The position numbers and the translations under genes were made by a program. The notes beneath the pieces were generated by a model. The model was given only the letters and a program-made list of their open reading frames with translations, had not been told where the DNA came from and ran no database searches. Below, one piece after another: positions 1 to 64,000 of a stretch of DNA of 64,000 nucleotides. Positions within the stretch are counted from its first letter, which is position 1. Each line of letters begins with the position of its first letter. The stretch spans positions 62,001 through 126,000 of the forward strand of contig JAAYVD010000117.1 of NCBI GenBank assembly GCA_012517355.1, read 5' to 3'. Source of the stretch: Candidatus Rifleibacteriota bacterium (GTDB lineage: Bacteria; Muiribacteriota; Ozemobacteria; Ozemobacterales; Ozemobacteraceae).

Positions 1-670
1 ACACGCTCCAGGCGTCGGCCAGCGTTGCCACCAGCGCGATGGGGATGAGGTGGCTCTTCTCGTCGACCCCGGCGCCGATCCACAGCCCGATGCCGGTCGC
101 CAGCAGCAGCTGGCTCAGGCAGAGGAGGAAGATCCGGACAGCCGACTCCCCGAAACACTCCTCCAGGAAGTCGGAGATCGCGCCGTGCAGCAGGTTGCGT
201 GTCACCACCACCCCGTCCCCGCCGGCCACCAGGCCAAGCGCGGCGGTCAGCAGCACCGTCTCCGTCGTGATCGCCGCCGCCTTCTCGATGGCCCGCGTCC
301 GTTGCGCCAGCGGCTGCGCCGTGAGCACCACCAGGACCAGGCCGACCGCGCCCAGGGCCATGTAGGTCGTCCGGTGCAGGGCCAGCCGGGAAAAGGCCGC
401 CACCCAGGCGAACCCCAGCAGGATCACCGCCGCGGCCGACAGGAAGTAGGCGGCGGCGCGGGGCAGTTCCGGCAGGCCCGGCCGCAGCACCAGCACCCCG
501 CCGAAGGCCAGGGCCCAGGCCGCCACCACCCGGACGGGCAGGTCCCAGGGGCGTCCGTTCCCAGCCGGTCCGGTGGTCACCGGGCTGGCGGCCATTCCGC
601 CCGCCGCCTCGCCAGGCGGGGGAGGGGAGGGGAGCATGGCGGGGTCGTTGCCGGCGGGGCCGCCGCTCAC
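1..670 (-). CDS. Integral membrane protein, 3' end beyond window (partial)
   Basis: The minus-strand frame is open from a GTG at 670 to the window edge, giving about 223 residues with no stop. The GTG overlaps the TGA of the upstream TPR gene by four bases (GTGA), so translation is probably coupled. After a Pro/Gly-rich N-terminus of about 35 residues there are roughly five or six hydrophobic segments separated by short loops. Near the truncated end the sequence reads EKSHLIPIALVATLADAWS, a conserved-looking intramembrane stretch with an Asp. I do not recognise the family and assign no function. Context suggests an envelope role together with the TPR lipoprotein-like partner. Confidence 0.7.
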   Translation of the reverse strand, partial: MSGGPAGNDPAMLPSPPPPGEAAGGMAASPVTTGPAGNGRPWDLPVRVVAAWALAFGGVLVLRPGLPELPRAAAYFLSAAAVILLGFAWVAAFSRLALHRTTYMALGAVGLVLVVLTAQPLAQRTRAIEKAAAITTETVLLTAALGLVAGGDGVVVTRNLLHGAISDFLEECFGESAVRIFLLCLSQLLLATGIGLWIGAGVDEKSHLIPIALVATLADAWSV

Positions 671-2103
671 TTCTTCGGGGTGAGGATTCCCAGGCTCTCC
701 GAGGCGAGGGCGACGATCTCGGCGTCGGTGTTGCTCCTGACCGCCTCTTCGTAGGCCTTGATGGCCTCGGCCTGGCGGTCGAGCTTCTCGTAGATCCGGC
801 CCAGGTGCAGGTGGACCTCGCTCGAGATGGCCTCGTGCGACAGCCGGAAGATCTTCATCGCCTTCTCCTGCACCTGGCGGGCCTGTTCGAAGTTGCCGTT
901 GCGGAAGTGGACCCAGGCCAGCGAATCCAGGTAGGTGGCCCGGTTGGGCTTGTCGAGCTCGAGGGCCTTGTCGATCAGCTTCTTCGCCAGGGGCAGCTCG
1001 CGGTTCTGGTCGGCCAGCAGGTAGCCCAGCGTATTGGCGATCGACCCGTTCTCGGGCATCAGCTCCACCATCTTCTTGAACACCGCGATGGCGTCGTCGA
1101 ACCGCTTCTTCTCGAGGAAGGCCGACCCCATCACCGACAGCACCCGCAGGTTGCCGGGGTCTTTCGCCAGCAGGGCCTCCCATTCCTGGCGGGCCTTGTC
1201 GAGATCACCCATCTCGAAGAAGACCACGCCCAGGTTCAGCCGGGGGCTGATGTCGGTCTCGTCGAGCGAGATGGCGCTGCGGTAGATCCGTTCCGCCTCG
1301 ACCAGCTCCTTGGTGCCAAGGTAGACGTTGCCCAGGTTGATGCGGGCCTTGACGTTGTTCGCCTCGAGCGCCAGCACGCGGTTGAACAGCTCCACCGCCC
1401 GTTCCTTCTCGCCGAGCACCGAGTAGACCAGGCCCAGGTTGTTCATCGCGTTGATGTGCTCGGGTTCCATTTTCAGGACCGTCTCGTACTCGTGGATCGC
1501 CTCGAAATACCGCGAGGTCTCGTGGTAGGCCACGCCCAGGTTGTAATGCGCCTCGGCCGGCAGGTTGGGATCCTGCGCGAAGGCCTCCTCGTAGGCCTTG
1601 ATGGCCTCCTCGACCTGGTTGGTGAAGTAGCTGGCCATGCCCAGCAGATACCAGGTGTACGGCTGCCCGCGGTCGATCGCCAGCGTCCGGCGCAGATACG
1701 AGGCCGCCTCGGGGAACCGCTCCAGTTGCAGATACAGCTTGCCCAGGTTCCGGAGCGCCTCCGAATACATCGGGTCGATGGCGATCGCCCGCATCAGCAT
1801 CTCCTCGGCCTTCTGGTTGAGGCCCTCCTGCAGGTAGAGCAGGCCGAGGAAGTTGTGGGCCTCCTCGGAATAGGGATCGATGCTCTTGGCCTTCAGAAAC
1901 GCCTCTTCCGCCTTCTTGTTCTGCTCGAGGATCAGGCAGTTCAGCCCCTCCTGGATCAGGCTCTTGGCCTCCTCCTTGGGGGTGGCGGGCCGGCTCTTGT
2001 CCTGGGGGGCCGCCCCGGACGGGCCGCCCACGACGAGCAGGAGGAACAGAAGGACCGGGCCCGCCAGGCGGGTCAGGGTCCGGCAGTGAGGCGATGACGT
2101 CAT
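667..2103 (-). CDS. Exported TPR-repeat protein
   Basis: This encodes 478 residues. Residues 1 to about 33 form a signal peptide (basic MTSSPHCRTLTRLAG followed by a Leu/Val core and an Ala-rich cleavage region). The remainder is about eleven or twelve tandem tetratricopeptide repeats with the usual A-x-N-L-G and A-I-x-x-Y patterns, for example AHNFLGLLYL, AHYNLGVAY and AMNNLGLVYS. TPR solenoids are protein-binding scaffolds, and the exported location suggests periplasmic or outer-membrane assembly. The start at 2103 is chosen because AGGAG lies six bases upstream and the signal peptide begins there. The longer frame upstream runs through the neighbouring gene. The partner is unknown. Confidence 0.9.
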   Translation of the reverse strand: MTSSPHCRTLTRLAGPVLLFLLLVVGGPSGAAPQDKSRPATPKEEAKSLIQEGLNCLILEQNKKAEEAFLKAKSIDPYSEEAHNFLGLLYLQEGLNQKAEEMLMRAIAIDPMYSEALRNLGKLYLQLERFPEAASYLRRTLAIDRGQPYTWYLLGMASYFTNQVEEAIKAYEEAFAQDPNLPAEAHYNLGVAYHETSRYFEAIHEYETVLKMEPEHINAMNNLGLVYSVLGEKERAVELFNRVLALEANNVKARINLGNVYLGTKELVEAERIYRSAISLDETDISPRLNLGVVFFEMGDLDKARQEWEALLAKDPGNLRVLSVMGSAFLEKKRFDDAIAVFKKMVELMPENGSIANTLGYLLADQNRELPLAKKLIDKALELDKPNRATYLDSLAWVHFRNGNFEQARQVQEKAMKIFRLSHEAISSEVHLHLGRIYEKLDRQAEAIKAYEEAVRSNTDAEIVALASESLGILTPKK

Positions 2104-2126
2104 ACGGGTCTCCTGGAGGCCGGATT

Positions 2127-2684
2127 TCAGAGGTCTTCCATGCGGGCGTCCGCTTCGCGGATGGATTGGTTGATGGCTTCCTCGAGGTCCTTGAGGGAGA
2201 CATCGACGTTCTGCAGTTCCTTCTCGGCGGCCTGCGCCGAGGCGAGGTAGAGGGCGAAGTTGCCGTCCCGGCGGGCCCGCAGGGCGCGCTTGCCGTACGT
2301 GCCGAGGGAATCGGTGCTGTCCTGCCATTGCTTGAGCAGCAGGTCCCGGTTGGCCATCGCGGCCTGCCCCAGGATGCCCTTGAACAGCTGGATGTCGAGG
2401 TGCATCTTGCGCGACAGGCTCATCAGCAGGCGGCCGTGCTTCTCCTCGGGGCTGAACCGGTACCGGGCCTGGTGGCGCGGCCGCAGGAAGGGATCGGCCT
2501 CGCGCATCATCTCGTGGGTGTGGCGGTACAGGACCTTGACCCGGTCGACGTTGGTCTCGAGCATCTGGTGGATCATGAGTTCTTCCTTGATGTCTGGCGC
2601 CCCCAGCAGCTTGGGGGCGATCAGCAGCGAGACCGCTCCCATCATCAGGAAGGTCAACAGCACCCATTTCTTCGAGCCGAGCAT
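2127..2684 (-). CDS. Small exported or membrane-anchored helical protein, unknown function
   Basis: This encodes 185 residues. The N-terminus (MLGSKKWVLLTFLMMG then SLLIAPKLLGA) is a signal peptide or membrane anchor. The rest is charged, probably all alpha-helical, with no Cys and no recognisable motif. It resembles a small periplasmic coiled-coil protein. AAGGAG lies six bases before the ATG. It is the first gene of a three-gene minus-strand operon with the TPR protein (gap 23 bp) and the partial membrane protein, and a sigma-70 promoter lies just upstream. I do not recognise the family. Confidence 0.8.
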   Translation of the reverse strand: MLGSKKWVLLTFLMMGAVSLLIAPKLLGAPDIKEELMIHQMLETNVDRVKVLYRHTHEMMREADPFLRPRHQARYRFSPEEKHGRLLMSLSRKMHLDIQLFKGILGQAAMANRDLLLKQWQDSTDSLGTYGKRALRARRDGNFALYLASAQAAEKELQNVDVSLKDLEEAINQSIREADARMEDL

Positions 2685-2712
2685 GGCAGACTCCTTTTCG
2701 CTCCGCAGAGAT

Positions 2713-2741
2713 ATTCTACCCCCGTTGCCGCGCAAGAGCAA
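2713..2741 (-). promoter_or_regulatory. Sigma-70-type promoter of the TPR operon
   Basis: On the minus strand, -35 TTGCTC (2736-2741) is followed by a 17-bp spacer and -10 TAGAAT (2713-2718). It lies 28 bp upstream of the ATG at 2684 and its ribosome-binding site. Confidence 0.65.
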
Positions 2742-2910
2742 CGGAACGGCCGCCGAGGTCGCGACCCGTCCAGGTCCTGATCGGGCGAAATCGCCCGTTT
2801 GTTTAGGGTCCTCTCCCCGGGCGGCTTTCCCCCACCTCTTTCCTGCCCTGTCCTCGCATCCCCCGGCATGGCCTCCTCCCTGCACCACCCGACCGACACG
2901 ACGTCGGAAG

Positions 2911-2972
2911 TGCCCCTTTGCCGCCACGGAGGGCGGCGCGAAACGTCCGTTTCGCGCATCGCAAAGGGGCCA
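2911..2972. repeat. GC-rich palindromic (REP-like) element, copy A
   Basis: An outer stem gcccctttgc (2912-2921) pairs with gcaaaggggc (2961-2970). It encloses two inner hairpins: gccgcc/ggcggc, and a perfect 9-bp stem gcgcgaaac/gtttcgcgc (2936-2944 with 2949-2957) with a gtcc loop. Related sequences recur in other gaps (near 3772, 48316 and 51460). Confidence 0.6.
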
Positions 2973-3115
2973 TCCCCCTGCAGTCCGGTCCCCCTTCGCC
3001 CCTGGAATCCCCGATTCGTTCCTTCTTCCCCTTCCCACCTCTCCTGCTGCCCGCGTGGTATCATCCCGCCGACGGGCGTTGCCGCCCCGCCGAATCCACG
3101 CAAGGAGACTCCTCC

Positions 3116-3496
3116 ATGTCCCGCACCGTCATCACCTCCCAGAAGGCGCCAGCCGCCATCGGGCCCTACTCGCAAGCCATCAAGGCCAACGGCTTCGTCT
3201 TCACCTCCGGGCAGATCCCCATTTCCCCGGCCTCCGGCACCATTGAGGCGAAGGACATCGAGGGCCAGGTCAGGCAGGTCATGGCAAACCTGGACGAAGT
3301 CCTGAAAGCCGCCGGCACCGATTTCTCGAAGGTGGTCAAGACCACCATCTTCCTGGCGGACATGAACGACTTCGCCAAGGTCAACGAGATCTACGCCAAG
3401 GCCTTCCCCAAGGAACCGCCTGCCCGATCAACGATCCAGGTCGCCCGCCTGCCGAAGGACGCGAAGATCGAAATCGAGATGACCGCCCTCCTGTGA
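3116..3496 (+). CDS. ridA: RidA family reactive enamine/imine deaminase
   Basis: This encodes 126 residues, the normal RidA length. RidA hydrolyses reactive enamine and imine intermediates released by PLP enzymes such as threonine dehydratase, giving a 2-oxoacid and ammonia in the cytosol. Diagnostic segments are GPYSQAIKANGFVFTSGQIP near residue 18 and the C-terminal ARSTIQVARLP, whose Arg is the conserved carboxylate-binding residue of active RidA. The ATG is preceded by AAGGAG. It is a single-gene transcript between convergent and divergent neighbours. Confidence 0.95.
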   Translation: MSRTVITSQKAPAAIGPYSQAIKANGFVFTSGQIPISPASGTIEAKDIEGQVRQVMANLDEVLKAAGTDFSKVVKTTIFLADMNDFAKVNEIYAKAFPKEPPARSTIQVARLPKDAKIEIEMTALL

Positions 3497-3700
3497 TCGG
3501 TGGTCACTCCACCTGGGGTCCCCATCCCCGCCCTCGCCCGCAGGACCGGCCCTCCATTTTCCGCGGGGACCACCCAGGCACGGATCTCTGGAGCCGGCCG
3601 GTCAGGGACAGGCGACGGTGGGGCGTTCGGGTGGGAATGCTCTTCCTGACAGGTGATCACCACGGTTGCCTCGTGGGGAAGGCCCGGCCCACCAGAGACA

Positions 3701-3733
3701 GAATCCCGGCCGGGTGAAACCCGGCCGGGATTC
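3701..3733. terminator. Bidirectional hairpin between ridA and the pilin cluster
   Basis: A perfect 14-bp inverted repeat (3701-3714 with 3720-3733) has a 5-base loop tgaaa and sits between convergent genes. There is no good T-run on either strand, so termination is inferred from position and stem strength. Confidence 0.5.
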
Positions 3734-3771
3734 GGAGGTTCTGGCCTTGTCGGGTCCCCGCGGGTCCGGGG

Positions 3772-3797
3772 TCGCCCCCTTGCCCCCGCGGAGGGAG
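3772..3797. repeat. REP-like element, divergent copy
   Basis: The sequence cccccttgcccccgcggagg resembles the core of copy A at 2913-2933 (cccctttgccgccacggagg). It lies in the gap just beyond the stop of the TadG-like gene. The homology is approximate. Confidence 0.35.
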
Positions 3798-3804
3798 CAA
3801 GGCC

Positions 3805-6588
3805 TCAGTAGGGCACGGAAATCTCCCCGGGACGGATGATGTATTCGACGAATCTCCCGCGGATCTGGCCTGGGGTGTAGTACCCAAGGTCACCGACATC
3901 TCCGCTGGCGATATTGTCACCGACCCGGGTGTATTCTGACGGATCGAGGAGTTCGAACTTGGCATACCCGATGATCCGGACTGCAGACGTGAAGGTGTGG
4001 GAGGCGGGGTCGAAGGTGCCGTTCGGGTCGTCTGTCCCCGATCCCCCCACGTCGTAGATGCAGGCCGCCGTGGCGTTCTGGCCGGTCAGGACTTCCGGGG
4101 GGATATCGACGATGGGAACGATCACGAAGCGGGTCGTGGGGGTTGCCAACCGCTCGTTGACCCCCAGGGAGGTTTCGGTGGCCAGATTGTCGCCGACGGT
4201 GATGGTCCGGTCTCCGATGTTCAGTGCCCCGGAGTACCCCAGCGTCAGCTGGTTCTGGTAATCACTGGCCGTGGATCCGGTGAGGGTGTTGTCGGGGTCG
4301 ATGATCCCGAAGTTCTTCTTTTCCCGGCCGGGGTAGACGACTTCGTTGCCGCCCTCCAACTGCTTGCTCGACAAGGCCCCCAACAGGATGTTGTTCGCGA
4401 CCAGCCGGCGGGATTGGCAGTTGTTGTGGAAATGCCCCCCCCCGAAGCAGAATTCGCCGGTGCCCAGGGTGCCTTTGATGTAGGGGACATAGGAATTGTC
4501 GGTGCACCGGCCAAGCTTGGTGATCCCTGGTTTCAGACGGGCGACGGAAAATGCGTCGCAGTGGCCATGGGAAAAATTGGGGTTGCTTCCAGCATGGATC
4601 TGGCACCGGGGATCGGTGGTGGAAGTCAGGGTGAAATCGTCATAGTCGGTGGAGTTGATACTCGAGTAATACATCGAATTGTTGCCGTAGACGCAGAATC
4701 CCCGGTAGGAGAAACCGGTGAAGGCCAGGCAGTCATCATACGCCGCCGCCACGCTCGGGTCGGCCAGTTGATCCAGGTAGGTCCGGCGTTGCCAGAGGGC
4801 CATGTCGTAGGTTTCCGGGGCGAAACATTGCGCGTAGAGGTAGCCTCCCGAGGCGACGTGCTGGCGAACGAGGTCGACCACCTGGAACTTCATGCGCTGT
4901 ACGCGGCTCGGTTTCCGGATCATATCCGTGGCTGTGGGCAGACGGACGGCACCGTTCCCGTCGATCAACGTCCCGTCGGCGGCGACCCACTTCCTCCGGT
5001 AATCATACCCCGCGCCGTCGGTGAACCCATTGGCGGTGGCAAGCTCATACGCGGCCTTGGCGGACCGGCACATCGGTTTGTCGGCATCCCAGTAGCAGAG
5101 GAGGTCCGTGTCGATATCCCACCACCGCTGACCGGTATAAGAGGCCTTTTCCGAACACCGGACCCCCCAGTTCTGGCAATTCCTTGGGGTCCAGGTCAAG
5201 GAATAGTTGGTCGCTGAACCCGCCCTCCTGACGGTCCTGGTGCGGTCGCCCCCCGAGGAGCTACCCCAACTGGCCGCGGTGACCGCCCAGACTGCCCGAT
5301 CGGCAATCCAGCCATAATAGAAGTTCCGGCAGTAGGAACAGAGTTTGGTGTTGTCTTTGGTGGTCCCGTTGAGGGTGGTCCTTTGGGTATAACAGGTGTC
5401 GTCGATGCGATTGTCGTAGCACCCGCCGGTAAATCCCGTGAAATCCTCGTGGTGCATGTGCAACCAGTTGTACTGGTTGAGCACTCCGTCCAGGATCTCC
5501 TGATCATAGAGGGGGACGCAAAGGGCAGGATTGAAGGCCGCATAGCGCCCGGGCCGGTAGGTGCCATAGGGGATCCGACAGGCCTTCAGGACGAGTTCCA
5601 CCGGGTCCGCCGCTCTCTGTGAGGAATACACGGCGATGCGGGGCTTGTTGTACAGCTCGATGACGTTGGAGCCGACGGCGGCGAGAATCGCGTTGACGTT
5701 CGCCAGCCCGGTGATCACTTCGTAGTTGACCGCCGGGGCCTCGGTGAGTTTGTTGATCACCTCCTGCTTGTTGGGCAGGAGGAAAGCGCCGCCGCGGTAT
5801 CCGCACAGCCAATAGACGGGGGTGAACCCGAGGTCCCCTCCGCCATCGCTCAAACACCACATGGCCACTCCGTAAGCCCGCAGATAGGTATCGTTCATAT
5901 ACGGAGAGGTGTTGTCTTCCGTCTGGTCGCCGGCGGCCATGGGGACCAGGATCGCCGAGGTGTTGTCGATGGGAACGCCCGCCGTCCCCGACCCAAGCTT
6001 GAGAATGTACTCGATACCCACCCGGTACCCATCGCTCGCGGTGAACGTATTGCCCGGTCCGCTGGGGATGAAGGGATCCCAGTCGAATTTCGGACCGAGG
6101 TCCTTGGTCGGACCGAATGGTTGTCCGATGGGGAGGTAGGTCACGTCATCCACGGGGCCGGAACGGTCCGAGGTGGCGCTGAAATCCTGCTTCCCCCAGA
6201 TTGTCGCGAAGAACAGGGGTTCGTTGGTCACCCCCGCGACGGTGAAGGGGTCCCAGCTGGTGACGACGTTCGCATCGGCAGGCAGACGCTTCCCTTCGGC
6301 GAGGTTGAGATTGATCACCGCCACCACCAGCCGGTTGATCTCGGCCCGTTCCGTGGTGGTGAGGTTGGAGGGGGTCGTGAAGCGGGTGTCACAAATCTCC
6401 CGCATCCGGTCGAACCCGGCTTTCCAGCCCGCATTGACCGCCGTCTGGATGCGGGCATTGGTATAGAACATCCAGCCGACGTCGGTCACCAGGGCGGTCA
6501 TCCCCAGCATGAAAAAGACGGCAAGGGCCGCCAGGATGGTCACCGCACCGCGGCGGGACCGCAAGGATCCGTTTTTTTCCGCGCTCAC
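3805..6588 (-). CDS. Very large cysteine-rich TadG-like pilus protein
   Basis: This encodes 927 residues. The N-terminus has a basic RSRRGAVTILAALAVFF segment followed by LVTDVGWMFYTNARIQTAVN, the hallmark of the TadE/G-like Flp pilus assembly domain: one membrane helix that anchors the protein through the Tad system. The rest is a large exported domain with about 22 cysteines (for example pairs in CSYC and CYWDADKPMC), suggesting disulfides. I see no clear VWA metal site. The GTG at 6588 is chosen because AAAGGAGG precedes it; a longer ATG start would overlap the upstream pilin. It is third in the pilin cluster. A tip adhesin or minor pilin role is inferred. Confidence 0.75.
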   Translation of the reverse strand: MSAEKNGSLRSRRGAVTILAALAVFFMLGMTALVTDVGWMFYTNARIQTAVNAGWKAGFDRMREICDTRFTTPSNLTTTERAEINRLVVAVINLNLAEGKRLPADANVVTSWDPFTVAGVTNEPLFFATIWGKQDFSATSDRSGPVDDVTYLPIGQPFGPTKDLGPKFDWDPFIPSGPGNTFTASDGYRVGIEYILKLGSGTAGVPIDNTSAILVPMAAGDQTEDNTSPYMNDTYLRAYGVAMWCLSDGGGDLGFTPVYWLCGYRGGAFLLPNKQEVINKLTEAPAVNYEVITGLANVNAILAAVGSNVIELYNKPRIAVYSSQRAADPVELVLKACRIPYGTYRPGRYAAFNPALCVPLYDQEILDGVLNQYNWLHMHHEDFTGFTGGCYDNRIDDTCYTQRTTLNGTTKDNTKLCSYCRNFYYGWIADRAVWAVTAASWGSSSGGDRTRTVRRAGSATNYSLTWTPRNCQNWGVRCSEKASYTGQRWWDIDTDLLCYWDADKPMCRSAKAAYELATANGFTDGAGYDYRRKWVAADGTLIDGNGAVRLPTATDMIRKPSRVQRMKFQVVDLVRQHVASGGYLYAQCFAPETYDMALWQRRTYLDQLADPSVAAAYDDCLAFTGFSYRGFCVYGNNSMYYSSINSTDYDDFTLTSTTDPRCQIHAGSNPNFSHGHCDAFSVARLKPGITKLGRCTDNSYVPYIKGTLGTGEFCFGGGHFHNNCQSRRLVANNILLGALSSKQLEGGNEVVYPGREKKNFGIIDPDNTLTGSTASDYQNQLTLGYSGALNIGDRTITVGDNLATETSLGVNERLATPTTRFVIVPIVDIPPEVLTGQNATAACIYDVGGSGTDDPNGTFDPASHTFTSAVRIIGYAKFELLDPSEYTRVGDNIASGDVGDLGYYTPGQIRGRFVEYIIRPGEISVPY

Positions 6589-6628
6589 AAACCGGCCCTC
6601 CTTTGATGTGCTGGCCTGTCCAGGCCGA

Positions 6629-7066
6629 TCATTCCTTTTTCGCTTCCGCGGAAGCGTTGAGCTCGATTCCACTCGGCCCGCCCAGGAACAGAGATGCCAG
6701 CGGAGTCAAGGGAACATACCGATATCTGGAGGAAACACGGACGGTATCCTGATTGGGAACGCCGACGCCGACGATGGTGGGGGGGGTGGCGAGGAACCCT
6801 GGGAGAAGCATTGGTGACTGATGCTTGGAAAAAGCCGCCAGGACGTCACCTGTGCTGCCATGGGTCTTGGACCCGTAGGCGCCCATGGCGAGGAAGATCT
6901 TGCGCTTCGCACCTGCACGGGCCGCTTCGGTGCACTGAAGATTGAGGGAATTCCAGATGTGGAAGGCGCAACCGAAATCGTAGATGGCGCAAAGGATCAT
7001 CAGGAAGATGGGGAGGACAAGGGCCATTTCCACCAGCGCCTGGCCGGATTTCTGCTTGCGGATCAT
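6629..7066 (-). CDS. tadE: TadE-like pseudopilin (second of cluster)
   Basis: This encodes 145 residues. MIRKQKSGQALVEMALVLPIF is the TadE signature: a short basic leader, then Gly-Gln-Ala-Leu-Val-Glu and one hydrophobic helix. A prepilin peptidase would be expected to cut near the Gly of SGQ. GGAGA lies seven bases upstream of the ATG. It lies 17 bp downstream of the first TadE gene and 40 bp upstream of the TadG-like gene, on the same strand. The product is probably a minor pilin that helps assemble or prime the Flp pilus. Confidence 0.85.
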   Translation of the reverse strand: MIRKQKSGQALVEMALVLPIFLMILCAIYDFGCAFHIWNSLNLQCTEAARAGAKRKIFLAMGAYGSKTHGSTGDVLAAFSKHQSPMLLPGFLATPPTIVGVGVPNQDTVRVSSRYRYVPLTPLASLFLGGPSGIELNASAEAKKE

Positions 7067-7083
7067 GATGATTTCTCCATGGC

Positions 7084-7548
7084 TCAGTGGCGGTTCAGGT
7101 GCTTGGGAATGCGATAGGTCCCTTGGGTGGCCAGAGGAAGGTAGGACTTTCCCGAGATCCTTTTGAAAACTCCCCCCCAGAGAGGGGTGTAAATCGGGGT
7201 GTCATACGTGAGAACCACGCGGAACCCTCGATCGTTGGGGAATCCCGGGATGGTGACCGGAGCCTGGGTCGTCGCGGTGAGGTTGCTGTCCGTCCACCAG
7301 GAAGGGTTTTTCGCCCGGGCCATGGCTTCCACCTGGGTGGCCGAGGGGAGGGTTCCCCCTGGGGGGGTGGCGTCCGCCAGTTCCTTGGCCACGTCGTCCG
7401 CGATCTGTTGCAGAGTTACGACGTTGTAGAAGGCAAATCCGAAATCGATCATGCCTCCGACCACGACCAGAAGAAAAAACGGCAACAGCATCGCCATTTC
7501 CACGATGGCCTGGCCTTGGCGCGAGCGTGTTCTTGTCTGGTACATCAT
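7084..7548 (-). CDS. tadE: TadE-like pseudopilin (first of cluster)
   Basis: This encodes 154 residues. RSRQGQAIVEMAMLLPFFLLVV is a TadE-type leader and helix with the G-Q-A-(I/L)-V-E motif and the conserved Glu. The C-terminal domain (about 110 residues) would be exposed after the Tad system inserts it. The start at 7548 is taken because AGGAG lies eight bases upstream; a longer upstream frame lacks a site. It is the first gene behind the predicted sigma-54 promoter at 7621, with a 5' leader of about 60 bases. Confidence 0.85.
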   Translation of the reverse strand: MMYQTRTRSRQGQAIVEMAMLLPFFLLVVVGGMIDFGFAFYNVVTLQQIADDVAKELADATPPGGTLPSATQVEAMARAKNPSWWTDSNLTATTQAPVTIPGFPNDRGFRVVLTYDTPIYTPLWGGVFKRISGKSYLPLATQGTYRIPKHLNRH

Positions 7549-7618
7549 TCCTGGATCTCCTGATTGGGGAGGGGGGGAATCCCCGGCTTGTTCTGACAAC
7601 GCCCCTGATGGAAAAACA

Positions 7619-7637
7619 CCGCAAAAAACATGCCGAA
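7619..7637 (-). promoter_or_regulatory. Predicted sigma-54 promoter of the pilin cluster
   Basis: On the minus strand the sequence CGGCATGTTTTTTGC matches the TGGCACG-N4-TTGC consensus at eight of ten informative positions. The invariant GG (7633-7634) and GC (7621-7622) are separated by exactly 10 bases. The ATG at 7548 is about 70 bp downstream. Confidence 0.6.
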
Positions 7638-7815
7638 AGTTACCGGGGAATTCCGGGCTTCCGACCATGACATTCCTCGAACAGACCACCGTTCCCGAAC
7701 CAGGGTGGTCACGAAAACCAATCCCCTGGCTGGTCTCTCAAACCGGCGGGACCTGGTACCGCCCCGGGTGGACGCCACTGTAGCGGGCGCGGGAAAAGGG
7801 AATTTTTTCCGCTAG

Positions 7816-7850
7816 GGCAAAAATACCCCATCGACTGGCAAAAATACCCT
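7816..7850. promoter_or_regulatory. Tandem 13-bp direct repeat, candidate enhancer (UAS)
   Basis: The 13-mer ggcaaaaataccc occurs at 7816-7828 and again at 7837-7849. The 21-bp offset is two helical turns. The repeats lie about 180-215 bp upstream of the sigma-54 element, where activator binding sites are usually found. Confidence 0.5.
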
Positions 7851-7932
7851 TTACCAAGCCCGATTTCGCCCATCCCAAGCCAATTCCAGGGAATGTCGAG
7901 GGTACCGGCGCGCCCGCTTTTCCCGGTCAGCC

Positions 7933-7964
7933 AAAAACCGGGGTGGCCAACGGCCACCCCGGTT
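7933..7964 (-). terminator. Rho-independent terminator of the Tad machinery operon
   Basis: A 13-bp perfect stem (7936-7948 with 7952-7964) with a 3-base loop is followed on the minus strand by TTTTT. It lies just past the stop of the last gene at 7990. Confidence 0.85.
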
Positions 7965-7989
7965 GTTCCGTGGTTGGAAAAGAACCCGG

Positions 7990-9165
7990 TCAATTCCCGA
8001 AACCGGAGGAAGGCAGCTGGGTGATGGCCCCGGCGCCTACACTCAACCAGCCGGCATACGCGCGTTCCGTCGGACCGGTCCCTGGGTCATCCCCGATGGA
8101 CCAGTCGACAATCTCATTGTTGCCGTCCACCCGGGCAATGGGAATGGCCCCGAAATCGGCAATGGTGTAAAACCCGGAAGGCAGGTTGATCAGGTGGACA
8201 TATCCCTCGGTGTTGGTGGTGAACCCTCCGTAGATGATCGCGGGAGTCTGGTTGCCTGAAGAAGTCCGGTAATAGAGGACCAGGGGTTCTGTACCCTTCA
8301 GGGGGGTGTACAAACCTCCCGCCTGGGACCGGAGGATGCCGGCGATACCGCCCGTGTCGGGGAACTGCGGCGCAAGCCCGACATCCCCGATATACAGTCC
8401 GGTCAGGGCGGTTCCGTCAGCCCGCCCGGCGGCGATACTGGTGGGCGAGGTGACATCCGTTCCCCGGAAGGTGATTTTGGTTTTCGAATGGACCGTCACT
8501 TCGTGCTTCACTTCTTGGTAGCTGGGCATGGAGAACTTGAGATCCCAGGTGCCGGAGGGGATGCGGTCCATGAAGAAATATCCCTTGGCATTGGTGGTGG
8601 TGGTGTAGGAGGGGGCGCTGGCATTCTTGGCGTAGTACTCGACCTTGCCGAACATGATGGGGGCATTGTGGAGGGTGTCGACAAGGCGGCCCGTGATGTC
8701 GGCCGTATCCACCAGGCTGGAAGGAGCCCGGGACAGCGTGATGGTGCTGGAGCTCGTCTGGCCGCCGGTGATCTGGATCGATCCGAAGGAGGAGCGGAAG
8801 ATGCCGTTGGCGTCCTTGGCTTCGATGGAATAGAAGCCGGCGTTCACGTTGGTCAGGGTGAACGTGTTGTTGTTCAGCGCGCTGACCGTCACCACGACCG
8901 CGGTACCGGAATACAGGGACACGGTGATGGCCGCCCCCACGTCGTTGATCGGGGCGTTGGTCGCTGAATCCAGGAGGGTTCCGAACAACCCTCCGGTTCC
9001 TGCCGTGCCGGTGGTCGCCGTCCCGCTGGCCAGACTGGTGGCGGTGCTGCTCACCGAACTGCTGGGGTTCTTGTCCCCGCAGCCGCCGAGGACGACGACG
9101 CCGATCGCCAGGAGCAGGAGGAAAACGAACCCATTCAGGAAAACAGGGCGGTTGTCGGTATGCAT
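7990..9165 (-). CDS. Lipoprotein with carboxypeptidase-regulatory-like repeats
   Basis: This encodes 391 residues. The N-terminus MHTDNRPVFLNGFVFLLLLAI leads to the lipobox VVLGGC, so the mature protein starts at Cys-Gly-Asp-Lys followed by a Ser/Thr-rich linker. Two regions read like carboxypeptidase regulatory or Ig-like folds (GTLLDSATNAPIND and GRLVDTLHNAPIMFG, each followed by beta strands and G-x-F/Y patterns). The start at 9165 puts the lipobox at normal distance; an upstream in-frame ATG at 9243 would make the signal far too long. It is the last gene of the Tad machinery operon, so a pilus-associated outer-membrane role is inferred. Confidence 0.75.
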   Translation of the reverse strand: MHTDNRPVFLNGFVFLLLLAIGVVVLGGCGDKNPSSSVSSTATSLASGTATTGTAGTGGLFGTLLDSATNAPINDVGAAITVSLYSGTAVVVTVSALNNNTFTLTNVNAGFYSIEAKDANGIFRSSFGSIQITGGQTSSSTITLSRAPSSLVDTADITGRLVDTLHNAPIMFGKVEYYAKNASAPSYTTTTNAKGYFFMDRIPSGTWDLKFSMPSYQEVKHEVTVHSKTKITFRGTDVTSPTSIAAGRADGTALTGLYIGDVGLAPQFPDTGGIAGILRSQAGGLYTPLKGTEPLVLYYRTSSGNQTPAIIYGGFTTNTEGYVHLINLPSGFYTIADFGAIPIARVDGNNEIVDWSIGDDPGTGPTERAYAGWLSVGAGAITQLPSSGFGN

Positions 9166-9247
9166 GGAAGCTGGGATCTCCTTTCTACAGGGGAAGGTGC
9201 CGGGATGGGGGGTCGATGCGCCGGATACTGGTTTTCTCTTCATCTCA

Positions 9248-9604
9248 TCAGAGCCTCTCCAAGGTGAATTGCATCCCCGGGACGATGCCCGCGGCAATCA
9301 ACGTGCCCGCGGGGAGTTCCAGGGCTTTTGCGGCATCGCGGTGCCAGCCGGACAAGCCCACCCAGGGACGGAGCGAATGGTAACAGGCCACCACCCGCAG
9401 GTCGGCGGCCAGAAAGACCACATCGATGGGAAACCGCATGAACAGCATGTGAACCGAGGTGCATGGCTCGAGGAGCAGTCCCTCCCCTGGGGGAAGCGGG
9501 GGCGCCAGCATCAACCCACGCAATCTCCCCCAGAAGGTATCGGCAACCCGGGCCCGGTTGGCCACGGCCTTCCCGCCATCGGCGGTCGAGATTCTGACCC
9601 ACAT
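9248..9604 (-). CDS. DUF192 family protein
   Basis: This encodes 118 residues, full length for DUF192. Typical segments are FWGRLRGLMLAPPLPPGEGL, TSVHMLFMRFPIDVVFL and the C-terminal ELPAGTLIAAGIVPGMQF. Family members are small beta-rich proteins of unknown biochemical role and often occur beside Tad pilus genes. No signal peptide is seen. No strong ribosome-binding site precedes the ATG. It lies 32 bp downstream of tadC and 82 bp upstream of the lipoprotein gene, clearly in the same transcript. Confidence 0.85.
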   Translation of the reverse strand: MWVRISTADGGKAVANRARVADTFWGRLRGLMLAPPLPPGEGLLLEPCTSVHMLFMRFPIDVVFLAADLRVVACYHSLRPWVGLSGWHRDAAKALELPAGTLIAAGIVPGMQFTLERL

Positions 9605-9636
9605 TTCTTTTCATGCGCCCGCCCCGCTTCCGGGGC

Positions 9637-10578
9637 TCACTCCGACTCCACATCCTCACCGGCCGACATGATCTGGAAGACGGCAGGGGCGCCGATGACC
9701 AGGCCGACATTGGGGAAGATGAAGAGGACGAGGGGAATCATCATCTTGACCGGAGCCTTGGCCGCTTCCTCCTCGGCTCGCTGCCGCCGCTTGTCCCGCA
9801 ACTGCTCGGACTGGATGCGCAGCACCTGGCCGATGGAGACGCCCAACTGGTCGGCCTGGACGATGGCGGAAACGAACGCCGACATGTCGGGGTGCTCGAG
9901 TCGGTCCGCCATGTCCTTGAAGGCGTCACGACGCGATTGTCCCATCCGGATGTGCCGCAGGGTCAGGCTGAACTCGTCCGGGATCGGGCCCCGCATCTTC
10001 TCGACCACCTTGTCGCAGGCGGCGTCGAACCCCAGGCCGGCCTCGACGGCCACCGTCAGCAGATCGAGCACATCGGGCAGTTGCCGCGTGACCCCATGCA
10101 GGCGTTCCGCGATCTTCCGCTGGAGGTACATGCGAGGGCCGAGGATGCCGCAGATCATCCCGAACACCCCCCCCACCACCAGTTGAACGCCCTGCCACTT
10201 CAGCACCACACCGAGGGCGATGGCCACCGAGGGGAAGATCACCAGAAACAGGTTCTGGATGACGACGAACTCACCCACGGTCAGGCCGCCCGGATACCCG
10301 GCCTGGGCCAACATCTTGCGCAGATTGCTGCGTTGGGCCTTCTTGAGCTCCTTGGGGTCGCGCTTGCCGGCCATCCTGCCCAGCATGGGCCGGATCACCC
10401 GCTCGATGAACGGTTTGCTCAGTTCCGCCTCGACCACCACGTTGGCCGACGGGGCGGTTCCTTCCCCGTCAAGCTGGGCGAGGCGGCTCTGGATGTCGCT
10501 CGGCTGTCCCGAGGGGAAGAGGAGCAGGATGACCAGGAAGACGACGATGACGGCGACGCCCATGAACAGAAGTTCCAT
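9637..10578 (-). CDS. tadC: Tad pilus inner-membrane platform protein TadC
   Basis: This encodes 313 residues with a type II secretion F domain (residues about 140-290: LHGVTRQLPDVLDLLTVAVEAGL, then the DPDEF-like FSLTLRHIRMG segment). There is an N-terminal membrane helix, a central pair (about 105-150) and a C-terminal helix. With TadB it forms the inner-membrane platform that couples TadA ATP hydrolysis to pilin extrusion. It ends in an acidic tail. It lies 15 bp after tadB. Confidence 0.93.
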   Translation of the reverse strand: MELLFMGVAVIVVFLVILLLFPSGQPSDIQSRLAQLDGEGTAPSANVVVEAELSKPFIERVIRPMLGRMAGKRDPKELKKAQRSNLRKMLAQAGYPGGLTVGEFVVIQNLFLVIFPSVAIALGVVLKWQGVQLVVGGVFGMICGILGPRMYLQRKIAERLHGVTRQLPDVLDLLTVAVEAGLGFDAACDKVVEKMRGPIPDEFSLTLRHIRMGQSRRDAFKDMADRLEHPDMSAFVSAIVQADQLGVSIGQVLRIQSEQLRDKRRQRAEEEAAKAPVKMMIPLVLFIFPNVGLVIGAPAVFQIMSAGEDVESE

Positions 10579-10593
10579 CCTGATTGATCCTCC

Positions 10594-11646
10594 TCAGACT
10601 TCGATATCGACGATCTTCATGATGATGTACAGGCCGATCATCTCCCAGATGAGGCCGGCCACCACCACGAACCAGCCGCGGAACGGGCCCTTCTTGAAAG
10701 TGAACAACCGGCTGATGAACTCGGGGTTGAGCAGGAAGATCATGAAACCCAGGGCGAAGGGGAGGACGCCCACCAGCAGCCCGGAGATCTTGGCCTGGGC
10801 CGTCTTGGTCTGGATGTCTCCTTTGATCTTCATCCGCTGCCGGATGGTGGCCCCGATCTTGTCGAGGATCTCGGCCAGATTGCCACCGACCTGACGCTGG
10901 ATCAGCACAACCGTCGTCACCAGGTCCCAGTCTTCGCTTTCGACCCGGCCATTGAGAGCGCGCAGACAGTCCTCCAGGTTGAGCCCCAGGCTGTTTTCCT
11001 TCAACACCCGCCGGAGTTCGGAGGACATCGGAGGCGGGGCTTCCCTGGCCACCATCTCCATGGCCTGCAGGAGCGAATAGCCCGCCTTCAACCCATTCGC
11101 GAGCATGATCAGGGTGTCGAGGATCTGGTCGTTGAAGGCGCTCACCCTCTGCCTCTTCATGAGGGTGACGTACAGGTTGGGCCCGAAAAAGCCCAGGACC
11201 CCGATCAGGAACCCCAGGGCACCGTTTCCAACCGCCGTCAACAACAGGAAGGGGCCGACCCCGGCCAGGAACTTGATGGCCACGAACTCGTTGGCCCGCA
11301 GGGGAATATCCGCCTTGGCCAGGTTTTCCGCGATGCGGGCCGCCTGACCCTTGGGGGTGATGAGGGAGCCGACGTTGAACAGGAGTTTCTTGACTCCGGT
11401 CGTCTCTCCCCGCCCCTCACGGAGCCAGTCATCGTCGCTCTCCCCGGATTCCTTGGCCTCGTCCCGCGTTTCTTCGTCATCCTCCGGGGGGACATAGGCC
11501 CTGGCCGCCATCTCGCTCTCGACGAGATACTGCTCCATCCTGGCCCGGACGTCCTCTCCCGGGGGTTTCCCGAAGATCGAGAACAACAGCAGGACAAAGG
11601 TCAGTGTGCCGACGCCGACGACCCCGACAAAAATCAGTTCAAGCAC
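10594..11646 (-). CDS. tadB: Tad pilus inner-membrane platform protein TadB
   Basis: This encodes 350 residues. After an N-terminal helix there is an acidic linker rich in Glu/Asp (PPEDDEETRDEAKESGESDD). A type II secretion F domain follows (about 190-310: FNDQILDTLIMLANGLKAGY, then RQVGGNLAEILDKIGATIRQR), with C-terminal hydrophobic helices. RQVGGNLAEILD is the typical conserved TadB motif. It follows tadA with a 4-bp gap, showing tight coupling. Confidence 0.94.
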   Translation of the reverse strand: MLELIFVGVVGVGTLTFVLLLFSIFGKPPGEDVRARMEQYLVESEMAARAYVPPEDDEETRDEAKESGESDDDWLREGRGETTGVKKLLFNVGSLITPKGQAARIAENLAKADIPLRANEFVAIKFLAGVGPFLLLTAVGNGALGFLIGVLGFFGPNLYVTLMKRQRVSAFNDQILDTLIMLANGLKAGYSLLQAMEMVAREAPPPMSSELRRVLKENSLGLNLEDCLRALNGRVESEDWDLVTTVVLIQRQVGGNLAEILDKIGATIRQRMKIKGDIQTKTAQAKISGLLVGVLPFALGFMIFLLNPEFISRLFTFKKGPFRGWFVVVAGLIWEMIGLYIIMKIVDIEV

Positions 11647-11650
11647 TGGT

Positions 11651-13018
<1,368 letters not shown>

Positions 13019-13039
13019 GTCGTTTCGAACCTCCTTCTG

Positions 13040-14251
13040 TTACGAACCGAATATGATCTTCTTCAAACGCAGCAGCGGGCCGACGGTCTGCGGCACGTCT
13101 GCCGGGGCATCTTCCCCCAGGATATGGCAGGTCATGACCTCGAGGGAATTGGCCAGGGAACTTTTCGGGAATTTTACCACAAACGGCTCTCCTTGGTTAA
13201 GTGCCGTCTGCGCGGTTTCCGACTCCATCGGAACCACAGCGTAGATCGGGATCGCCAGCCCTTCTTCGATGTCCTTGCGGCTGATCCCCACATTGGGAAT
13301 GTCCTTGTTGATGACGAGTTTCACCTTCGCCATGTCGAACTTGATGTCGTTGAGGGTTTTCAGGCACAACTTGGTGTTCTTCATCGAACTGATCTCGAGG
13401 GTTCCGACCAGGAGCACCAGGTCGGTCTGGTCGAGGATCTGCAGCTCGATGTTGCCCATGTGGGGCGCGGTGTCGAAGAGGATATACTGGTATACCCCCC
13501 CCATCAGCTCGACGACCGTCTTCACGTGTTGCGGCTTGATGGCGTCGGCATAGGCCGGCTCGATCGGGGCCAGAAGCAGGTCGAGGCCGGAGGAATGATG
13601 GGTGATGTTGGCGTCGATCCGGCCCGGCGTGATCTCCTCGTCCTTCTCGACAATGTTGTAGAGGTTCTTGCCTGCCTTCTGGTTGAGGGTGATGGCGACG
13701 TCCCCGAACTGGAGGGAGGCATCGATCAGCAGGGTCCGCTTCCCCCTCTTGGCCAGGCTGATTCCAAGGTTGGTGGCCAGGGTGGTGCGGCCAACCCCCC
13801 CCTTGGTGGCGAAGAAGGTCAGGACTTCCGCCCTTGCCTCCTCCTGCTGGAGCTCGGGCCGGTCCTTGACCCAGCGGTTGAATGTGTTCTGGATGGCGTC
13901 GACGAGATCGCCGCTGGAAAAGGGCTTGGTCAGGAAGTCCTTCGCGCCCGCCTTCATGGCCCGGCGGAAGTATTCCTGCTCGCTCTGGATGGACATGATC
14001 ACCACCTGGATGTTGGGCAGTTCCTTCGCCAGGGCTTCGGTGACCTTCAGCCCGTCCATCCTGGGCATGTTGATGTCCATGAGCACGACGTGGGGGTTGA
14101 GCTCCCTGATCACCTTCAGGGCCTCCTCGCCATCCCCGGCCTCCCCGATCACCTGGATCGAATCCTGGCTGCCCAGCATGCGACGGACATTCGAGCGCAG
14201 CTCGACCATGTCGTCGGCAATGAGCACCTTGATGCGGCGTGGGCGTGGCAT
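13040..14251 (-). CDS. tadZ: TadZ/CpaE pilus localisation protein with receiver domain
   Basis: This encodes 403 residues. Residues 1-125 are a response-regulator receiver with intact acidic pair (ADD), phosphoacceptor Asp in VVLMDINMPRMDG, and Lys in FLTKPF. Residues 145-380 are a ParA/MinD-like ATPase with a deviant P-loop TKGGVGRTTLATNLG and LLIDASLQFGD. TadZ proteins place Tad pili at defined cell sites; many CpaE receivers are degenerate, but here the phosphorylation site looks usable. It lies between the secretin and tadA in the machinery operon. Confidence 0.93.
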   Translation of the reverse strand: MPRPRRIKVLIADDMVELRSNVRRMLGSQDSIQVIGEAGDGEEALKVIRELNPHVVLMDINMPRMDGLKVTEALAKELPNIQVVIMSIQSEQEYFRRAMKAGAKDFLTKPFSSGDLVDAIQNTFNRWVKDRPELQQEEARAEVLTFFATKGGVGRTTLATNLGISLAKRGKRTLLIDASLQFGDVAITLNQKAGKNLYNIVEKDEEITPGRIDANITHHSSGLDLLLAPIEPAYADAIKPQHVKTVVELMGGVYQYILFDTAPHMGNIELQILDQTDLVLLVGTLEISSMKNTKLCLKTLNDIKFDMAKVKLVINKDIPNVGISRKDIEEGLAIPIYAVVPMESETAQTALNQGEPFVVKFPKSSLANSLEVMTCHILGEDAPADVPQTVGPLLRLKKIIFGS

Positions 14252-14284
14252 ACGATGATCCGGAGGGGGTTCCCCTTGAGGAAA

Positions 14285-14309
14285 CGGCCTGGGCAGAGCA
14301 CCCAGGCCG
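14285..14309. other. Intraoperonic hairpin between secretin and tadZ genes
   Basis: A 9-bp perfect inverted repeat (14285-14293 with 14301-14309) lies in the 89-bp gap. On the minus strand it is followed only by TTTCC, so it may be a partial terminator or mRNA-stability hairpin. Confidence 0.4.
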
Positions 14310-14340
14310 AATTCCTTCTGGTGAGTGGGACAGACCTGGC

Positions 14341-16059
14341 TTACCGACCGGCCTCTTCAGGGAAATGGCTGGACTGGATCTTCTGGAAGATGGTGTGCAG
14401 CTTCTCCAGCCGATCGCTGCGGCGCGGCACCGGGACGCTCTCGAACTTCTTGACGGGGAGGGCATCCTTTTCCCGGCCGGTGATCTCGGGGGTGAGCAGA
14501 ACGACGAGCTCGGTTTCCTCCACCCGGTCCCGCTTCCAGCGGAACATCCGGCCCAGGTAGGGGAGGCGGGACAGGCCGGGAACCCTCTCTTCGGCGGTCG
14601 ACTTGCGGCGGTTGATGAGCCCGCCCAGGACGATCGTCTCGCCGTTCCGGCTCTTGAGGGTGGTCATCAGGCTCCGGGTCGACTTGTCAGCGCCCGCCCC
14701 GGCCACGCTGTCCAGGGGTTCTTCCTGAAGGGCATACACCGAGAACTTCAGCTCGTCGCCCATGACGAACAGGTCACGGATGGTCAGGCGAAGGTTGGAG
14801 TTCACGGTGTCGAAAACCGGTCGGCCATTGCTGTCATAGGTCGAGATGATCTTCTTGGACACCCCGGTTTCGAAGAAGGCCAGGCCCGAATCGTCCCCGG
14901 GTTCGGCTCCGGCGATGCTGTCCGCCTCGAGGTCGGTTTTCAAACCTTCCCCCAGCCAGCCGCTGCCGGCCAGTTTGGTCGGTTTGGCGTTGGCATAGAC
15001 GATGAGCTTCGGGTTGGCCAGGACCTTGGCCTTGTTGGCCGTTTCCAGGGCCCGGATCTGGGCGTCGATGATCTCGAACCGGTTGAGGTTGTTCATTTCC
15101 AGGGGGTTCCAGTATTTGGACTGGGGGGCAAGGCCGGTGATCTTGGAGGGGCTTTCGAAGAAATTGATCAGCCCCTGCTGGAGCTCGCCGCCCACGGAGG
15201 TGGCGGAACCCCACCTGATCCCGAGTTCCTTGCTGGTCTCTCGCGTCATTTCCACAACATAGGCCTGGAAGACGACCTGGGCAGGATGGGTGATGGTCAC
15301 GAGGTTGCGGATCTTGGGGGGCTCGAAGAACCCCTTGGCCACCTCGACCATGTGGATGTAGTCGTTCTGCGTCTCGACCGTTCCTTCCAGCAGGAGGGTG
15401 TTGTCCTGGGTATCGGTCGCGTTGTTGCCGGACGTGCCTGCTTCCGGCGCCTTGCCGCTATCGGTGGCAGGCGTCAGGTCCTTCTTGCTCAGGATGGTGA
15501 CCTGGACCGTCGGGATCTTGATGGCATCGGCGATTCGCTGCTGAACAGTGACCGCCGGCCGAACCTGCAGGAGGCTCTCGAACTTCCGGTCGGTGATCAG
15601 GGTGGCGAGGATCTTTTCGACGCGGGCCTTCTTTTCATCGGTGTCGACCAGACCCTTGATATACACGATGTCGGGGAGGATCTGGAGAACCACGCCGGGC
15701 TCGCCGGCAAGGGTGGCGAACTTCTGGGCCAGCAGGTCATTTTCCTGGAAGGTCTCGACATCATGGATGACCTTGTTGCCGTCCTGGTCCCAGAGGATGA
15801 TCTGGGTGGACTCGGGCTGGAGGCTGACCCCGGTCAGGAGGATCTCGTCGTCGGTGACCACCGGGGCCTCGATGATCCCTGGCCGGACCACGAACACGCG
15901 CTTGACGGGGAAAGTGGTCTTGAAGGTGGCCGACTTGCCGATCGGGACGATGATCCGGTCCGCGAAGGAGGTGCCCAGGCCGAAGGTGAGAGCCAGGAAC
16001 AGCCCCACGAGGGAAAGGTGGAAAAACCGACGGATGCTCGCGCTTTGGTGCTTGGCCAT
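14341..16059 (-). CDS. cpaC: Tad pilus outer-membrane secretin CpaC/RcpA
   Basis: This encodes 572 residues. There is a signal peptide (residues 1 to about 32), then the pilus-formation N-terminal domain (IIVPIGKSATFKTTFPVKRV). A central N-domain region is interrupted by an insert rich in Gly, Asn and Asp near residue 215. The secretin beta-domain (about 265-530) includes VLANPKLIVYANAKPTKLAG and ends VPGLSRLPYLGRMF, the usual secretin terminal motif. It forms the outer-membrane pore through which the Flp pilus exits. It is second in the operon, 11 bp after the cpaB gene. Confidence 0.95.
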   Translation of the reverse strand: MAKHQSASIRRFFHLSLVGLFLALTFGLGTSFADRIIVPIGKSATFKTTFPVKRVFVVRPGIIEAPVVTDDEILLTGVSLQPESTQIILWDQDGNKVIHDVETFQENDLLAQKFATLAGEPGVVLQILPDIVYIKGLVDTDEKKARVEKILATLITDRKFESLLQVRPAVTVQQRIADAIKIPTVQVTILSKKDLTPATDSGKAPEAGTSGNNATDTQDNTLLLEGTVETQNDYIHMVEVAKGFFEPPKIRNLVTITHPAQVVFQAYVVEMTRETSKELGIRWGSATSVGGELQQGLINFFESPSKITGLAPQSKYWNPLEMNNLNRFEIIDAQIRALETANKAKVLANPKLIVYANAKPTKLAGSGWLGEGLKTDLEADSIAGAEPGDDSGLAFFETGVSKKIISTYDSNGRPVFDTVNSNLRLTIRDLFVMGDELKFSVYALQEEPLDSVAGAGADKSTRSLMTTLKSRNGETIVLGGLINRRKSTAEERVPGLSRLPYLGRMFRWKRDRVEETELVVLLTPEITGREKDALPVKKFESVPVPRRSDRLEKLHTIFQKIQSSHFPEEAGR

Positions 16060-16070
16060 GGCTGCTGCTC

Positions 16071-17162
16071 CTATTCTTCGTCGATGCCGGGAGCGGCGAT
16101 GTCCCGGGTAGGGGCCTGGGAGGTGGGGGAGGGAAGCCGGGTCGGGGCCACGGGCGTGTAGGTGGACCCGCCCATCCGCGTCGGGAGCGTTTCCCGGATC
16201 AGCTCTTTCCTCTGATCCGAGGAGCCATACCAGATTTCCACCTTCCCATCGTCCTTGGGGGCGGCGGTCACGGCGACCGCCGGGGGTTCCTTCACCACCG
16301 GCGCCACCGGGGTCGTCGGCAACTCGAAGGTGGGCTGTTCGGGCGGGATGGTGGGCTGGATGGGCCTGGCAACTGGCTGGGGAGCGGGTTCTTCTTCCCC
16401 GATACCAAGGCCCTTCATGACCGCCTTTTCCGTGGCTCCGGTTGTTTCCACGCGCTTGTTCTTGTCCTTCGGGTTCTTCAGGACGAGCCGGAAGGTCACT
16501 CCCGAATCCAGGTACATCAGTCGCTCCAGTTCCTCCGGGGTGACCGCCATGGTCACCAGGTCGACCTTCCCGGCCGCGATGGCTGGGGGAGCGGTGGCCA
16601 GGGTACCATCGAACTGGTACATGCCGCCGACCGCCAGGACCAGGATATCCTGCAGGACGATCTTGCTGATCGCTTCCCCGGACGGCAACTTGAACATCGC
16701 GATGACATCGACGAAATTGCCCTGCTCGATGAAGCCGCCGACGCCGGAGACTTTGGATACGGCGATGGAAACCGCGCGCCGACCCTCCGGAATGGCATGG
16801 GCGAGATCGGGGATGGCGTCGTCCGCCAGCATGCGTTCGTTGGTGATCACGTCGCCCTGGAGGATCGTCACCGCGGTGAAGCGGCCCGTCAGGGAGGCGA
16901 TCGCGGTGAACGCATCGGGGAACCGGTTGGCTTCCGAGGCGAGAAGGTCCTTCATCTCGAAAAGCTCGTTGACGTTCCCAGCCTCGACCCGTGTCCGGAC
17001 GGGTACCCTCTTCTTGGCGACGACCAGGGCTTTGGTCTCCAGTTTGGGAGGAATGTTGGTGATGACCTCACCCGTCTTCCCCGTCGTCTGGATCTTGTTC
17101 CAAAGGACGTACGAAACCACGATGCTCAGGATCAATGCGACAAAAATGGCTCTACGATTCAC
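16071..17162 (-). CDS. cpaB: Flp pilus assembly protein CpaB/RcpC
   Basis: This encodes 363 residues. An N-terminal membrane helix (RRAIFVALILSIVVSYVLW) is followed by a SAF domain (ALVVAKKRVPVRTRVEAG near residue 45), the RcpC core (RAVSIAVSKVSGVGGFIEQG) and a Pro-rich C-terminal tail. The protein stabilises the secretin in the periplasm. A GTG start at 17162 is chosen: GGAGGAGG lies just before it, and the upstream in-frame ATG is inside that ribosome-binding site. It is first in the machinery operon. Confidence 0.9.
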   Translation of the reverse strand: MNRRAIFVALILSIVVSYVLWNKIQTTGKTGEVITNIPPKLETKALVVAKKRVPVRTRVEAGNVNELFEMKDLLASEANRFPDAFTAIASLTGRFTAVTILQGDVITNERMLADDAIPDLAHAIPEGRRAVSIAVSKVSGVGGFIEQGNFVDVIAMFKLPSGEAISKIVLQDILVLAVGGMYQFDGTLATAPPAIAAGKVDLVTMAVTPEELERLMYLDSGVTFRLVLKNPKDKNKRVETTGATEKAVMKGLGIGEEEPAPQPVARPIQPTIPPEQPTFELPTTPVAPVVKEPPAVAVTAAPKDDGKVEIWYGSSDQRKELIRETLPTRMGGSTYTPVAPTRLPSPTSQAPTRDIAAPGIDEE

Positions 17163-17196
17163 TATGGATCCTCCTCCCACTCAGGATTAGGGGGAA

Positions 17197-17225
17197 ACTA
17201 TACCACACCGGTCAGGTGGACGCAA
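17197..17225 (-). promoter_or_regulatory. Sigma-70-type promoter of the Tad machinery operon
   Basis: On the minus strand, -35 TTGCGT (17220-17225) is followed by a 17-bp spacer ending in GTGTGG and -10 TATAGT (17197-17202). It lies 35 bp upstream of the cpaB start. Confidence 0.75.
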
Positions 17226-17342
17226 CACAACACAAGTTCCTCTAATCGGAGGACTATGACTTTCGGATGAGAGTTTGTCAAGAGCTTTTTGGCCGGGGTA
17301 CCCCCGCTGCCATCTGGTGCCCGGCCCTGCCATTCCGGCGGG

Positions 17343-17870
17343 CTACCAGGGAAGTCTTCCAGCCAGGAACCAGGCGATCAGGCAGCCCAGCAGGATGTCC
17401 AACCCCAGGAAAAAGCGGTACCGGGACGAGCGGTTCTCGTCCTGGATCGATTTCCTGAGGAACGCTCCCGTCATCAGGCTGGTCATGAGCATGCCGAGGG
17501 CATCCCTCCCATAGTTGAGATACTGGATGAGCAGGGCATGGGGTATGGAAACGACGCTGGCGAACAGGAACACCCAGACCACGAAGGACCATCCGCCCCA
17601 GGCACCTACCCCTCCGAGGAGTTTGACATCGCCCATCCCGATGACGCCCACCAGGGCGAACCCCAGGTACAGCGCGAACCCGAGGCAGGTGGCCCCGACG
17701 CTGGCCGCCAGCCCCGCCGCGCCGAACAGCCAGGCATGCACCGCCCACCCGCTGAAGATCAGGGGAAAGGTGAGCCAGTTGTAGATCTTGCCGTGGCGAA
17801 GGTCGGTCACCATGGCCACGAACGAACCGGCCACGGCGACCCCTTTCAGGACGACCATCGGGTCTCCCAT
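17343..17870 (-). CDS. tadV: Prepilin peptidase TadV/CpaA (A24 family)
   Basis: This encodes 175 residues, the short TadV/CpaA form without the methylase domain. The two catalytic aspartates are visible: TDLRHGKIYN near residue 22 and GMGDVKLL near residue 80. There are five or six membrane helices. It cleaves Flp and TadE/F prepilins at the inner membrane. The start at 17870 is supported by GGGGAGG. It is followed by the Tad operon promoter, so it is probably transcribed separately, perhaps with the upstream BY-kinase-like gene. Confidence 0.93.
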   Translation of the reverse strand: MGDPMVVLKGVAVAGSFVAMVTDLRHGKIYNWLTFPLIFSGWAVHAWLFGAAGLAASVGATCLGFALYLGFALVGVIGMGDVKLLGGVGAWGGWSFVVWVFLFASVVSIPHALLIQYLNYGRDALGMLMTSLMTGAFLRKSIQDENRSSRYRFFLGLDILLGCLIAWFLAGRLPW

Positions 17871-17906
17871 GCGGATTCCTCCCCTTTCCACGATATCACA
17901 ACAGGA

Positions 17907-17937
17907 AGCCCGCCCTCCCGGGTTGGGAAGGCGGGCT
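17907..17937 (-). terminator. Hairpin downstream of the BY-kinase-like gene
   Basis: An 8-bp stem agcccgcc/ggcgggct (17907-17914 with 17930-17937) with an inner ccc/ggg pair lies 17 bp past the stop at 17954. The following minus-strand sequence is only weakly T-rich, so read-through into the peptidase gene is possible. Confidence 0.45.
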
Positions 17938-17953
17938 GGCAAAGACCGCGGGA

Positions 17954-19903
17954 TCAGGATTTCACATACCCGAGGACCTTGGCGCGGATGCTCTTGAGGA
18001 AATCCCGGCTGGCGCAGATGTCCGTCTCTGGTTCGCCCTCCCGGTGCAGGAAGACCACCCCGCCCGCCTGGGAAGCCAGGATGCCGGCGTCGGGATAGTC
18101 CAGGAGCCCCGGCGTGTCGATCAACAGCAGTTCGACCCGGCGCTTCATCTGGTCGAGCAGGTCGATCATGGCGACCGAGCCCAGCAGTTCGGAGGGGGTT
18201 GGCGGCAGCGGCCCCGAGGGCAGGAGGCCGAGGTTCTTCACGGAGGTGGTCTTCACCAGGCCGATGCCCTCTCCGCCGCACAACGCCGTGGTCAGCCCCT
18301 GGTGGTTCTCCAGGTCGAAGACGCGGTGCAGGGCTGGTTTGCGCAGGTTGGCGTCCACCAGCACCACCGAGTATCCCGCCTGCGCGAACAGCACCCCCAG
18401 GTTGGCGGTGAGCGTCGTGCGGCCCATTCCCCCCCGCGCCGAGCAGACCAGGATGATGCGGGTCTGGGACTCGGCCAGGGCGATCTGCAGGTTCGAGCAG
18501 AGCGTCCGGTACGGTTCCAGCCTGGGGGAATGCGGGTCGTTGAGGACGATCAGCCGGTCGTCATAGGGGCGCACCTGGACCGGATCAGGCTCGGGGAGGG
18601 CCAGCCGGATCGGGTTGAGGGCGGGGATCTGCATCAGCGCCTGGATCGGTTCCAGGGTGACCGGTCCGTGGGTGCCGCCGCCCATCAACACCTGGCCGCC
18701 CACCGACACGATCTCGGCCTTCATCGGGGCGGGGGTGTAGAGAAGGAAGATGGCCAGCAGTGAGCCGCTCAGAAAGGCCAGGATCTGCCGCTGACCGTAG
18801 GACAGCCCGATCGGCCGGGGTTCCTCCCGGTCCTTCTTCAGGACCTGGATCTGCCCGACGCTCGTGGATTGCTTCAGGCTCAGGTCCTCGAGTTTCATCA
18901 GGACGTCCCGGTACAGGCCCTCCAGGGACTGGCGGCGGGAGCGGAGGGCTTCCAGCTCGACCGAGGCCACCTGGACGGAGATTCCCGCCCCCGACAGGGT
19001 CTGGATCTTGTCGCGCAGCGCCTTGGCCCGGGCTTCCGCCTCCTCGATGCGTCGCTGCGTCTTGAGGAAGTCCGGGTTGAGCTCCTCGCGGTCGCGGACC
19101 CGGGAGAACCCCTTCAGCCGGCTTTCCAGGCGGTCGATCAGGTCGGTCACCGCGATCACCTTCGGGTGCTTCTCCCGGTAGGTCTTCAGCAGGTCGAACA
19201 GCCTGGCGCGGGCCTCCGAGAGGCTGTTGGAGGTCTCGGAGAAGGAACGGGTCAACTCGCGCGAGGAGACCACCTTGATGCGGGGCAGGGTCTGCAGGTG
19301 TTTCCGCCATTCCTCGATCTGGGTCTCGATGGCCTGGGCCTCCTCCTCGAGCGGGGCGGCTTCGGGAACGATCGTCGGCCCCCCGGGGCCGGTTTCGAGG
19401 CGGGCGATCTCCCCCCGGGCGGCTTCGAGCTTCTCCTGGAGGAGGGCTTTCTTCCGTTCCAGGGCCTGGATCTCCAGGTCGCTGGTCTCACAGGAATACT
19501 TCAAAAACCTCTCCGAGAGACTCTTGATCAGGTTGTCCCCCAGCTCCCGCAGGACATCCGGATCGGTGTTGCGCACGGTCAGCTTCACCAGGCCGGAGCC
19601 GGCGTCCTCCAGGGTGAACAGGTCCTGGGACATGGCGGTGGCCGGGTCCAGGCCGCAGGTCCGGCAGACCTCCTGGAGGGTCGCCTTCTGCGACAGGATG
19701 CCGTTCATCGAGGCGGCAAGGCCCGCCGCGGCCTCCTGGTCCGAGGCCAGGATCCGCAACAGCGCGGAGCTTTCGTACAGCGGCGGCAGGTGGTGGTTGA
19801 TGACCGTGGTCAACAGCACCGCGCAGGCGATGATGAAGAACGCCTGCTTCCGGTTCCGGCCGAGACTGCGTAGGATCCCTTCGAACAGGCTTTCCTGCGC
19901 CAT
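17954..19903 (-). CDS. Wzz/BY-kinase-type polysaccharide export protein
   Basis: This encodes 649 residues. Residue 20-45 is a membrane helix, followed by a Wzz-like periplasmic region with long coiled coils (about 60-390) and a second helix near 405. The cytosolic C-terminal ATPase has Walker A CSARGGMGRTTLTANLG near residue 505, Walker A' VVLVDANLRKP and IDTPGLLDYPDAG. This is the chain-length-control plus tyrosine-kinase layout used in exopolysaccharide export. The usual C-terminal Tyr cluster is absent (one Tyr in the last ten residues), so kinase regulation may differ. The start at 19903 follows GAGGAGG. Confidence 0.85.
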   Translation of the reverse strand: MAQESLFEGILRSLGRNRKQAFFIIACAVLLTTVINHHLPPLYESSALLRILASDQEAAAGLAASMNGILSQKATLQEVCRTCGLDPATAMSQDLFTLEDAGSGLVKLTVRNTDPDVLRELGDNLIKSLSERFLKYSCETSDLEIQALERKKALLQEKLEAARGEIARLETGPGGPTIVPEAAPLEEEAQAIETQIEEWRKHLQTLPRIKVVSSRELTRSFSETSNSLSEARARLFDLLKTYREKHPKVIAVTDLIDRLESRLKGFSRVRDREELNPDFLKTQRRIEEAEARAKALRDKIQTLSGAGISVQVASVELEALRSRRQSLEGLYRDVLMKLEDLSLKQSTSVGQIQVLKKDREEPRPIGLSYGQRQILAFLSGSLLAIFLLYTPAPMKAEIVSVGGQVLMGGGTHGPVTLEPIQALMQIPALNPIRLALPEPDPVQVRPYDDRLIVLNDPHSPRLEPYRTLCSNLQIALAESQTRIILVCSARGGMGRTTLTANLGVLFAQAGYSVVLVDANLRKPALHRVFDLENHQGLTTALCGGEGIGLVKTTSVKNLGLLPSGPLPPTPSELLGSVAMIDLLDQMKRRVELLLIDTPGLLDYPDAGILASQAGGVVFLHREGEPETDICASRDFLKSIRAKVLGYVKS

Positions 19904-19973
19904 GGGGTGCCTCCTCGAGCGAATTCTGTATGGCCCGGGTCGCGCAAGACCAGGGCCTGGAGAACCCATCGGC

Positions 19974-20008
19974 AAAAACCCCCGGAAACCTGAGACGGTT
20001 TCCGGGGG
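19974..20008 (-). terminator. Rho-independent terminator of the DegT aminotransferase gene
   Basis: A perfect 12-bp stem (19979-19990 with 19997-20008) with a 6-base loop is followed on the minus strand by TTTTT, 31 bp past the stop at 20040. Confidence 0.85.
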
Positions 20009-20039
20009 CGGATGGGACGGAAGGAGGCTGCCGGTGGGG

Positions 20040-21143
20040 TCAGCGGGTGAAGGCGTTGATGGTCTGGGCGACGAATTCCAGGCCGCCGGCGGGCATCTCC
20101 GGGTAGATGGGCAAAGCCAGGGTCCGCTTCGCGGCCTGCTCGGAGACGGGGAAGTCGCCCTCGCGGTGCTTGAGATACCCGAAGCATTCCTGCAGATGCA
20201 GAGGCAGCGGGTAGTAGATCGCGCAGCCGATGTGCTTCTCGGTCAGGTGCTGTTTGAGCTCGTCACGGCGGTCGACCGCGATGATGTACTGGTTGAAGAT
20301 GTGGAACCGCCCGTCGCGGCGGACCGGCCGGATCACCTTGGGGTTGTCCTGGAAGAAGTGGTCGTAGCGGTCGGCATTGCGCCGCCGGCCTTCCGTCCAG
20401 CCGGCCAGCAGGGGCAGTTTGGCCGAGATGACGACGGCCTGGATGGCGTCGAGGCGGCCGTTCATCCCGACCTCGGCGTGGAAATACTGCCGCTCGCCCC
20501 CGTGCACGCGCAGGGCCTTCATCCGCTTGTACAAGGCCTCGTCGTTGGTGGTGACCAGGCCTCCGTCGCCGAAGCAGCCCAGGTTCTTGCTCGGGAAGAA
20601 ACTGAAAGCGCCGACGTCTCCCATGGCCCCGGCCTGGGTGTCGCCGAACTTCGAGCCGATCGACTGGCAGGCGTCCTCGATGATCCGGAGGTTGTGCCGC
20701 CGGGCGACCGCCCGGATGGCGTCCATGTCGCAGCACTGCCCGTAGAGATGGACGGGCAGGATGGCTTTCGTGCGTTTGGAGATGGCCTTCTCGATCTTTC
20801 CCGCGTCGAGGTTGTAGGTGTCGGCTTCGATGTCGACGAAGACCGGCCGGGCCCCGACCCGGTGGATCGACCCGGCGGTGGCGAAGAAGGTGTAGGGCGT
20901 GGTGATGACCTCGTCGCCGGGGCCGATGCCGAGGCCCATCAGGGCCAGCAGCAGGGCGTCGGTGCCGGAACTGACCCCCAGGGCATGCTTCGCCCCGATG
21001 TACCCGGCCAGGTCCTTCTCCATCTTTTCCACCTTCGGGCCCAGAATGAAGCCTTGGGTCTCGATGACCTCCATCAGTTCGGGGAGGACCTTGTCTTTGT
21101 ACTGGGGATACTGGGGCTTCAGATCAAGAAGGGGAACGTTCAT
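20040..21143 (-). CDS. DegT/DnrJ/EryC1/StrS family aminotransferase
   Basis: This encodes 367 residues, the normal family length. It is a PLP-dependent sugar aminotransferase that installs an amino group on a nucleotide keto-sugar (C3 or C4). Diagnostic segments are GVSSGTDALLLALMGLGIG (cofactor phosphate region), ITTPYTFFATAGSI, EDACQSIGSKF, and the PLP lysine in FSFFPSKNLGCFGDGG near residue 185. GGAGG precedes the ATG, and a sigma-70 promoter lies upstream. The exact sugar cannot be told. Proximity to the Wzz-type gene suggests surface-glycan synthesis. Confidence 0.93.
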   Translation of the reverse strand: MNVPLLDLKPQYPQYKDKVLPELMEVIETQGFILGPKVEKMEKDLAGYIGAKHALGVSSGTDALLLALMGLGIGPGDEVITTPYTFFATAGSIHRVGARPVFVDIEADTYNLDAGKIEKAISKRTKAILPVHLYGQCCDMDAIRAVARRHNLRIIEDACQSIGSKFGDTQAGAMGDVGAFSFFPSKNLGCFGDGGLVTTNDEALYKRMKALRVHGGERQYFHAEVGMNGRLDAIQAVVISAKLPLLAGWTEGRRRNADRYDHFFQDNPKVIRPVRRDGRFHIFNQYIIAVDRRDELKQHLTEKHIGCAIYYPLPLHLQECFGYLKHREGDFPVSEQAAKRTLALPIYPEMPAGGLEFVAQTINAFTR

Positions 21144-21211
21144 CTCGCGCCTCCGGACGTGTTCCCTGGCAGGGGCCTGCCGGGGCCCGCGGATGGATCC
21201 GTGGGCCAGTC

Positions 21212-21240
21212 ACGCTAGCATGAAAGCCGCACGAGGTCAA
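21212..21240 (-). promoter_or_regulatory. Sigma-70-type promoter of the DegT gene
   Basis: On the minus strand, -35 TTGACC (21235-21240) is followed by a 17-bp spacer ending TGC (extended -10) and -10 TAGCGT (21212-21217). Confidence 0.65.
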
Positions 21241-21637
21241 CCGCCGCCGGGTGCCCGGGCCCCGCCCTGCGGCCTGGAGGCCAGGCCCCGGCGCGGGCTG
21301 CCGGCGAACCTTGCCGGCAGGCCCCGGCGGACGCGGGGGTCCGCCCCCGGCCCGGAGAAGGCTTCGCCGCCACCGACCGGCGAGAATCCCTGGTCCCCCG
21401 CGACGGAGGCCTCCTCCGGCGCGAAGGCATGTCGCTTGGAAGGAAGAGCCTTGCCGTGGATGAACGTGGCTTTTCGCGGATCATTTCGGAGGAGATCCCC
21501 GTCCATCCGCGAACCTCCTTGGCAAAAATCCCTCCGGGCACCGGTCAAGACGCAGCGAGCCGCTTTTCCAAGCCTGCTGCCAGACCCTCGGTGACTCGCC
21601 CATGGGGTGAAGGTGGCGCCCGGACAGCCATCCATGC

Positions 21638-21650
21638 TATATTCCCCCCC
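21638..21650 (+). promoter_or_regulatory. -10 element directly abutting obg (possible leaderless start)
   Basis: TATATT (21638-21643) is followed by seven C residues and then the GTG start of obg. With normal spacing, transcription would begin at the GTG itself. No ribosome-binding site and no convincing -35 are seen. Confidence 0.45.
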
Positions 21651-22943
21651 GTGAAATTCGTTGACGAACTCGTGATCGACGTCGAATCCGGCAAGGGCGG
21701 GGACGGCATGGTGGCCTTCCGCCGCGAGAAGTTCGTTCCCTTCGGCGGCCCTTCGGGAGGGGACGGCGGCAGGGGGGGCGATGTCGTCCTGGTCGCCACC
21801 CGCGACCTCAACACCCTGTTCGAACTGGGCTTCCAGCGGCTGTACGAGGGCGAGCCCGGCCAGAAGGGGATGGCCAAGGACATGGAGGGCGCGGGTGGCC
21901 GCGACTGCCTGGTGAAGGTCCCCGTGGGCACTCTCGTCTTCCGCGAAGACACGGGGGAACTGGTCTGCGACCTGGCCGAGGCGGGCGCCCGCTACGTGGT
22001 GGCCCGTGGCGGCCGGGGGGGGAAGGGCAACGCCCGGTTCGCCACCTCGGTGCGGCGGGCCCCCCGCATCGCGGAAAAGGGCGAGCCCGGCGAGCGGTTC
22101 CGCCTCCGTCTCGAGCTGAAACTCCTGGCCGACGTCGGCCTGGTCGGCCTGCCCAACGCCGGCAAGTCCACCCTGCTGGCCGCGGTCAGCAACGCCCGGC
22201 CCAAGGTGGCCGACTACCCCTTCACCACGCTGGTGCCGCACCTGGGCATCGTCAAGCGGGAAGGCCGGCGGGCCTTCTGCATGGCCGACCTGCCGGGCCT
22301 GATCGAGGGGGCCCACGCCGGCACCGGCCTGGGCATCCAGTTCCTGAAGCACATCGAACGGACCCGGCTGCTGCTGCACCTGGTCGACCTCGGCACCCAG
22401 GACCGGGCCGAGGCCCGCCGGGCCTTCCAGACCATCCTCGCGGAGTTGCAGGAATACGACCCCGCCCTGCTGGCGAAGCCCATGATCGTGGCGGTCACCA
22501 AGATGGATCTCCCCGACGCCCGGGAGAACTGGCCCGCCTTCCGCACCTGGCTCAAACGCCAGGGGTGCGAGGCGGTGGCGATCTCGGCCGCCACCCGGGA
22601 CGGCCTGGGCCCGCTCCTCGACCTGGTGGCCACCACCCTCGACCGCACCCCCGCCCCCGCTCCGGAACCCGTTTCCGACGCCCGGCCGGCGGGGAGGGTC
22701 TTCGAGTATCTCGCCCCCTTCGAACTGGTCCGCGTGGGGCCTGGCCAGTGGCAGGCCAACGGCCGCGAGATCGAGCGCCTGGTGGCGATGACCGATTTCA
22801 CCAGTGACGAAGCCGTCCTGCGGTTCAAGCGGAAAGTGCAGAAGATGGGGTTCCTCGACGAGCTGGCCCGCCAGCAGGCCGACGGCGAGGACATCGTCAG
22901 CATCGGGGAGATGGAATTCCAGGTCCGGGAGTTCGCTCTTTGA
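21651..22943 (+). CDS. obg: Obg/CgtA ribosome-associated GTPase
   Basis: This encodes 430 residues. The Obg glycine-rich fold (1 to about 158; VKFVDELVIDVESGKGGDG start), the GTPase domain (G1 GLPNAGKST, G3 DLPGLIEGA, G4 TKMDL) and a C-terminal OCT domain (about 350-430) are all present. Obg binds the 50S subunit and acts in ribosome maturation and the stringent response. The start is GTG at 21651, where homology begins; no ribosome-binding site precedes it. It heads an overlapping cluster with nadD, lcp, queA, tgt and a TPR gene. Confidence 0.96.
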   Translation: MKFVDELVIDVESGKGGDGMVAFRREKFVPFGGPSGGDGGRGGDVVLVATRDLNTLFELGFQRLYEGEPGQKGMAKDMEGAGGRDCLVKVPVGTLVFREDTGELVCDLAEAGARYVVARGGRGGKGNARFATSVRRAPRIAEKGEPGERFRLRLELKLLADVGLVGLPNAGKSTLLAAVSNARPKVADYPFTTLVPHLGIVKREGRRAFCMADLPGLIEGAHAGTGLGIQFLKHIERTRLLLHLVDLGTQDRAEARRAFQTILAELQEYDPALLAKPMIVAVTKMDLPDARENWPAFRTWLKRQGCEAVAISAATRDGLGPLLDLVATTLDRTPAPAPEPVSDARPAGRVFEYLAPFELVRVGPGQWQANGREIERLVAMTDFTSDEAVLRFKRKVQKMGFLDELARQQADGEDIVSIGEMEFQVREFAL

Positions 22944-24094
22944 AGGTCGGCCTGTTCGGCGGGAGTTTCAACCCGGTCCATCTCCAGCACCTCGCCATCG
23001 GCGAGCAGGTGCTGGCCCAGGCCGGCTTCGACGAGGTCTGGCTGGTTCCCGTCTTCCGGCCCGTCCACAAGCCGGGCTCCGACCTGCTCCCCTTCGACCG
23101 CCGCTGGGAGCTCCTCGAGGCCGCGGTCGACGGGCACCCCGGCCTGCGGGTGTGCGATCTCGAGCGCCGGTTGGGCGGGCCGTCCTACACCGTCCGCCTC
23201 GTCCGCCATCTGCGGAAGCGGTTCCCGGACGACGAGTTCCACCTCGTCATCGGCAGCGACTCCCTGCGCGACCTCCCGACCTGGAAGGACGCCGACGTCC
23301 TGGTCCGGGAGGTCCGCTTCGTCGTCGTCGCCCGACCCGGTGTGACGGAGGACCTCCCCCTGCCCGGGCCCGGCAGCCGCTGGGTGACGATGGAGCCCCA
23401 TCCGGCCTCCTCGACCACCATCCGGGCCGCCCTCCGCCAGGGACGTTGCCGGGGCCTTCCCGTACCGCCGGCCACCCTCGCCCGCATCGTGGCCGGAGAC
23501 CTCTACGACTGCCAGGGCCCGGTCTACCGCGGCTGGATCTCGGCGGTCCGGGAACGGGAGGCCGCCCTGCCGCCCTCCTTCCGAGCCCACCTCGATGGAG
23601 TGGCCCGGCAGGCCGCCGAATATGCCGCCGCCCTGGGTCTCGACCCCCGGGCCGGCTTTCTCGCCGGGCTCGCCCACGACCTGTTCCGGCTGGCGGAGGA
23701 AACCGACCTGGAGAAATGGAGCAGGTTGGCGCCGGGCACCCCCTCCCGTCTGGAGTCCACGATCCCCATGCTGGCCCACGGCCGGGCTGCTGCCGGCTTC
23801 CTGACCACCCTCCGCCCCGCCGTCCCGCGGGAGGTGGTGGCGGCGGTGCGGGCCCACACCTTCCCGCAGCTCCGCATGGCCCCCATGGCCCAGGCCCTGG
23901 TCCTGGGAGACGCCCTGGAGCCCGGCCGCGGCAAACCTGAATGGGACGCCATCCGCCAGGCCCACTGGTCGCTGGCCGAGAAGTTCCGCCAGGTGGTGGC
24001 CCGCAAGCGGGAAAAGGCCCGTCGCCGCCAGGCCGGGGGGCGGTCGCCGGTCCCCCCGCCCGCGACCGCGGGCCTGCCGGTCCCCCATGACTAG
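22940..24094 (+). CDS. nadD: NadD-HD (YqeK-like) fusion: nicotinate-nucleotide adenylyltransferase plus HD phosphohydrolase
   Basis: This encodes 384 residues. Residues 1 to about 195 are NadD, which adenylates nicotinate mononucleotide in NAD synthesis: GLFGGSFNPVHLQHL and the SSTTIR motif. Residues about 215-360 are an HD domain like YqeK (diadenosine tetraphosphate hydrolase), with HLDGVARQA, LAHDLFR and PMLAHGRAAAG, and ALVLGDALEP in the position of YqeK's LADYIEP. In most bacteria these are two adjacent genes. The TTG start at 22940 overlaps the obg stop by four bases (TTGA). Confidence 0.9.
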   Translation: MKVGLFGGSFNPVHLQHLAIGEQVLAQAGFDEVWLVPVFRPVHKPGSDLLPFDRRWELLEAAVDGHPGLRVCDLERRLGGPSYTVRLVRHLRKRFPDDEFHLVIGSDSLRDLPTWKDADVLVREVRFVVVARPGVTEDLPLPGPGSRWVTMEPHPASSTTIRAALRQGRCRGLPVPPATLARIVAGDLYDCQGPVYRGWISAVREREAALPPSFRAHLDGVARQAAEYAAALGLDPRAGFLAGLAHDLFRLAEETDLEKWSRLAPGTPSRLESTIPMLAHGRAAAGFLTTLRPAVPREVVAAVRAHTFPQLRMAPMAQALVLGDALEPGRGKPEWDAIRQAHWSLAEKFRQVVARKREKARRRQAGGRSPVPPPATAGLPVPHD

Positions 24095-25163
24095 GCCTGG
24101 CGGCTTCCCCTCCGCGGAATCCGGTCCCCGCGGCAGCCGGACGGGCGTCGACCGCCGCCGGGGGGCGGTTCCGTCCGGGCTGCTCCTGGTCCTGTTCCTG
24201 GGGCTCCTCGTCGTCTTCTTCGGGGCCTTGGCCAAGAAGTGGGCCCTGGTGTCCGCCCCCCGCGACTGGGTGCTGACCGAGACGGGTTCCTCGGGCTCCG
24301 AACCCGGGCGGGGCGGGCGGATGAACTTCCTGGTCATGGGCATCGACTCGGTCGAGGGCACCCACCGCACCGACACCATGTTCCTGCTGGGAGTCGATCC
24401 GGCCGGGAAGAAGGTGGCGATCATGTCCATCCCGCGCGACACCCGGGTGGTGATCAACGGCACCGGTCGCAAGATCAACGAGGTGATGGCGCGCTACGGC
24501 GAGTATGTCCTGCGCTCGATGATCGAGAATCTCATGGAGATCCGCATCAACCGGGCGGTCAAGATCGACTTCCAGGGGTTCGTCCGGGTCATCGACCTGA
24601 TGGGCGGGGTGGACGTCGACATCGAGCACCCCATGCACTACGACGACAACTGGGGCAAGCTCCACATCCATTTCGACAAGGGGCCCGCCCATCTCGACGG
24701 CCAGAAGGCCCTCGAATACGTGCGGTTCCGGGGGGACCCCAGCGCGGACCTCGGGCGGATCAAGCGGCAGCAGCGGTTCCTGGCGGCCGTGGTGAACAAG
24801 CTGCAGACCCCCGCCATGGTGGTGCGTCTGCCCGGCATCATCGCCGAAGCCCTGGGCCACGTGGAGACCGACCTGTCGCTGGCCGAGGCCCTCGACCTGG
24901 GCAAGGCCCTGCACGGGGGCGGGATCAGCCTGCAGACCATGTCGCTGCCGGGCGAAGCCCGGTACGTCGACAAGATCAGCTTCTTCCTCCCCTACAAGGA
25001 CGAGGCGCTGCGCATCGGCGCCAAGCACTATTCCAATCTCCTGGTGATGGAACTGGACGCCGCCTTCTCGGTGCCGCCCACCCCCGCCGCCTCACCGCCT
25101 GCGGGCCCCGTCGCTTCGGGTCCGGAGCCCCTTTCCGCCAGCGGCCCCGGATCACCGCCGTGA
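24087..25163 (+). CDS. LytR-CpsA-Psr (LCP) family protein
   Basis: This encodes 358 residues. A cytosolic basic N-terminus is followed by a membrane helix (about 33-52) and the LCP domain (about 75-270): NFLVMGIDSVEGTHRTDTM, IMSIPRDTRVVI with the conserved catalytic-site Arg, and YVRFRGDPSADLGRIKRQQ. LCP enzymes transfer lipid-linked glycans to the cell wall or related acceptors; their acceptor in a Gram-negative envelope is uncertain. It overlaps nadD by eight bases and queA by four. The C-terminus is Pro/Ala-rich. Confidence 0.9.
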   Translation: MTRPGGFPSAESGPRGSRTGVDRRRGAVPSGLLLVLFLGLLVVFFGALAKKWALVSAPRDWVLTETGSSGSEPGRGGRMNFLVMGIDSVEGTHRTDTMFLLGVDPAGKKVAIMSIPRDTRVVINGTGRKINEVMARYGEYVLRSMIENLMEIRINRAVKIDFQGFVRVIDLMGGVDVDIEHPMHYDDNWGKLHIHFDKGPAHLDGQKALEYVRFRGDPSADLGRIKRQQRFLAAVVNKLQTPAMVVRLPGIIAEALGHVETDLSLAEALDLGKALHGGGISLQTMSLPGEARYVDKISFFLPYKDEALRIGAKHYSNLLVMELDAAFSVPPTPAASPPAGPVASGPEPLSASGPGSPP

Positions 25164-26182
25164 AGGCCGACCTGTTCACCTTCGACCTGCCGCCCGGGCT
25201 GATCGCCCAGGTGCCCGCCCCGTCCCGCCCGGCTTCCCGGCTGCTCGTCCTCGACCGGGCCTCGGGGGAACTGGCCCACCGCACGTTCGCCGACCTCGCC
25301 GACCTGATCCCCCCTGGCGACCTGCTGGTCGTCAACCGGTCGCGGGTCATCCCCGCCCGCCTGTTCACCGTCGCAGAGGATGGGCGGAAGCCTTCCGAGA
25401 TCCTGTTCATCGAGGACCTCGGCCAGGGATGCTGCACCGCCATGGTCCGGCCGGGGCGCCGGTTCCGCCCGGGGGCCAGCCATCCCCTGCCGGGAGGCGC
25501 GGCGGCCACCGTCCTGGAGGTCCGGCCGGACGGGCTGCGGGTGCTGCGCATCGAGGGGGCCCCCGACAGCGTCGAGGTGTTCCGGCAGCATGGGGAGATG
25601 CCCCTTCCCCCCTACATCACCTCGCGGGAGAGCCCTCCCGACCGCTACCAGACCGTCTTCGCCCGCGAGGAGGGCTCGGTGGCGGCCCCCACCGCGGGCC
25701 TGCATTTCGACGACCCCCTCCTCGACCGCCTGCGCCAGCGCGGGGTCGGCATCGGGGAGATCCTGCTGCACGTCGGCCCCGGCACCTTCAAGCCGATCGA
25801 GACCGGGGAGATCGAGGACCACGTCATGCACGCCGAGCGGTTCCGCATCGATCCTGACCTGGCCGCGGCTTTCGCGGCCACCAGGGCCCGGGGCGGGAAG
25901 GTCTGGGCCTGCGGCACCACCACCGTGCGCACCCTCGAGTCGGCCCTCCGGCCAGACGGAGCCCTGGCTACCGGGTGGCAGGAGACCCGGATCTTCCTGC
26001 GGCCCGGCCACGTCTTCCGGGCCGTCGACCACCTGATCACCAACTTCCACCTGCCGCGTTCGACCCTGCTGGTGCTGGTGGCCGCCTTCGCCACCCGGGA
26101 ACGGGTGCTGGAGGCCTACCGGCAGGCGGTGGCGGCCGGCTACCGGTTCTTCAGTTTCGGAGACGCGATGCTGATCCTATGA
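25160..26182 (+). CDS. queA: S-adenosylmethionine:tRNA ribosyltransferase-isomerase
   Basis: This encodes 340 residues. QueA transfers the ribosyl moiety of SAM to preQ1 in tRNA, giving epoxyqueuosine. Diagnostic segments are FDLPPGLIAQVPAPSRPASRLL, LLVVNRSRVIPARLF, APTAGLHFDD, GPGTFKPIETGEIEDHVMHA and FHLPRSTLLVLVAAF. The GTG start at 25160 overlaps the LCP stop (GTGA). The stop overlaps the tgt ATG (ATGA), so the two queuosine genes are coupled. Confidence 0.97.
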   Translation: MKADLFTFDLPPGLIAQVPAPSRPASRLLVLDRASGELAHRTFADLADLIPPGDLLVVNRSRVIPARLFTVAEDGRKPSEILFIEDLGQGCCTAMVRPGRRFRPGASHPLPGGAAATVLEVRPDGLRVLRIEGAPDSVEVFRQHGEMPLPPYITSRESPPDRYQTVFAREEGSVAAPTAGLHFDDPLLDRLRQRGVGIGEILLHVGPGTFKPIETGEIEDHVMHAERFRIDPDLAAAFAATRARGGKVWACGTTTVRTLESALRPDGALATGWQETRIFLRPGHVFRAVDHLITNFHLPRSTLLVLVAAFATRERVLEAYRQAVAAGYRFFSFGDAMLIL

Positions 26183-27318
26183 CCACCCCCGCCTTCCGCT
26201 TCACCGTCGAACACGAGTCCGCCGACTGCCTGGCCCGCACCGGACGGTTGCAGACCCGGCGCGGCGAGGTCCGCACCCCGGTCTACATGCCCGTGGGGAC
26301 GGCCGGCTCGGTCAAGACCCTGTCCCCCGACGAGGTTCGCGCCGCCGGCGCCTCGATCATCCTGGGCAACACCTACCACCTGTTCCTGCGGCCCGGCACC
26401 GAAGTGCTGGAGCGGTTCGGCGGCCTGCACCGGTTCATGGCCTGGGACCGCCCCCTCCTGACCGATTCGGGCGGCTTCCAGGTCTTCTCGCTGAAGAAGC
26501 TGAACAAAATCACCGACGAGGGGGTGCTGTTCGCCTCCCACCTCGACGGGGCCCGCCACTGGCTCACGCCGGAGGAATCCATGCGCATCCAGCGGGCCAT
26601 CGGTGCGGAAATCATGATGGTCCTGGACGAGTGCTGCCCCTACCCGGCCGACGAGACGACCGCGCGGCAGGCGCTCGAGCGGTCCGCCCGCTGGGCCGCC
26701 CGCTGCCGGGCCGACCATCCGGCGATGCGGGAGGGACAGGCCCTGTTCGGCATCGTCCAGGGCTCGACCTTCCTCCCCCTGCGCCTCGAGTCGCTGGCGC
26801 GCACCGCCGAGGTCGGGTTCGACGGCCTGGCCGTCGGTGGGCTGTCGGTGGGCGAGCCCAAAGCCGAGATGCTCCGCATCCTCGACGGCCTGATGCCCGC
26901 CATGCCGCGCGACCTGCCCCGGTACCTGATGGGGGTGGGCAGCCCGGAAGACCTGTTCTACGGGGTGGAGCGGGGCATCGACATGTTCGATTGCGTCCTG
27001 GCCACCCGGATCGCCCGGCACGGGGCGGCTTTCACCCGCCGGGGGCGCATCGATCTGACTGCTCTGCCCTGGCGGTTTTCCGACGAGCCGATCGATTCGG
27101 GCTGTCGCTGCTACGCCTGTCGCACCTTTTCCCGCGGGTATCTGCGGCACCTGTTCAAGGCGAAGGAAATGCTGGCCATGCGATTGGCGAGCTTGCACAA
27201 CATCACGTTTCTCATTACCCTGATGGAGGAGATCCGCGAGGCCATCCCCCAGGGCCGGTTCCTTGCCCTGCAACGGGAGTTCCTGGACGGCTATCTCAAA
27301 CAGGAGGATCGGGCGTGA
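26179..27318 (+). CDS. tgt: tRNA-guanine transglycosylase
   Basis: This encodes 379 residues. It exchanges guanine-34 for preQ1 in GUN-anticodon tRNAs, the step before QueA. The segments TPVYMPVGTAGSVK, LTDSGGFQVFSL (catalytic-site Asp), GGLSVGEPKAEM, MFDCVLATRIARHG (nucleophilic Asp region) and the zinc site CRCYACRTFSRGYLRHL are all present. In the nucleophile loop, Ala replaces the usual Pro (VLATR for VMPTR). ATGA overlap with queA. Confidence 0.97.
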   Translation: MTTPAFRFTVEHESADCLARTGRLQTRRGEVRTPVYMPVGTAGSVKTLSPDEVRAAGASIILGNTYHLFLRPGTEVLERFGGLHRFMAWDRPLLTDSGGFQVFSLKKLNKITDEGVLFASHLDGARHWLTPEESMRIQRAIGAEIMMVLDECCPYPADETTARQALERSARWAARCRADHPAMREGQALFGIVQGSTFLPLRLESLARTAEVGFDGLAVGGLSVGEPKAEMLRILDGLMPAMPRDLPRYLMGVGSPEDLFYGVERGIDMFDCVLATRIARHGAAFTRRGRIDLTALPWRFSDEPIDSGCRCYACRTFSRGYLRHLFKAKEMLAMRLASLHNITFLITLMEEIREAIPQGRFLALQREFLDGYLKQEDRA

Positions 27319-27875
27319 GCACCACGGAAAAGGGGTTCCTGCAGGAAGGCCTGGACTGCATGAAGAAGGGCGATCTCGAACGGGCCGAAGAGATCTTCAA
27401 GGATTTTCTCCGGGACTACCCCGACAGCGATCTGGCCGACAACGCCTGCTACCAGATCGCCCAGATCCACCAACGGACGGGAAACAAGGTGAAGGCCCTT
27501 TCCTGGCTGGACTACCTGCTCAAGAACTATCCCGACAGCGATGCCGCCTACTTCGCCCGGGACGAGCGGGAAGAGGTCCAGCGCCAGCTCGATGCCCTTG
27601 TTCCCGGCTCCCCCGAGGAGGGCTTCGCCCGCGGGAAGGCGGCCTTCGAGGCGGGAAACCTGCCCGAAGCCGAGCGGTTGTTCCTTGACTTTCTCCGGGT
27701 CCACTGGAACAGTTGCCTGGCCGACAACGCCCACTACCATCTGGCGGCCATCGCCAGCAAGCAGGGTCGGAAGGACGAGGTCCGCAAGCATGTCGAGATC
27801 CTGCAGCGGGATTTCCCTTCCAGCGACGCGGCCATCATGGCCCGGTATCTCCTGGGGGAATCCGGCACCTCCTGA
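27315..27875 (+). CDS. TPR-like repeat protein, cytosolic
   Basis: This encodes 186 residues with no signal peptide. It has about four TPR/SEL1-like helical pairs in two similar halves, each with LFxxFLRxxxxSxLADNA-type text (FLRDYPDSDLADNACYQIAQIH and FLRVHWNSCLADNAHYHLAAIA). The pattern resembles YbgF/outer-membrane-assembly TPRs. The GTG start at 27315 overlaps the tgt stop (GTGA) and is preceded by AGGAGG. It ends the obg cluster. Function unknown; a scaffold role is inferred. Confidence 0.8.
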   Translation: MSTTEKGFLQEGLDCMKKGDLERAEEIFKDFLRDYPDSDLADNACYQIAQIHQRTGNKVKALSWLDYLLKNYPDSDAAYFARDEREEVQRQLDALVPGSPEEGFARGKAAFEAGNLPEAERLFLDFLRVHWNSCLADNAHYHLAAIASKQGRKDEVRKHVEILQRDFPSSDAAIMARYLLGESGTS

Positions 27876-27890
27876 CCCCCGCCGGAAAAG

Positions 27891-27922
27891 GAAAACGCCC
27901 GCGGCTGGAGTCCCGCGGGCGT
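27891..27922 (-). terminator. Terminator between the TPR gene and the first CEKG lipoprotein
   Basis: A 10-bp stem (27895-27904 with 27913-27922) with an 8-base loop is followed on the minus strand by TTTTCCTTTT. It sits between convergent genes and best serves the minus-strand lipoprotein gene. Confidence 0.75.
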
Positions 27923-27941
27923 CGTTGGGTCTGGGAAGAGA

Positions 27942-29270
27942 TCAGCCTGGGCCGCCTCCCACCGTCAGGAGCACCTGGACGGTATACTGCGAGTCGCCGT
28001 TCTCCTGCAGGAGCACGCTGCTTTTCCCGCCCGAGATGTAGCCGCGCGACAGGTTGACCACGAGGACTTCCAGGGGATACCCGGTCGGCAGGCCCGAGAA
28101 GGTGGCCTCGGCCATGTGGTTGTGGCCGACCACGTCGACGTAGGGAACCACATCCTGGCCGCCCTGCCGCACGTAGACCCGCGCCACCTCTCCTTCCAGG
28201 AAGGCCGACGGGTTGTCTGGCTCGGGTTTGTTGCCGGACTGGACGACGACGCGCAGGTCGCGCCGGATCGGCTCGATGTTGGCAAAGTCGCAGTCGATGC
28301 CGGCGATCGTGCCGCTCGGCCGCTGGGCCGAGATGCTGACCGCGGGATTGATGACCGTCAGGTCGTAGCCGCGGATCTTGCACTTGACCGAGACCTGGCC
28401 GGCCGTGACCGGAACCCCATTCAGGGTATAGACCACCGTCCCCTTGAACGATTCCCCGACGGTGGCGGAGTTGGTGGCCACCACCTTGCCGCTGGCCTCC
28501 GCCCAGAAACTCCAGTTCCCGGAGTCGATCTGGGTCTGGTCCTGCCCGATCACGTAGCCGGGCAGGTTGCGCAGGGTGCCGGAAATCGAGAGGGTCATGG
28601 GGGCCATCTTGATCAGGCCGAGGTCGGTGACGCCGTTGGTGATCTTGATGGCCTGGACGATGGTGGGCTGGTAGTTGTCGGCCGAAATCTGGTAGTCATG
28701 GGAGCCGCCTTCCAAGCCGGTCCAGCCGCCTTCCTTGAAATCGGTCGCCGACTCGAACATCTTCGACTTGATCTGCTCGTCGGGGCTGGTCTGCTTCACC
28801 GTGAAGTTGGAGAGGGGATTCCCGGTGACGGCGTCCACCGGGTAGCCCTTCAGGGTGCCCTTCATGAAGGCGATGTTCTTGATCATCCGGATGATGGGGG
28901 CCGTGGTCGTTTCCCCGTTCTGGATGGTCGCCGTCACCTTCTGGGCGCTTTCGGTCTCCGAAGCCACCAGGAAGAAGTAGCCGGGCTTGGAGGGGACGAT
29001 GTCCCAGGATCCCGGTTCCAGGTTGTTCAGGGTGTACTTGCCGTCCGCCCCGGTGGTGGCCATCATGCTGATGTTCTGGGTGGCGTGCTTGCCAGAAATC
29101 AGGACGTCGGCCACGGGCTTGTTGGTGAGGAACTCATACACGTATCCCTGCACCGTCCCATTCTTGACGCCCAGCGAGCCCTTTTCACAGCCGGTGAACA
29201 GGAAACTCGAGAGCGTCAGCCCCACGAACAGAAGCCATCGCATGTGTGTGTGCCGGTAGTCGCTTCCCAT
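27942..29270 (-). CDS. CEKG-type lipoprotein with carboxypeptidase-regulatory-like domains (paralogue 1)
   Basis: This encodes 442 residues. After a signal peptide the lipobox is FLFTGC, and the mature N-terminus is CEKGSLGVK. Repeated beta-sandwich segments follow, such as GTVQGYVYEFLTNKPVADVL and KGTLKGYPVDAVTGNPLSNF, which read like carboxypeptidase regulatory or transthyretin-like folds with G-x-Y patterns. It probably sits on the outer membrane. GGAGG lies five bases before the ATG at 29270. It is divergent from two paralogues; substrate or partner unknown. Confidence 0.8.
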   Translation of the reverse strand: MGSDYRHTHMRWLLFVGLTLSSFLFTGCEKGSLGVKNGTVQGYVYEFLTNKPVADVLISGKHATQNISMMATTGADGKYTLNNLEPGSWDIVPSKPGYFFLVASETESAQKVTATIQNGETTTAPIIRMIKNIAFMKGTLKGYPVDAVTGNPLSNFTVKQTSPDEQIKSKMFESATDFKEGGWTGLEGGSHDYQISADNYQPTIVQAIKITNGVTDLGLIKMAPMTLSISGTLRNLPGYVIGQDQTQIDSGNWSFWAEASGKVVATNSATVGESFKGTVVYTLNGVPVTAGQVSVKCKIRGYDLTVINPAVSISAQRPSGTIAGIDCDFANIEPIRRDLRVVVQSGNKPEPDNPSAFLEGEVARVYVRQGGQDVVPYVDVVGHNHMAEATFSGLPTGYPLEVLVVNLSRGYISGGKSSVLLQENGDSQYTVQVLLTVGGGPG

Positions 29271-29602
29271 GGTTGCCTCCAGATCGACGTTGGAAAACTA
29301 TCCAGGTTCATCATCGGCAGGAACGGGACAAACCCTGAAAACATTTCTTCGCCCCGCGGACGGGGTTCCCTGCGGGCCGACCATGCGCGGTTTCCAGCCG
29401 GGTTTTAGGCCGGACGGTGAAGACAGGACGGGTGGAAGGGGCACCAGGGGGATGGGGGGATGGCCGATTCCATCTTCGAAATCGGGCGGTGGGTGTCGAT
29501 AGCAGGTAGGACCCTTATTGGGGCGACCCTAAATTTTCCTCACCGGACGGTCGATGGAATTATGAAGCACTCTGCCCACCACTTCACCCTGGAGGCCTCA
29601 GC
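29271..29602. other. Divergent intergenic region between lipoprotein paralogues
   Basis: The gap of 332 bp holds the possible minus-strand promoter. For the plus-strand gene I see a good ribosome-binding site (GGAGG) but no convincing promoter. No gene or repeat is evident. Confidence 0.5.
29295..29323 (-). promoter_or_regulatory. Possible sigma-70 promoter of paralogue 1
   Basis: On the minus strand, TTCCTG (29318-29323), a 17-bp spacer and TAGTTT (29295-29300) precede the ATG by 24 bp. The -35 is a weak match. Confidence 0.4.
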
Positions 29603-30841
29603 ATGAACCCAGCGAAGAGAACTCCCTCGGGATGGGGAATCCTGCTGGTCTTCCTCTTCCTCATGTTCGCCATCGTCGGCTGCGAGAAGGGCACCCTCGG
29701 CCTCAAGGGGGGGAGCATTTCCGGAGTGGTCCTCGACAGCCGCACCCTCGTCGGGATCGGGGGGGTCAGCGTCACGGCCACCACGGGCGAAGAGGATACC
29801 CGGTCGAGCAAATTCACCCTGACCGACTCCACCGGCAACTACTACCTGTCCGACATGCGGGCGGGGGAGTGGTTCGTGTCCTTTGACAAGGTCGGCTATC
29901 AGCCCATCAACTCCGAAGACAACGCCACCAATGCCGTCAAAGTGGTGGTGGTCAACAACGAGCATCGCCCAGTACAAGAAGTCAGGATGGTACAGAACTT
30001 CACCAATCAATACATCTCCATCAAGGGGATGTTGAAGGACGCGCGTTCCGGCACCCTCATCACCTACGGGAACGTCCAGTTCATCTTCGGCACCCAGGTC
30101 TTCAACAACCGGCTGCCCAGCGAGTTCCAGAGCGGGTTCTCGGTGCCTGCCCAGACCGGCGAAATGCCGCTCACCATCAAGGTGGCGGGCTATGACACCT
30201 ATACCACCACCTTGCCGTCGGGGGTCACCGATCGCGACCTGGGTGTCATCCTCCTGCAGCCCCAGACCTACAAGATCGTCGGGGTCTGGAAGGACGTGCC
30301 CGGCTGGGTCTTCGCCGACAACCCGGACGCCCTGATCGTGGCCTACGCCGGCAACCGGGTGGTGGCCACCGCCACCGCCAAAATGGCGGCCCAGTCCTTC
30401 GACCTGGCCGGCATTCCGATGGGGACGACCGTTTCCCTCGAATGCACCATCAAGGGATACCGGATGAACGGGGCCATCCAGGTGGTCCCCAACAGCGATT
30501 TCCAGGGCGTCATCTACCAGACCCTGTCGCTCAAGACCAACTTCGCCGCCATCATGCGCGACGTCCGGGTCGTGGTCAACGGGACCTCCCTCAGCAACAA
30601 CGACCGGGTCGGCGCCTACTGCAACGAAACCGGCACCATGTGGCCCGCCACCATCGTGACGGGCGGCACCCTCGGGTTCGGGGTGCCCCAGGTCATCGAC
30701 CTGGGCATCAACCAGGTGCCGACCGGTTACACCCTGTCCTTCACGGGATACATCGTCGAGGATGGTCGCTCGATCACGGTCTCGGCCCGCATCAACGATG
30801 ACGGCACGGATCCCCAGGTCGTCACCATCCCCGTCAGCTGA
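29603..30841 (+). CDS. CEKG-type lipoprotein (paralogue 2)
   Basis: This encodes 412 residues. The signal peptide ends in MFAIVGC and the mature N-terminus is CEKGTLGLK. A first carboxypeptidase-regulatory-like domain (GSISGVVLDSRTLVGIGGVSV, then STGNYYLSDMRAGEW) is followed by further beta-rich repeats and a C-terminal Ig-like region. GGAGG precedes the ATG. The next paralogue follows 38 bp downstream, so the two are probably one transcript. Outer-membrane surface role inferred; partner unknown. Confidence 0.8.
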   Translation: MNPAKRTPSGWGILLVFLFLMFAIVGCEKGTLGLKGGSISGVVLDSRTLVGIGGVSVTATTGEEDTRSSKFTLTDSTGNYYLSDMRAGEWFVSFDKVGYQPINSEDNATNAVKVVVVNNEHRPVQEVRMVQNFTNQYISIKGMLKDARSGTLITYGNVQFIFGTQVFNNRLPSEFQSGFSVPAQTGEMPLTIKVAGYDTYTTTLPSGVTDRDLGVILLQPQTYKIVGVWKDVPGWVFADNPDALIVAYAGNRVVATATAKMAAQSFDLAGIPMGTTVSLECTIKGYRMNGAIQVVPNSDFQGVIYQTLSLKTNFAAIMRDVRVVVNGTSLSNNDRVGAYCNETGTMWPATIVTGGTLGFGVPQVIDLGINQVPTGYTLSFTGYIVEDGRSITVSARINDDGTDPQVVTIPVS

Positions 30842-30879
30842 TCGCAATGAAACGGGAAACCGACAGGAGGTTGAACGTC

Positions 30880-32313
30880 ATGACTATTCGCAGGTGGGGT
30901 GGCTGGTTGCTGGCCATCCTGGGAGTAACGGTCACCCTGGCCCTGGGCTGCGAAAAGGGCGCCCTGGGGGTCAAAAAGTCCACCCTGACCGGCCGGGTCG
31001 TCGATGCCGACTCCCCGACCACCCCGGTCGTCGGGGCCCGGGTCATGGTGTTCTCCCCCGAGGCCGTGTCCGACGCCGCCCTGGCCCTTGGGCAGAACTA
31101 CGCCACCGTCACCGGTGCCGACGGGCGCTTCCTTTTCGAAGGGCTGGCCCCCGACAAGCTGTTCCTGGAAATCGAGGCTGCCGGCTACAACCGGATGATC
31201 TACCCCGACACGGTGGCCACCCCGACCCTCTCGATCACCTCGTTCTGGCTGCCCCCGGACACCACCCTGGACCTCGGAACCCTCAAGATGAAGCCGATCG
31301 CCAACCCCCTGAAGGTCTCGACCATCACGGTCAAGGGGAAGATCCTGGACGGCAAGAGCAAGGACGAGCTGGCCGACAACACTGTTCTGAGCATGTATTT
31401 CGACGGCCGGAAATTCCAGGACCGCGATATCACCTATGCCGAATTCAAAGCCGGCCTGAGCCTGGCCGCCAAGCTTGGGGACTACGACCTGACCATCATC
31501 ACCCCCAACTACTCCACCTACAAGAATTCCAACGATCCTGACAACACCATCAACGGCCGGGTGGACAACGTCCTCAACATCGTGCTGACGCCGATTTCCT
31601 ATAGCGTGCGCGTGACCCTGCAGAACAAGCCCTTCTACATGAACGACGCCGCTCGCGAACTCGACGACAACGACTTCAAACTGGTCCAGCGCCAAAAGTG
31701 CACCCTCACCATCACCAGCGCCAACCGGGTGGACCCCACCAAGCCCAAGATCCTGGCCACCGATGTGGTGGATCTCGACCCCTACGAGCCCGAGAGCGTC
31801 CTGTCGGGCATCTCCCTGCCCGCTTCGTTGACCGTGCTCCTGTCGGGATACCGCGAGATCAACCTGGCCATCCCCTATTCCCCCGACACCCAGGGCGTCA
31901 TCGCCATGAAGCTCGACCTGAACGGCCCCATCTTCGAAACCGCCAAGATCACCCGCAACACCGTGTTCTACCTGAACCCGAAGGCCGAGTCCGACGTCAA
32001 CAACCAGCTCCATCTCCGCACCACCGCCAACACCCTGATCCGGTGCCTCGGCCAGGAATGGGGGCAAGCCGCCCTCAACACCATCGATGCCAATGCCGCG
32101 GTTCCGGTCTTCCGGCCTCTCCCCTGCGGGTACATCCTGCCTTTCGACATCTACACGGAGGTCGGGACCAACCCGGTCGCCCTCTCCCCCTTCAACTACC
32201 AGAACTTCTACTACATCGATCCCGTCCTGGTGCCTTCACCCACGCAGAATGCCACCTTCACCGCGCACCTCATGATCTCCAAGACCGACCCCTACCTCGT
32301 CAAACCAGACTGA
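30880..32313 (+). CDS. CEKG-type lipoprotein (paralogue 3)
   Basis: This encodes 477 residues. The lipobox is VTLALGC and the mature N-terminus CEKGALGVK. The first domain (STLTGRVVDADSPTTPVVGAR with DGRFLFEGLAPDKL) is carboxypeptidase-regulatory-like; later domains are beta-rich. The start at 30880 is chosen because AGGAGG lies between it and an earlier in-frame ATG at 30847, and the signal peptide then has normal length. It ends the pair begun at 29603. Confidence 0.8.
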   Translation: MTIRRWGGWLLAILGVTVTLALGCEKGALGVKKSTLTGRVVDADSPTTPVVGARVMVFSPEAVSDAALALGQNYATVTGADGRFLFEGLAPDKLFLEIEAAGYNRMIYPDTVATPTLSITSFWLPPDTTLDLGTLKMKPIANPLKVSTITVKGKILDGKSKDELADNTVLSMYFDGRKFQDRDITYAEFKAGLSLAAKLGDYDLTIITPNYSTYKNSNDPDNTINGRVDNVLNIVLTPISYSVRVTLQNKPFYMNDAARELDDNDFKLVQRQKCTLTITSANRVDPTKPKILATDVVDLDPYEPESVLSGISLPASLTVLLSGYREINLAIPYSPDTQGVIAMKLDLNGPIFETAKITRNTVFYLNPKAESDVNNQLHLRTTANTLIRCLGQEWGQAALNTIDANAAVPVFRPLPCGYILPFDIYTEVGTNPVALSPFNYQNFYYIDPVLVPSPTQNATFTAHLMISKTDPYLVKPD

Positions 32314-32330
32314 TCCTCACAGACACCAGA

Positions 32331-32360
32331 CCGGGGCGGGAAGCTTGCTTCCCGCCCCGG
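32331..32360. terminator. Bidirectional hairpin between paralogue 3 and deoB
   Basis: A perfect 12-bp stem (32331-32342 with 32349-32360) with a 6-base loop sits between convergent genes. T-runs are short on both sides. Confidence 0.6.
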
Positions 32361-32390
32361 TTCCGTCGTGGGGGTCTTCCGGCCTCGCGG

Positions 32391-33545
32391 TCAGTTGAAC
32401 GGGGTGCCGGTGGGGTAGGGGACCTCCAGGTGGCGGGCCACCGAGGCGGCGACGTCCCAGAAACCCTGGCGGATGCCCAGGTCGCGGCCCGGGCGGCCCT
32501 TCTGATACGACAGCAGGAAAGGATACTCGCGGGTGTGGTCGCTGCCCCGGTAGGTCGGGTCGCAGCCGTGGTCGGCGGTGAGGATCAGCAGGTCGTCAGC
32601 GGTCAGCCGGGCCAGGAACCCGCCGAGCCAGCGGTCGAAATCCTCGAGGGCCTTCTTGTACCCGGCAGTGTCGCGGCGATGGCCGAAAACCATGTCGGTG
32701 TCGACCAGGTTGGTGAAGATGAACCCGTCCTTCACCTGGTCGAGGGCGGCCATCGTCTTGCGCATGCCGTCGTCGTTGCCCTCGGTGCCGACGTGCGGGT
32801 CGACCCCGCGGCCGGCGAAGATGTCGTAGATCTTGCCGATGCCGTAGGTCGGGATCTTCCTGGCGTGCAGCACGTCGAGCAGGGTCTCGCCGCTGGGCGG
32901 CAGGCTGAAGTCGTGCCGGTGCGCCGTCCGCTTGTAGGCGCCGGAGGTGCCGACGAACGGCCGGGCGATGACGCGGCCCACCGCCATGTCGGGCGGTTGC
33001 AGCATGGCCCGGGCGGTCTCGCACATCTTGTACAACTCGGGAAGGGGTATCACTTCCTCGTGGGCCGCGATCTGGAAGACCGAGTCGGCCGAGGTGTAGA
33101 CGATCGGTTTCCCCGTCTTCACGTGCTCGTCGCCCAGCTTCATGATGATCTCGGTGCCCGAGGCGGGGTAGTTGCCGATGGTCGGGCGGCCGATCGCCTG
33201 CTCGAACCTCGCCAGCCAGTCTTTGGGGAACCCCTCGGGATACACGGGGAAGGGGAACTCGATGCGGATGCCCATCAGCTCCCAGTGGCCGGTCGTGGTG
33301 TCCTTGCCGGGCGAGAGCTCGTGGAGTTTCCCCCAGGAACCCTCGGCCTGGGGGACGGGGGGAACACCGGTCAGGGGCGTGATGTTGCCCAGGCCAAGCC
33401 GACCCATGGTGGGAAGGTGCAGGCCGCCGGTGGCCTTGGCCAGGTTGGGCAGGGTGCCCGACCCGACGTCGCCGTACTGGGCGGCATCGGGCATGGCCCC
33501 GATGCCGACACTGTCGAGAACGATGCAGATAGCGCGCTTGCTCAC
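32391..33545 (-). CDS. deoB: Phosphopentomutase (last gene of BMC operon)
   Basis: This encodes 384 residues. DeoB interconverts (deoxy)ribose-1-phosphate and -5-phosphate and uses two metal ions in an alkaline-phosphatase fold. Landmarks are the metal ligand and phosphorylated-Thr region IVLDSVGIGAMPDA and GKDTTTGHWELMG, NLVDTDMVFGHRRD, and the second metal set TADHGCDPTYRGSDHTREYPFL. The GTG start at 33545 follows AGGAGG. It lies 80 bp after rpiB, a gap filled by a 10-bp tandem repeat. Its place in the operon suggests it feeds pentose phosphate to the compartment pathway. Confidence 0.96.
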   Translation of the reverse strand: MSKRAICIVLDSVGIGAMPDAAQYGDVGSGTLPNLAKATGGLHLPTMGRLGLGNITPLTGVPPVPQAEGSWGKLHELSPGKDTTTGHWELMGIRIEFPFPVYPEGFPKDWLARFEQAIGRPTIGNYPASGTEIIMKLGDEHVKTGKPIVYTSADSVFQIAAHEEVIPLPELYKMCETARAMLQPPDMAVGRVIARPFVGTSGAYKRTAHRHDFSLPPSGETLLDVLHARKIPTYGIGKIYDIFAGRGVDPHVGTEGNDDGMRKTMAALDQVKDGFIFTNLVDTDMVFGHRRDTAGYKKALEDFDRWLGGFLARLTADDLLILTADHGCDPTYRGSDHTREYPFLLSYQKGRPGRDLGIRQGFWDVAASVARHLEVPYPTGTPFN

Positions 33546-33563
33546 GTCGAGACCTCCTGTTGC

Positions 33564-33590
33564 CGCGGATGAACGCGGATGAACGCAGAT
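33564..33590. repeat. 10-bp tandem repeat between rpiB and deoB
   Basis: The unit cgcggatgaa occurs twice (33564-33573, 33574-33583), followed by a partial third copy cgcagat. This kind of short gatgaacgcg repeat is scattered in many environmental genomes. Confidence 0.6.
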
Positions 33591-33625
33591 CTATGGGCGA
33601 AAAAGGCGGCGAGGAAATCCCCGGG

Positions 33626-34090
33626 TCATTCCCGCCGGTCATCTCCGGACAGCCGCTCCAGCCTCGTGATCTTGGCCACGCGGGCGGCGTGGCGGCCGGG
33701 GGCGGGCGGGGTTTCGAGCCAGAGATCGACGATCTGTTTCGCCAGGCCGGGGCCGATGACCATGCTGCCGAGGGTCAGCACGTTGGCATGGTTGTGCTCG
33801 CGGCTGTTGCGGGCCGTGTAGAGATCGTTGCAGCAGGCGGCGCGCACGCCCCGCACCTTGTTGGCGGCCATGCAGGACCCGACGCCGGCCCCGTCGACGA
33901 CGATGCCCAGGGTGTGCTCGTTGGCCGCCACCGCGCTCGCCACGAGGAAGGCGATGTCGGGATAATCGACCGGGTCGGTCGAAAAGGCTCCGACGTCCTC
34001 GAGCACCAGGTTCCTGGCCGTCAGGTGCTTCTTCAGTTCCTCTTTCAGCGGGAACCCGCCGTGGTCGGCGCCGATGACGATGCGTGGCAT
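33626..34090 (-). CDS. rpiB: RpiB family sugar-phosphate isomerase (BMC operon)
   Basis: This encodes 154 residues. RpiB isomerises ribose-5-phosphate and ribulose-5-phosphate. Segments IGADHGGFPLKEELKKHL, VVDGAGVGSCMAANKVRGVRAACCND (the usual active-site Cys is in the Gly-rich loop region), NDLYTARNSREHNHANVL and GSMVIGPGLAK are typical. The ATG shares one base with the stop of the trimeric shell gene (TGATG). RpiB in a BMC operon is a marker of sugar-phosphate compartment types. Confidence 0.93.
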   Translation of the reverse strand: MPRIVIGADHGGFPLKEELKKHLTARNLVLEDVGAFSTDPVDYPDIAFLVASAVAANEHTLGIVVDGAGVGSCMAANKVRGVRAACCNDLYTARNSREHNHANVLTLGSMVIGPGLAKQIVDLWLETPPAPGRHAARVAKITRLERLSGDDRRE

Positions 34091-34650
34091 CACAGATACT
34101 CCCGGAACAGTTCTTCGCGGGGCCGCGGGATGACCACCGTGGCGACCACCTGGCCTCGCCCCTCGAGGATGCCCAGGCCGGCGGCCACTCCGGCCTCGAC
34201 GGCGGCCACGTCGCCGGTGATCGTGTAGAAGCCCTTGCCGCCGATGGCCATGGCCAGCCGGATCTCGCACAGGTCTACGGCAGCCGCCTTGGCCGAGGCG
34301 TCGGCGGCCAGGATGGTGGACACCACGTCGAACGACTCGACCACGCCCAGGGCTCCGGTGGTGGGCACCGTGTTGGTGGCGGTCATGGCGGGGTAGATCT
34401 GGGGATGCAGGTTGGGGATCACCAGGTCGTTGACCAGGTAGCCCTGCCCGACCCGGATGCCGGCGGCCACGCTGGCCTCGACCGCCGCCACGTCGCCCCA
34501 GACCAGGACCATGTATTTGCCCGGGCAGATGGTGCGCGCCAGGACCAGCTCGACCGTGGCCGCCTTCAGCATCGTGTCGGTGGTGAGGTAGCCCGTGGCG
34601 ATGCTCGACAGCTCGATCAGGCCGATGGCGTGGTGGGAAATCGTCGTCAT
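34090..34650 (-). CDS. pduT: Trimeric BMC shell protein, PduT-like, with central Cys
   Basis: This encodes 186 residues, two BMC domains in tandem (residues 1-90: AIGLIELSSIATGYLTTDTML; residues 95-186: ALGVVESFDVVSTILAAD). Trimeric shell proteins form pseudohexameric tiles. Cys42 in RTICPGKYM sits where PduT carries its pore Cys that binds a 4Fe-4S cluster. With the RnfC-like gene just upstream (7-bp gap), this suggests electron transfer across the shell. Confidence 0.93.
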   Translation of the reverse strand: MTTISHHAIGLIELSSIATGYLTTDTMLKAATVELVLARTICPGKYMVLVWGDVAAVEASVAAGIRVGQGYLVNDLVIPNLHPQIYPAMTATNTVPTTGALGVVESFDVVSTILAADASAKAAAVDLCEIRLAMAIGGKGFYTITGDVAAVEAGVAAGLGILEGRGQVVATVVIPRPREELFREYL

Positions 34651-34657
34651 GGGATGG

Positions 34658-35971
34658 TCACTCCCTCACGATGGTGATGGCGTCGGCCGACACGTCGGAC
34701 ACCCGGCCGCTGATCGAGGCGTGGAGGGTGGCCCCCAGCTTCTTTTCGGGGATGGCGCCGATCTTCTGCCCCGCCTGGACGCGGTCGCCCGGCTTGACCA
34801 GCGGCAGGGAGGGAGCCCCGATGTGCATCTTCAGAGGCAGCCGGACCCGTTCGACCCGCAGCTCGACGGGGGTCAGCGGCGCCTTGCGGTCGTAGTCGAG
34901 CAGACCGATCTTCTTCAGCAGACGGTCGATGCTGACCCGGCGGGCGGGCCGCATCGGGTGGACCGCTGGCGCCCCCTGCCAGTCGGTCAGCTTGACCCCG
35001 CGGGCGAGGTGGGCCTTCTTGGCGGCCATGGCCATTTCGCGCGGGGGAAGGTCTTCGGGACAGGAGAACAGGGAACAAAGCCCGCATTCGCTGCAGAAGA
35101 CCGACTCGACCGAGTAGTTCTGGTCGTTGAAGGCTGCCAGCTGGGCGGTGCGCATGGCCTTGTGCGGTTTGATCGGGTAGCCGAGCAGGGCCCGCGGGCA
35201 GAGCTCGGTGCAGTCGGTGCACTGGTCGCAGGCCGAGCGGGCGATGCGGCTGTTGTCCTTCTGAGGCCGGCCCATCCTGCGGGTCAGCGGGTGGTCGGAG
35301 GGCAGGGCGATCAACCCGCCGCAGGTCTTGGTGACCACCTGCCGGTCGACGTCGTCGACCAGCCGGCCCATCATCGGGCCCCCGTCGATCACCGTCAACC
35401 CCGCCAGGTCGCGCAGGCCGGCCAGCGACAGGGCTTCCCGCATCGTGATGCCGACCGGCACCTCGACCGTGAGGGGGTGGGGAACCTTGCCGGTGACCGT
35501 GAGCGACTTCGTGATCATCGGCTGGCCGCGGCCCAGCAACAGCAGGGTCTCCACGTTGCTGACCACGCACCCGATGTTCAGAGGGATGCCGCCGAACGGG
35601 ATCAGCCGCCCGGAAGCCTCGTAGACCAGTTCGTATTCGTCGCCGGCCGGATAGAAGTCGCCGAGCGGCAACAGCTTGATGCGGGGGTCGTCGATCGCCT
35701 TTCCGAGGTGATCGAGCAGCGTCCCGTATTTCTTCTTGACCCCGATCAGGCCTTGTTTCGCCTGGGTCAGGTCGAGAGCGGCCCGCAGGCCCTTCAGGAA
35801 ATCGGCGGTGTGATGCTTGAGCAGTTCCTTGTCTTTGTGTAGGAGCGGCTCGCACTCAGCCCCGTTGACGATGAGAAAGTCGATGTTGCGGGCGGCCAGC
35901 TTGACGTGGGTGGGGAAACCCGCCCCGCCGCATCCGACGATGCCGAGTTCCTCGATGGGCCGTTCGCGCAT
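34658..35971 (-). CDS. pduS: RnfC/PduS-like electron-transfer protein (BMC)
   Basis: This encodes 437 residues. The N-terminal region holds the flavin/NADH-binding RnfC core with GIVGCGGAGFPTHVKL and NGAECEPLLHKDKELL. Two 4Fe-4S sites follow: CDQCTDCTELCPRALLG and CSECGLCSLFSCPEDL. The C-terminus has an SLBB/lipoyl-like tail (LVKPGDRVQAGQKIGAIP). PduS-type proteins reoxidise NADH and in Pdu compartments pair with PduT. The start at 35971 lies 17 bp after the dehydrogenase stop; the ribosome-binding site is weak. Confidence 0.93.
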   Translation of the reverse strand: MRERPIEELGIVGCGGAGFPTHVKLAARNIDFLIVNGAECEPLLHKDKELLKHHTADFLKGLRAALDLTQAKQGLIGVKKKYGTLLDHLGKAIDDPRIKLLPLGDFYPAGDEYELVYEASGRLIPFGGIPLNIGCVVSNVETLLLLGRGQPMITKSLTVTGKVPHPLTVEVPVGITMREALSLAGLRDLAGLTVIDGGPMMGRLVDDVDRQVVTKTCGGLIALPSDHPLTRRMGRPQKDNSRIARSACDQCTDCTELCPRALLGYPIKPHKAMRTAQLAAFNDQNYSVESVFCSECGLCSLFSCPEDLPPREMAMAAKKAHLARGVKLTDWQGAPAVHPMRPARRVSIDRLLKKIGLLDYDRKAPLTPVELRVERVRLPLKMHIGAPSLPLVKPGDRVQAGQKIGAIPEKKLGATLHASISGRVSDVSADAITIVRE

Positions 35972-35988
35972 GGACGTTGGATCCGTGG

Positions 35989-37407
35989 TCAGACGATGCG
36001 GAAGGCGTCGACCAGCACGCACCGGCGCTGGCGCGTGAAGGTGCGGGTGCTGGTCAGCCCCTCGCCGGTCGGCGAGGCGATGGTGAAGGTGGTGAACCCT
36101 TCCCCGCCCAGGCCCAGGCCGGCATAGCTCGGCCCGTTCTTCACGAAGATCGAACAGTTGCACCGGACCGCCATCTTGTGCAGGTTGTCGAGGTTCTTGC
36201 TGTGCATGACCGCCGTGTGGTGGTAGCCATGCTCCACCTTGACCGCCAGGTCGATGGCGGCATGCACGTCGCGGACCCGCACCAATGGCACCACCGGCAT
36301 CAGCATCTCCTCGACCACGAAGGGGTGGTCGGGGCCAACCTCGCACAGCACCATCCGGATGTCCTCGGGGACCTTCACGCCGATCGCGTCGAGGATGAAG
36401 GAGGCGTTCTTGCCGACGAACCCGCGGTGGGGGCCGTGGGTCTTGGGATCGAGGACCGTCTTCTCGAGCTGCAGGATCTCGCGGGCGGATGCCTCATAGG
36501 CGCCGCTGGCGCGCAGGTGCTTCTTGAGATCCTCGGCCACCGACTCGACCACGATGATCTCCTTCTCGGCGATGCACAGGACATTGTTGTCGAGCGTGGC
36601 GCCCGAAATGATGTCGCGGGCCGCCTTCTTCAGGTCGGCGGTCTCGTCGACGACCGCCGGCGGGTTGCCCGGGCCGGCTGCGATGTACTTCTTGCCCGAC
36701 TTGGCGGCGGCGGCCACCACGGCCGGCCCGCCGGTGACGACGAGCAGGCGGATGTCAGGGTGGGTCATCAGCACCTGGGCGGTCTGGATGCTGGGCCTGG
36801 CGGTGGTTGTCATCAGGTTTTCCGGGCCGCCTGCCTCGACCACCGCCTCGTTCAGGATCGAGACGGCGAGCAGGCTGCACCGCGCCGCGGCCGGGTGGGG
36901 GCCGAAGACGACGGCGTTGCCCGCGGCCAGCATGCCGATCGAGTTGCAGATGACCGTCTCGGTCGGGTTGGTCGAGGGGGTGATCGCCCCGATCACCCCG
37001 TAGGGGGCCTGCTCGACCACCGTCAGGCCATGGTCGCCGGAATAGGCAACCGGCTGCAGGTCCTCAATGCCGGGGGTCTTGGTGATGGCCAGCTTGTTCT
37101 TCTGGATCTTGTCGGCCACGCGGCCGTAGCCCGTCTCCTCGTTGGCGACCCGGGCCAGGTCCTCCACGCGCTCCAGGGCCCGCCGACGCATGGTCTCGAT
37201 GATGGCCGCCCGCACCCGCAGCGGGAGTTCCACCAGTTTCCGCTGCGCCTGGCCGGCCGCCCGGATGGCGTCCTCGATGTTCTCGAAGACCCCCTTCTGC
37301 CCATGGCCGGGGGCGGCGGTCGGGGCGGCCAGCGGGGCCCCGGAAGCCTGGACGGCCTTCAGGACCTCCTGGACGATGAGGTTCAGTTCGTCTCTGGAAA
37401 CGGTCAT
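35989..37407 (-). CDS. pduP: CoA-acylating aldehyde dehydrogenase (BMC core enzyme)
   Basis: This encodes 472 residues. It oxidises an aldehyde with NAD and CoA to acyl-CoA inside the compartment. The catalytic Cys is in ATLDNNVLCIAEKE; the cofactor region AITPSTNPTETVICNSI and GGPAVVAAAAKSGKKYI are typical of PduP/EutE. Residues 1 to about 22 (SRDELNLIVQEVLKAVQASG) form an amphipathic helix followed by an Ala/Pro linker, the usual encapsulation peptide. GGAGG precedes the ATG. The aldehyde cannot be told from sequence; acetaldehyde is the likely guess. Confidence 0.94.
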   Translation of the reverse strand: MTVSRDELNLIVQEVLKAVQASGAPLAAPTAAPGHGQKGVFENIEDAIRAAGQAQRKLVELPLRVRAAIIETMRRRALERVEDLARVANEETGYGRVADKIQKNKLAITKTPGIEDLQPVAYSGDHGLTVVEQAPYGVIGAITPSTNPTETVICNSIGMLAAGNAVVFGPHPAAARCSLLAVSILNEAVVEAGGPENLMTTTARPSIQTAQVLMTHPDIRLLVVTGGPAVVAAAAKSGKKYIAAGPGNPPAVVDETADLKKAARDIISGATLDNNVLCIAEKEIIVVESVAEDLKKHLRASGAYEASAREILQLEKTVLDPKTHGPHRGFVGKNASFILDAIGVKVPEDIRMVLCEVGPDHPFVVEEMLMPVVPLVRVRDVHAAIDLAVKVEHGYHHTAVMHSKNLDNLHKMAVRCNCSIFVKNGPSYAGLGLGGEGFTTFTIASPTGEGLTSTRTFTRQRRCVLVDAFRIV

Positions 37408-37470
37408 GATGTTCCTCCCTGGGCGGGGGCCGGGCGGGGACGAACGGGGGCCGGACCAGGAGCGGGAGCG

Positions 37471-37755
37471 TTACTTCCGGACCCGCTCCTGGTCCATGAC
37501 CACCGCGTCGACGATGCCGGCGATCGCGGCATCCACCGGCTTGTTGAGCGTGCGGTCGGTGAGGCGGGCGGAACTGCCGGCGACCAGCAGCACCGTTTCC
37601 GCCGCTCCCGACCCGACGGCATCGGCGGCGATGACGAACTTGCCGGTCGGCTTGGAATCGATGGTCAACTCCTCGACGACGAGAAGCTTCAAGCCTTCCA
37701 GACGCTCATCCTTGCGGGTGCAGACGACCGTCCCGCAGACGCGGCCGAGATTCAT
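37471..37755 (-). CDS. eutN: Pentameric BMC vertex protein EutN/CcmL family
   Basis: This encodes 94 residues, full length. EutN/CcmL pentamers cap the vertices of the polyhedral shell. Segments MNLGRVCGTVVCTRKDERLEGLKLL, VIAADAVGSGAAETVLLVAGSSAR and PVDAAIAGIVD are characteristic. It lies 19 bp after the hexameric shell gene and 63 bp before the aldehyde dehydrogenase gene. Confidence 0.96.
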   Translation of the reverse strand: MNLGRVCGTVVCTRKDERLEGLKLLVVEELTIDSKPTGKFVIAADAVGSGAAETVLLVAGSSARLTDRTLNKPVDAAIAGIVDAVVMDQERVRK

Positions 37756-37774
37756 GCCTGCTCAGGCGACCGGC

Positions 37775-38068
37775 TTACTTCTTGCCGGGGGTCTGCTCGC
37801 GGATGGGCAGGACCTCGTCGAGGTTGGCGTGGGGGCGGGGAATGACATGGACGCAGACCAGCTCGCCGATCTTCTTGGCGGCGGCCGCGCCGGCGTCGGT
37901 GGCGGCCTTGACGGCGGCCACGTCACCGCGCACGAAAGCGGTCACGTATCCGGACCCGATCTTCTCCCAGCCGACGAGACGGACGTTGGCCGCCTTCACC
38001 ATGGCGTCGCTGGCTTCGATCAGAGAGGTCAAACCTTTGGTTTCGATCATTCCGAGGGCCTCTTGCAT
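37775..38068 (-). CDS. pduA: Hexameric BMC shell protein, PduA/EutM-like
   Basis: This encodes 97 residues, one BMC domain. The segments [20 protein letters not shown], the pore loop [15 protein letters not shown] and [17 protein letters not shown] are close to PduA/EutM. KIGSG forms a small polar pore that admits small metabolites. AAGGAGG precedes the ATG. It is the only hexameric shell gene here, so it is probably the main facet protein. Confidence 0.97.
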
Positions 38069-38112
38069 GACTTCCTCCTTGGGAATTTCGGAAAGGATGG
38101 GGAATTTCGGTT

Positions 38113-38757
38113 TCAGGCGATGATTTCGACGCGGTCGCCGGTCTTGACGTTGCCGGCGTTCGCTTCATCGGTGTCGATGTGGAAATCGAGGGCGAACTGG
38201 TCGTTGACCCGCACCAGGACGTTGCAGAACACCACGGCCTTGGGGCCCGAGGTCTTGATGCTGATGCGGTCCATGTCTTTCAGGCCGAACTTCTCGGCTT
38301 CCCGGGTATGCATGTGCAGGTGCCGGGCGGCCACGATGACGCCTTCCTTCAGGTTGACGGCGCCCTTGGGCCCCACCACGATCAGGCCCGGACTGCCCTT
38401 GGTGTCGCCGGAATCGCGCACCACCGCGGGAATGCCCAGGGCAAACGAATCGGTGACCGAGATCTCGATCTGGGTGGCCTTGCGGACCGGGCCCAGGATG
38501 CGGCATTTCTCGATGACGCCCTTTTTGCCGACCAGCATGACGCATTCCTCGGCGGCGAACTGCCCGGGCTGCGACAGGTCTTTCATCACCTTCAGCTTGT
38601 AGCCGGGCCCGAACAGGGTTTCCAGGTCTTCCTGCGCCAGGTGGATGTGCCGACCGCTGACCCCGACCGGGATCGTTCCGGGCTTGATGCGGTCCTGCAG
38701 GTCGATCTGCTTGAGCACCTCACCTACGATCTGTTTCACTTTCTTCTCGTCGAGCAT
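38113..38757 (-). CDS. pduL: PduL-type phosphate propanoyl/acetyltransferase
   Basis: This encodes 214 residues. PduL converts acyl-CoA and phosphate to acyl-phosphate and recycles CoA inside the shell. Zinc-site regions are [21 protein letters not shown] and [19 protein letters not shown]. Residues 1 to about 20 ([20 protein letters not shown]) form an amphipathic helix like an encapsulation peptide and share IVxEVLK with the aldehyde dehydrogenase tag. The ATG at 38757 is preceded by AAAGGA, 5 bp after the previous gene. Confidence 0.94.
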
Positions 38758-38762
38758 CTCTG

Positions 38763-39836
38763 CTACCGTCCTTTCCCCTGGACCAGCCGGTCCAGTTCCT
38801 GATCGTCCGTCCATGTGGCCTGGGGGCTCCGGGGCCCGTCGGCGGGACCTCGATCACCTGTCGTCGCCAAGGGTACAAACACGGTCGGGGCCGGAGGGCT
38901 CCCTGGACGCGGGGCCATTATATCACACCCGGGAAGGCGTTCAAGGGGGAGGGTGGTGAAAATCAGCAGCCCTTGCGCCGCGGCCAGGGAGGCGAGTTTG
39001 CCCAGGTTGGCGGGCGCCGCATACGGCGCCGCTGCCGGCAGCAGGGCTCCGCGGCAGCCCAGGTCGGCCAGCATGGCGACCGAGGTCTCGCCGGTGAAGG
39101 CGCCATGGGAGGCCCAATGGACCGTGGTGGAAACCAGGCGGTTCTTCAGGGCCGGGAACAGGTCCTGGAAGACCGGGATCATCGGCGGGTCGAGGACGAA
39201 CAGCAGGCCGGGACAGGCATGGGCGGCCTGGAACAGCCGGTCGCCCCGGGCCTGCAGGTCGCGCCGCGTCTGGGCGGCGACCCGGACCAGCACATGGGAG
39301 GAAGGGGACCGGCCCTGGCTCATGCCGAGGGCGTCGGCCACCTCGCGGGCCCAGTCGGTCAGCGGGCGGCCGGCGGGAAGCACCCGGACCCCGGTGCGGT
39401 GCAGCTCGCGCACGTCGTCGGCGGTCATCGCCGAGCGGGGATGCGTGGCCGGCGTGGCCACCCCCGGGGCCGCCACGGAGTCGGTCAGCGTGGCCAGTTC
39501 GTGGGGAAGGATGGGTTCGAGGCCGAGGTCTGACCAGGCTTTTGGGGGGCGCGCGGGAGCCGGGACGAGGCCCCGGACCCGGGGGCCGTCCAGGCCGTGC
39601 AGGAGGTTCCACAGGGATTCCAGGGCCGGCGAGTCGCGCAGCCCCAGGGCGAGCTTGGTGAGCAGGTCGGCGGGCGGCTCGTGCAGGATCACCGCAGCGA
39701 ACCGGCCGAACCCGAGCCACTGCACCGATTCCAGGCGGGTGACCAGGAAGGCTTCGGGGTCGAGGCCGAAGGGGGGCTGGCACAGAATCTCGCCGGTGAG
39801 GTGCGGGGAAACGATCAGCAGGGGGCGCGGGTTCAT
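38763..39836 (-). CDS. First gene of BMC operon: flavoprotein-like domain fused to a degenerate triosephosphate-isomerase half barrel
   Basis: This encodes 357 residues if started at 39836 (360 from the in-frame ATG at 39845). Residues 1 to about 105 resemble BMC-associated flavoprotein-like domains (ADLLTKLALGLRDSPALESL). Residues about 135-170 (ADDVRELHRTGVRVLPAGRPLTDWARE) resemble the 'TPLARD' segment seen in BMC proteins. Residues about 200-300 match TPI: LDPPMIPVFQDLF, then GAFTGETSVAMLADLGC, almost identical to TPI's conserved text. The catalytic GHSERR is replaced by LPAAAPY, and the N-terminal NWK is missing, so TPI activity is unlikely. A structural or metabolite-binding role is inferred. 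Confidence 0.7.
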   Translation of the reverse strand: MNPRPLLIVSPHLTGEILCQPPFGLDPEAFLVTRLESVQWLGFGRFAAVILHEPPADLLTKLALGLRDSPALESLWNLLHGLDGPRVRGLVPAPARPPKAWSDLGLEPILPHELATLTDSVAAPGVATPATHPRSAMTADDVRELHRTGVRVLPAGRPLTDWAREVADALGMSQGRSPSSHVLVRVAAQTRRDLQARGDRLFQAAHACPGLLFVLDPPMIPVFQDLFPALKNRLVSTTVHWASHGAFTGETSVAMLADLGCRGALLPAAAPYAAPANLGKLASLAAAQGLLIFTTLPLERLPGCDIMAPRPGSPPAPTVFVPLATTGDRGPADGPRSPQATWTDDQELDRLVQGKGR

Positions 39837-39843
39837 CGCCGTC

Positions 39844-39872
39844 ATGATAGAGGACCGGGCGGCGGAAATCAA
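39844..39872 (-). promoter_or_regulatory. Sigma-70-type promoter of the BMC operon
   Basis: On the minus strand, -35 TTGATT (39867-39872), a 17-bp spacer and -10 TATCAT (39844-39849) lie directly before the first gene. Seven bases separate the -10 from the ATG at 39836, so a leaderless mRNA is predicted. No ribosome-binding site is seen. Confidence 0.6.
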
Positions 39873-39952
39873 CGGGGAAACGGAGGCGGTGTCAGGTCGT
39901 CGACCGGAAGGGGCGGAGGGCGTGAAGCATGGCAGACGGAAAGCCCGCGAAA

Positions 39953-40207
39953 AGCGGAAAGCCGCGCGACGGCGCGGCTTTCCCAAAATAAGCCCCGCCA
40001 ATGCCGTGTGAGGAAAAATTGAACCCGAACCTAAAGGTAACGGTTGTCCGCCCACGTCAGGACGAGTGCTTCGTAACAGGAAGTTCCTGTTCGTAAGGGG
40101 TGCTCGAATAGCCGTGGAGACAGATTCCCTCGAGATACAGGTGTCGGCTCAATTAAACCTGCACCATCACGTGCACAGCAGGGACAAACTGTTCAAAGAG
40201 CGATTCT
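39953..40207 (-). ncRNA. ssrS: Candidate 6S RNA
   Basis: Transcript predicted from about 40207 to the hairpin at 39957-39982. Segments gagccgaca, ctccacggc and gagca occur in the same order as gagccgata, ctccgcgg and gagca in E. coli 6S RNA. A closing helix pairs gtttgtcc (near 40187) with ggacaacc (near 40048). An inner perfect hairpin aacaggaa/ttcctgtt lies at 40075-40091. 6S RNA binds sigma-70 RNA polymerase as a promoter mimic. The similarity was judged by eye, and total length is somewhat long, so the identity is a hypothesis. Confidence 0.5.
39957..39982 (-). terminator. Terminator of the candidate 6S RNA
   Basis: A perfect 11-bp stem (39957-39967 with 39972-39982) and 4-base loop are followed on the minus strand by GCTTTTCGC. 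The T-run is short. Confidence 0.55.
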
Positions 40208-40213
40208 GATACA

Positions 40214-40242
40214 AACATAGCACACGCCCCCAACCTTGGCAA
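40214..40242 (-). promoter_or_regulatory. Sigma-70-type promoter of the candidate 6S RNA
   Basis: On the minus strand, -35 TTGCCA (40237-40242), a 17-bp spacer ending TGTGC (extended -10) and -10 TATGTT (40214-40219). It is one of the best promoter matches in the window and drives no protein gene nearby. Confidence 0.7.
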
Positions 40243-40365
40243 GAGGGCCTGAGAACCCGCCGCCAGGGCGCTCCGACCGGCCATTTTTCCCCGGCAACAG
40301 CCTCCTTTCCCATGAGTCTCGAGGAGGCCGGCCGGTTACCCCTGGGGACGGCTGCCTGCTCCCCT

Positions 40366-40462
40366 GTGGCCATTCCCGCGGCGGCGAACCATCTCCCACA
40401 TCATCCGCACCAGGGGTCATCTGCCCCCTGGCCATTCTGGCGGGGGCGACCCCCCATGCCCG
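40366..40462. repeat. Two related GC-rich repeat copies
   Basis: The sequences cctgtggccattcccgcgg (near 40373) and cccctggccattctggcgg (near 40431) are similar to each other and loosely to copy A at 2911. Both lie in the gap upstream of the exported-protein gene. Confidence 0.35.
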
Positions 40463-40564
40463 CGGCGGGGAGTGGCTGGCAGGTCTTCCCAGCCCCGTCG
40501 CGGACCCGGGCCTTTCGAGCGGATCCGGGCCTTTCGCAAGGCTTTCGAAGCCCTTTCGAAACGC

Positions 40565-40593
40565 TTGCGCGACTGGCTGGTGACCGGTAGAAT
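40565..40593 (+). promoter_or_regulatory. Sigma-70-type promoter of the exported-protein gene
   Basis: -35 TTGCGC (40565-40570), a 17-bp spacer and -10 TAGAAT (40588-40593). The ATG is 40 bp downstream. Confidence 0.65.
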
Positions 40594-40633
40594 GGAAAGG
40601 GTACCGAGTATCGCGAGGAACCGGGAGCGTGTC

Positions 40634-41245
40634 ATGAAGCCTTTGTCCCGTGCCGCCGTGGCGGCCGTCGTGTTGGCCCTGATGGGCGTGGGGGCGGTCC
40701 ATGCCGTGACCCCCGCCTTCGGTGAACTGCATCGGGAACCGGTCCTCCCCGAGAAGCAGGTGGTGCTGAAGAAGCTCCTGTTCGCGGCGGGGCTGATGAA
40801 TGCCGTCTACCTGGGCATCAACGACCTGGTGGCCGCGCTGCAGCTGGCCAAAAAGGCCACCGATGCGAAGGGCCTTTCCGCCCAGCTGTTCGCCGTGATG
40901 GTCGGGCTCCAGGAAAAGCCGGCCATGCTCCGGCACATCGCCGGTGAGATCCGGTTCTGCGAGGCCTGGCCCAACTTCCCCGTCGGCTTTCCCGATTCTC
41001 CCGAAGGCTGCGACCCGATCAGTCGCGAGTTCGAGATCATGGCCGACCACATCGAAAAACTCGGCATCCAGTACCAGTCGACCAGCCTGGCCACCCTCAA
41101 AAAGGAAGCCGACCGCGTCGTCTTCGCCCTCTTCTGGACCGACAGCGAGAAGATCCGCACCCTCTGCCATTCCATCCTCACCTTCATCAGGATGGAACTG
41201 AAGGAAGACCTCCCCTTCGAGGTGTTCGCCAAGCCGCGTCCCTGA
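40634..41245 (+). CDS. Exported protein of unknown function
   Basis: This encodes 203 residues. Residues 1 to about 24 (MKPLSRAAVAAVVLALMGVGAVHA) are a clear signal peptide. The mature protein is mostly helical with three Cys (EIRFCEAWPN, EGCDPIS, RTLCHS). No known motif is recognised. GGAG precedes the ATG. It is a monocistronic gene with its own promoter, convergent with uvrB. A periplasmic location is inferred. Confidence 0.8.
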   Translation: MKPLSRAAVAAVVLALMGVGAVHAVTPAFGELHREPVLPEKQVVLKKLLFAAGLMNAVYLGINDLVAALQLAKKATDAKGLSAQLFAVMVGLQEKPAMLRHIAGEIRFCEAWPNFPVGFPDSPEGCDPISREFEIMADHIEKLGIQYQSTSLATLKKEADRVVFALFWTDSEKIRTLCHSILTFIRMELKEDLPFEVFAKPRP

Positions 41246-41277
41246 GCCGGCCCCGGGCCGATTCGCCCGGAACGGCC

Positions 41278-43386
<2,109 letters not shown>

Positions 43387-43481
43387 GACGGCCAGTATAA
43401 TACAAACATCCCCCGCAGGATCGGCCGGCGCAGCCCCCCTTGTCGCCGCCGGCCGTGGGAACCAACCAGACGGGAGCCGGA

Positions 43482-44300
43482 ATGAAACTCTACATCGTGG
43501 CGGACATGGAAGGCATCGCGGGGGTGGTCTCCTCCCAGGAGGTCGATTCCCCGAGCAGCCCGGAATACGAGCAGGCCCGCAAGCAGTTCACGGCCGAGGT
43601 GCTCGCCGTCTGCCAGGGAGCCCTCGAGGCCGGGGTCGAGGAGGTCTACGTCAACGATTTCCACGGCACGGGCTGCAACCTCATCCACGACCGCTTCCCT
43701 CCCCAGGTCGTGATGATCCGCGGCGGGTTCCGGCGCACCTCGGGGTTCGACCTGCTCGACGGTTCGTTCGCCGGCCTGGTCCTGCTGGGGGCCCACACCC
43801 GCAGCGGTTCCACCCAGGGGCTGCTGGCCCATACCTATTCCCGGCGGCTGCAATTCGAGATCTTCGGGGCGCCGGTCGGCGAGTTCGACCTGCTGGCCCT
43901 GCTGGCGGGCGAGAAGAAGGTCCCCACCATCCTGATCTCCGGGGACGACAAGACCATCGAGCAGGCCGCCACCAACCTGCCGTCCACCATCGGCGTGGTG
44001 ACCAAATGGTCGATCGGGACGCGGGGGGCGATGTGCCTGCATCCCATGCAGGTCTGCACGCTCCTGAAAGAGGAGATCCGGCGCGCGGTGAAGAACGCGC
44101 CCGGGATCGAGCCTCCGGCCATCATGCCGCCCATCCCGCTGGTGATCAGGCCTCTCGAACCCTCGCTGGCCGAGCGCCTCAACTGGATTCCGCGCGTCAA
44201 GGCCCTGCCTGGCGGCGGGTTCGAGTTCCTCGGGGAAAGCATGGAGGAGGTCGCCAACATCGTCTACGGCGCGACCCTGCTGGCCTCCCCCGGAGAATAG
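43482..44300 (+). CDS. M55 family D-aminopeptidase (DppA-like)
   Basis: This encodes 272 residues, normal length. M55 enzymes are zinc decameric peptidases that release D-amino acids from peptides, often in cell-wall peptide recycling. Metal-ligand regions are VADMEGIAG near residue 7, YVNDFHGTG near residue 60 and LGAHTRSGSTQGLLAHT near residue 105; GEFDLLALLAGE follows. The start at 43482 (GGAG upstream) is where homology begins. The substrate is unknown. Confidence 0.9.
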   Translation: MKLYIVADMEGIAGVVSSQEVDSPSSPEYEQARKQFTAEVLAVCQGALEAGVEEVYVNDFHGTGCNLIHDRFPPQVVMIRGGFRRTSGFDLLDGSFAGLVLLGAHTRSGSTQGLLAHTYSRRLQFEIFGAPVGEFDLLALLAGEKKVPTILISGDDKTIEQAATNLPSTIGVVTKWSIGTRGAMCLHPMQVCTLLKEEIRRAVKNAPGIEPPAIMPPIPLVIRPLEPSLAERLNWIPRVKALPGGGFEFLGESMEEVANIVYGATLLASPGE

Positions 44301-44646
44301 CCCACCTCGTCTTTGTCCCCGACCGGCGCCACGTCGGGTGGCCCCCCTTGGCCGCCCCGGAAACCGGGGGAGAGCCACCGTCCGCGTGCCTGGCAGCAGG
44401 ACCGTCTTCTTCCCGGCCGGCTCCCTGGCTTTGCCGGCAACGGTCCACTGCCGGATGGTTCCGTTCGTGCCAGGGAGTGCCATGGGCGGGCCTGACCGGC
44501 CCGGCCCGGCAGGCATCACCGGCCTCCGCATCCGACCTCGGCGTGGGAGGGCGCCGGGCCTGGTGTCAGCGGCGGTCTTGGCTTCCGGGCGGTGTTGCGG
44601 CTGTTGGCACCCGCCATCGTCGGAGGACCGGCGCGGGGCCAGGGCC
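44301..44646. other. Intergenic region, convergent
   Basis: The gap of 346 bp lies between the aminopeptidase and the sigma-54 activator gene. It is GC-rich with several short palindromes, one loosely like the REP family near 44346. No gene, T-run terminator or promoter is convincing. Confidence 0.4.
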
Positions 44647-46083
44647 TCAGCCCTTGGTGATGCCCAGTTCCTTCATCTTGCGCTGCAGGGTGCGGCGCGA
44701 CACCTCGAGAACGCGGGCGGTGAGGCTGACGTTGTGCCCGTTGCTTTCGAGGGCCCGGGTGATGATCTCGCGCTCGGCGGCCATCACCTGGCTTTCCAGG
44801 CTGCCTGACCCCGACACGGCGGCGGTGGTGGGCCGCCGTTCGAGGAGCGGCGCGGGCAGGTGGCTGGGCAGGATGAGCCGGTCGGCCAGCACCACGGCCC
44901 GCTTCAACACGTTCTCCAGTTCCCGGATGTTCCCCGGCCAGGCGTATCCGAACAGGAGGCGCCGGGCATGGGGGTCGAGGGTGGGAACCGGCTTGCGGTT
45001 CTCGCGGGCGAACCGGTCGAGGAAGTGGTCGATCAGCAGGGGCAGGTCGCCCTGCCGCTCGCGCAGGGGCGGCAGGGTGATGGCCATCTCGTTGATGCGG
45101 TAGTAGAGGTCGTGGCGGAAGGTGCCTTCGCGGACGAGGGTGGGCAGGTCGCGGTTGGTGGCGGCGATGATGCGGATGTCGATGTCGACCGCCTTGACCC
45201 CGCCCACGCGCCGGATCTGCCGCTCCTGCAGGACCCGCAGCAGCTTGACCTGGAAGTTCAGCGAGGTTTCCGAGATCTCGTCGAGGAAGATGGTTCCCCG
45301 GTTGGCGATCTCGAAAAACCCGATCTTCTGGCCCACGGCCCCGGTGAAGGCGCCCTTCTCGTGGCCGAACAGTTCGCTTTCGATGATGGAGTCGGGCAGG
45401 GCCCCGCAGTTGACCGGGATGAAATTCTGCTGGGCGCGCGGGGAGTTGGCGTGGATGGCGTGGGCCACCAGTTCCTTGCCGGTGCCGCTCTCGCCCTGGA
45501 TGAGGACCGACAGGGTGCTGCCGCTGATCTTCTCGATGCAGCTGAACATCGACTGCATCTTCTCGGACTGCCCGATGATGCCCTGGAACCGGGCGGCCTG
45601 GCCGGCGGCCGGCGCCGCGCGCTCCTCCCCGTGCGACACCTCGAACACGTTGATGGGGGAGAACTCGAAGATCGCCTTGCTGGAGATTTTCTGGATCCAG
45701 GGGGGGAGGATGGTGCCGAGGTCGCGGATCTCGCTTTCGCGCAGGCCCAGGCGCTTCCCCTCCTTCCAGATGAAGGCCGACAATTCCTCGGGAGACATCT
45801 CCAGCAGGGCTTCCAGGTTCATCTCCATCATGCGGTTGAGCAGGTTCAGATACCCCAGGTATTTCTCCTGCCCCGGCTCGGCCTCCGGCTCGCCGAAGCC
45901 GATGTCCCGCAGCACCTGGTCACGCATCGACGGGGGCAGGGCGAGCCCGAAATTGACCTCCTGTTTCTTGTGGACCCCGCTCTTCCATTGTTCGAACAGG
46001 CGGTCCAGGTCGGTGATCTCCCGGGGGGAGATTTCGGAGAAAAACTGGGTGGCGATGTCCTTCAACCGCTTCAGGTCTTCCAT
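44647..46083 (-). CDS. Sigma-54-dependent transcriptional activator with novel N-terminal domain
   Basis: This encodes 478 residues. Residues about 175-400 are the AAA+ activator domain: Walker A GESGTGKELVAHAIH, sigma-54 contact loop HEKGAFTGA, Walker B GTIFLDEIS and RRVGG. The C-terminal Fis-type HTH is at about 440-475 (SLTARVLEVSRRTLQRKMKEL). The N-terminal 150 residues have no receiver, GAF or PAS motif that I recognise; they look helical (MSPEELSAFIWKEGKRLGL). It may control the predicted sigma-54 promoters in this window. It lies 17 bp after the zinc-ribbon TPR gene. Confidence 0.92.
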   Translation of the reverse strand: MEDLKRLKDIATQFFSEISPREITDLDRLFEQWKSGVHKKQEVNFGLALPPSMRDQVLRDIGFGEPEAEPGQEKYLGYLNLLNRMMEMNLEALLEMSPEELSAFIWKEGKRLGLRESEIRDLGTILPPWIQKISSKAIFEFSPINVFEVSHGEERAAPAAGQAARFQGIIGQSEKMQSMFSCIEKISGSTLSVLIQGESGTGKELVAHAIHANSPRAQQNFIPVNCGALPDSIIESELFGHEKGAFTGAVGQKIGFFEIANRGTIFLDEISETSLNFQVKLLRVLQERQIRRVGGVKAVDIDIRIIAATNRDLPTLVREGTFRHDLYYRINEMAITLPPLRERQGDLPLLIDHFLDRFARENRKPVPTLDPHARRLLFGYAWPGNIRELENVLKRAVVLADRLILPSHLPAPLLERRPTTAAVSGSGSLESQVMAAEREIITRALESNGHNVSLTARVLEVSRRTLQRKMKELGITKG

Positions 46084-46100
46084 GCGTCGGGGGCCTGTTC

Positions 46101-47288
46101 CTACTGTCCGGCCGGAGCCGGGGCGACGGTTTCCCCCGGATCTTCGCTGGCCGGCACGTCTTCCGGGGCAACCTCCTCCGGAGGGGCCGGAGGGGCCGGA
46201 GGGGCGGGATCGGCGGGGGCGGGTTCGACCAGGATGATGGTCGGCGAACCGGGGGCTCCCAAGGCGGCCGGGGCGGCGGCAGGAGTGGCAGGGGCCTGTG
46301 GCGCTGCGGGTGCAGGAGTGGCGGCCGGTGCAGGAGTGGCCGGCGGGGCTGCCGGGGCTGGCGTTTCGGGGGGAGCGGGTTCGTGGGTTCCCCCGGAGGC
46401 GGCAGGTGTGGTGGCCGTCGGGGCCGGAGCGGGAGAGGCAACCGGAGCGGGAATTGGCGCCGGCGCCGGCACCGGCGCGGGAATCGGTGCCGGTTGCGGG
46501 GTGGGACCCGTTGGGGGAAGGGGTGGGGTCTTGCGGGCGACGAGCAGTTCGGGTGGGATGGCCCGCTTCAGCCCTTTCAGGAACCGGATCGTGGTCTGGT
46601 CGCCGGGCCGGGCCTCCAGGGCTTTCAGATAGGCATCCCCGGCCGCCTGGAACTGCTTGCCTTCCGAATGCAGCCGCGCCACCCAGGTCCAGGCGTCCGC
46701 ATTCATCGGGTTGGCCTGGGCGGCCTGCTGGAACCGGTCCATGGCCTCCTTCTTCTGGCCCTGCTGGTAGAAAAGGTAGCCCCATTTCCGCAGGGCTTCC
46801 GACAGGAACGCCTGGACCGCGGGCTTCTTCGGGGAGTCGGGGAACTCCTTCAGATACTCCTGCCAGGCCACCGCCTCGCGCGCGGCGAAGTCCATCTGGC
46901 CGAGAATCCGGGCCCGGCGATAGAGATAGACCTTGCGGTTGGCGGGATCGCTCTCCACCTGGAAGTTCAACTTCTGCAGCTCCCGGTCGAGCTGGGCCCG
47001 TTCGCTTTCCCCGAGGCGCAGATCCTCCCTGACATCGGAAGCGATGGTGCGCAGGACCCGCATTTCGGCCAACGGCTCGAAGCAGGTCTGGCAGTAGTCG
47101 GCTTCCACGGGGTTCTGGGTGCCGCAGGACAGGCACTTGTTCAGGATGTGGCCGCACTTCTTGCAGACCACATCCGTGACCTGGGCCATGGTGCGGCATT
47201 CCGGGCAGACGTTCTTCAGGGCAAAAACCAGGCCGGCCGTCATGGTGAAGCACAACAGCAAGCCCACCACCAGCTGGAACCGTTTCAT
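46101..47288 (-). CDS. Zinc-ribbon TPR protein with long Pro/Ala-rich tail
   Basis: This encodes 395 residues. A hydrophobic N-terminus (MKRFQLVVGLLLCFTMTAGLVFA) is a signal peptide or anchor. Next come four CxxC knuckles: CPECRT, CKKCGH, CLSCGTQ and CQTCFEPL (residues 28-70), a double zinc-ribbon. About three TPR-like helix pairs follow (110-245). The last 130 residues are almost only Pro, Ala, Glu, Gly and Thr. GGAGG precedes the ATG. A zinc ribbon outside the cytosol is unusual, so topology is uncertain. Confidence 0.8.
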   Translation of the reverse strand: MKRFQLVVGLLLCFTMTAGLVFALKNVCPECRTMAQVTDVVCKKCGHILNKCLSCGTQNPVEADYCQTCFEPLAEMRVLRTIASDVREDLRLGESERAQLDRELQKLNFQVESDPANRKVYLYRRARILGQMDFAAREAVAWQEYLKEFPDSPKKPAVQAFLSEALRKWGYLFYQQGQKKEAMDRFQQAAQANPMNADAWTWVARLHSEGKQFQAAGDAYLKALEARPGDQTTIRFLKGLKRAIPPELLVARKTPPLPPTGPTPQPAPIPAPVPAPAPIPAPVASPAPAPTATTPAASGGTHEPAPPETPAPAAPPATPAPAATPAPAAPQAPATPAAAPAALGAPGSPTIILVEPAPADPAPPAPPAPPEEVAPEDVPASEDPGETVAPAPAGQ

Positions 47289-47345
47289 GAATGACCTCCA
47301 GGGATTCGCAGGAATGGGCCCCTCATCCAAGGAAGGGCCTGGACC

Positions 47346-48194
47346 TCACCCAAGGCCAGGGGTGAACAGGTCCCATTGGTTGACGTTGGAGACGAAGGCC
47401 AGATTGGCAGACTCCGCCGCCTTCTGGGACACCAGGATGCGCGAGGGCCGGAGCCCGCCCAGCACGCTCAGGACGGGCTTGATGGCCTCCCGGTCGAGGT
47501 CATGGCGCGTCGGGCGGAAGACGAACCACTCCCGTCCGTCGAAGCACCCGAGATACGACCGGTCCTGGAACCGGATGCGATGGAGAAGGGGCCGGGAATG
47601 GCTGAAAACCCCGTAGGAGGCCGCCAGAAACCCCCGCACCAGGACGAACCTGGGAGGCAGGGGAGGGCCCAGGAAGGGAAGCAGGGGCTCGGCGAGGGCT
47701 TCGTCCAGATCGGCGGCGACCGGGGTCGCCTCGGCGCCGGGACTGGGTTCCATATCGTCGGTCTGGATCCATCCGTAGGTGCGGTCCCGTTTGAGACCGA
47801 TCGATTCGAGGTCGGCGAGCACCTCCTCGGTGTCGGCGAGGTAGACCAGCCCGGAATACTGCCGAGTCTTGGCTTCCCGGGCCAGGCCGGTCACCAGTTT
47901 CCTCGCCAGGACGGGAGTCCGGAAGTCGGGATGAAGCCTCCATTTGACCACGCATCCGGTGCCGTCAGCCCCGGGAATCATGTCGGCATACCCGAAAACG
48001 GTGGTTCCAAACGCCAATACCCACGAGGATCCGGGCGTGCGGGCCACCACCTTGTGGTTCATCCGGCAGGTTTCCGCCGAATCCAGCCACCCCCCCTCGA
48101 GGGTTTCCCGACAGCGTTGCATGTCGACGACCGATTCCGGGTCTTCTTCGTAGGAGAACACCCGGAAATCGATGCGACGGATCAAGTCGTTCAT
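47346..48194 (-). CDS. GNAT-fold-like protein, unknown function
   Basis: This encodes 282 residues. Residues 45-140 read like an acetyltransferase core (SSWVLAFGTTVFGYADM, then KWRLHPDFRTPVLARKLVTGLAREA and DLESIGLKRDRTYGWIQ). The C-terminal half contains another alpha/beta region (YGVFSHSRPLLHRIRFQ). The R/Q-x-x-G-x-G/A loop is not canonical, so activity is unsure. It probably heads a minus-strand operon with the zinc-ribbon and activator genes. Confidence 0.7.
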   Translation of the reverse strand: MNDLIRRIDFRVFSYEEDPESVVDMQRCRETLEGGWLDSAETCRMNHKVVARTPGSSWVLAFGTTVFGYADMIPGADGTGCVVKWRLHPDFRTPVLARKLVTGLAREAKTRQYSGLVYLADTEEVLADLESIGLKRDRTYGWIQTDDMEPSPGAEATPVAADLDEALAEPLLPFLGPPLPPRFVLVRGFLAASYGVFSHSRPLLHRIRFQDRSYLGCFDGREWFVFRPTRHDLDREAIKPVLSVLGGLRPSRILVSQKAAESANLAFVSNVNQWDLFTPGLG

Positions 48195-48212
48195 GGAGAT
48201 CGCCTGGGGCCC

Positions 48213-48241
48213 ACTTTACCCAAAACCCCCCGGGGACACAA
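48213..48241 (-). promoter_or_regulatory. Sigma-70-type promoter of the GNAT-like gene
   Basis: On the minus strand, -35 TTGTGT (48236-48241), a 17-bp spacer and -10 TAAAGT (48213-48218), 18 bp from the ATG. Confidence 0.65.
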
Positions 48242-48314
48242 GATCCCTTCCTCGGTGAGGCTTCGAGAAGACTCCCAGGGTCCAGGTACCCTCCTCCGTC
48301 GGGAATGTGCCAGG

Positions 48315-48350
48315 TCCCCTTTGCCGCCTCCGGATGGTGGCGCGAAAAGC
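48315..48350. repeat. GC-rich REP-like element, copy B
   Basis: The sequence cccctttgccgcc matches copy A (2913-2925) at 13 of 13 bases, then tccggatggtggcgcgaaaa parallels its acggagggcggcgcgaaacg. The right half of the palindrome is missing. Confidence 0.55.
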
Positions 48351-48528
48351 CTGATCGAACCGGTCGGAAGGGTCACTCAGGATGCCCAATTCTGGAGGGG
48401 AGGCCCCCAGTGGCCGCCCCCCTTTCAGGAATTCGAAGGCCAACCAAAGTCCATTCCTCCAAACCCCCGAATGGACAAAACCCCGGAACTCCAGTTCGGA
48501 GCCCCGGGATTTGGTGGGACGGTGGGGA

Positions 48529-48942
48529 TTACTTGCCTTGGCCGCAGGGCTTGTTGCAGACCGTGCGGAAGTGGCCCTTGGTGTGCTGGCCGTTCTTGTC
48601 GTAGTGGCCCTTCACGAAGGTCTTGCATTTCTTGCCGGTGACGGCCTTCTTCACGGCGACGCCGGTGTCCATGACCTTGTTCTGGACCGAGTCGAAAACC
48701 TTGGTGCCGGCCTTCTTGCCCTTCTCATAGCCCTTCTTGAACGCGCACTTGACCTTCTTGAGGAAGCCGCAGCCATTGTGGCCACCGTGCTGTCCGGCCT
48801 GCCCGGCCTGACCAACCTGCCCGGCCTGTCCGGCCTGGCCGGTCTGCCCGCTCTGGTCGCTCTGGCCGGGGTTGCCGGCAAAGGCCACGGGGGCGAAGAT
48901 CAAGGAACCCATCAGGATCGAACTGATAATCTGGCTGCGCAT
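48529..48942 (-). CDS. Small secreted Gly-Gln-Ala-repeat basic protein
   Basis: This encodes 137 residues. A signal peptide (residues 1-22, ending VAFA) is followed by GQ-x repeats (GQTGQAGQAGQVGQAGQAGQ, residues about 32-52). The C-terminus is Lys-rich with four Cys (NGCGF, VKCAF, KKCKTF, RTVCNKPCG, counting five) and KKGYEKGKKAG. The repeat has the three-residue period of collagen-like sequences but with Gln/Ala instead of Pro. AGGAGG lies upstream of the ATG. A consensus sigma-54 promoter lies about 75 bp upstream. Function unknown. Confidence 0.75.
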   Translation of the reverse strand: MRSQIISSILMGSLIFAPVAFAGNPGQSDQSGQTGQAGQAGQVGQAGQAGQHGGHNGCGFLKKVKCAFKKGYEKGKKAGTKVFDSVQNKVMDTGVAVKKAVTGKKCKTFVKGHYDKNGQHTKGHFRTVCNKPCGQGK

Positions 48943-49013
48943 CTGGAAAACCCTCCTGTTTCTTTTTGCCTTATGGTGCTTTTCGGTCGTTCCGTTTCGG
49001 ATGTCCAGACGTC

Positions 49014-49030
49014 AAGCAACCCCCGTGCCA
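49014..49030 (-). promoter_or_regulatory. Consensus sigma-54 promoter of the GQA-repeat gene
   Basis: On the minus strand, TGGCACGGGGGTTGCTT matches the sigma-54 consensus TGGCACG-N4-TTGCW without mismatch. The ATG at 48942 is about 70 bp downstream. Confidence 0.75.
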
Positions 49031-49076
49031 ATTCGTACCTCCCGAAAAACCCTGATTCTACCGATAATGCAGAAAG

Positions 49077-49118
49077 AAACTGCCTGCCGTCTGGCAGTTT
49101 TTCGTCAGTTTCGCTGAC
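49077..49118. promoter_or_regulatory. Two inverted repeats upstream of the sigma-54 promoter
   Basis: An 8-bp inverted repeat aaactgcc/ggcagttt (49077-49084 with 49093-49100) and a 5-bp one gtcag/ctgac (49104-49108 with 49114-49118) lie 50-90 bp upstream of the sigma-54 element. They could be activator sites or leader hairpins of the divergent channel gene. Confidence 0.35.
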
Positions 49119-49143
49119 AAATTTCCGACACAGGAACGGGACC

Positions 49144-50724
49144 ATGGAAACCTGGCTCACCCTCTGGAAGACCTCTGTCCACGGCTGGCTGTCCTCCGCC
49201 CTGGTGCCGGTTCTGATCATGACCATCGGCGCCGTCCTCTGGCGGTGGAGCCTGCAGGTGCTGGCCGCCCGCGGGATCGAGGAGAACTCTTTCTGGAAGA
49301 AGCTTCTCGGGGCCATTGCCGTTCCCGGCTACCTCCTGATCGGCGCGACCGCCTTCAAGGTCGGGTTGGAAATGGCGGACCCGGGGAGCATCCCTCAGAA
49401 ATGGCTGGTGGGATCCAACCTCCTGGTCGTCTTCTCTCTCGTCCTCCTGCTCGGGGAGGCCCTGTTCACCCTGGCCATCGATTTCTACCTCCGCCAGCGC
49501 CATGCGACCGAGGTGCCCTCCATCTTCCAGCAACTGTCCAAGGCCACCGTCTACGGCCTGTTTGCCCTCTCCTTCGTCTCCACCACCCTGAAGGTCGATA
49601 TCACCCCCCTGCTGACCACCTCCGCCGTGGTCACCATGGTGATCGGTTTCGCCCTTCAGGACGTCCTGGGAAACCTCTTTTCGGGCATCTCCGTCCACAT
49701 CTCCCCGCCCTTCCGGATCGGCGACTGGATCAAGGTCGGCGAGTTCTGCGGCCGCGTCACCGAATCGAACTGGCGGGCCACCACCCTCCGTTCGGCCGAT
49801 CGGGACACGTTCATCATCCCCAACAACGACATCGCCAAAAAGGACATCATGAATCTGTCCCAGCGGCCGGGACTGCTCTACAACGATTTCATCATCGGCC
49901 TCGCCTACGAAGCCTCCCCCGACCAGGTCCGGCGGTCCCTGCTGGGGGCTTGCGGCCAGGTGCGGGAAATCTGTCGCTCCCCAGGGCCCCGCGTCTTCAT
50001 GGACGGGTTCCAGGATTTCAGCATCACCTATCGGATCCGCTACTGGTTCAAGGACGGGCACAGCCCCCTGGCCGTGAAGGACCAGTTGACCTCCCGCATC
50101 TGGTATCGCCTGAAGCGTGATGGAATAACCATTCCCTTCCCCATCCGGGAGGTGAACCTCCATCCGGAGAAGGACCAGAAATCGGAAATGATCGACCGCC
50201 GCCTGGCCCTCCTTTCCGAAGTCGATTTCCTGCGCGAACTCGACCGCCCCCACCGGGTCTTCCTCGCCACCCGCCTGAAGGAGTTCTGGTACGAGGCGGG
50301 CGAGACCATCGTCCAGAAGGGAAGCGCGGGCACCGACTTCTTCCTCATCGATCGCGGCCGGGTTTCCGTCTTCCTGGACGACGAAGCCACCAGCCCCGTG
50401 GCCGAACTGGGGAGCGGGCAGTTCTTCGGGGAGATGTCCCTGTTGACGGGGGAACCCCGTTCCGCCACCATCCGCGCGGAGGCCGAGACCCTCCTGGTGG
50501 TCCTCTCCCAGGAGGTGATGAGCCACCTGCTACGGGAACAGCCAGACCTGGCGAACCTGTTGAGCTCCGTGCTGGCCGACCGCAACGCCAAAAACCGCGC
50601 CGCCCAGGCCAAAACCGAGGCTGTCGAGCCGGGCCGCCCGGCCCGTTCCGGGGGTGGGGTCGACGACGAACAGGCCAGCTCCCTCCTGCTCGACCGGATC
50701 CGCCGTTTCTTCCGCCTCTCCTAG
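49144..50724 (+). CDS. MscS-family mechanosensitive channel fused to a cyclic-nucleotide-binding domain
   Basis: This encodes 526 residues. About four membrane helices (residues 15-180) lead to the MscS pore/beta domain (VVTMVIGFALQDVLGNLFSGISVH, then GRVTESNWRATTLRSADRDTFIIPN). Residues about 365-490 are a cNMP-binding domain with LIDRGRVSVFLDD and the phosphate-binding cassette FFGEMSLLTGEPRSATIRA, whose Glu and Arg are conserved for ligand binding. Some MscS relatives are gated by cyclic nucleotides rather than tension. It is divergent from the GQA-repeat gene. Confidence 0.92.
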   Translation: METWLTLWKTSVHGWLSSALVPVLIMTIGAVLWRWSLQVLAARGIEENSFWKKLLGAIAVPGYLLIGATAFKVGLEMADPGSIPQKWLVGSNLLVVFSLVLLLGEALFTLAIDFYLRQRHATEVPSIFQQLSKATVYGLFALSFVSTTLKVDITPLLTTSAVVTMVIGFALQDVLGNLFSGISVHISPPFRIGDWIKVGEFCGRVTESNWRATTLRSADRDTFIIPNNDIAKKDIMNLSQRPGLLYNDFIIGLAYEASPDQVRRSLLGACGQVREICRSPGPRVFMDGFQDFSITYRIRYWFKDGHSPLAVKDQLTSRIWYRLKRDGITIPFPIREVNLHPEKDQKSEMIDRRLALLSEVDFLRELDRPHRVFLATRLKEFWYEAGETIVQKGSAGTDFFLIDRGRVSVFLDDEATSPVAELGSGQFFGEMSLLTGEPRSATIRAEAETLLVVLSQEVMSHLLREQPDLANLLSSVLADRNAKNRAAQAKTEAVEPGRPARSGGGVDDEQASSLLLDRIRRFFRLS

Positions 50725-50936
50725 TCCCGCGCCACGATGGACGTGGTGGTTTTCCCTCCGAGGCTCCTGGAATGGCTCAACAGGCAGGCGCAGGGTGAAC
50801 CACCAGCTTCGATGTCGATGGGGGACCGCCGGCGGGTCCTCAGAAAAGCCGGGACTGTTCCAGTGCCCCCATGGAACGCGTTCCCGTGCTCCCCGTTCGG
50901 CAATCGCCTGGCAGTCGTCTGGCGACCGTCCGGCCG

Positions 50937-50965
50937 TTGACGTTTTCGGGCAGGGTGGCTATAAT
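50937..50965 (+). promoter_or_regulatory. Strong sigma-70 promoter of the CxxCxxCC gene
   Basis: -35 TTGACG (50937-50942), a 17-bp spacer and consensus -10 TATAAT (50960-50965), 40 bp from the ATG. Confidence 0.85.
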
Positions 50966-51005
50966 TTTCCATTCTTTCCCCATTTCCTTTCGCGGCGGGA
51001 GATTT

Positions 51006-51353
51006 ATGAACCGGATGTACAAAAAGTTCATCACTTCCTTCAAGATGCAGCTCAAGCGGCGCTATCTCATGTTGCTGAAAAAGGAAACGGTGGCCAGTGG
51101 GTTGCTCCGCCGGCGCGGCGAGTGCCTGGGGTGCGGCGAGTGCTGCAAGTCGTCCTTCGACTGCCCGTTCCTGTACAAGAGCGGAAACATGCTGCTGTGT
51201 CGCATCCACGACACCAAACCCGAGGTTTGCAAGACCTACCCCTTCAACGAGCAGGATGTCTTCCCGCATACCGTAGGCAAATGCGGCTACTACTTCGTCG
51301 ATGCCGACGAGGCCGCCTCCGACCAGGAGAAGGACCCCGGAGAATCCCGCTGA
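51006..51353 (+). CDS. YkgJ-type CxxCxxCC zinc/iron-chelating domain protein
   Basis: This encodes 115 residues. After a basic helical N-terminus, ECLGCGECCKSS is the diagnostic CxxCxxCC. Further Cys follow (FDCPFLY, LLCRIHDTKPEVCKTYPF). The family probably binds metal or an Fe-S cluster; biochemical role unsettled. GGGAG precedes the ATG. The gene has a strong promoter and a terminator-like hairpin, so it is monocistronic. Confidence 0.88.
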   Translation: MNRMYKKFITSFKMQLKRRYLMLLKKETVASGLLRRRGECLGCGECCKSSFDCPFLYKSGNMLLCRIHDTKPEVCKTYPFNEQDVFPHTVGKCGYYFVDADEAASDQEKDPGESR

Positions 51354-51380
51354 TCCTCCCTTCCCCCGCTTCGGCCGAAC

Positions 51381-51414
51381 CGCGAAGACCGCCCCCTGGA
51401 GGGCGGTCTTCGCG
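51381..51414. terminator. Hairpin between the CxxCxxCC gene and pyk
   Basis: A perfect 14-bp stem (51381-51394 with 51401-51414) with a 6-base loop lies between convergent genes. It is not followed by a T-run. Confidence 0.55.
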
Positions 51415-51455
51415 CTTCCGGGAGGGGGGATTGCCGGGCGGCCCCCTGGCGGGAC

Positions 51456-51502
51456 GGGCCACGGGCGTTTCGCGCCGTCATCCTCCGTGGCCGCGGGGGG
51501 GA
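51456..51502. repeat. GC-rich REP-like element, copy C (inverted)
   Basis: Read on the minus strand, ggccacggaggatgacggcg followed by cgaaacgccc parallels copy A (gccacggagg then cggcgcgaaacgtcc) with a small insertion. Confidence 0.5.
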
Positions 51503-51593
51503 ACCTTCCTCCCAGCCTGATCCTGCAGCAACGGTCGCGTCACCCCCCTCGGCCGGGGGAGGGGGAACCCCTTCCGATCTTCTGGCGGTCGGC

Positions 51594-53009
51594 TCAGGGG
51601 ATGCGATGCAGCTTGAGCAGGTTGGTATTCCCCTTGACTCCCAGGGGAACGCCGGCCACGATCACGACCACGTCGCCCGACCCCGCCAACCCGGAAGCCT
51701 TCAGCGTCTTCTCGGCTTCGAAGATCATGGCGTCGGTGTCGCGCATATCACCCACCAGCAGGGTCTCGACCCCCCAATTGAGGGCCAGGCGGCGGCAGGC
51801 GGACTCCCGCGGGGTGAGCGCGACCAGGCGCACCGGGGGATGATACTTGGAGATGCACTGGGCGGTGTTGCCGCTGTGGGTGAAGGCAACAATGGCCTTG
51901 GCCCCGATATCGACCGCCGATTCGCAGGCGGCGTGGGCGACGATGGCTTCGATCTCGCGTGCCACCTCGGGCAGCAGGTTGTCGAAGCTGCCGTGTTTCG
52001 CCGCGGTCTTTTCGGCCTCGACCGCGATGGCGGCCATCGTCTGGACGGCGGCGACGGGGTGCTTCCCGGCCGCCGTCTCCCCGGAGAGCATGACCGCGTC
52101 GGTCCCGTCGAGGATGGCATTGAACACGTCGGTAGCCTCGGCGCGGGTGGGCCGGCTGTTGTCCATCATCGATTCGAGCATCTGGGTGGCGGTGATGGCG
52201 GGGATGCCGCGGGCGGTGCAGCGGGCCAGGATGTGCTTCTGCAGGCTGGGCACCTGCTCGAGCGGCAGTTCCACCCCCAGGTCCCCGCGAGCAATCATCA
52301 CTCCGTCGGACAGGGTGAGGATCGCTTCGAGGTCCTGGATGGCCTCGGGCATCTCGATCTTGGCGATGACCCGGATGGGGGCGGTGCCGATCAGGTCGCG
52401 CAACTGCCTGAGGTCGGAGGCCTTGCGGATGAACGAGAGGGCGACGTAGTCGAGACCCTGTTCGATGATGAACCGGAGGTCGTCCTGGTCCTTGGCGGTG
52501 ATGGTCTGAATGGTCAGCGGAACCCCGGGCATGTTCATGCCCTTCTTGTCTTTCAGCAGGCCGCCGTCCTTGACGGTGAACTTGACCCAGTCCGAGCCCT
52601 TCTCGATGGCCTTCAGGGAAATGTTGCCGTCGTCGAGCAGGACGGTGTCGCCGATCCGGAGGTCCTTGACCAGGTTTGGATAGCTGGTGCCGACCCCGGT
52701 GGGGGAGCCCTCCAACTTGGGGTTCTCGCTGAGGATGAATTCCTGGCCCGGGGTCAAAGTCACCGGCCCCTGGGGGAAGGTGCCGACCCGGATCTTGGGT
52801 CCGCACAGGTCGCCCAGCAGGCCGATGTGGGCCTGCTCCAGGCGGGCGGCTTCCCGCACCGCCGCGATCGTGGCCAGGTGGGTTTCGTGGGTGCCGTGGG
52901 AAAAATTCAGCCGGAACACGTTGGCCCCCGCCTGGATGAGCTGGCGGATGATGCCGGTCTGGCTGGAGGAAGGGCCCAGGGTGGCGACGATCTTCGTGCG
53001 CTTGGTCAT
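51594..53009 (-). CDS. pyk: Pyruvate kinase
   Basis: This encodes 471 residues. It makes pyruvate and ATP from phosphoenolpyruvate and ADP in glycolysis. Segments TKIVATLGPSSS, NVFRLNFSHGTHE, IAKIEMPEAIQDLEAI (active-site Lys and Glu), VMIARGDLGVELPLEQVP and ATQMLESMMDNSRPTRAEATD are all present, with the C-terminal domain AIVAFTHSGNTAQCISKYHP. The ATG at 53009 is preceded by AGAGGA. Its promoter lies at 53054-53082. Confidence 0.98.
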   Translation of the reverse strand: MTKRTKIVATLGPSSSQTGIIRQLIQAGANVFRLNFSHGTHETHLATIAAVREAARLEQAHIGLLGDLCGPKIRVGTFPQGPVTLTPGQEFILSENPKLEGSPTGVGTSYPNLVKDLRIGDTVLLDDGNISLKAIEKGSDWVKFTVKDGGLLKDKKGMNMPGVPLTIQTITAKDQDDLRFIIEQGLDYVALSFIRKASDLRQLRDLIGTAPIRVIAKIEMPEAIQDLEAILTLSDGVMIARGDLGVELPLEQVPSLQKHILARCTARGIPAITATQMLESMMDNSRPTRAEATDVFNAILDGTDAVMLSGETAAGKHPVAAVQTMAAIAVEAEKTAAKHGSFDNLLPEVAREIEAIVAHAACESAVDIGAKAIVAFTHSGNTAQCISKYHPPVRLVALTPRESACRRLALNWGVETLLVGDMRDTDAMIFEAEKTLKASGLAGSGDVVVIVAGVPLGVKGNTNLLKLHRIP

Positions 53010-53053
53010 CGGTATCCTCTCGGTTTGAACTGCGACCTCCCGGCCGCCCGCCC

Positions 53054-53082
53054 AGCATAGCCAAAACGCCCCGCCCTGGCAA
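53054..53082 (-). promoter_or_regulatory. Sigma-70-type promoter of pyk
   Basis: On the minus strand, -35 TTGCCA (53077-53082), a 17-bp spacer and -10 TATGCT (53054-53059), 44 bp from the ATG. Confidence 0.7.
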
Positions 53083-53101
53083 CCCACCCCCCCGGCGTGA
53101 A

Positions 53102-53245
53102 TTTCGGGGACACATGACCAAATTCATTCCACCCATCCTGCTTGGCGAAAAAAGCGGGACAGCAGGGGCATTAACCCAGGGGAAAAGTCAGGGGGTTCAT
53201 GACTCACCTCATGAAAGGGAAGAAAAAAGTCATGTGTCCCCGAAA
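53102..53245. mobile_element. Short element with perfect 17-bp terminal inverted repeats (MITE/REPIN-like)
   Basis: tttcggggacacatgac (53102-53118) is exactly inverted at 53229-53245. The ends contain cggggacaca, a text often seen beside REP-associated transposases. The 110-bp interior has no gene. No target-site duplication is obvious. Confidence 0.55.
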
Positions 53246-53369
53246 CTCCGAAACTCGGTCGAGGGAACGAAGGCTTCGGGACGTGGAGGTCTTCGGGCGG
53301 GTGTGGAAACTGCCGATGCCTGTGAGGGGAAAAAAGGAATCCCCCCGACCCGCCATAAGGAGGCATGCA

Positions 53370-55004
53370 ATGCAGCGCTGGGGACTTGCCGTTCTGGCCT
53401 GCCTTCTCCTCGCCGTTCCGGGCTTCGCTCTGACCCTCGATACCCTGCCCGATTACCGGGATGCCGGCATGCGCCTGCTGGTCCGGGGCACCCAGAAGCT
53501 GCAGGGCGGCGACTTTGTCGGCGCCACCGAGGATCTGCGTCAGGCGGTCCGGCTGCGGCCCGACATGCCCGAGGCCTTCCACAACCTGGGCTTCGCCTTC
53601 GAGAAGATGGGCGACACCCGCATGGCCGTCAAAGCCTACGAAAAGGCCCTGGCCCTCAACCCCAACTACCCGTCGGCCCTGAACAACCTGGGGTTCCTGC
53701 TCGCCACCCTCGAACTCGATGCCCAACGGGCGGTCCTGCTCTGCCAGCGCGCCGTCGAACTCGAGCCGGCCACCGCCAACTTCCGCGACTCGCTGGGCTG
53801 GGCCTGCTACAAGGCCGGCCGCCAGGACGAGGCCATCTCCCATTTCCGCGCCGCCATCAAGGCCGATCCCACCTTCTTCAAGTCCTATTTCAACCTCGGC
53901 TTCGTCGAGTTCACCCGGAAGAACTACGCCGAGGCGGCCCGCAACCTCACCGCCGTCCTCCGGTTGAACCGTGACTACCTCAAGGCCTACATCCCCCTCG
54001 CGGTCTCCTACGAAAAGACCAACCAATCCGGCAAGGCCCTCTACGTGTACCAGCAGGCCCTCACCAAGGCCCCCGCCGGATCGCCGATCCGGCGCCACAT
54101 CGAGCGCGAACTGCACCGGTTGACGGCCAACAGCAAGTCGTTCTACTTCTCCAAGGTCAAACAGATCCAGGCCAGTTCCCGCCTGACCGACTACCTCAAG
54201 AGCAAGGGGAAGCTCGGTTCCGGCGCGGGGAGCGGCTCCACCATCGAGACCTCCGGCACGTTCACCCCGGTGGCGGGCCTGCCCGAAACCGCCATGTCCT
54301 TCGATGCGGCCCTGCCCGACATGGCTCCCGCCGCCACCCCGGCCTTCGGGGGAGCGCCCGCTCCCCGGGCTTCGATCCCCAGCGCGGCATCGCGGCCCTC
54401 TCCCGGCCGGCCCGCGCCCTCCGGCTACGCACCAGGGCGCGAACTGAGCGTGGAAGAGGAACGCCGCCTCGAGAAGCAGTATTCCCTCGCCAAGTCCTAT
54501 CTCGACCGGGGCCTCGTGTCCGAAGCCGCCGCCGAGCTCGAGAAGGTCCTGGCCGCCGCCGGCGAGGCGACGGTCGGCCGCCAGGCCCGTCAGCTCCTGC
54601 TGAAGGTGCGCCGCGAACTCGAGGACCGCAACAAGGATGCCGCCCGCACCCACCTCGACATGGGGAAGGATTTCTTCCGCTCGGGAAAATACGACATGGC
54701 CGAGGAGCAGTTCCGCAAGGCGTTGTCGCTGAGCCCCGAGAACGCCGTGGCCTTCAAGGACCTCGCCCTGCTGCACTACAACCAGGGAAAATTCAAGGAA
54801 GCCTACGAGGAATGCAAGAAAGCCCTCGCCCTCGACCAGACCCTGAAGGAGGCCTATGTCGTGCTCGGTTCCCTGTATACCAAGAAGGGCCGCATCGACG
54901 AGGCCCTGCGCACCCTGCGCCGCATCCGCGAGGTGTCCGACACGCGTGACGCCGTCGACGAACTGGCCGAACGGATGATCGCCTCCCTCAACGCCGGGGG
55001 CTGA
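53370..55004 (+). CDS. Exported TPR-repeat protein with Pro/Ser-rich linker
   Basis: This encodes 544 residues. Residues 1-19 (QRWGLAVLACLLLAVPGFA) are a signal peptide. TPRs fill about residues 25-260 (AFHNLGFAFEKMGDTRMAVKAY, ALNNLGFLLATLE). A low-complexity Pro/Ala/Ser linker spans about 290-355, and a second TPR block (about 370-530) has AVAFKDLALLHYNQGKFKEA. The start at 53370 follows AAGGAGG; the longer upstream frame reads through the inverted-repeat element. The next gene begins one base after the stop. Scaffold role inferred. Confidence 0.88.
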   Translation: MQRWGLAVLACLLLAVPGFALTLDTLPDYRDAGMRLLVRGTQKLQGGDFVGATEDLRQAVRLRPDMPEAFHNLGFAFEKMGDTRMAVKAYEKALALNPNYPSALNNLGFLLATLELDAQRAVLLCQRAVELEPATANFRDSLGWACYKAGRQDEAISHFRAAIKADPTFFKSYFNLGFVEFTRKNYAEAARNLTAVLRLNRDYLKAYIPLAVSYEKTNQSGKALYVYQQALTKAPAGSPIRRHIERELHRLTANSKSFYFSKVKQIQASSRLTDYLKSKGKLGSGAGSGSTIETSGTFTPVAGLPETAMSFDAALPDMAPAATPAFGGAPAPRASIPSAASRPSPGRPAPSGYAPGRELSVEEERRLEKQYSLAKSYLDRGLVSEAAAELEKVLAAAGEATVGRQARQLLLKVRRELEDRNKDAARTHLDMGKDFFRSGKYDMAEEQFRKALSLSPENAVAFKDLALLHYNQGKFKEAYEECKKALALDQTLKEAYVVLGSLYTKKGRIDEALRTLRRIREVSDTRDAVDELAERMIASLNAGG

Positions 55005-55005
55005 G

Positions 55006-55752
55006 ATGCACCTGTTCCGCCTGCCGGGGATCGTGGCCGGGTTCTCGGAACGGACCGACGGCAGCCTGAACTTCCTCGACCGCCCCGCCGCCGGCCAGCG
55101 CCTCTTGTGGGAAAGCCTGGCCGTCGTGGCCCCCCTTGGGCTGACCCCGCCCCGCTTCGCCACGCAGGTCCACCAGACCCGCGTCCTGACCGTGACCGAC
55201 GCCTCGCCCGCCGGTCACCAGGGCGAGGGCGACGCCCTGCTCACCGCCCTGCCCGGCCAGCCGGTCGGGGTGTTCACCGCCGACTGCCTGCCGGTGCTGA
55301 TCGCGGCAGGGCCGGCGGTCATGGCCGTCCATGCCGGCTGGAAGGGGACCCGCCAGGACATCACCGGGAAGGCAGTGGCTGCCCTCCACGCGGCCAGCGG
55401 CGTGCCGCCCGTCGACATGCAGGTGCTGATGGGGCCCTGTATCGGGTCCTGCTGCCTCGAATTGGGGGATGAGGTGGCGGCTGCGTTCCGCGCCAACGAC
55501 GAGCGTGATCTTGCCTGCTTCTCACGGGGGGCGGCGGGGAAGTGGCATCTCGACCTGCGGGGCCTCAACGTCATCCAGTGCCTCGAGCGCGGCGTTCCCC
55601 GCGCCCACATCCGGCATGTCCACGACTGTACCCGCTGCCTGCCCGACCGCTACTTCTCCTACCGGCAGATGCGGGGCCGGAACGGCACGCAGTTCTCCTT
55701 CATCGCCCTTCTGCCCGCGGCCGGCGGCCCGCCGCCCGCCCGCGGTTCCTGA
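55006..55752 (+). CDS. pgeF: PgeF/YfiH family copper polyphenol oxidase-like protein
   Basis: This encodes 248 residues. The family (laccase domain, formerly DUF152) includes YfiH/PgeF, which removes mis-incorporated amino acids from peptidoglycan precursors and may act as purine nucleosidase. The landmarks [21 protein letters not shown] and VHAGWKGT carry the conserved His and Cys residues; [16 protein letters not shown] follows. It starts one base after the TPR stop, so they are one transcript, and pdxJ follows 29 bp later. Confidence 0.92.
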
Positions 55753-55781
55753 AGAACCATTCCGCTCAGGGGGTTGCCAGA

Positions 55782-56525
55782 ATGATCAAGCTGGGAGTCA
55801 ACATCGATCACGTCGCCACCATCCGTCAGGCGCGGCGCGGGCGCGAGCCCGATCCGGTCTGGGCCGCGGGCATCGCCGAGATGGCCGGGGCGGACGGCAT
55901 CACCGTCCACCTGCGGGAGGACCGCCGTCACATCCAGGACCGCGACGTGCGGATCCTGCGCGAAACGGTGCGCACCCGCCTCAACCTCGAGATGGGAGCC
56001 ACGAAGGAGATCGTGGCCATCGCGGTCGGCCTGCAGCCCGACATGGCAACCCTGGTGCCGGAGCGTCGCCAGGAGATCACCACCGAAGGGGGCCTCGACG
56101 TGGCCGGCCAGGTCCGCAAGATCCGCGACGCCGTGCGCAAGCTGCAGAAGGTGGGCATCGCGGTCAGTCTGTTCATCGACCCCGTGGCCGAACAGGTCAA
56201 GGCCGCCGCCGAAGCCGGGGCGGAGTTCGTCGAATTCCACACCGGGCGGTATGCCGAGGCCCGGGGCGAGGCCGAGGTCGAACACGAACTCGGCACGCTG
56301 TACGAGATGGCCGAGATGGGGGTCGACCTGGGGCTGCGGATCAACGCCGGCCACGGCATCTCCTACTGGAATGTCGCTCCGCTGGTCCGGATGGCCGGCC
56401 TCGAGGAGTTCAACATCGGCCACAGCATCATCTCCCGGGCGGTGCTGACCGGGCTGGCCCAGGCGGTCGGCGACATGAAGAAGGCGATCCGCGAGGCCGA
56501 GCAGGAACAGGGCGTGATCGGATGA
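55782..56525 (+). CDS. pdxJ: Pyridoxine 5'-phosphate synthase
   Basis: This encodes 247 residues. PdxJ condenses 1-deoxyxylulose-5-phosphate with 3-amino-2-oxopropyl phosphate to pyridoxine phosphate in the DXP-dependent vitamin B6 route. Landmarks are [65 protein letters not shown] and [15 protein letters not shown], followed by [16 protein letters not shown]. It is full length. The ribosome-binding site is weak. It follows pgeF on the same strand. Confidence 0.97.
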
Positions 56526-56673
56526 CCCCCCTCGGCCCGCCGGCCACGCGGCCCAGGCCATCCACGGGCGGCCCGGGTGCCGCCCCTCGGGGTTGGCGCT
56601 AAGGACTTTTCCCCTTCCTGACGATGATAGGAGGGAAGACTCTGTCGATCCACGGACGAAAAAGGAGAGCCCT

Positions 56674-58632
56674 ATGCTGAACACGTTGGCACCTGCCCGG
56701 TACCGGAAGAGTGTCGTGGCAGGAGTGTTCCTCCTCATGCTGTTTTCCCTCTTCGGCTGCACCACGGGCGTGAAGAGGGATGAGGGGCTGACCGACTTCG
56801 AGGCCCCCACCATCCCCACCAACATCGTCGGCATCGGGAAGGAGCGCGCCATCCTGCTGACCTGGAGCGCCAACACCGAGGCCGACCTGGTGGGCTACAA
56901 CATCTACCGGTCGAGCAGCTCGGGGGGCCCGTTCACCCTGGTCTCGACGATCGGCAAGATGGCCGCCCCCTCCTACCTCGACAACGACAACCAGAACTAC
57001 CTGGTGAACGATCAATACTACTATTACAAGATCTCGGCCTTCGACACGCAGGGCAAGGAGTCCGACCTGTCGCGCACCAACGCGGTCCAGGCCCGGGCCG
57101 GCCTGCCGGTCGAGGAACGGCCGCCCCGCGTGGTCAACATCAAGGTGCGGGCGTCCCAGGACACCGTCTACGTCGCCTGGGACAAGGTCACCTCGGCCCA
57201 TATCAAGGGCTACAACATCTATCGCGGTCTCTCCACCAGTGCCGGCGGCGTCCAGTGGATCTCCTCGGTGCCGCAGGACACCCCGGGCTTCGTCGACAGT
57301 TCCGTCACCAAGAGTTCGGCCGAGCAGTACACCTACATCATCCGGTCCTTCAACGAGGAGTACACCGAGAGCGAGAACAGCGACCCCGTGCAGGTGACTC
57401 TGCTGTCGGGGGATGACACCATTCCGGGCATCCCCTACGATCTCGCCGTCAGCACCGACGTCGATCCCGTCGTCTCCTGGCACAAGCCCATGAAGAACGA
57501 GGATGGTTCGAACATCTTCGACGGCAACAACCCCACCCTCGACCTCGCCGCCTACCTGATCTTCCGCGCCAACCCCAACGACCGGCTGTTCTCGCTGATC
57601 GGCATCGTCGAGGACAACGGGTCGGCCAACCTGACCCAGAGCTTCAAGGACGTCAACGGCACCTCCTACAACCTGTTCGCGGTGCGCGCCATCGACCGCA
57701 ACGGCAACGTCAGCAAGATGAGCTCGATCGTCACCCAGTCGGCCGATTCCGACATCCCCCATGTGCCCACCGGGCTGACCGCCTGGTCCTCGACCTCGAC
57801 CGAGGCGGGCATCAAGCTGGCCTGGAACGCGGCCCGCAACGCCACCAGCTACAACATCTACTTCAGCACGGTCGCTGACGGCGGCTACACCAAGATGGTC
57901 ACCGGCCAGCCCCAATGGACCGAGACCTCGGCCTACGTCATCAACACCTACCCCTCCAACTTCAACCAGAACCCCGAGAAGAAGAGCCAGAAGCTCGAGT
58001 TCGGCATCCCCTACTTCTTCAAGGTGTCGGCCGTCAGCGCCTCGGGCAAGGAAAGCGATCTCAGCAGCTACGCCAAGGCGTATCCCGGCGGCCTGTGGGT
58101 GGGCGTCCTCGAGGGGGAGAACCCGAACTGGAACTTCAACAACGTGAAATCGACCGCCGGCTCGATCGCCAACAGCTACCTGATCTACAACAACAAGGAC
58201 TACCCGGCCATCGACTACTACTCGGGCGCCGGCCTGGCCCTGCTGATCGCCGACACCGTCGGCACCCCCGGCAACGGCGACTCCTACGAGTTCGGGGTGG
58301 GGAACATCTTCTCCAGCGATTACTACAACCTGCCCACCCCCGTCGGCGGCACCTACCGGTTCAACGTCTACGCCTACTACTACCCGCACACCTCAGGCGG
58401 CAACTGGCGCCTCCAGATCCGGGAAAACGGCGTTCTCGCCTCCACCCTCCTGGAAAAGGACATCGGTGGCTACGGCCCGGTCAACAAGGGTCGCACCGCG
58501 ATGGCCCTCGGCCAGATCATCCTCAACGACGGCGTGGCCGGGGTCGACCTCGAACTGACCGCCATCAGCGCCGGGGCCGGCGGCGGGGCCAACCTGTTCC
58601 TCGACTCGCTGGTGTTCGTCAGGGCCCAGTAA
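56674..58632 (+). CDS. Fibronectin-type-III lipoprotein
   Basis: This encodes 652 residues. The signal peptide ends in LFSLFGC (lipobox), and the mature N-terminus is CTTGVKRDEG. At least four fibronectin type III-like modules follow, each with a GYNIYR or YNIYFS strand (ADLVGYNIYRSSS, IKGYNIYRGLS, LAAYLIFRAN, NATSYNIYFSTV). The C-terminal 180 residues are a different beta-rich domain (GVLEGENPNWNFNN). AAGGAGAG precedes the ATG. A strong terminator follows. Surface or sugar-binding role inferred. Confidence 0.85.
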   Translation: MLNTLAPARYRKSVVAGVFLLMLFSLFGCTTGVKRDEGLTDFEAPTIPTNIVGIGKERAILLTWSANTEADLVGYNIYRSSSSGGPFTLVSTIGKMAAPSYLDNDNQNYLVNDQYYYYKISAFDTQGKESDLSRTNAVQARAGLPVEERPPRVVNIKVRASQDTVYVAWDKVTSAHIKGYNIYRGLSTSAGGVQWISSVPQDTPGFVDSSVTKSSAEQYTYIIRSFNEEYTESENSDPVQVTLLSGDDTIPGIPYDLAVSTDVDPVVSWHKPMKNEDGSNIFDGNNPTLDLAAYLIFRANPNDRLFSLIGIVEDNGSANLTQSFKDVNGTSYNLFAVRAIDRNGNVSKMSSIVTQSADSDIPHVPTGLTAWSSTSTEAGIKLAWNAARNATSYNIYFSTVADGGYTKMVTGQPQWTETSAYVINTYPSNFNQNPEKKSQKLEFGIPYFFKVSAVSASGKESDLSSYAKAYPGGLWVGVLEGENPNWNFNNVKSTAGSIANSYLIYNNKDYPAIDYYSGAGLALLIADTVGTPGNGDSYEFGVGNIFSSDYYNLPTPVGGTYRFNVYAYYYPHTSGGNWRLQIRENGVLASTLLEKDIGGYGPVNKGRTAMALGQIILNDGVAGVDLELTAISAGAGGGANLFLDSLVFVRAQ

Positions 58633-58653
58633 CCGGACCGCATCGGATCCACA

Positions 58654-58687
58654 CCACCGGGGGGGTCGACCTCCCGGTGGTTTTTTT
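58654..58687 (+). terminator. Rho-independent terminator of the FnIII lipoprotein gene
   Basis: The stem ccaccggg (58654-58661) pairs with cccggtgg (58673-58680), extendable by a G-U and a G-C pair, and is followed by TTTTTTT (58681-58687). Confidence 0.9.
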
Positions 58688-58706
58688 CTGGTAGAATGGG
58701 TGTGCC

Positions 58707-60821
58707 ATGGAGAGGATCGACATCGGCCCGGCGGCAACGGACGGCCGTTTCCGACGCGGGTTCCCGTTTCTGAGTGGGCTGCAACTGGCCACCGCGTTCT
58801 TTCTCGCCTGGGAGATCCTCCTGCAGGCCGGAGTCCCTGCCGGGGGAAATGTCGGGGAGATCCTGGCCCTCTTCGGAACCGGCTCGGCCGTCGTCGCCGG
58901 AGGTCTGGGCGCCATGCTGCTGTTCCGGTGGCGGCCGGCCGCCGGGGAGGCGGTCGCCCGCAGCGGGATCCCCCTCCTCCTGGCGGCGGCCGGACTGGCC
59001 CTGTTCCTGGCCTGGCCCTCCTACGGCGGGTGGTTGCTGGTGGTCGCCGGGGGTGGGCTGTGGCTCGCCTGGGCCGCCGAAACGCACCTGGCGACGACCA
59101 GGCCGTGGACGGCCCTTCCCCTGCTGGCGGTCAACTATCTGCTGGTCGCCTTCCTGTACGTCGATCTGCGGTATTTTGCCGTCACCAAGGCCCACCTCGG
59201 GCCTTCGCAATTGACCGTCTTCCTGCTGCTGGCGCCCCAGACCGCGGGTGAGGCGATGGGGGTTTCCTGGCCCCTGGTCGAGGCGGTCCTGGTGACCTTT
59301 GGCGTCTACCTGGCGGGAACCCTGGCCTTCGGTCTCGGGTGGCGATGGCCGGTTCACCGCCCCACCGTCCGGATGGCCGTGGCGGTTGCGGTGGGGGTCT
59401 GGATGCTGGTGGTGGCCGGTTCCTTTCCGGCCCTGTCCGGCATGCTCCCGATCACCGATTTCCTGGACTTCCGGCTGCGAATGGGGAATTTCCCGATGCC
59501 GCTCCCGTCCTCCTGGCGGACGCCGGACATGGATATCGACGGCAGCCGGTCGCCGCCGGTCGACTGGGCGCGGTTGTTCCCGCCCTCGCAATTCGCCTGG
59601 AAAGAGGCGGGCCCACGGTTGAACCTCGTCGTCCTGCTCGTGGAAAGCTGGCGGGCCGACCTGTTCCCGCTCCTGATGAAGGGAACCATGGAGGCGGTCC
59701 GGTCCGGCCTGTGGCTGCGCAACCACCACTCGCTCACCAACTCCAGCGTGTCGTCCTACGTCGGCCTGTATTTCAACCGGTTCCCCCTCGCCTACCTCGA
59801 ACACCTGCAACCCGCCCCCCCCGCGCCTTTTCTCGGCTTCCTCGCCTCCTCCGGATACCGGCTGCAGCACTTCGGGGAATACTGGGAAACCCTGATCGAT
59901 GGCCGGACCATCGCCGGGTTCGCCGCCCGCCCCTATCCGGCGACCGCGACCCGGCCCGAGATTTCCGCGGGTGCCCTGACCGACATCCTGCGCACCCTCG
60001 AAACCCCCGGGCCCCACGCCATCGAGGCGTTCCTGTACTGCACCCATTTCAACTACTACTACCCGCCCGGGTTCGAGACCTTCACCCCGACCTATCCCGA
60101 CGACCAGGGCGATATCTTCCTGGCCGGGCCTTCCCCAGACCTCGTCGAGAAGGCCCGGAACCGGTACCGCAACAGCCTCCTCTACACCGACTCCCTGCTG
60201 ACCGACTTCTTCCGGGAGGTTTCCCGCCGTGGCCTGTTCGACACCACCGTGTTCGTCGTGCTCGGCGATCACGGGGAGTCGCTGGGGGAAGACGGGTCGT
60301 TCACCCATTGCAGCGGCCCCAACGCCAGCCAGGTGCGGGTTCCCTGCCTGATCTGGGCGCCCGGGCTGGCGCCGGGGGTCATCGATGCGGCGACCTCGCA
60401 CCTCGATATCGTCCCCACCCTGGCCGGCCTGATGGGGTTCACCGCCGATCCCGCGGCCGGGGTCGATGTCCGCCGGGCGGCCGGCCGGACGGCCGTGACG
60501 ATGGACCTGTCGGCCGACCGGCGTCTCGTCCTCCGGCGTCCCGACCGCCTTTCCCTCTTCCAGGCCGGCCCTGATGGCCGCCTGTCCTGGACCATCTCCA
60601 CCGCCCCCGATTTCCGGATCTACCCCGACCAGCTCGCCTGGTATGACCGGGGGGCGGTCGGTTCTCTCGCCCGCCTGATCGAGGAAGACCGGCGCGAGGT
60701 CCTGGAGCGGGTGTATCCCCGCCCGGCCTCCGTCAGCGCGACGGGAAGCCCGCCGGAAGGGATGGGGGTCGCCCGGCCGGAACCCCCCTCGCCACGCGGG
60801 GAGACGGAGGACAGTCTCTGA
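58707..60821 (+). CDS. Membrane-anchored sulfatase/alkaline-phosphatase-fold protein (YejM/LtaS-like)
   Basis: This encodes 704 residues. About seven hydrophobic segments lie in residues 20-255, followed by a periplasmic hydrolase domain (about 300-640). Metal-site texts are LVVLLVESWRADLFP near residue 315, FVVLGDHGESLGEDG near residue 515 and ATSHLDIVPTLAGLMG. The nucleophile region NHHSLTNSSVSSYVGLYFN resembles the YejM/PbgA type. Members act on phospholipids or envelope glycans. An extended -10 (TGGTAGAAT at 58690-58697) lies nine bases before the ATG with little leader. The HEAT gene follows after 2 bp. Confidence 0.85.
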   Translation: MERIDIGPAATDGRFRRGFPFLSGLQLATAFFLAWEILLQAGVPAGGNVGEILALFGTGSAVVAGGLGAMLLFRWRPAAGEAVARSGIPLLLAAAGLALFLAWPSYGGWLLVVAGGGLWLAWAAETHLATTRPWTALPLLAVNYLLVAFLYVDLRYFAVTKAHLGPSQLTVFLLLAPQTAGEAMGVSWPLVEAVLVTFGVYLAGTLAFGLGWRWPVHRPTVRMAVAVAVGVWMLVVAGSFPALSGMLPITDFLDFRLRMGNFPMPLPSSWRTPDMDIDGSRSPPVDWARLFPPSQFAWKEAGPRLNLVVLLVESWRADLFPLLMKGTMEAVRSGLWLRNHHSLTNSSVSSYVGLYFNRFPLAYLEHLQPAPPAPFLGFLASSGYRLQHFGEYWETLIDGRTIAGFAARPYPATATRPEISAGALTDILRTLETPGPHAIEAFLYCTHFNYYYPPGFETFTPTYPDDQGDIFLAGPSPDLVEKARNRYRNSLLYTDSLLTDFFREVSRRGLFDTTVFVVLGDHGESLGEDGSFTHCSGPNASQVRVPCLIWAPGLAPGVIDAATSHLDIVPTLAGLMGFTADPAAGVDVRRAAGRTAVTMDLSADRRLVLRRPDRLSLFQAGPDGRLSWTISTAPDFRIYPDQLAWYDRGAVGSLARLIEEDRREVLERVYPRPASVSATGSPPEGMGVARPEPPSPRGETEDSL

Positions 60822-60823
60822 CC

Positions 60824-63800
60824 ATGCCCACCGGAACGATCAACGGCCTGCTGGCCACCTTGCGGTCGCCGGACGAAAACGAGCGGCGCCAGGCCATCGT
60901 CGAGCTCCTGGAGAGCCAGGATCCCCAGGCCCTTCCCCTGTTGACCCAGTTGGCCAGCCAGGACCCGAGCGTGGAGATCCGCTATTACGCCCGCCGGGCG
61001 GTGGAAACCCTGAAGAAGAGCCTGCCGGCCGCCCCGCCCCCCGCCGGTGGTGAGGGCCGGCCTCTGGCCGACCTCTTCGCTTCCCCGGCGCCGGCCGATC
61101 GCTTCGAGGGGCTGAAGCAGGCCCTCAGGACGCCGACACCGGAAGGCACCGCCCTCGTCCGCCAGGGCCTGGCCCGCGAAGAGGTACCCCAGCTGAAGGC
61201 CAGTTTCCTCATTGCCATGGGCCGCCTGGGCGGCCCCGGCGACGTTCCCGCCCTGGCCGCCGGGCTGGCCGCCGAAGACGCCCGCGTCCGGGCCAACGCG
61301 GTCGAAGCCCTGGGGACGGTGGGGGGCGACGAAGCCGTCCGCCGCGTGATTCCTCTCCTGCAGGACCCCGACAACCGGGTCAAGGCCAACGTGATCACCG
61401 TCCTGAAGGGGTTCGGGGGGGCGTCCCTGCTCGAGCTCCTCCGCCGCATGGCCGCCGAGGACGAAGTGTGGATGCGGGATTCCGCCCTCTATGCCCTTTC
61501 CTGCTTCGACAGTCCCCATGCCCTGGCGCTGGTGGCCCGGATGGCCGCCCGCGATCCCCTGGAGCGGTTGCGGGAAAAGGCCGGCCAGTATCTGCGCGGG
61601 CTGGCCGACAAGGGGAACCAGGTCGCCGCGGAACTGCTGGCCCGGGTGGCCGCCGCGCGGGCGGGCACCACTCCGGAGACCCCCGTTTCCCCACCCTCCC
61701 CGCCTCCCTCCCGGCCTCCCTCCCCGCCCTCGGTGGCCGAGCCTGGCCCGGTCGCTCCGCCGCGGCCGGCCACGGTCGCACCGGCTCCGCCCGGGGCCGA
61801 GGCCCCGCCACTGCCGGTGGCCATCCTCCCCCGGCCGGCGGAGGTTCCGGAAAAGACGCTGCCTGCCCCGATTCCGGCCGCCCCCGCGCCGGTGCCTCCT
61901 CCATCCCCGGCCGGGGTCGCTCCGGCGGGGGTGGAAATGCCGGTTGCCACCGGCGCTGCCGGCCTGGGCGACGAGATCCAGGGGCTCTTGGCCAGCGACG
62001 ATCCCGGCAAGCGGCAGTTGGCCCTGCTGAAAGTGTCCCAGGGCGCCACCCGCGATCCGGCCGACCTTCCCCTCCTGCTCGCGGCCTTGCGTCGCGAGTC
62101 GGAAGGTCTCCTGCTCGCCTCGCTCATCACCCTCCTGAAGGATTTCCGGGGGGATGGGGTCTTCGAGGCGGTCCAACCCTTCCTGACGCACGCCGATGAC
62201 CGCGTCCGTGCCAACGCCGCCGAGACGCTCGCGGCCATCGACGGCCCCGCCGCCTCCCCGCATCTTCTGGCCCTGCTCGAGGATCCCAACAACCGGGTCC
62301 GGGCCAACACCATCCTGGCTCTCGCCGCCGACGGCATCCTCGACCCGGTGGGGGCGGTGGGCACGATGTGCGCCGATCCCCGGGAGGTCTTCCGCCGGAG
62401 CGGCCTGTATGTCGTCTCCAGCCTGCCGCGCCCCGGGTTCCTGCCGCTGTTGCAGACCCTTCTGGAGGACACCTCGCCGCGGGTGCGCGGGCTGGCCTTC
62501 GACGTGGTCTCTGATTTCGCCGAAGCCGGCATTCCCGGCGCGGCCCAGATCAAGAGCCGGGTCGAGGACCGCATCCGCATGGAAAAGGGCCGCGACCGGT
62601 TCTTCGAAAACTCCTTCGACCAGCTGTTTTCCGGGCTTCTGCAATCGATGGCCGCGGGGGGAGGGCCCTCCCGGGCCCGTCCGGAAGCCTCCCCCCTGCA
62701 GGAACGGCAGGCTCTGATGCGGCTCGGCCGGAAGGCGGAGCAGGCCGGCCTGCTGCCGGTCGCGCTGCGTGACCGCCTGGCGGCCCTGGCCAAGGAGACG
62801 CAGCGCCTGCAGGCCCTTCTGGGCGATCGGGAGAGGCAGTCGCCTCCCCAGGATCCCGGGATCGCGGGGCAGGCCAAGGAAGCCAGCGAACGGGAACTGC
62901 TGCGACAGGAGATCAAGCGGGCGGAGGGACGCCGCGATTCCATCCTGATCGAGGCGGGCGGCCAGGTCCTGGACGGGGCGGCGCGCCAGACCGCCGAGGC
63001 CCGCAACCGGCTCCAACCCGAGCTGCAGGAGGCGGAGGCCAGCCGCGTGGCGGGGGTTCCCACCGGGGAGTTCAGCGTCCTGCCGGCGGCCGACGCGGCC
63101 ATCCCCGAGATCTTCGATCTCACCATGCGGATCTACCAGAAGCACGTGGTGGCCTTTTCCCTGGTCACCGGCGGCATCGCTTTCGGCTCCGGCCTGGTGC
63201 TCGGCGGCGGCATTCTCGTCGTGGCCCTGGCCATGGCGGTCCACCCCGCCCTGGGTGCCCTCCTGATCCTTCCCCTGCTGCCCGTGGCCCTCTATGGCGG
63301 GGTCTGGGCCCACGCCTTGTGGAAGGTCACCCTGACCCTGATGATCCAGCGGTTCGTCGCGGGGCAACCCGCCCCCCTTGGGGAAACCACCCGGGAAGCC
63401 GCCGGCCTGGCCGGGCCGCTGGTCTGGGTCATGGCCCGGAAATACCTGTATCTGGCGGGCCAGGGGGTGGCCGCCTTTTTCATCGCTCTGCCCGTGGCCG
63501 GGTTCCTGGTCGTCAACAACGGGTTGTATGGTGTCGCCCTGGTCCGGCTGGGGATGCTGGTCGTGATGGCGGTGATCTTCGGGTCCCGGTTCTTTCCGTA
63601 TTGGCTGGTGGAACCCGATTTCGTCCTGCAAGGGGGCCGCCCCGACCGCGACCCCTTCGAATCGGCCCTCCAGGTCTTCCGGGACAACCCGGGGCGGATC
63701 ATCATGCTCTACCTGTTCGCTTCGGTGATGATGGGCCTGATCAGCGGCACCACGGTCGAACTGTTCGTCCTGCTGACCTTCCTGCCCCTGGGGAAGGTGG

Positions 63801-63916
63801 TGGTCACGGTGGTCGCGTTCTTTTCCGAGATCTTCCTGATGCCGCTGGTCTATTCCAACGCGGTGATCCTGCGGCTCATGCTGGCACGCGGGGCTTCGCC
63901 GGGGCGGCATCCCTGA
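60824..63916 (+). CDS. Large HEAT-repeat membrane protein
   Basis: This encodes 1030 residues. Residues 1-270 and about 385-580 are HEAT/PBS-lyase-like helical repeats (VRANAVEALGTVGGDEAVRRVI, VRANAAETLAAIDGPAAS, each with DPDNRVKAN-type turns). A Pro-rich linker (about 280-375) separates them. A charged coiled-coil region spans about 620-760. Three hydrophobic blocks at about 775-845, 870-930 and 960-1020 give six to eight membrane helices. It starts 2 bp after the sulfatase-fold gene. HEAT solenoids scaffold protein complexes; partner unknown. Confidence 0.85.
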   Translation: MPTGTINGLLATLRSPDENERRQAIVELLESQDPQALPLLTQLASQDPSVEIRYYARRAVETLKKSLPAAPPPAGGEGRPLADLFASPAPADRFEGLKQALRTPTPEGTALVRQGLAREEVPQLKASFLIAMGRLGGPGDVPALAAGLAAEDARVRANAVEALGTVGGDEAVRRVIPLLQDPDNRVKANVITVLKGFGGASLLELLRRMAAEDEVWMRDSALYALSCFDSPHALALVARMAARDPLERLREKAGQYLRGLADKGNQVAAELLARVAAARAGTTPETPVSPPSPPPSRPPSPPSVAEPGPVAPPRPATVAPAPPGAEAPPLPVAILPRPAEVPEKTLPAPIPAAPAPVPPPSPAGVAPAGVEMPVATGAAGLGDEIQGLLASDDPGKRQLALLKVSQGATRDPADLPLLLAALRRESEGLLLASLITLLKDFRGDGVFEAVQPFLTHADDRVRANAAETLAAIDGPAASPHLLALLEDPNNRVRANTILALAADGILDPVGAVGTMCADPREVFRRSGLYVVSSLPRPGFLPLLQTLLEDTSPRVRGLAFDVVSDFAEAGIPGAAQIKSRVEDRIRMEKGRDRFFENSFDQLFSGLLQSMAAGGGPSRARPEASPLQERQALMRLGRKAEQAGLLPVALRDRLAALAKETQRLQALLGDRERQSPPQDPGIAGQAKEASERELLRQEIKRAEGRRDSILIEAGGQVLDGAARQTAEARNRLQPELQEAEASRVAGVPTGEFSVLPAADAAIPEIFDLTMRIYQKHVVAFSLVTGGIAFGSGLVLGGGILVVALAMAVHPALGALLILPLLPVALYGGVWAHALWKVTLTLMIQRFVAGQPAPLGETTREAAGLAGPLVWVMARKYLYLAGQGVAAFFIALPVAGFLVVNNGLYGVALVRLGMLVVMAVIFGSRFFPYWLVEPDFVLQGGRPDRDPFESALQVFRDNPGRIIMLYLFASVMMGLISGTTVELFVLLTFLPLGKVVVTVVAFFSEIFLMPLVYSNAVILRLMLARGASPGRHP

Positions 63917-64000
63917 AGAACCAGCCGGCCAAAAGGCCGGCCATGAAACCGCCCACGTGGCAGTCGAAGGCCACCTGGGAACCGCCGGACAGGGTGGCCT
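63876..64000 (-). CDS. Rhomboid-family protein, C-terminal end (partial)
   Basis: Only the last 40 codons lie in the window (reading frame fixed by the TGA at 63876-63878). GGSQVAFDCHVGGFMAGLLAG is the sixth-helix motif of rhomboid intramembrane proteases, with the catalytic His in DCHVGG. The rest is a short cytosolic tail. The gene converges on the HEAT-repeat gene and overlaps its 3' end by 41 bases. The catalytic Ser lies outside the window. Confidence 0.65.
   Translation of the reverse strand, partial: ATLSGGSQVAFDCHVGGFMAGLLAGWFFRDAAPAKPRVPA

What the first reader, a model, noticed from the sequence alone, without database searches (positions are those of the whole stretch)
38763..39845. 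BMC protein built from a flavoprotein-like domain and a catalytically dead triosephosphate-isomerase half barrel
The C-terminal part carries GAFTGETSVAMLADLGC, the conserved TPI text, preceded by a TPI-like LDPP strand. GHSERR (catalytic His) is replaced by LPAAAPY, the NWK start is absent and the second half of the barrel, with the catalytic Glu, is missing. The N-terminal part looks like BMC-associated flavoprotein and 'TPLARD' segments. I know of no described protein with this architecture. It is the first gene of the operon, so it is probably central: a metabolite sensor, a substrate-channelling scaffold or a cargo organiser.
Basis: partly seen in the sequence, partly recalled or inferred. 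Interest (0 to 1): 0.78.

Follow-up and report, generated by a model that had tools for sequence, protein, structure and literature searches.

The report
Dead half-TPI fused to microcompartment flavoprotein
In one family of uncultured bacteria (Riflebacteria), the first gene of a DNA-sugar-degrading protein organelle makes a protein that joins a worn-down flavoprotein to the front half of the glycolytic enzyme triosephosphate isomerase, having lost the enzyme's catalytic residues but kept its subunit-docking loop unchanged, which suggests it is an organelle assembly or docking part rather than an enzyme.

Summary
The finding is real. The 360-aa gene at 38763-39845 (-) is the first of a conserved operon: FlavTPI-PduL/PTAC-BMC-H-BMC-P-AldDH-PduS/RnfC-BMC-T-RpiB, followed by deoB. 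A satellite locus carries 2x BMC-P and a flavoprotein-DeoC fusion. This is a sugar-phosphate-utilising (SPU) microcompartment in Candidatus Riflebacteria. Full-length homologues occur in 17 of 24 genomes of one family, always directly upstream of PTAC, and were not found elsewhere. Residues ~184-300 are a TPI beta1-beta5 fragment: Pfam TIM matches 17/17 members, profile-profile E = 6e-16, and the 50 best PDB fold hits are all TPI-superfamily. Catalytic N11, K13, H95, S96 and E97 are absent in 17/17, and the phosphate-binding half is missing. Loop 3/helix 3 of the TPI dimer interface (G72 A73 T75 G76 E77 S79 M82) is invariant in 17/17. The N-terminus is homologous to a free-standing flavoprotein of the same family, with a degenerate FMN motif and an EutQ/PduM-like 'TPxAR' module. 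In some other SPU loci a full TPI occupies the same slot before PTAC. Best explanation: a non-catalytic assembly/adaptor protein that probably uses the TPI docking loop to bind authentic TPI beside DeoC. The docking step is inferred, not shown.

The parts
38763..39845 (-). FlavTPI gene, 360 aa, first gene of the SPU-type BMC operon
   Evidence: 17 full-length members in one family
39480..39824 (-). Residues 8-122: degenerate HFCD/BMC-flavoprotein-like domain
   Evidence: hhalign to free Riflebacteria flavoproteins, E 1.2e-11; profile hits in PDB weak (best E 0.024) but mostly HFCD proteins; best fold hit DmrB flavoprotein but only E 0.033
39633..39656 (-). Residues 64-71 KLALGLRD, the retained flavoprotein motif (L67 G68 D71 invariant)
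39312..39431 (-). Residues 139-178: EutQ-N / PduM / TIGR02536-like module (TADDVRELH...LTDWAREVADALG)
   Evidence: EutQ NF012001 in 9 of 17 members (best 6.3e-4), TIGR02536 in 1 (9.3e-5), PduM in 1 (0.064)
38946..39308 (-). Residues 180-300: TPI-derived part-barrel, beta1 to beta5
39072..39104 (-). Residues 248-258 GAFTGETSVAM = TPI loop 3/helix 3 (human 72-82), the dimer-interface loop; conserved in all homologues
   Evidence: dN/dS about 0.1-0.2 in the genus-level pairs
39021..39050 (-). Residues 266-275 GALLPAAAPY, replacing TPI loop 4 (YVIIGHSERR) and losing catalytic H95, S96, E97
38766..38945 (-). Residues 301-360: family-specific tail (CDI[IM]A...PLY...GAxxxN..L...RKG), no TPI match
   Evidence: (tail)
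38113..38757 (-). PduL-type phosphate propanoyl/acetyltransferase (PTAC)
   Evidence: PF06130 E 5e-78
37775..38068 (-). BMC-H shell protein (EutM-like)
   Evidence: PF00936; NF012018
37471..37755 (-). BMC-P shell vertex protein (EutN/CcmL)
   Evidence: PF03319
35989..37407 (-). Acylating aldehyde dehydrogenase of the BMC type
   Evidence: NF011927 E 2.5e-205
34658..35971 (-). PduS/RnfC-like electron-transfer protein
   Evidence: PF01512, PF13375 and 4Fe-4S domains
34090..34650 (-). Tandem BMC-T shell protein (PduT-like)
33626..34090 (-). RpiB-type sugar-phosphate isomerase
   Evidence: PF02502 E 2.7e-50
32391..33545 (-). Phosphopentomutase DeoB, next gene downstream
   Evidence: NF003766 E 9e-153

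Best explanation
It is a non-catalytic assembly/adaptor protein of a deoxyribose-phosphate (SPU) microcompartment. Shown: it is a fusion of a degenerate BMC flavoprotein, an EutQ/PduM-like TPxAR module and the beta1-beta5 part of triosephosphate isomerase; all TPI catalytic residues are lost and the TPI dimer-interface loop is invariant; it is always first in the BMC operon, immediately before PTAC; and in some other SPU loci a full TPI occupies that slot. Inferred: the N-terminal module associates with the BMC cargo or shell as PduM does. The TPI part acts as a one-sided decoy subunit: its loop 3 and helix 3 dock into the pocket beside the active site of an authentic TPI subunit, as loop 3 does in a normal TPI dimer. 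This would hold TPI at or in the compartment where the flavoprotein-DeoC fusion makes glyceraldehyde-3-phosphate and acetaldehyde, so the triose is drawn off while AldDH and PTAC process the acetaldehyde.
For: Operon conservation across 10 genera, 17 genomes. Co-loss: the one genus of the family without any BMC-P also lacks the gene. Column analysis: G72 A73 T75 G76 E77 S79 M82 are 100% in 17/17, N11 K13 H95 S96 E97 essentially lost (N11 K13 H95 E97 0/17). Purifying selection, strongest on loop 3 in the genus-level pairs. Loop 3 is the element that interdigitates with the neighbouring subunit in TPI dimers, and helix-3 residues form the socket (PMC4664265). Full TPI is directly upstream of PTAC in loci L083 and L127, with otherwise identical gene order in L083, and carries an encapsulation-peptide-like N-terminus in Neobacillus and Bacillus SPU loci. 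DeoC of the same genome is fused to a BMC flavoprotein beside two BMC-P genes. PduM, whose C-terminus resembles this TPxAR module, links enzyme core to shell (PMC9132943). The genome keeps a complete TPI in a GAPDH-PGK-TPI cluster.
Against: No complex could be modelled, and TPI homodimers are very stable, so a heterodimer must compete with them. The PduM link is weak (E 0.064 in one member; 0.0079 for a free flavoprotein). Other Riflebacteria families have SPU compartments with neither this protein nor a TPI beside PTAC, so recruitment of TPI is not universal. The protein has no obvious N-terminal encapsulation peptide, so its location inside the compartment is unproven. The TPI comparison set was chosen by a pattern that contains GA[FY]TG, so the TPI column values for that stretch are not independent; the 17/17 in this family is.
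Confidence: 0.4

Rival explanations
1. PduM-like core-shell linker or size-setting structural protein, in which the TPI part-barrel is only a self-association module (two part-barrels dimerise, or loop 3 packs on the protein's own flavoprotein domain) and no TPI is recruited.
For: Same linkage, fusion and conservation data; SPU compartments elsewhere in the phylum work without TPI in the locus.
Against: The residues of TPI loops 1 and 4 that normally receive loop 3 are gone from the protein itself, so invariance of loop 3 is harder to explain by self-docking.
Confidence: 0.3
2. Regulator of TPI or of triose flux: the decoy half-subunit forms mixed dimers that inhibit TPI or sequester monomers, rather than recruiting it.
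For: The same loop-3 logic; monomeric TPI made by removing loop 3 loses activity (PMC4664265).
Against: Strict BMC linkage argues for a role in the compartment; draining glyceraldehyde-3-phosphate would favour active TPI.
Confidence: 0.1
3. Metabolite or redox sensor: the flavoprotein part binds FMN or the TPI part binds a triose phosphate.
For: KxxLGxRD motif of HFCD flavoproteins retained.
Against: No TPI phosphate-binding loops 6-8; N11, K13, H95, E97 absent in 17/17; PLSLNT of the free flavoproteins replaced by EPPADL-like text and ~40 residues deleted.
Confidence: 0.08
4. A shrunken but complete small barrel with a new activity: beta6-beta8 replaced by the short strands at CDI[IM]A, xFVPLA and GAxxxN in the tail.
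For: Conserved tail; strands predicted at 323-327 and 343-346.
Against: Tail has low model confidence and no TPI profile match (E 0.23); it is shortened in two or three homologues; no candidate catalytic residues stand out apart from E253 in loop 3.
Confidence: 0.07
5. A relic: a decayed fusion pseudogene carried along by its operon position.
For: Overall identity is low (28-44%) compared with about 65-80% for AldDH in the same operons.
Against: Open in 17 genomes, dN/dS about 0.2-0.45 overall and 0.1-0.2 at loop 3 in genus-level pairs, 22 invariant columns.
Confidence: 0.03

Closest known systems
Triosephosphate isomerase (TIM, PF00121)
   Same: Homologous over beta1-beta5; loop 3/helix 3 residues of the dimer interface identical.
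   Different: All catalytic and phosphate-binding residues missing; barrel stops after beta5; fused to another domain; forms a separate long-branch clade.
BMC flavoprotein of the TIGR02536 / PF02441 (HFCD) type
   Same: N-terminal domain order, KxxLGxRD motif, C-terminal TPxAR module.
   Different: About 40 residues deleted, FMN-site text degenerate, fused to a TPI fragment.
PduM (TIGR04493), structural protein of the Pdu microcompartment
   Same: Similar C-terminal module (weak); BMC-encoded, non-enzymatic.
   Different: No TPI part in PduM; PduM has an N-terminal signal helix (PMC12108088); similarity below the family cut-off.
TPI encoded in SPU BMC loci (Atribacteria, PMC4207490; here L083, L127, L075, L088)
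   Same: Same BMC type and, in L083 and L127, the same position directly before PTAC.
   Different: Those are complete TPIs with intact catalytic motifs.
Flavoprotein-DeoC fusion of the same genome (L038)
   Same: A BMC flavoprotein fused to a triose-related enzyme of the same pathway.
   Different: DeoC is intact; its flavoprotein part is a different subfamily (no significant direct match to this one).

Membership tests
Triosephosphate isomerase (PF00121 / TIGR00419) | Detectable homology over the barrel | tested here: met
   beta1-beta5 only: E 5.9e-6 Pfam above GA; hhalign E 6e-16; fold
Triosephosphate isomerase (PF00121 / TIGR00419) | Catalytic N11, K13, H95, E97 and E165 | tested here: not met
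   0 of 17 for N11, K13, H95, E97; E165 region absent
Triosephosphate isomerase (PF00121 / TIGR00419) | Equivalog score cut-off (TIGR00419, 130.6 bits) | tested here: not met
   16.7 bits
Triosephosphate isomerase (PF00121 / TIGR00419) | Loop 3 dimerisation element | tested here: met
   G72 A73 T75 G76 E77 S79 M82 in 17/17
HFCD flavoprotein (PF02441 / TIGR02536) | Profile similarity above cut-off | tested here: not met
   No PF02441 hit for any member; TIGR02536 hit in 1 of 17, 9.3e-5
HFCD flavoprotein (PF02441 / TIGR02536) | Homology to accepted flavoproteins | tested here: met
   hhalign E 1.2e-11 to free flavoproteins, some of which match PF02441 above cut-off
HFCD flavoprotein (PF02441 / TIGR02536) | FMN binding | not testable with these tools
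   Site text degenerate
HFCD flavoprotein (PF02441 / TIGR02536) | HFCD fold in a predicted structure | tested here: inconclusive
   Best hit DmrB (3wis), E 0.033, other alpha/beta folds as close
PduM (TIGR04493) | Profile score above 50 bits | tested here: not met
   One member, E 0.064
PduM (TIGR04493) | Links enzyme core and shell | not testable with these tools
   Needs localisation experiments
SPU bacterial microcompartment locus | Shell genes with AldDH and PTAC | tested here: met
SPU bacterial microcompartment locus | RpiB (PF02502) in the locus | tested here: met
SPU bacterial microcompartment locus | DeoC aldolase (PF01791) with shell genes | tested here: met
   In a satellite locus with two BMC-P genes on another contig, fused to a flavoprotein

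The most novel reading that the evidence does not exclude
A decoy-subunit recruiter: a dead part of an oligomeric enzyme, reduced to the surface it once used to dimerise, is fused to an organelle module and captures the living enzyme as a one-sided heterodimer, bringing a cytosolic glycolytic enzyme to a bacterial organelle without an encapsulation peptide.
Probability: 0.3. Interest if true: 0.82.

Novelty: new variant of a known kind. Interest (0 to 1): 0.62.

Why it matters
Most BMC cargo is thought to be targeted by short encapsulation peptides. This protein would be a different route, a pseudoenzyme that keeps only the dimer-docking face of TPI. It also gives a concrete view of how SPU compartments might deal with glyceraldehyde-3-phosphate, the other product of DeoC, and ties the poorly understood flavoprotein/EutQ/PduM-type accessory proteins to a testable partner. 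The prediction is specific: two proteins, one loop, two residues to mutate.

Tried and rejected
Origin of the TPI part from the host's own TPI or from SPU-locus TPIs: a tree on 108 columns only shows the family as one separate clade on a long branch, and ranking TPIs by profile score does not single out BMC-encoded TPIs; left undecided. Direct homology of its flavoprotein part to the flavoprotein half of the DeoC fusion: not significant (E 0.33), though both relate to the free flavoproteins. Relic/pseudogene reading: rejected by conservation and dN/dS. Heterodimer modelling: no tool for complexes.

Full report
Observation. The ORF at 38763-39845 on the minus strand encodes 360 residues. Pfam TIM (PF00121) matches residues 234-269 to profile positions 54-89 with E 5.9e-6, above the curated cut-off. 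The same genome has a separate complete TPI in a GAPDH-PGK-TPI gene cluster.

Genomic setting. The gene is followed, with 5 bp to the PTAC start codon, by PTAC, BMC-H, BMC-P (EutN), acylating AldDH, PduS/RnfC-like, BMC-T and RpiB, then DeoB. DeoC lies elsewhere in the genome, in a satellite locus that holds two BMC-P genes and a single ORF joining an encapsulation-peptide-like helix, a flavoprotein domain and DeoC. DeoC, RpiB, AldDH, PTAC and shell genes define the SPU (sugar-phosphate-utilising) microcompartment of Axen et al. 2014 (PMC4207490) and Sutter et al. 2021 (PMC8217296), proposed to metabolise products of DNA degradation. The 2014 paper also reports a complete TIM in an Atribacteria SPU locus. 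Close relatives are recorded as Candidatus Riflebacteria.

Distribution. Full-length members occur in 17 of 24 genomes of the window's family (10 of 11 genera) and in none of the 16 genomes of other families of the phylum. In every case the gene lies directly upstream of PTAC, and where the contig is long enough the whole eight-gene order is kept. Of the seven family genomes without it, four belong to one genus that has no BMC-P gene at all, and three are 70-84% complete and hold only two BMC-P genes, on the contig of the DeoC satellite. Other families of the phylum have SPU-type loci without this gene and without a TPI beside PTAC.

TPI part. Profile-profile comparison of the family with 83 TPIs gives E 6e-16 over TPI positions 15-127. 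The AlphaFold2 model (17-row alignment, mean pLDDT 77.7, pTM 0.47) shows five beta-alpha units at 184-297, and all 50 listed PDB fold hits are TPIs or L-erythrulose-1-phosphate isomerase, about 125 aligned residues at roughly 3-5 A for most. hmmsearch of the PDB with the family profile returns 137 distinct chains at E <= 0.1; the 60 shown are TPIs or that isomerase. Mapped to human TPI numbering, G72 A73 T75 G76 E77 S79 M82 are present in 17/17 and position 74 is F or Y in all, while N11, K13, H95 and E97 are present in none; GHSERR is replaced by a new semi-conserved text GA[IL][LIV]PxxxPY. (At position 96 a few members have an S by chance; the GHSER motif as such is absent in all.) The C-terminal half of TPI, with E165 and the phosphate-binding loops, is absent. 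One homologue (L023) stops soon after beta4.

Why that pattern matters. In TPI dimers loop 3 interdigitates with the neighbouring subunit and helix-3 residues form the socket for the partner's residue 45 (PMC4664265). From general knowledge of TPI structures, T75 and E77 of loop 3 contact N11, E97 and R98 of the other subunit. This protein keeps the donor side and has lost the acceptor side. Self-docking therefore cannot use the normal pocket, whereas docking onto an authentic TPI could. That is the basis of the decoy-subunit proposal; it is inference.

N-terminal part. Residues 1-178 align with free-standing ~240-residue flavoproteins encoded elsewhere in genomes of the same family (hhalign E 1.2e-11), some of which match PF02441 above cut-off. 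Relative to these it has lost about 40 residues and the PLSLNT text of the FMN site but keeps KxxLGxRD. Fold search of a separate N-terminal model (pLDDT 85.7, pTM 0.63) has the HFCD flavoprotein DmrB as best hit but without significance (E 0.033), so the fold assignment rests mainly on sequence. The module at 139-178 matches the EutQ N-terminus in 9 of 17 members, TIGR02536 in one and PduM in one. [quoted passage not shown] PMC12108088), which is the closest functional precedent.

Selection and origin. dN/dS between close relatives is about 0.3-0.45 over the TPI part in the genus-level pairs (lower in a second genus) and about 0.1-0.2 at loop 3. The protein is maintained but evolves faster than its operon neighbours (28-44% identity between most genera, against about 65-80% for AldDH). 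In two loci outside Riflebacteria (L083; L127, Elusimicrobia) a complete TPI sits directly upstream of PTAC, and in L083 the following order (BMC-H, BMC-P, AldDH, BMC-T, RpiB, then 2x BMC-P and DeoC) is the one seen here; in Neobacillus and Bacillus SPU loci a TPI with an extra N-terminal helix precedes RpiB. The simplest history is that a TPI gene in this slot was truncated and fused to a flavoprotein, but the tree cannot test it.

Verdict. Real, conserved, BMC-linked, and to my knowledge an undescribed architecture. It is not a TPI by function and not a PduM by score. The non-catalytic, structural nature is well supported; docking of TPI through loop 3 is the best-fitting specific mechanism but is unproven (confidence 0.4).

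Noticed in passing
L038 7647-9155 (-), G000:C95:43649-45154: BMC flavoprotein fused to DeoC with an encapsulation-peptide-like N-terminus, next to two BMC-P genes; found at full or near-full length in 17 genomes of the family, DeoC-only matches in others.
   Followed up: partly
L150-L155 (for example L152:9431-10117): Free-standing ~240-aa flavoprotein with SLNTLAKFALGIRDS and a TPxAR-like tail, outside the BMC operon; weak match of its tail to PduM (E 0.0079). PduM is reported to have no known homologues outside Pdu compartments (PMC12108088).
   Followed up: partly
whole phylum: BMC-P genes occur in 36 of 40 Riflebacteria genomes; the four without belong to one genus.
   Followed up: partly
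G000:C34:138089-138271 (L037 about 7990-8370, -): Lone ~110-aa protein with a BMC domain and an N-terminal extension, no other shell gene seen nearby, directly before a TrmO/TsaA-like gene.
   Followed up: no
L075 9857-10696; L088 5056-5910: SPU-locus TPIs of Neobacillus and a Bacillus MAG carry an N-terminal helix MEQSIESYIKN(L/I)VR that looks like an encapsulation peptide.
   Followed up: partly
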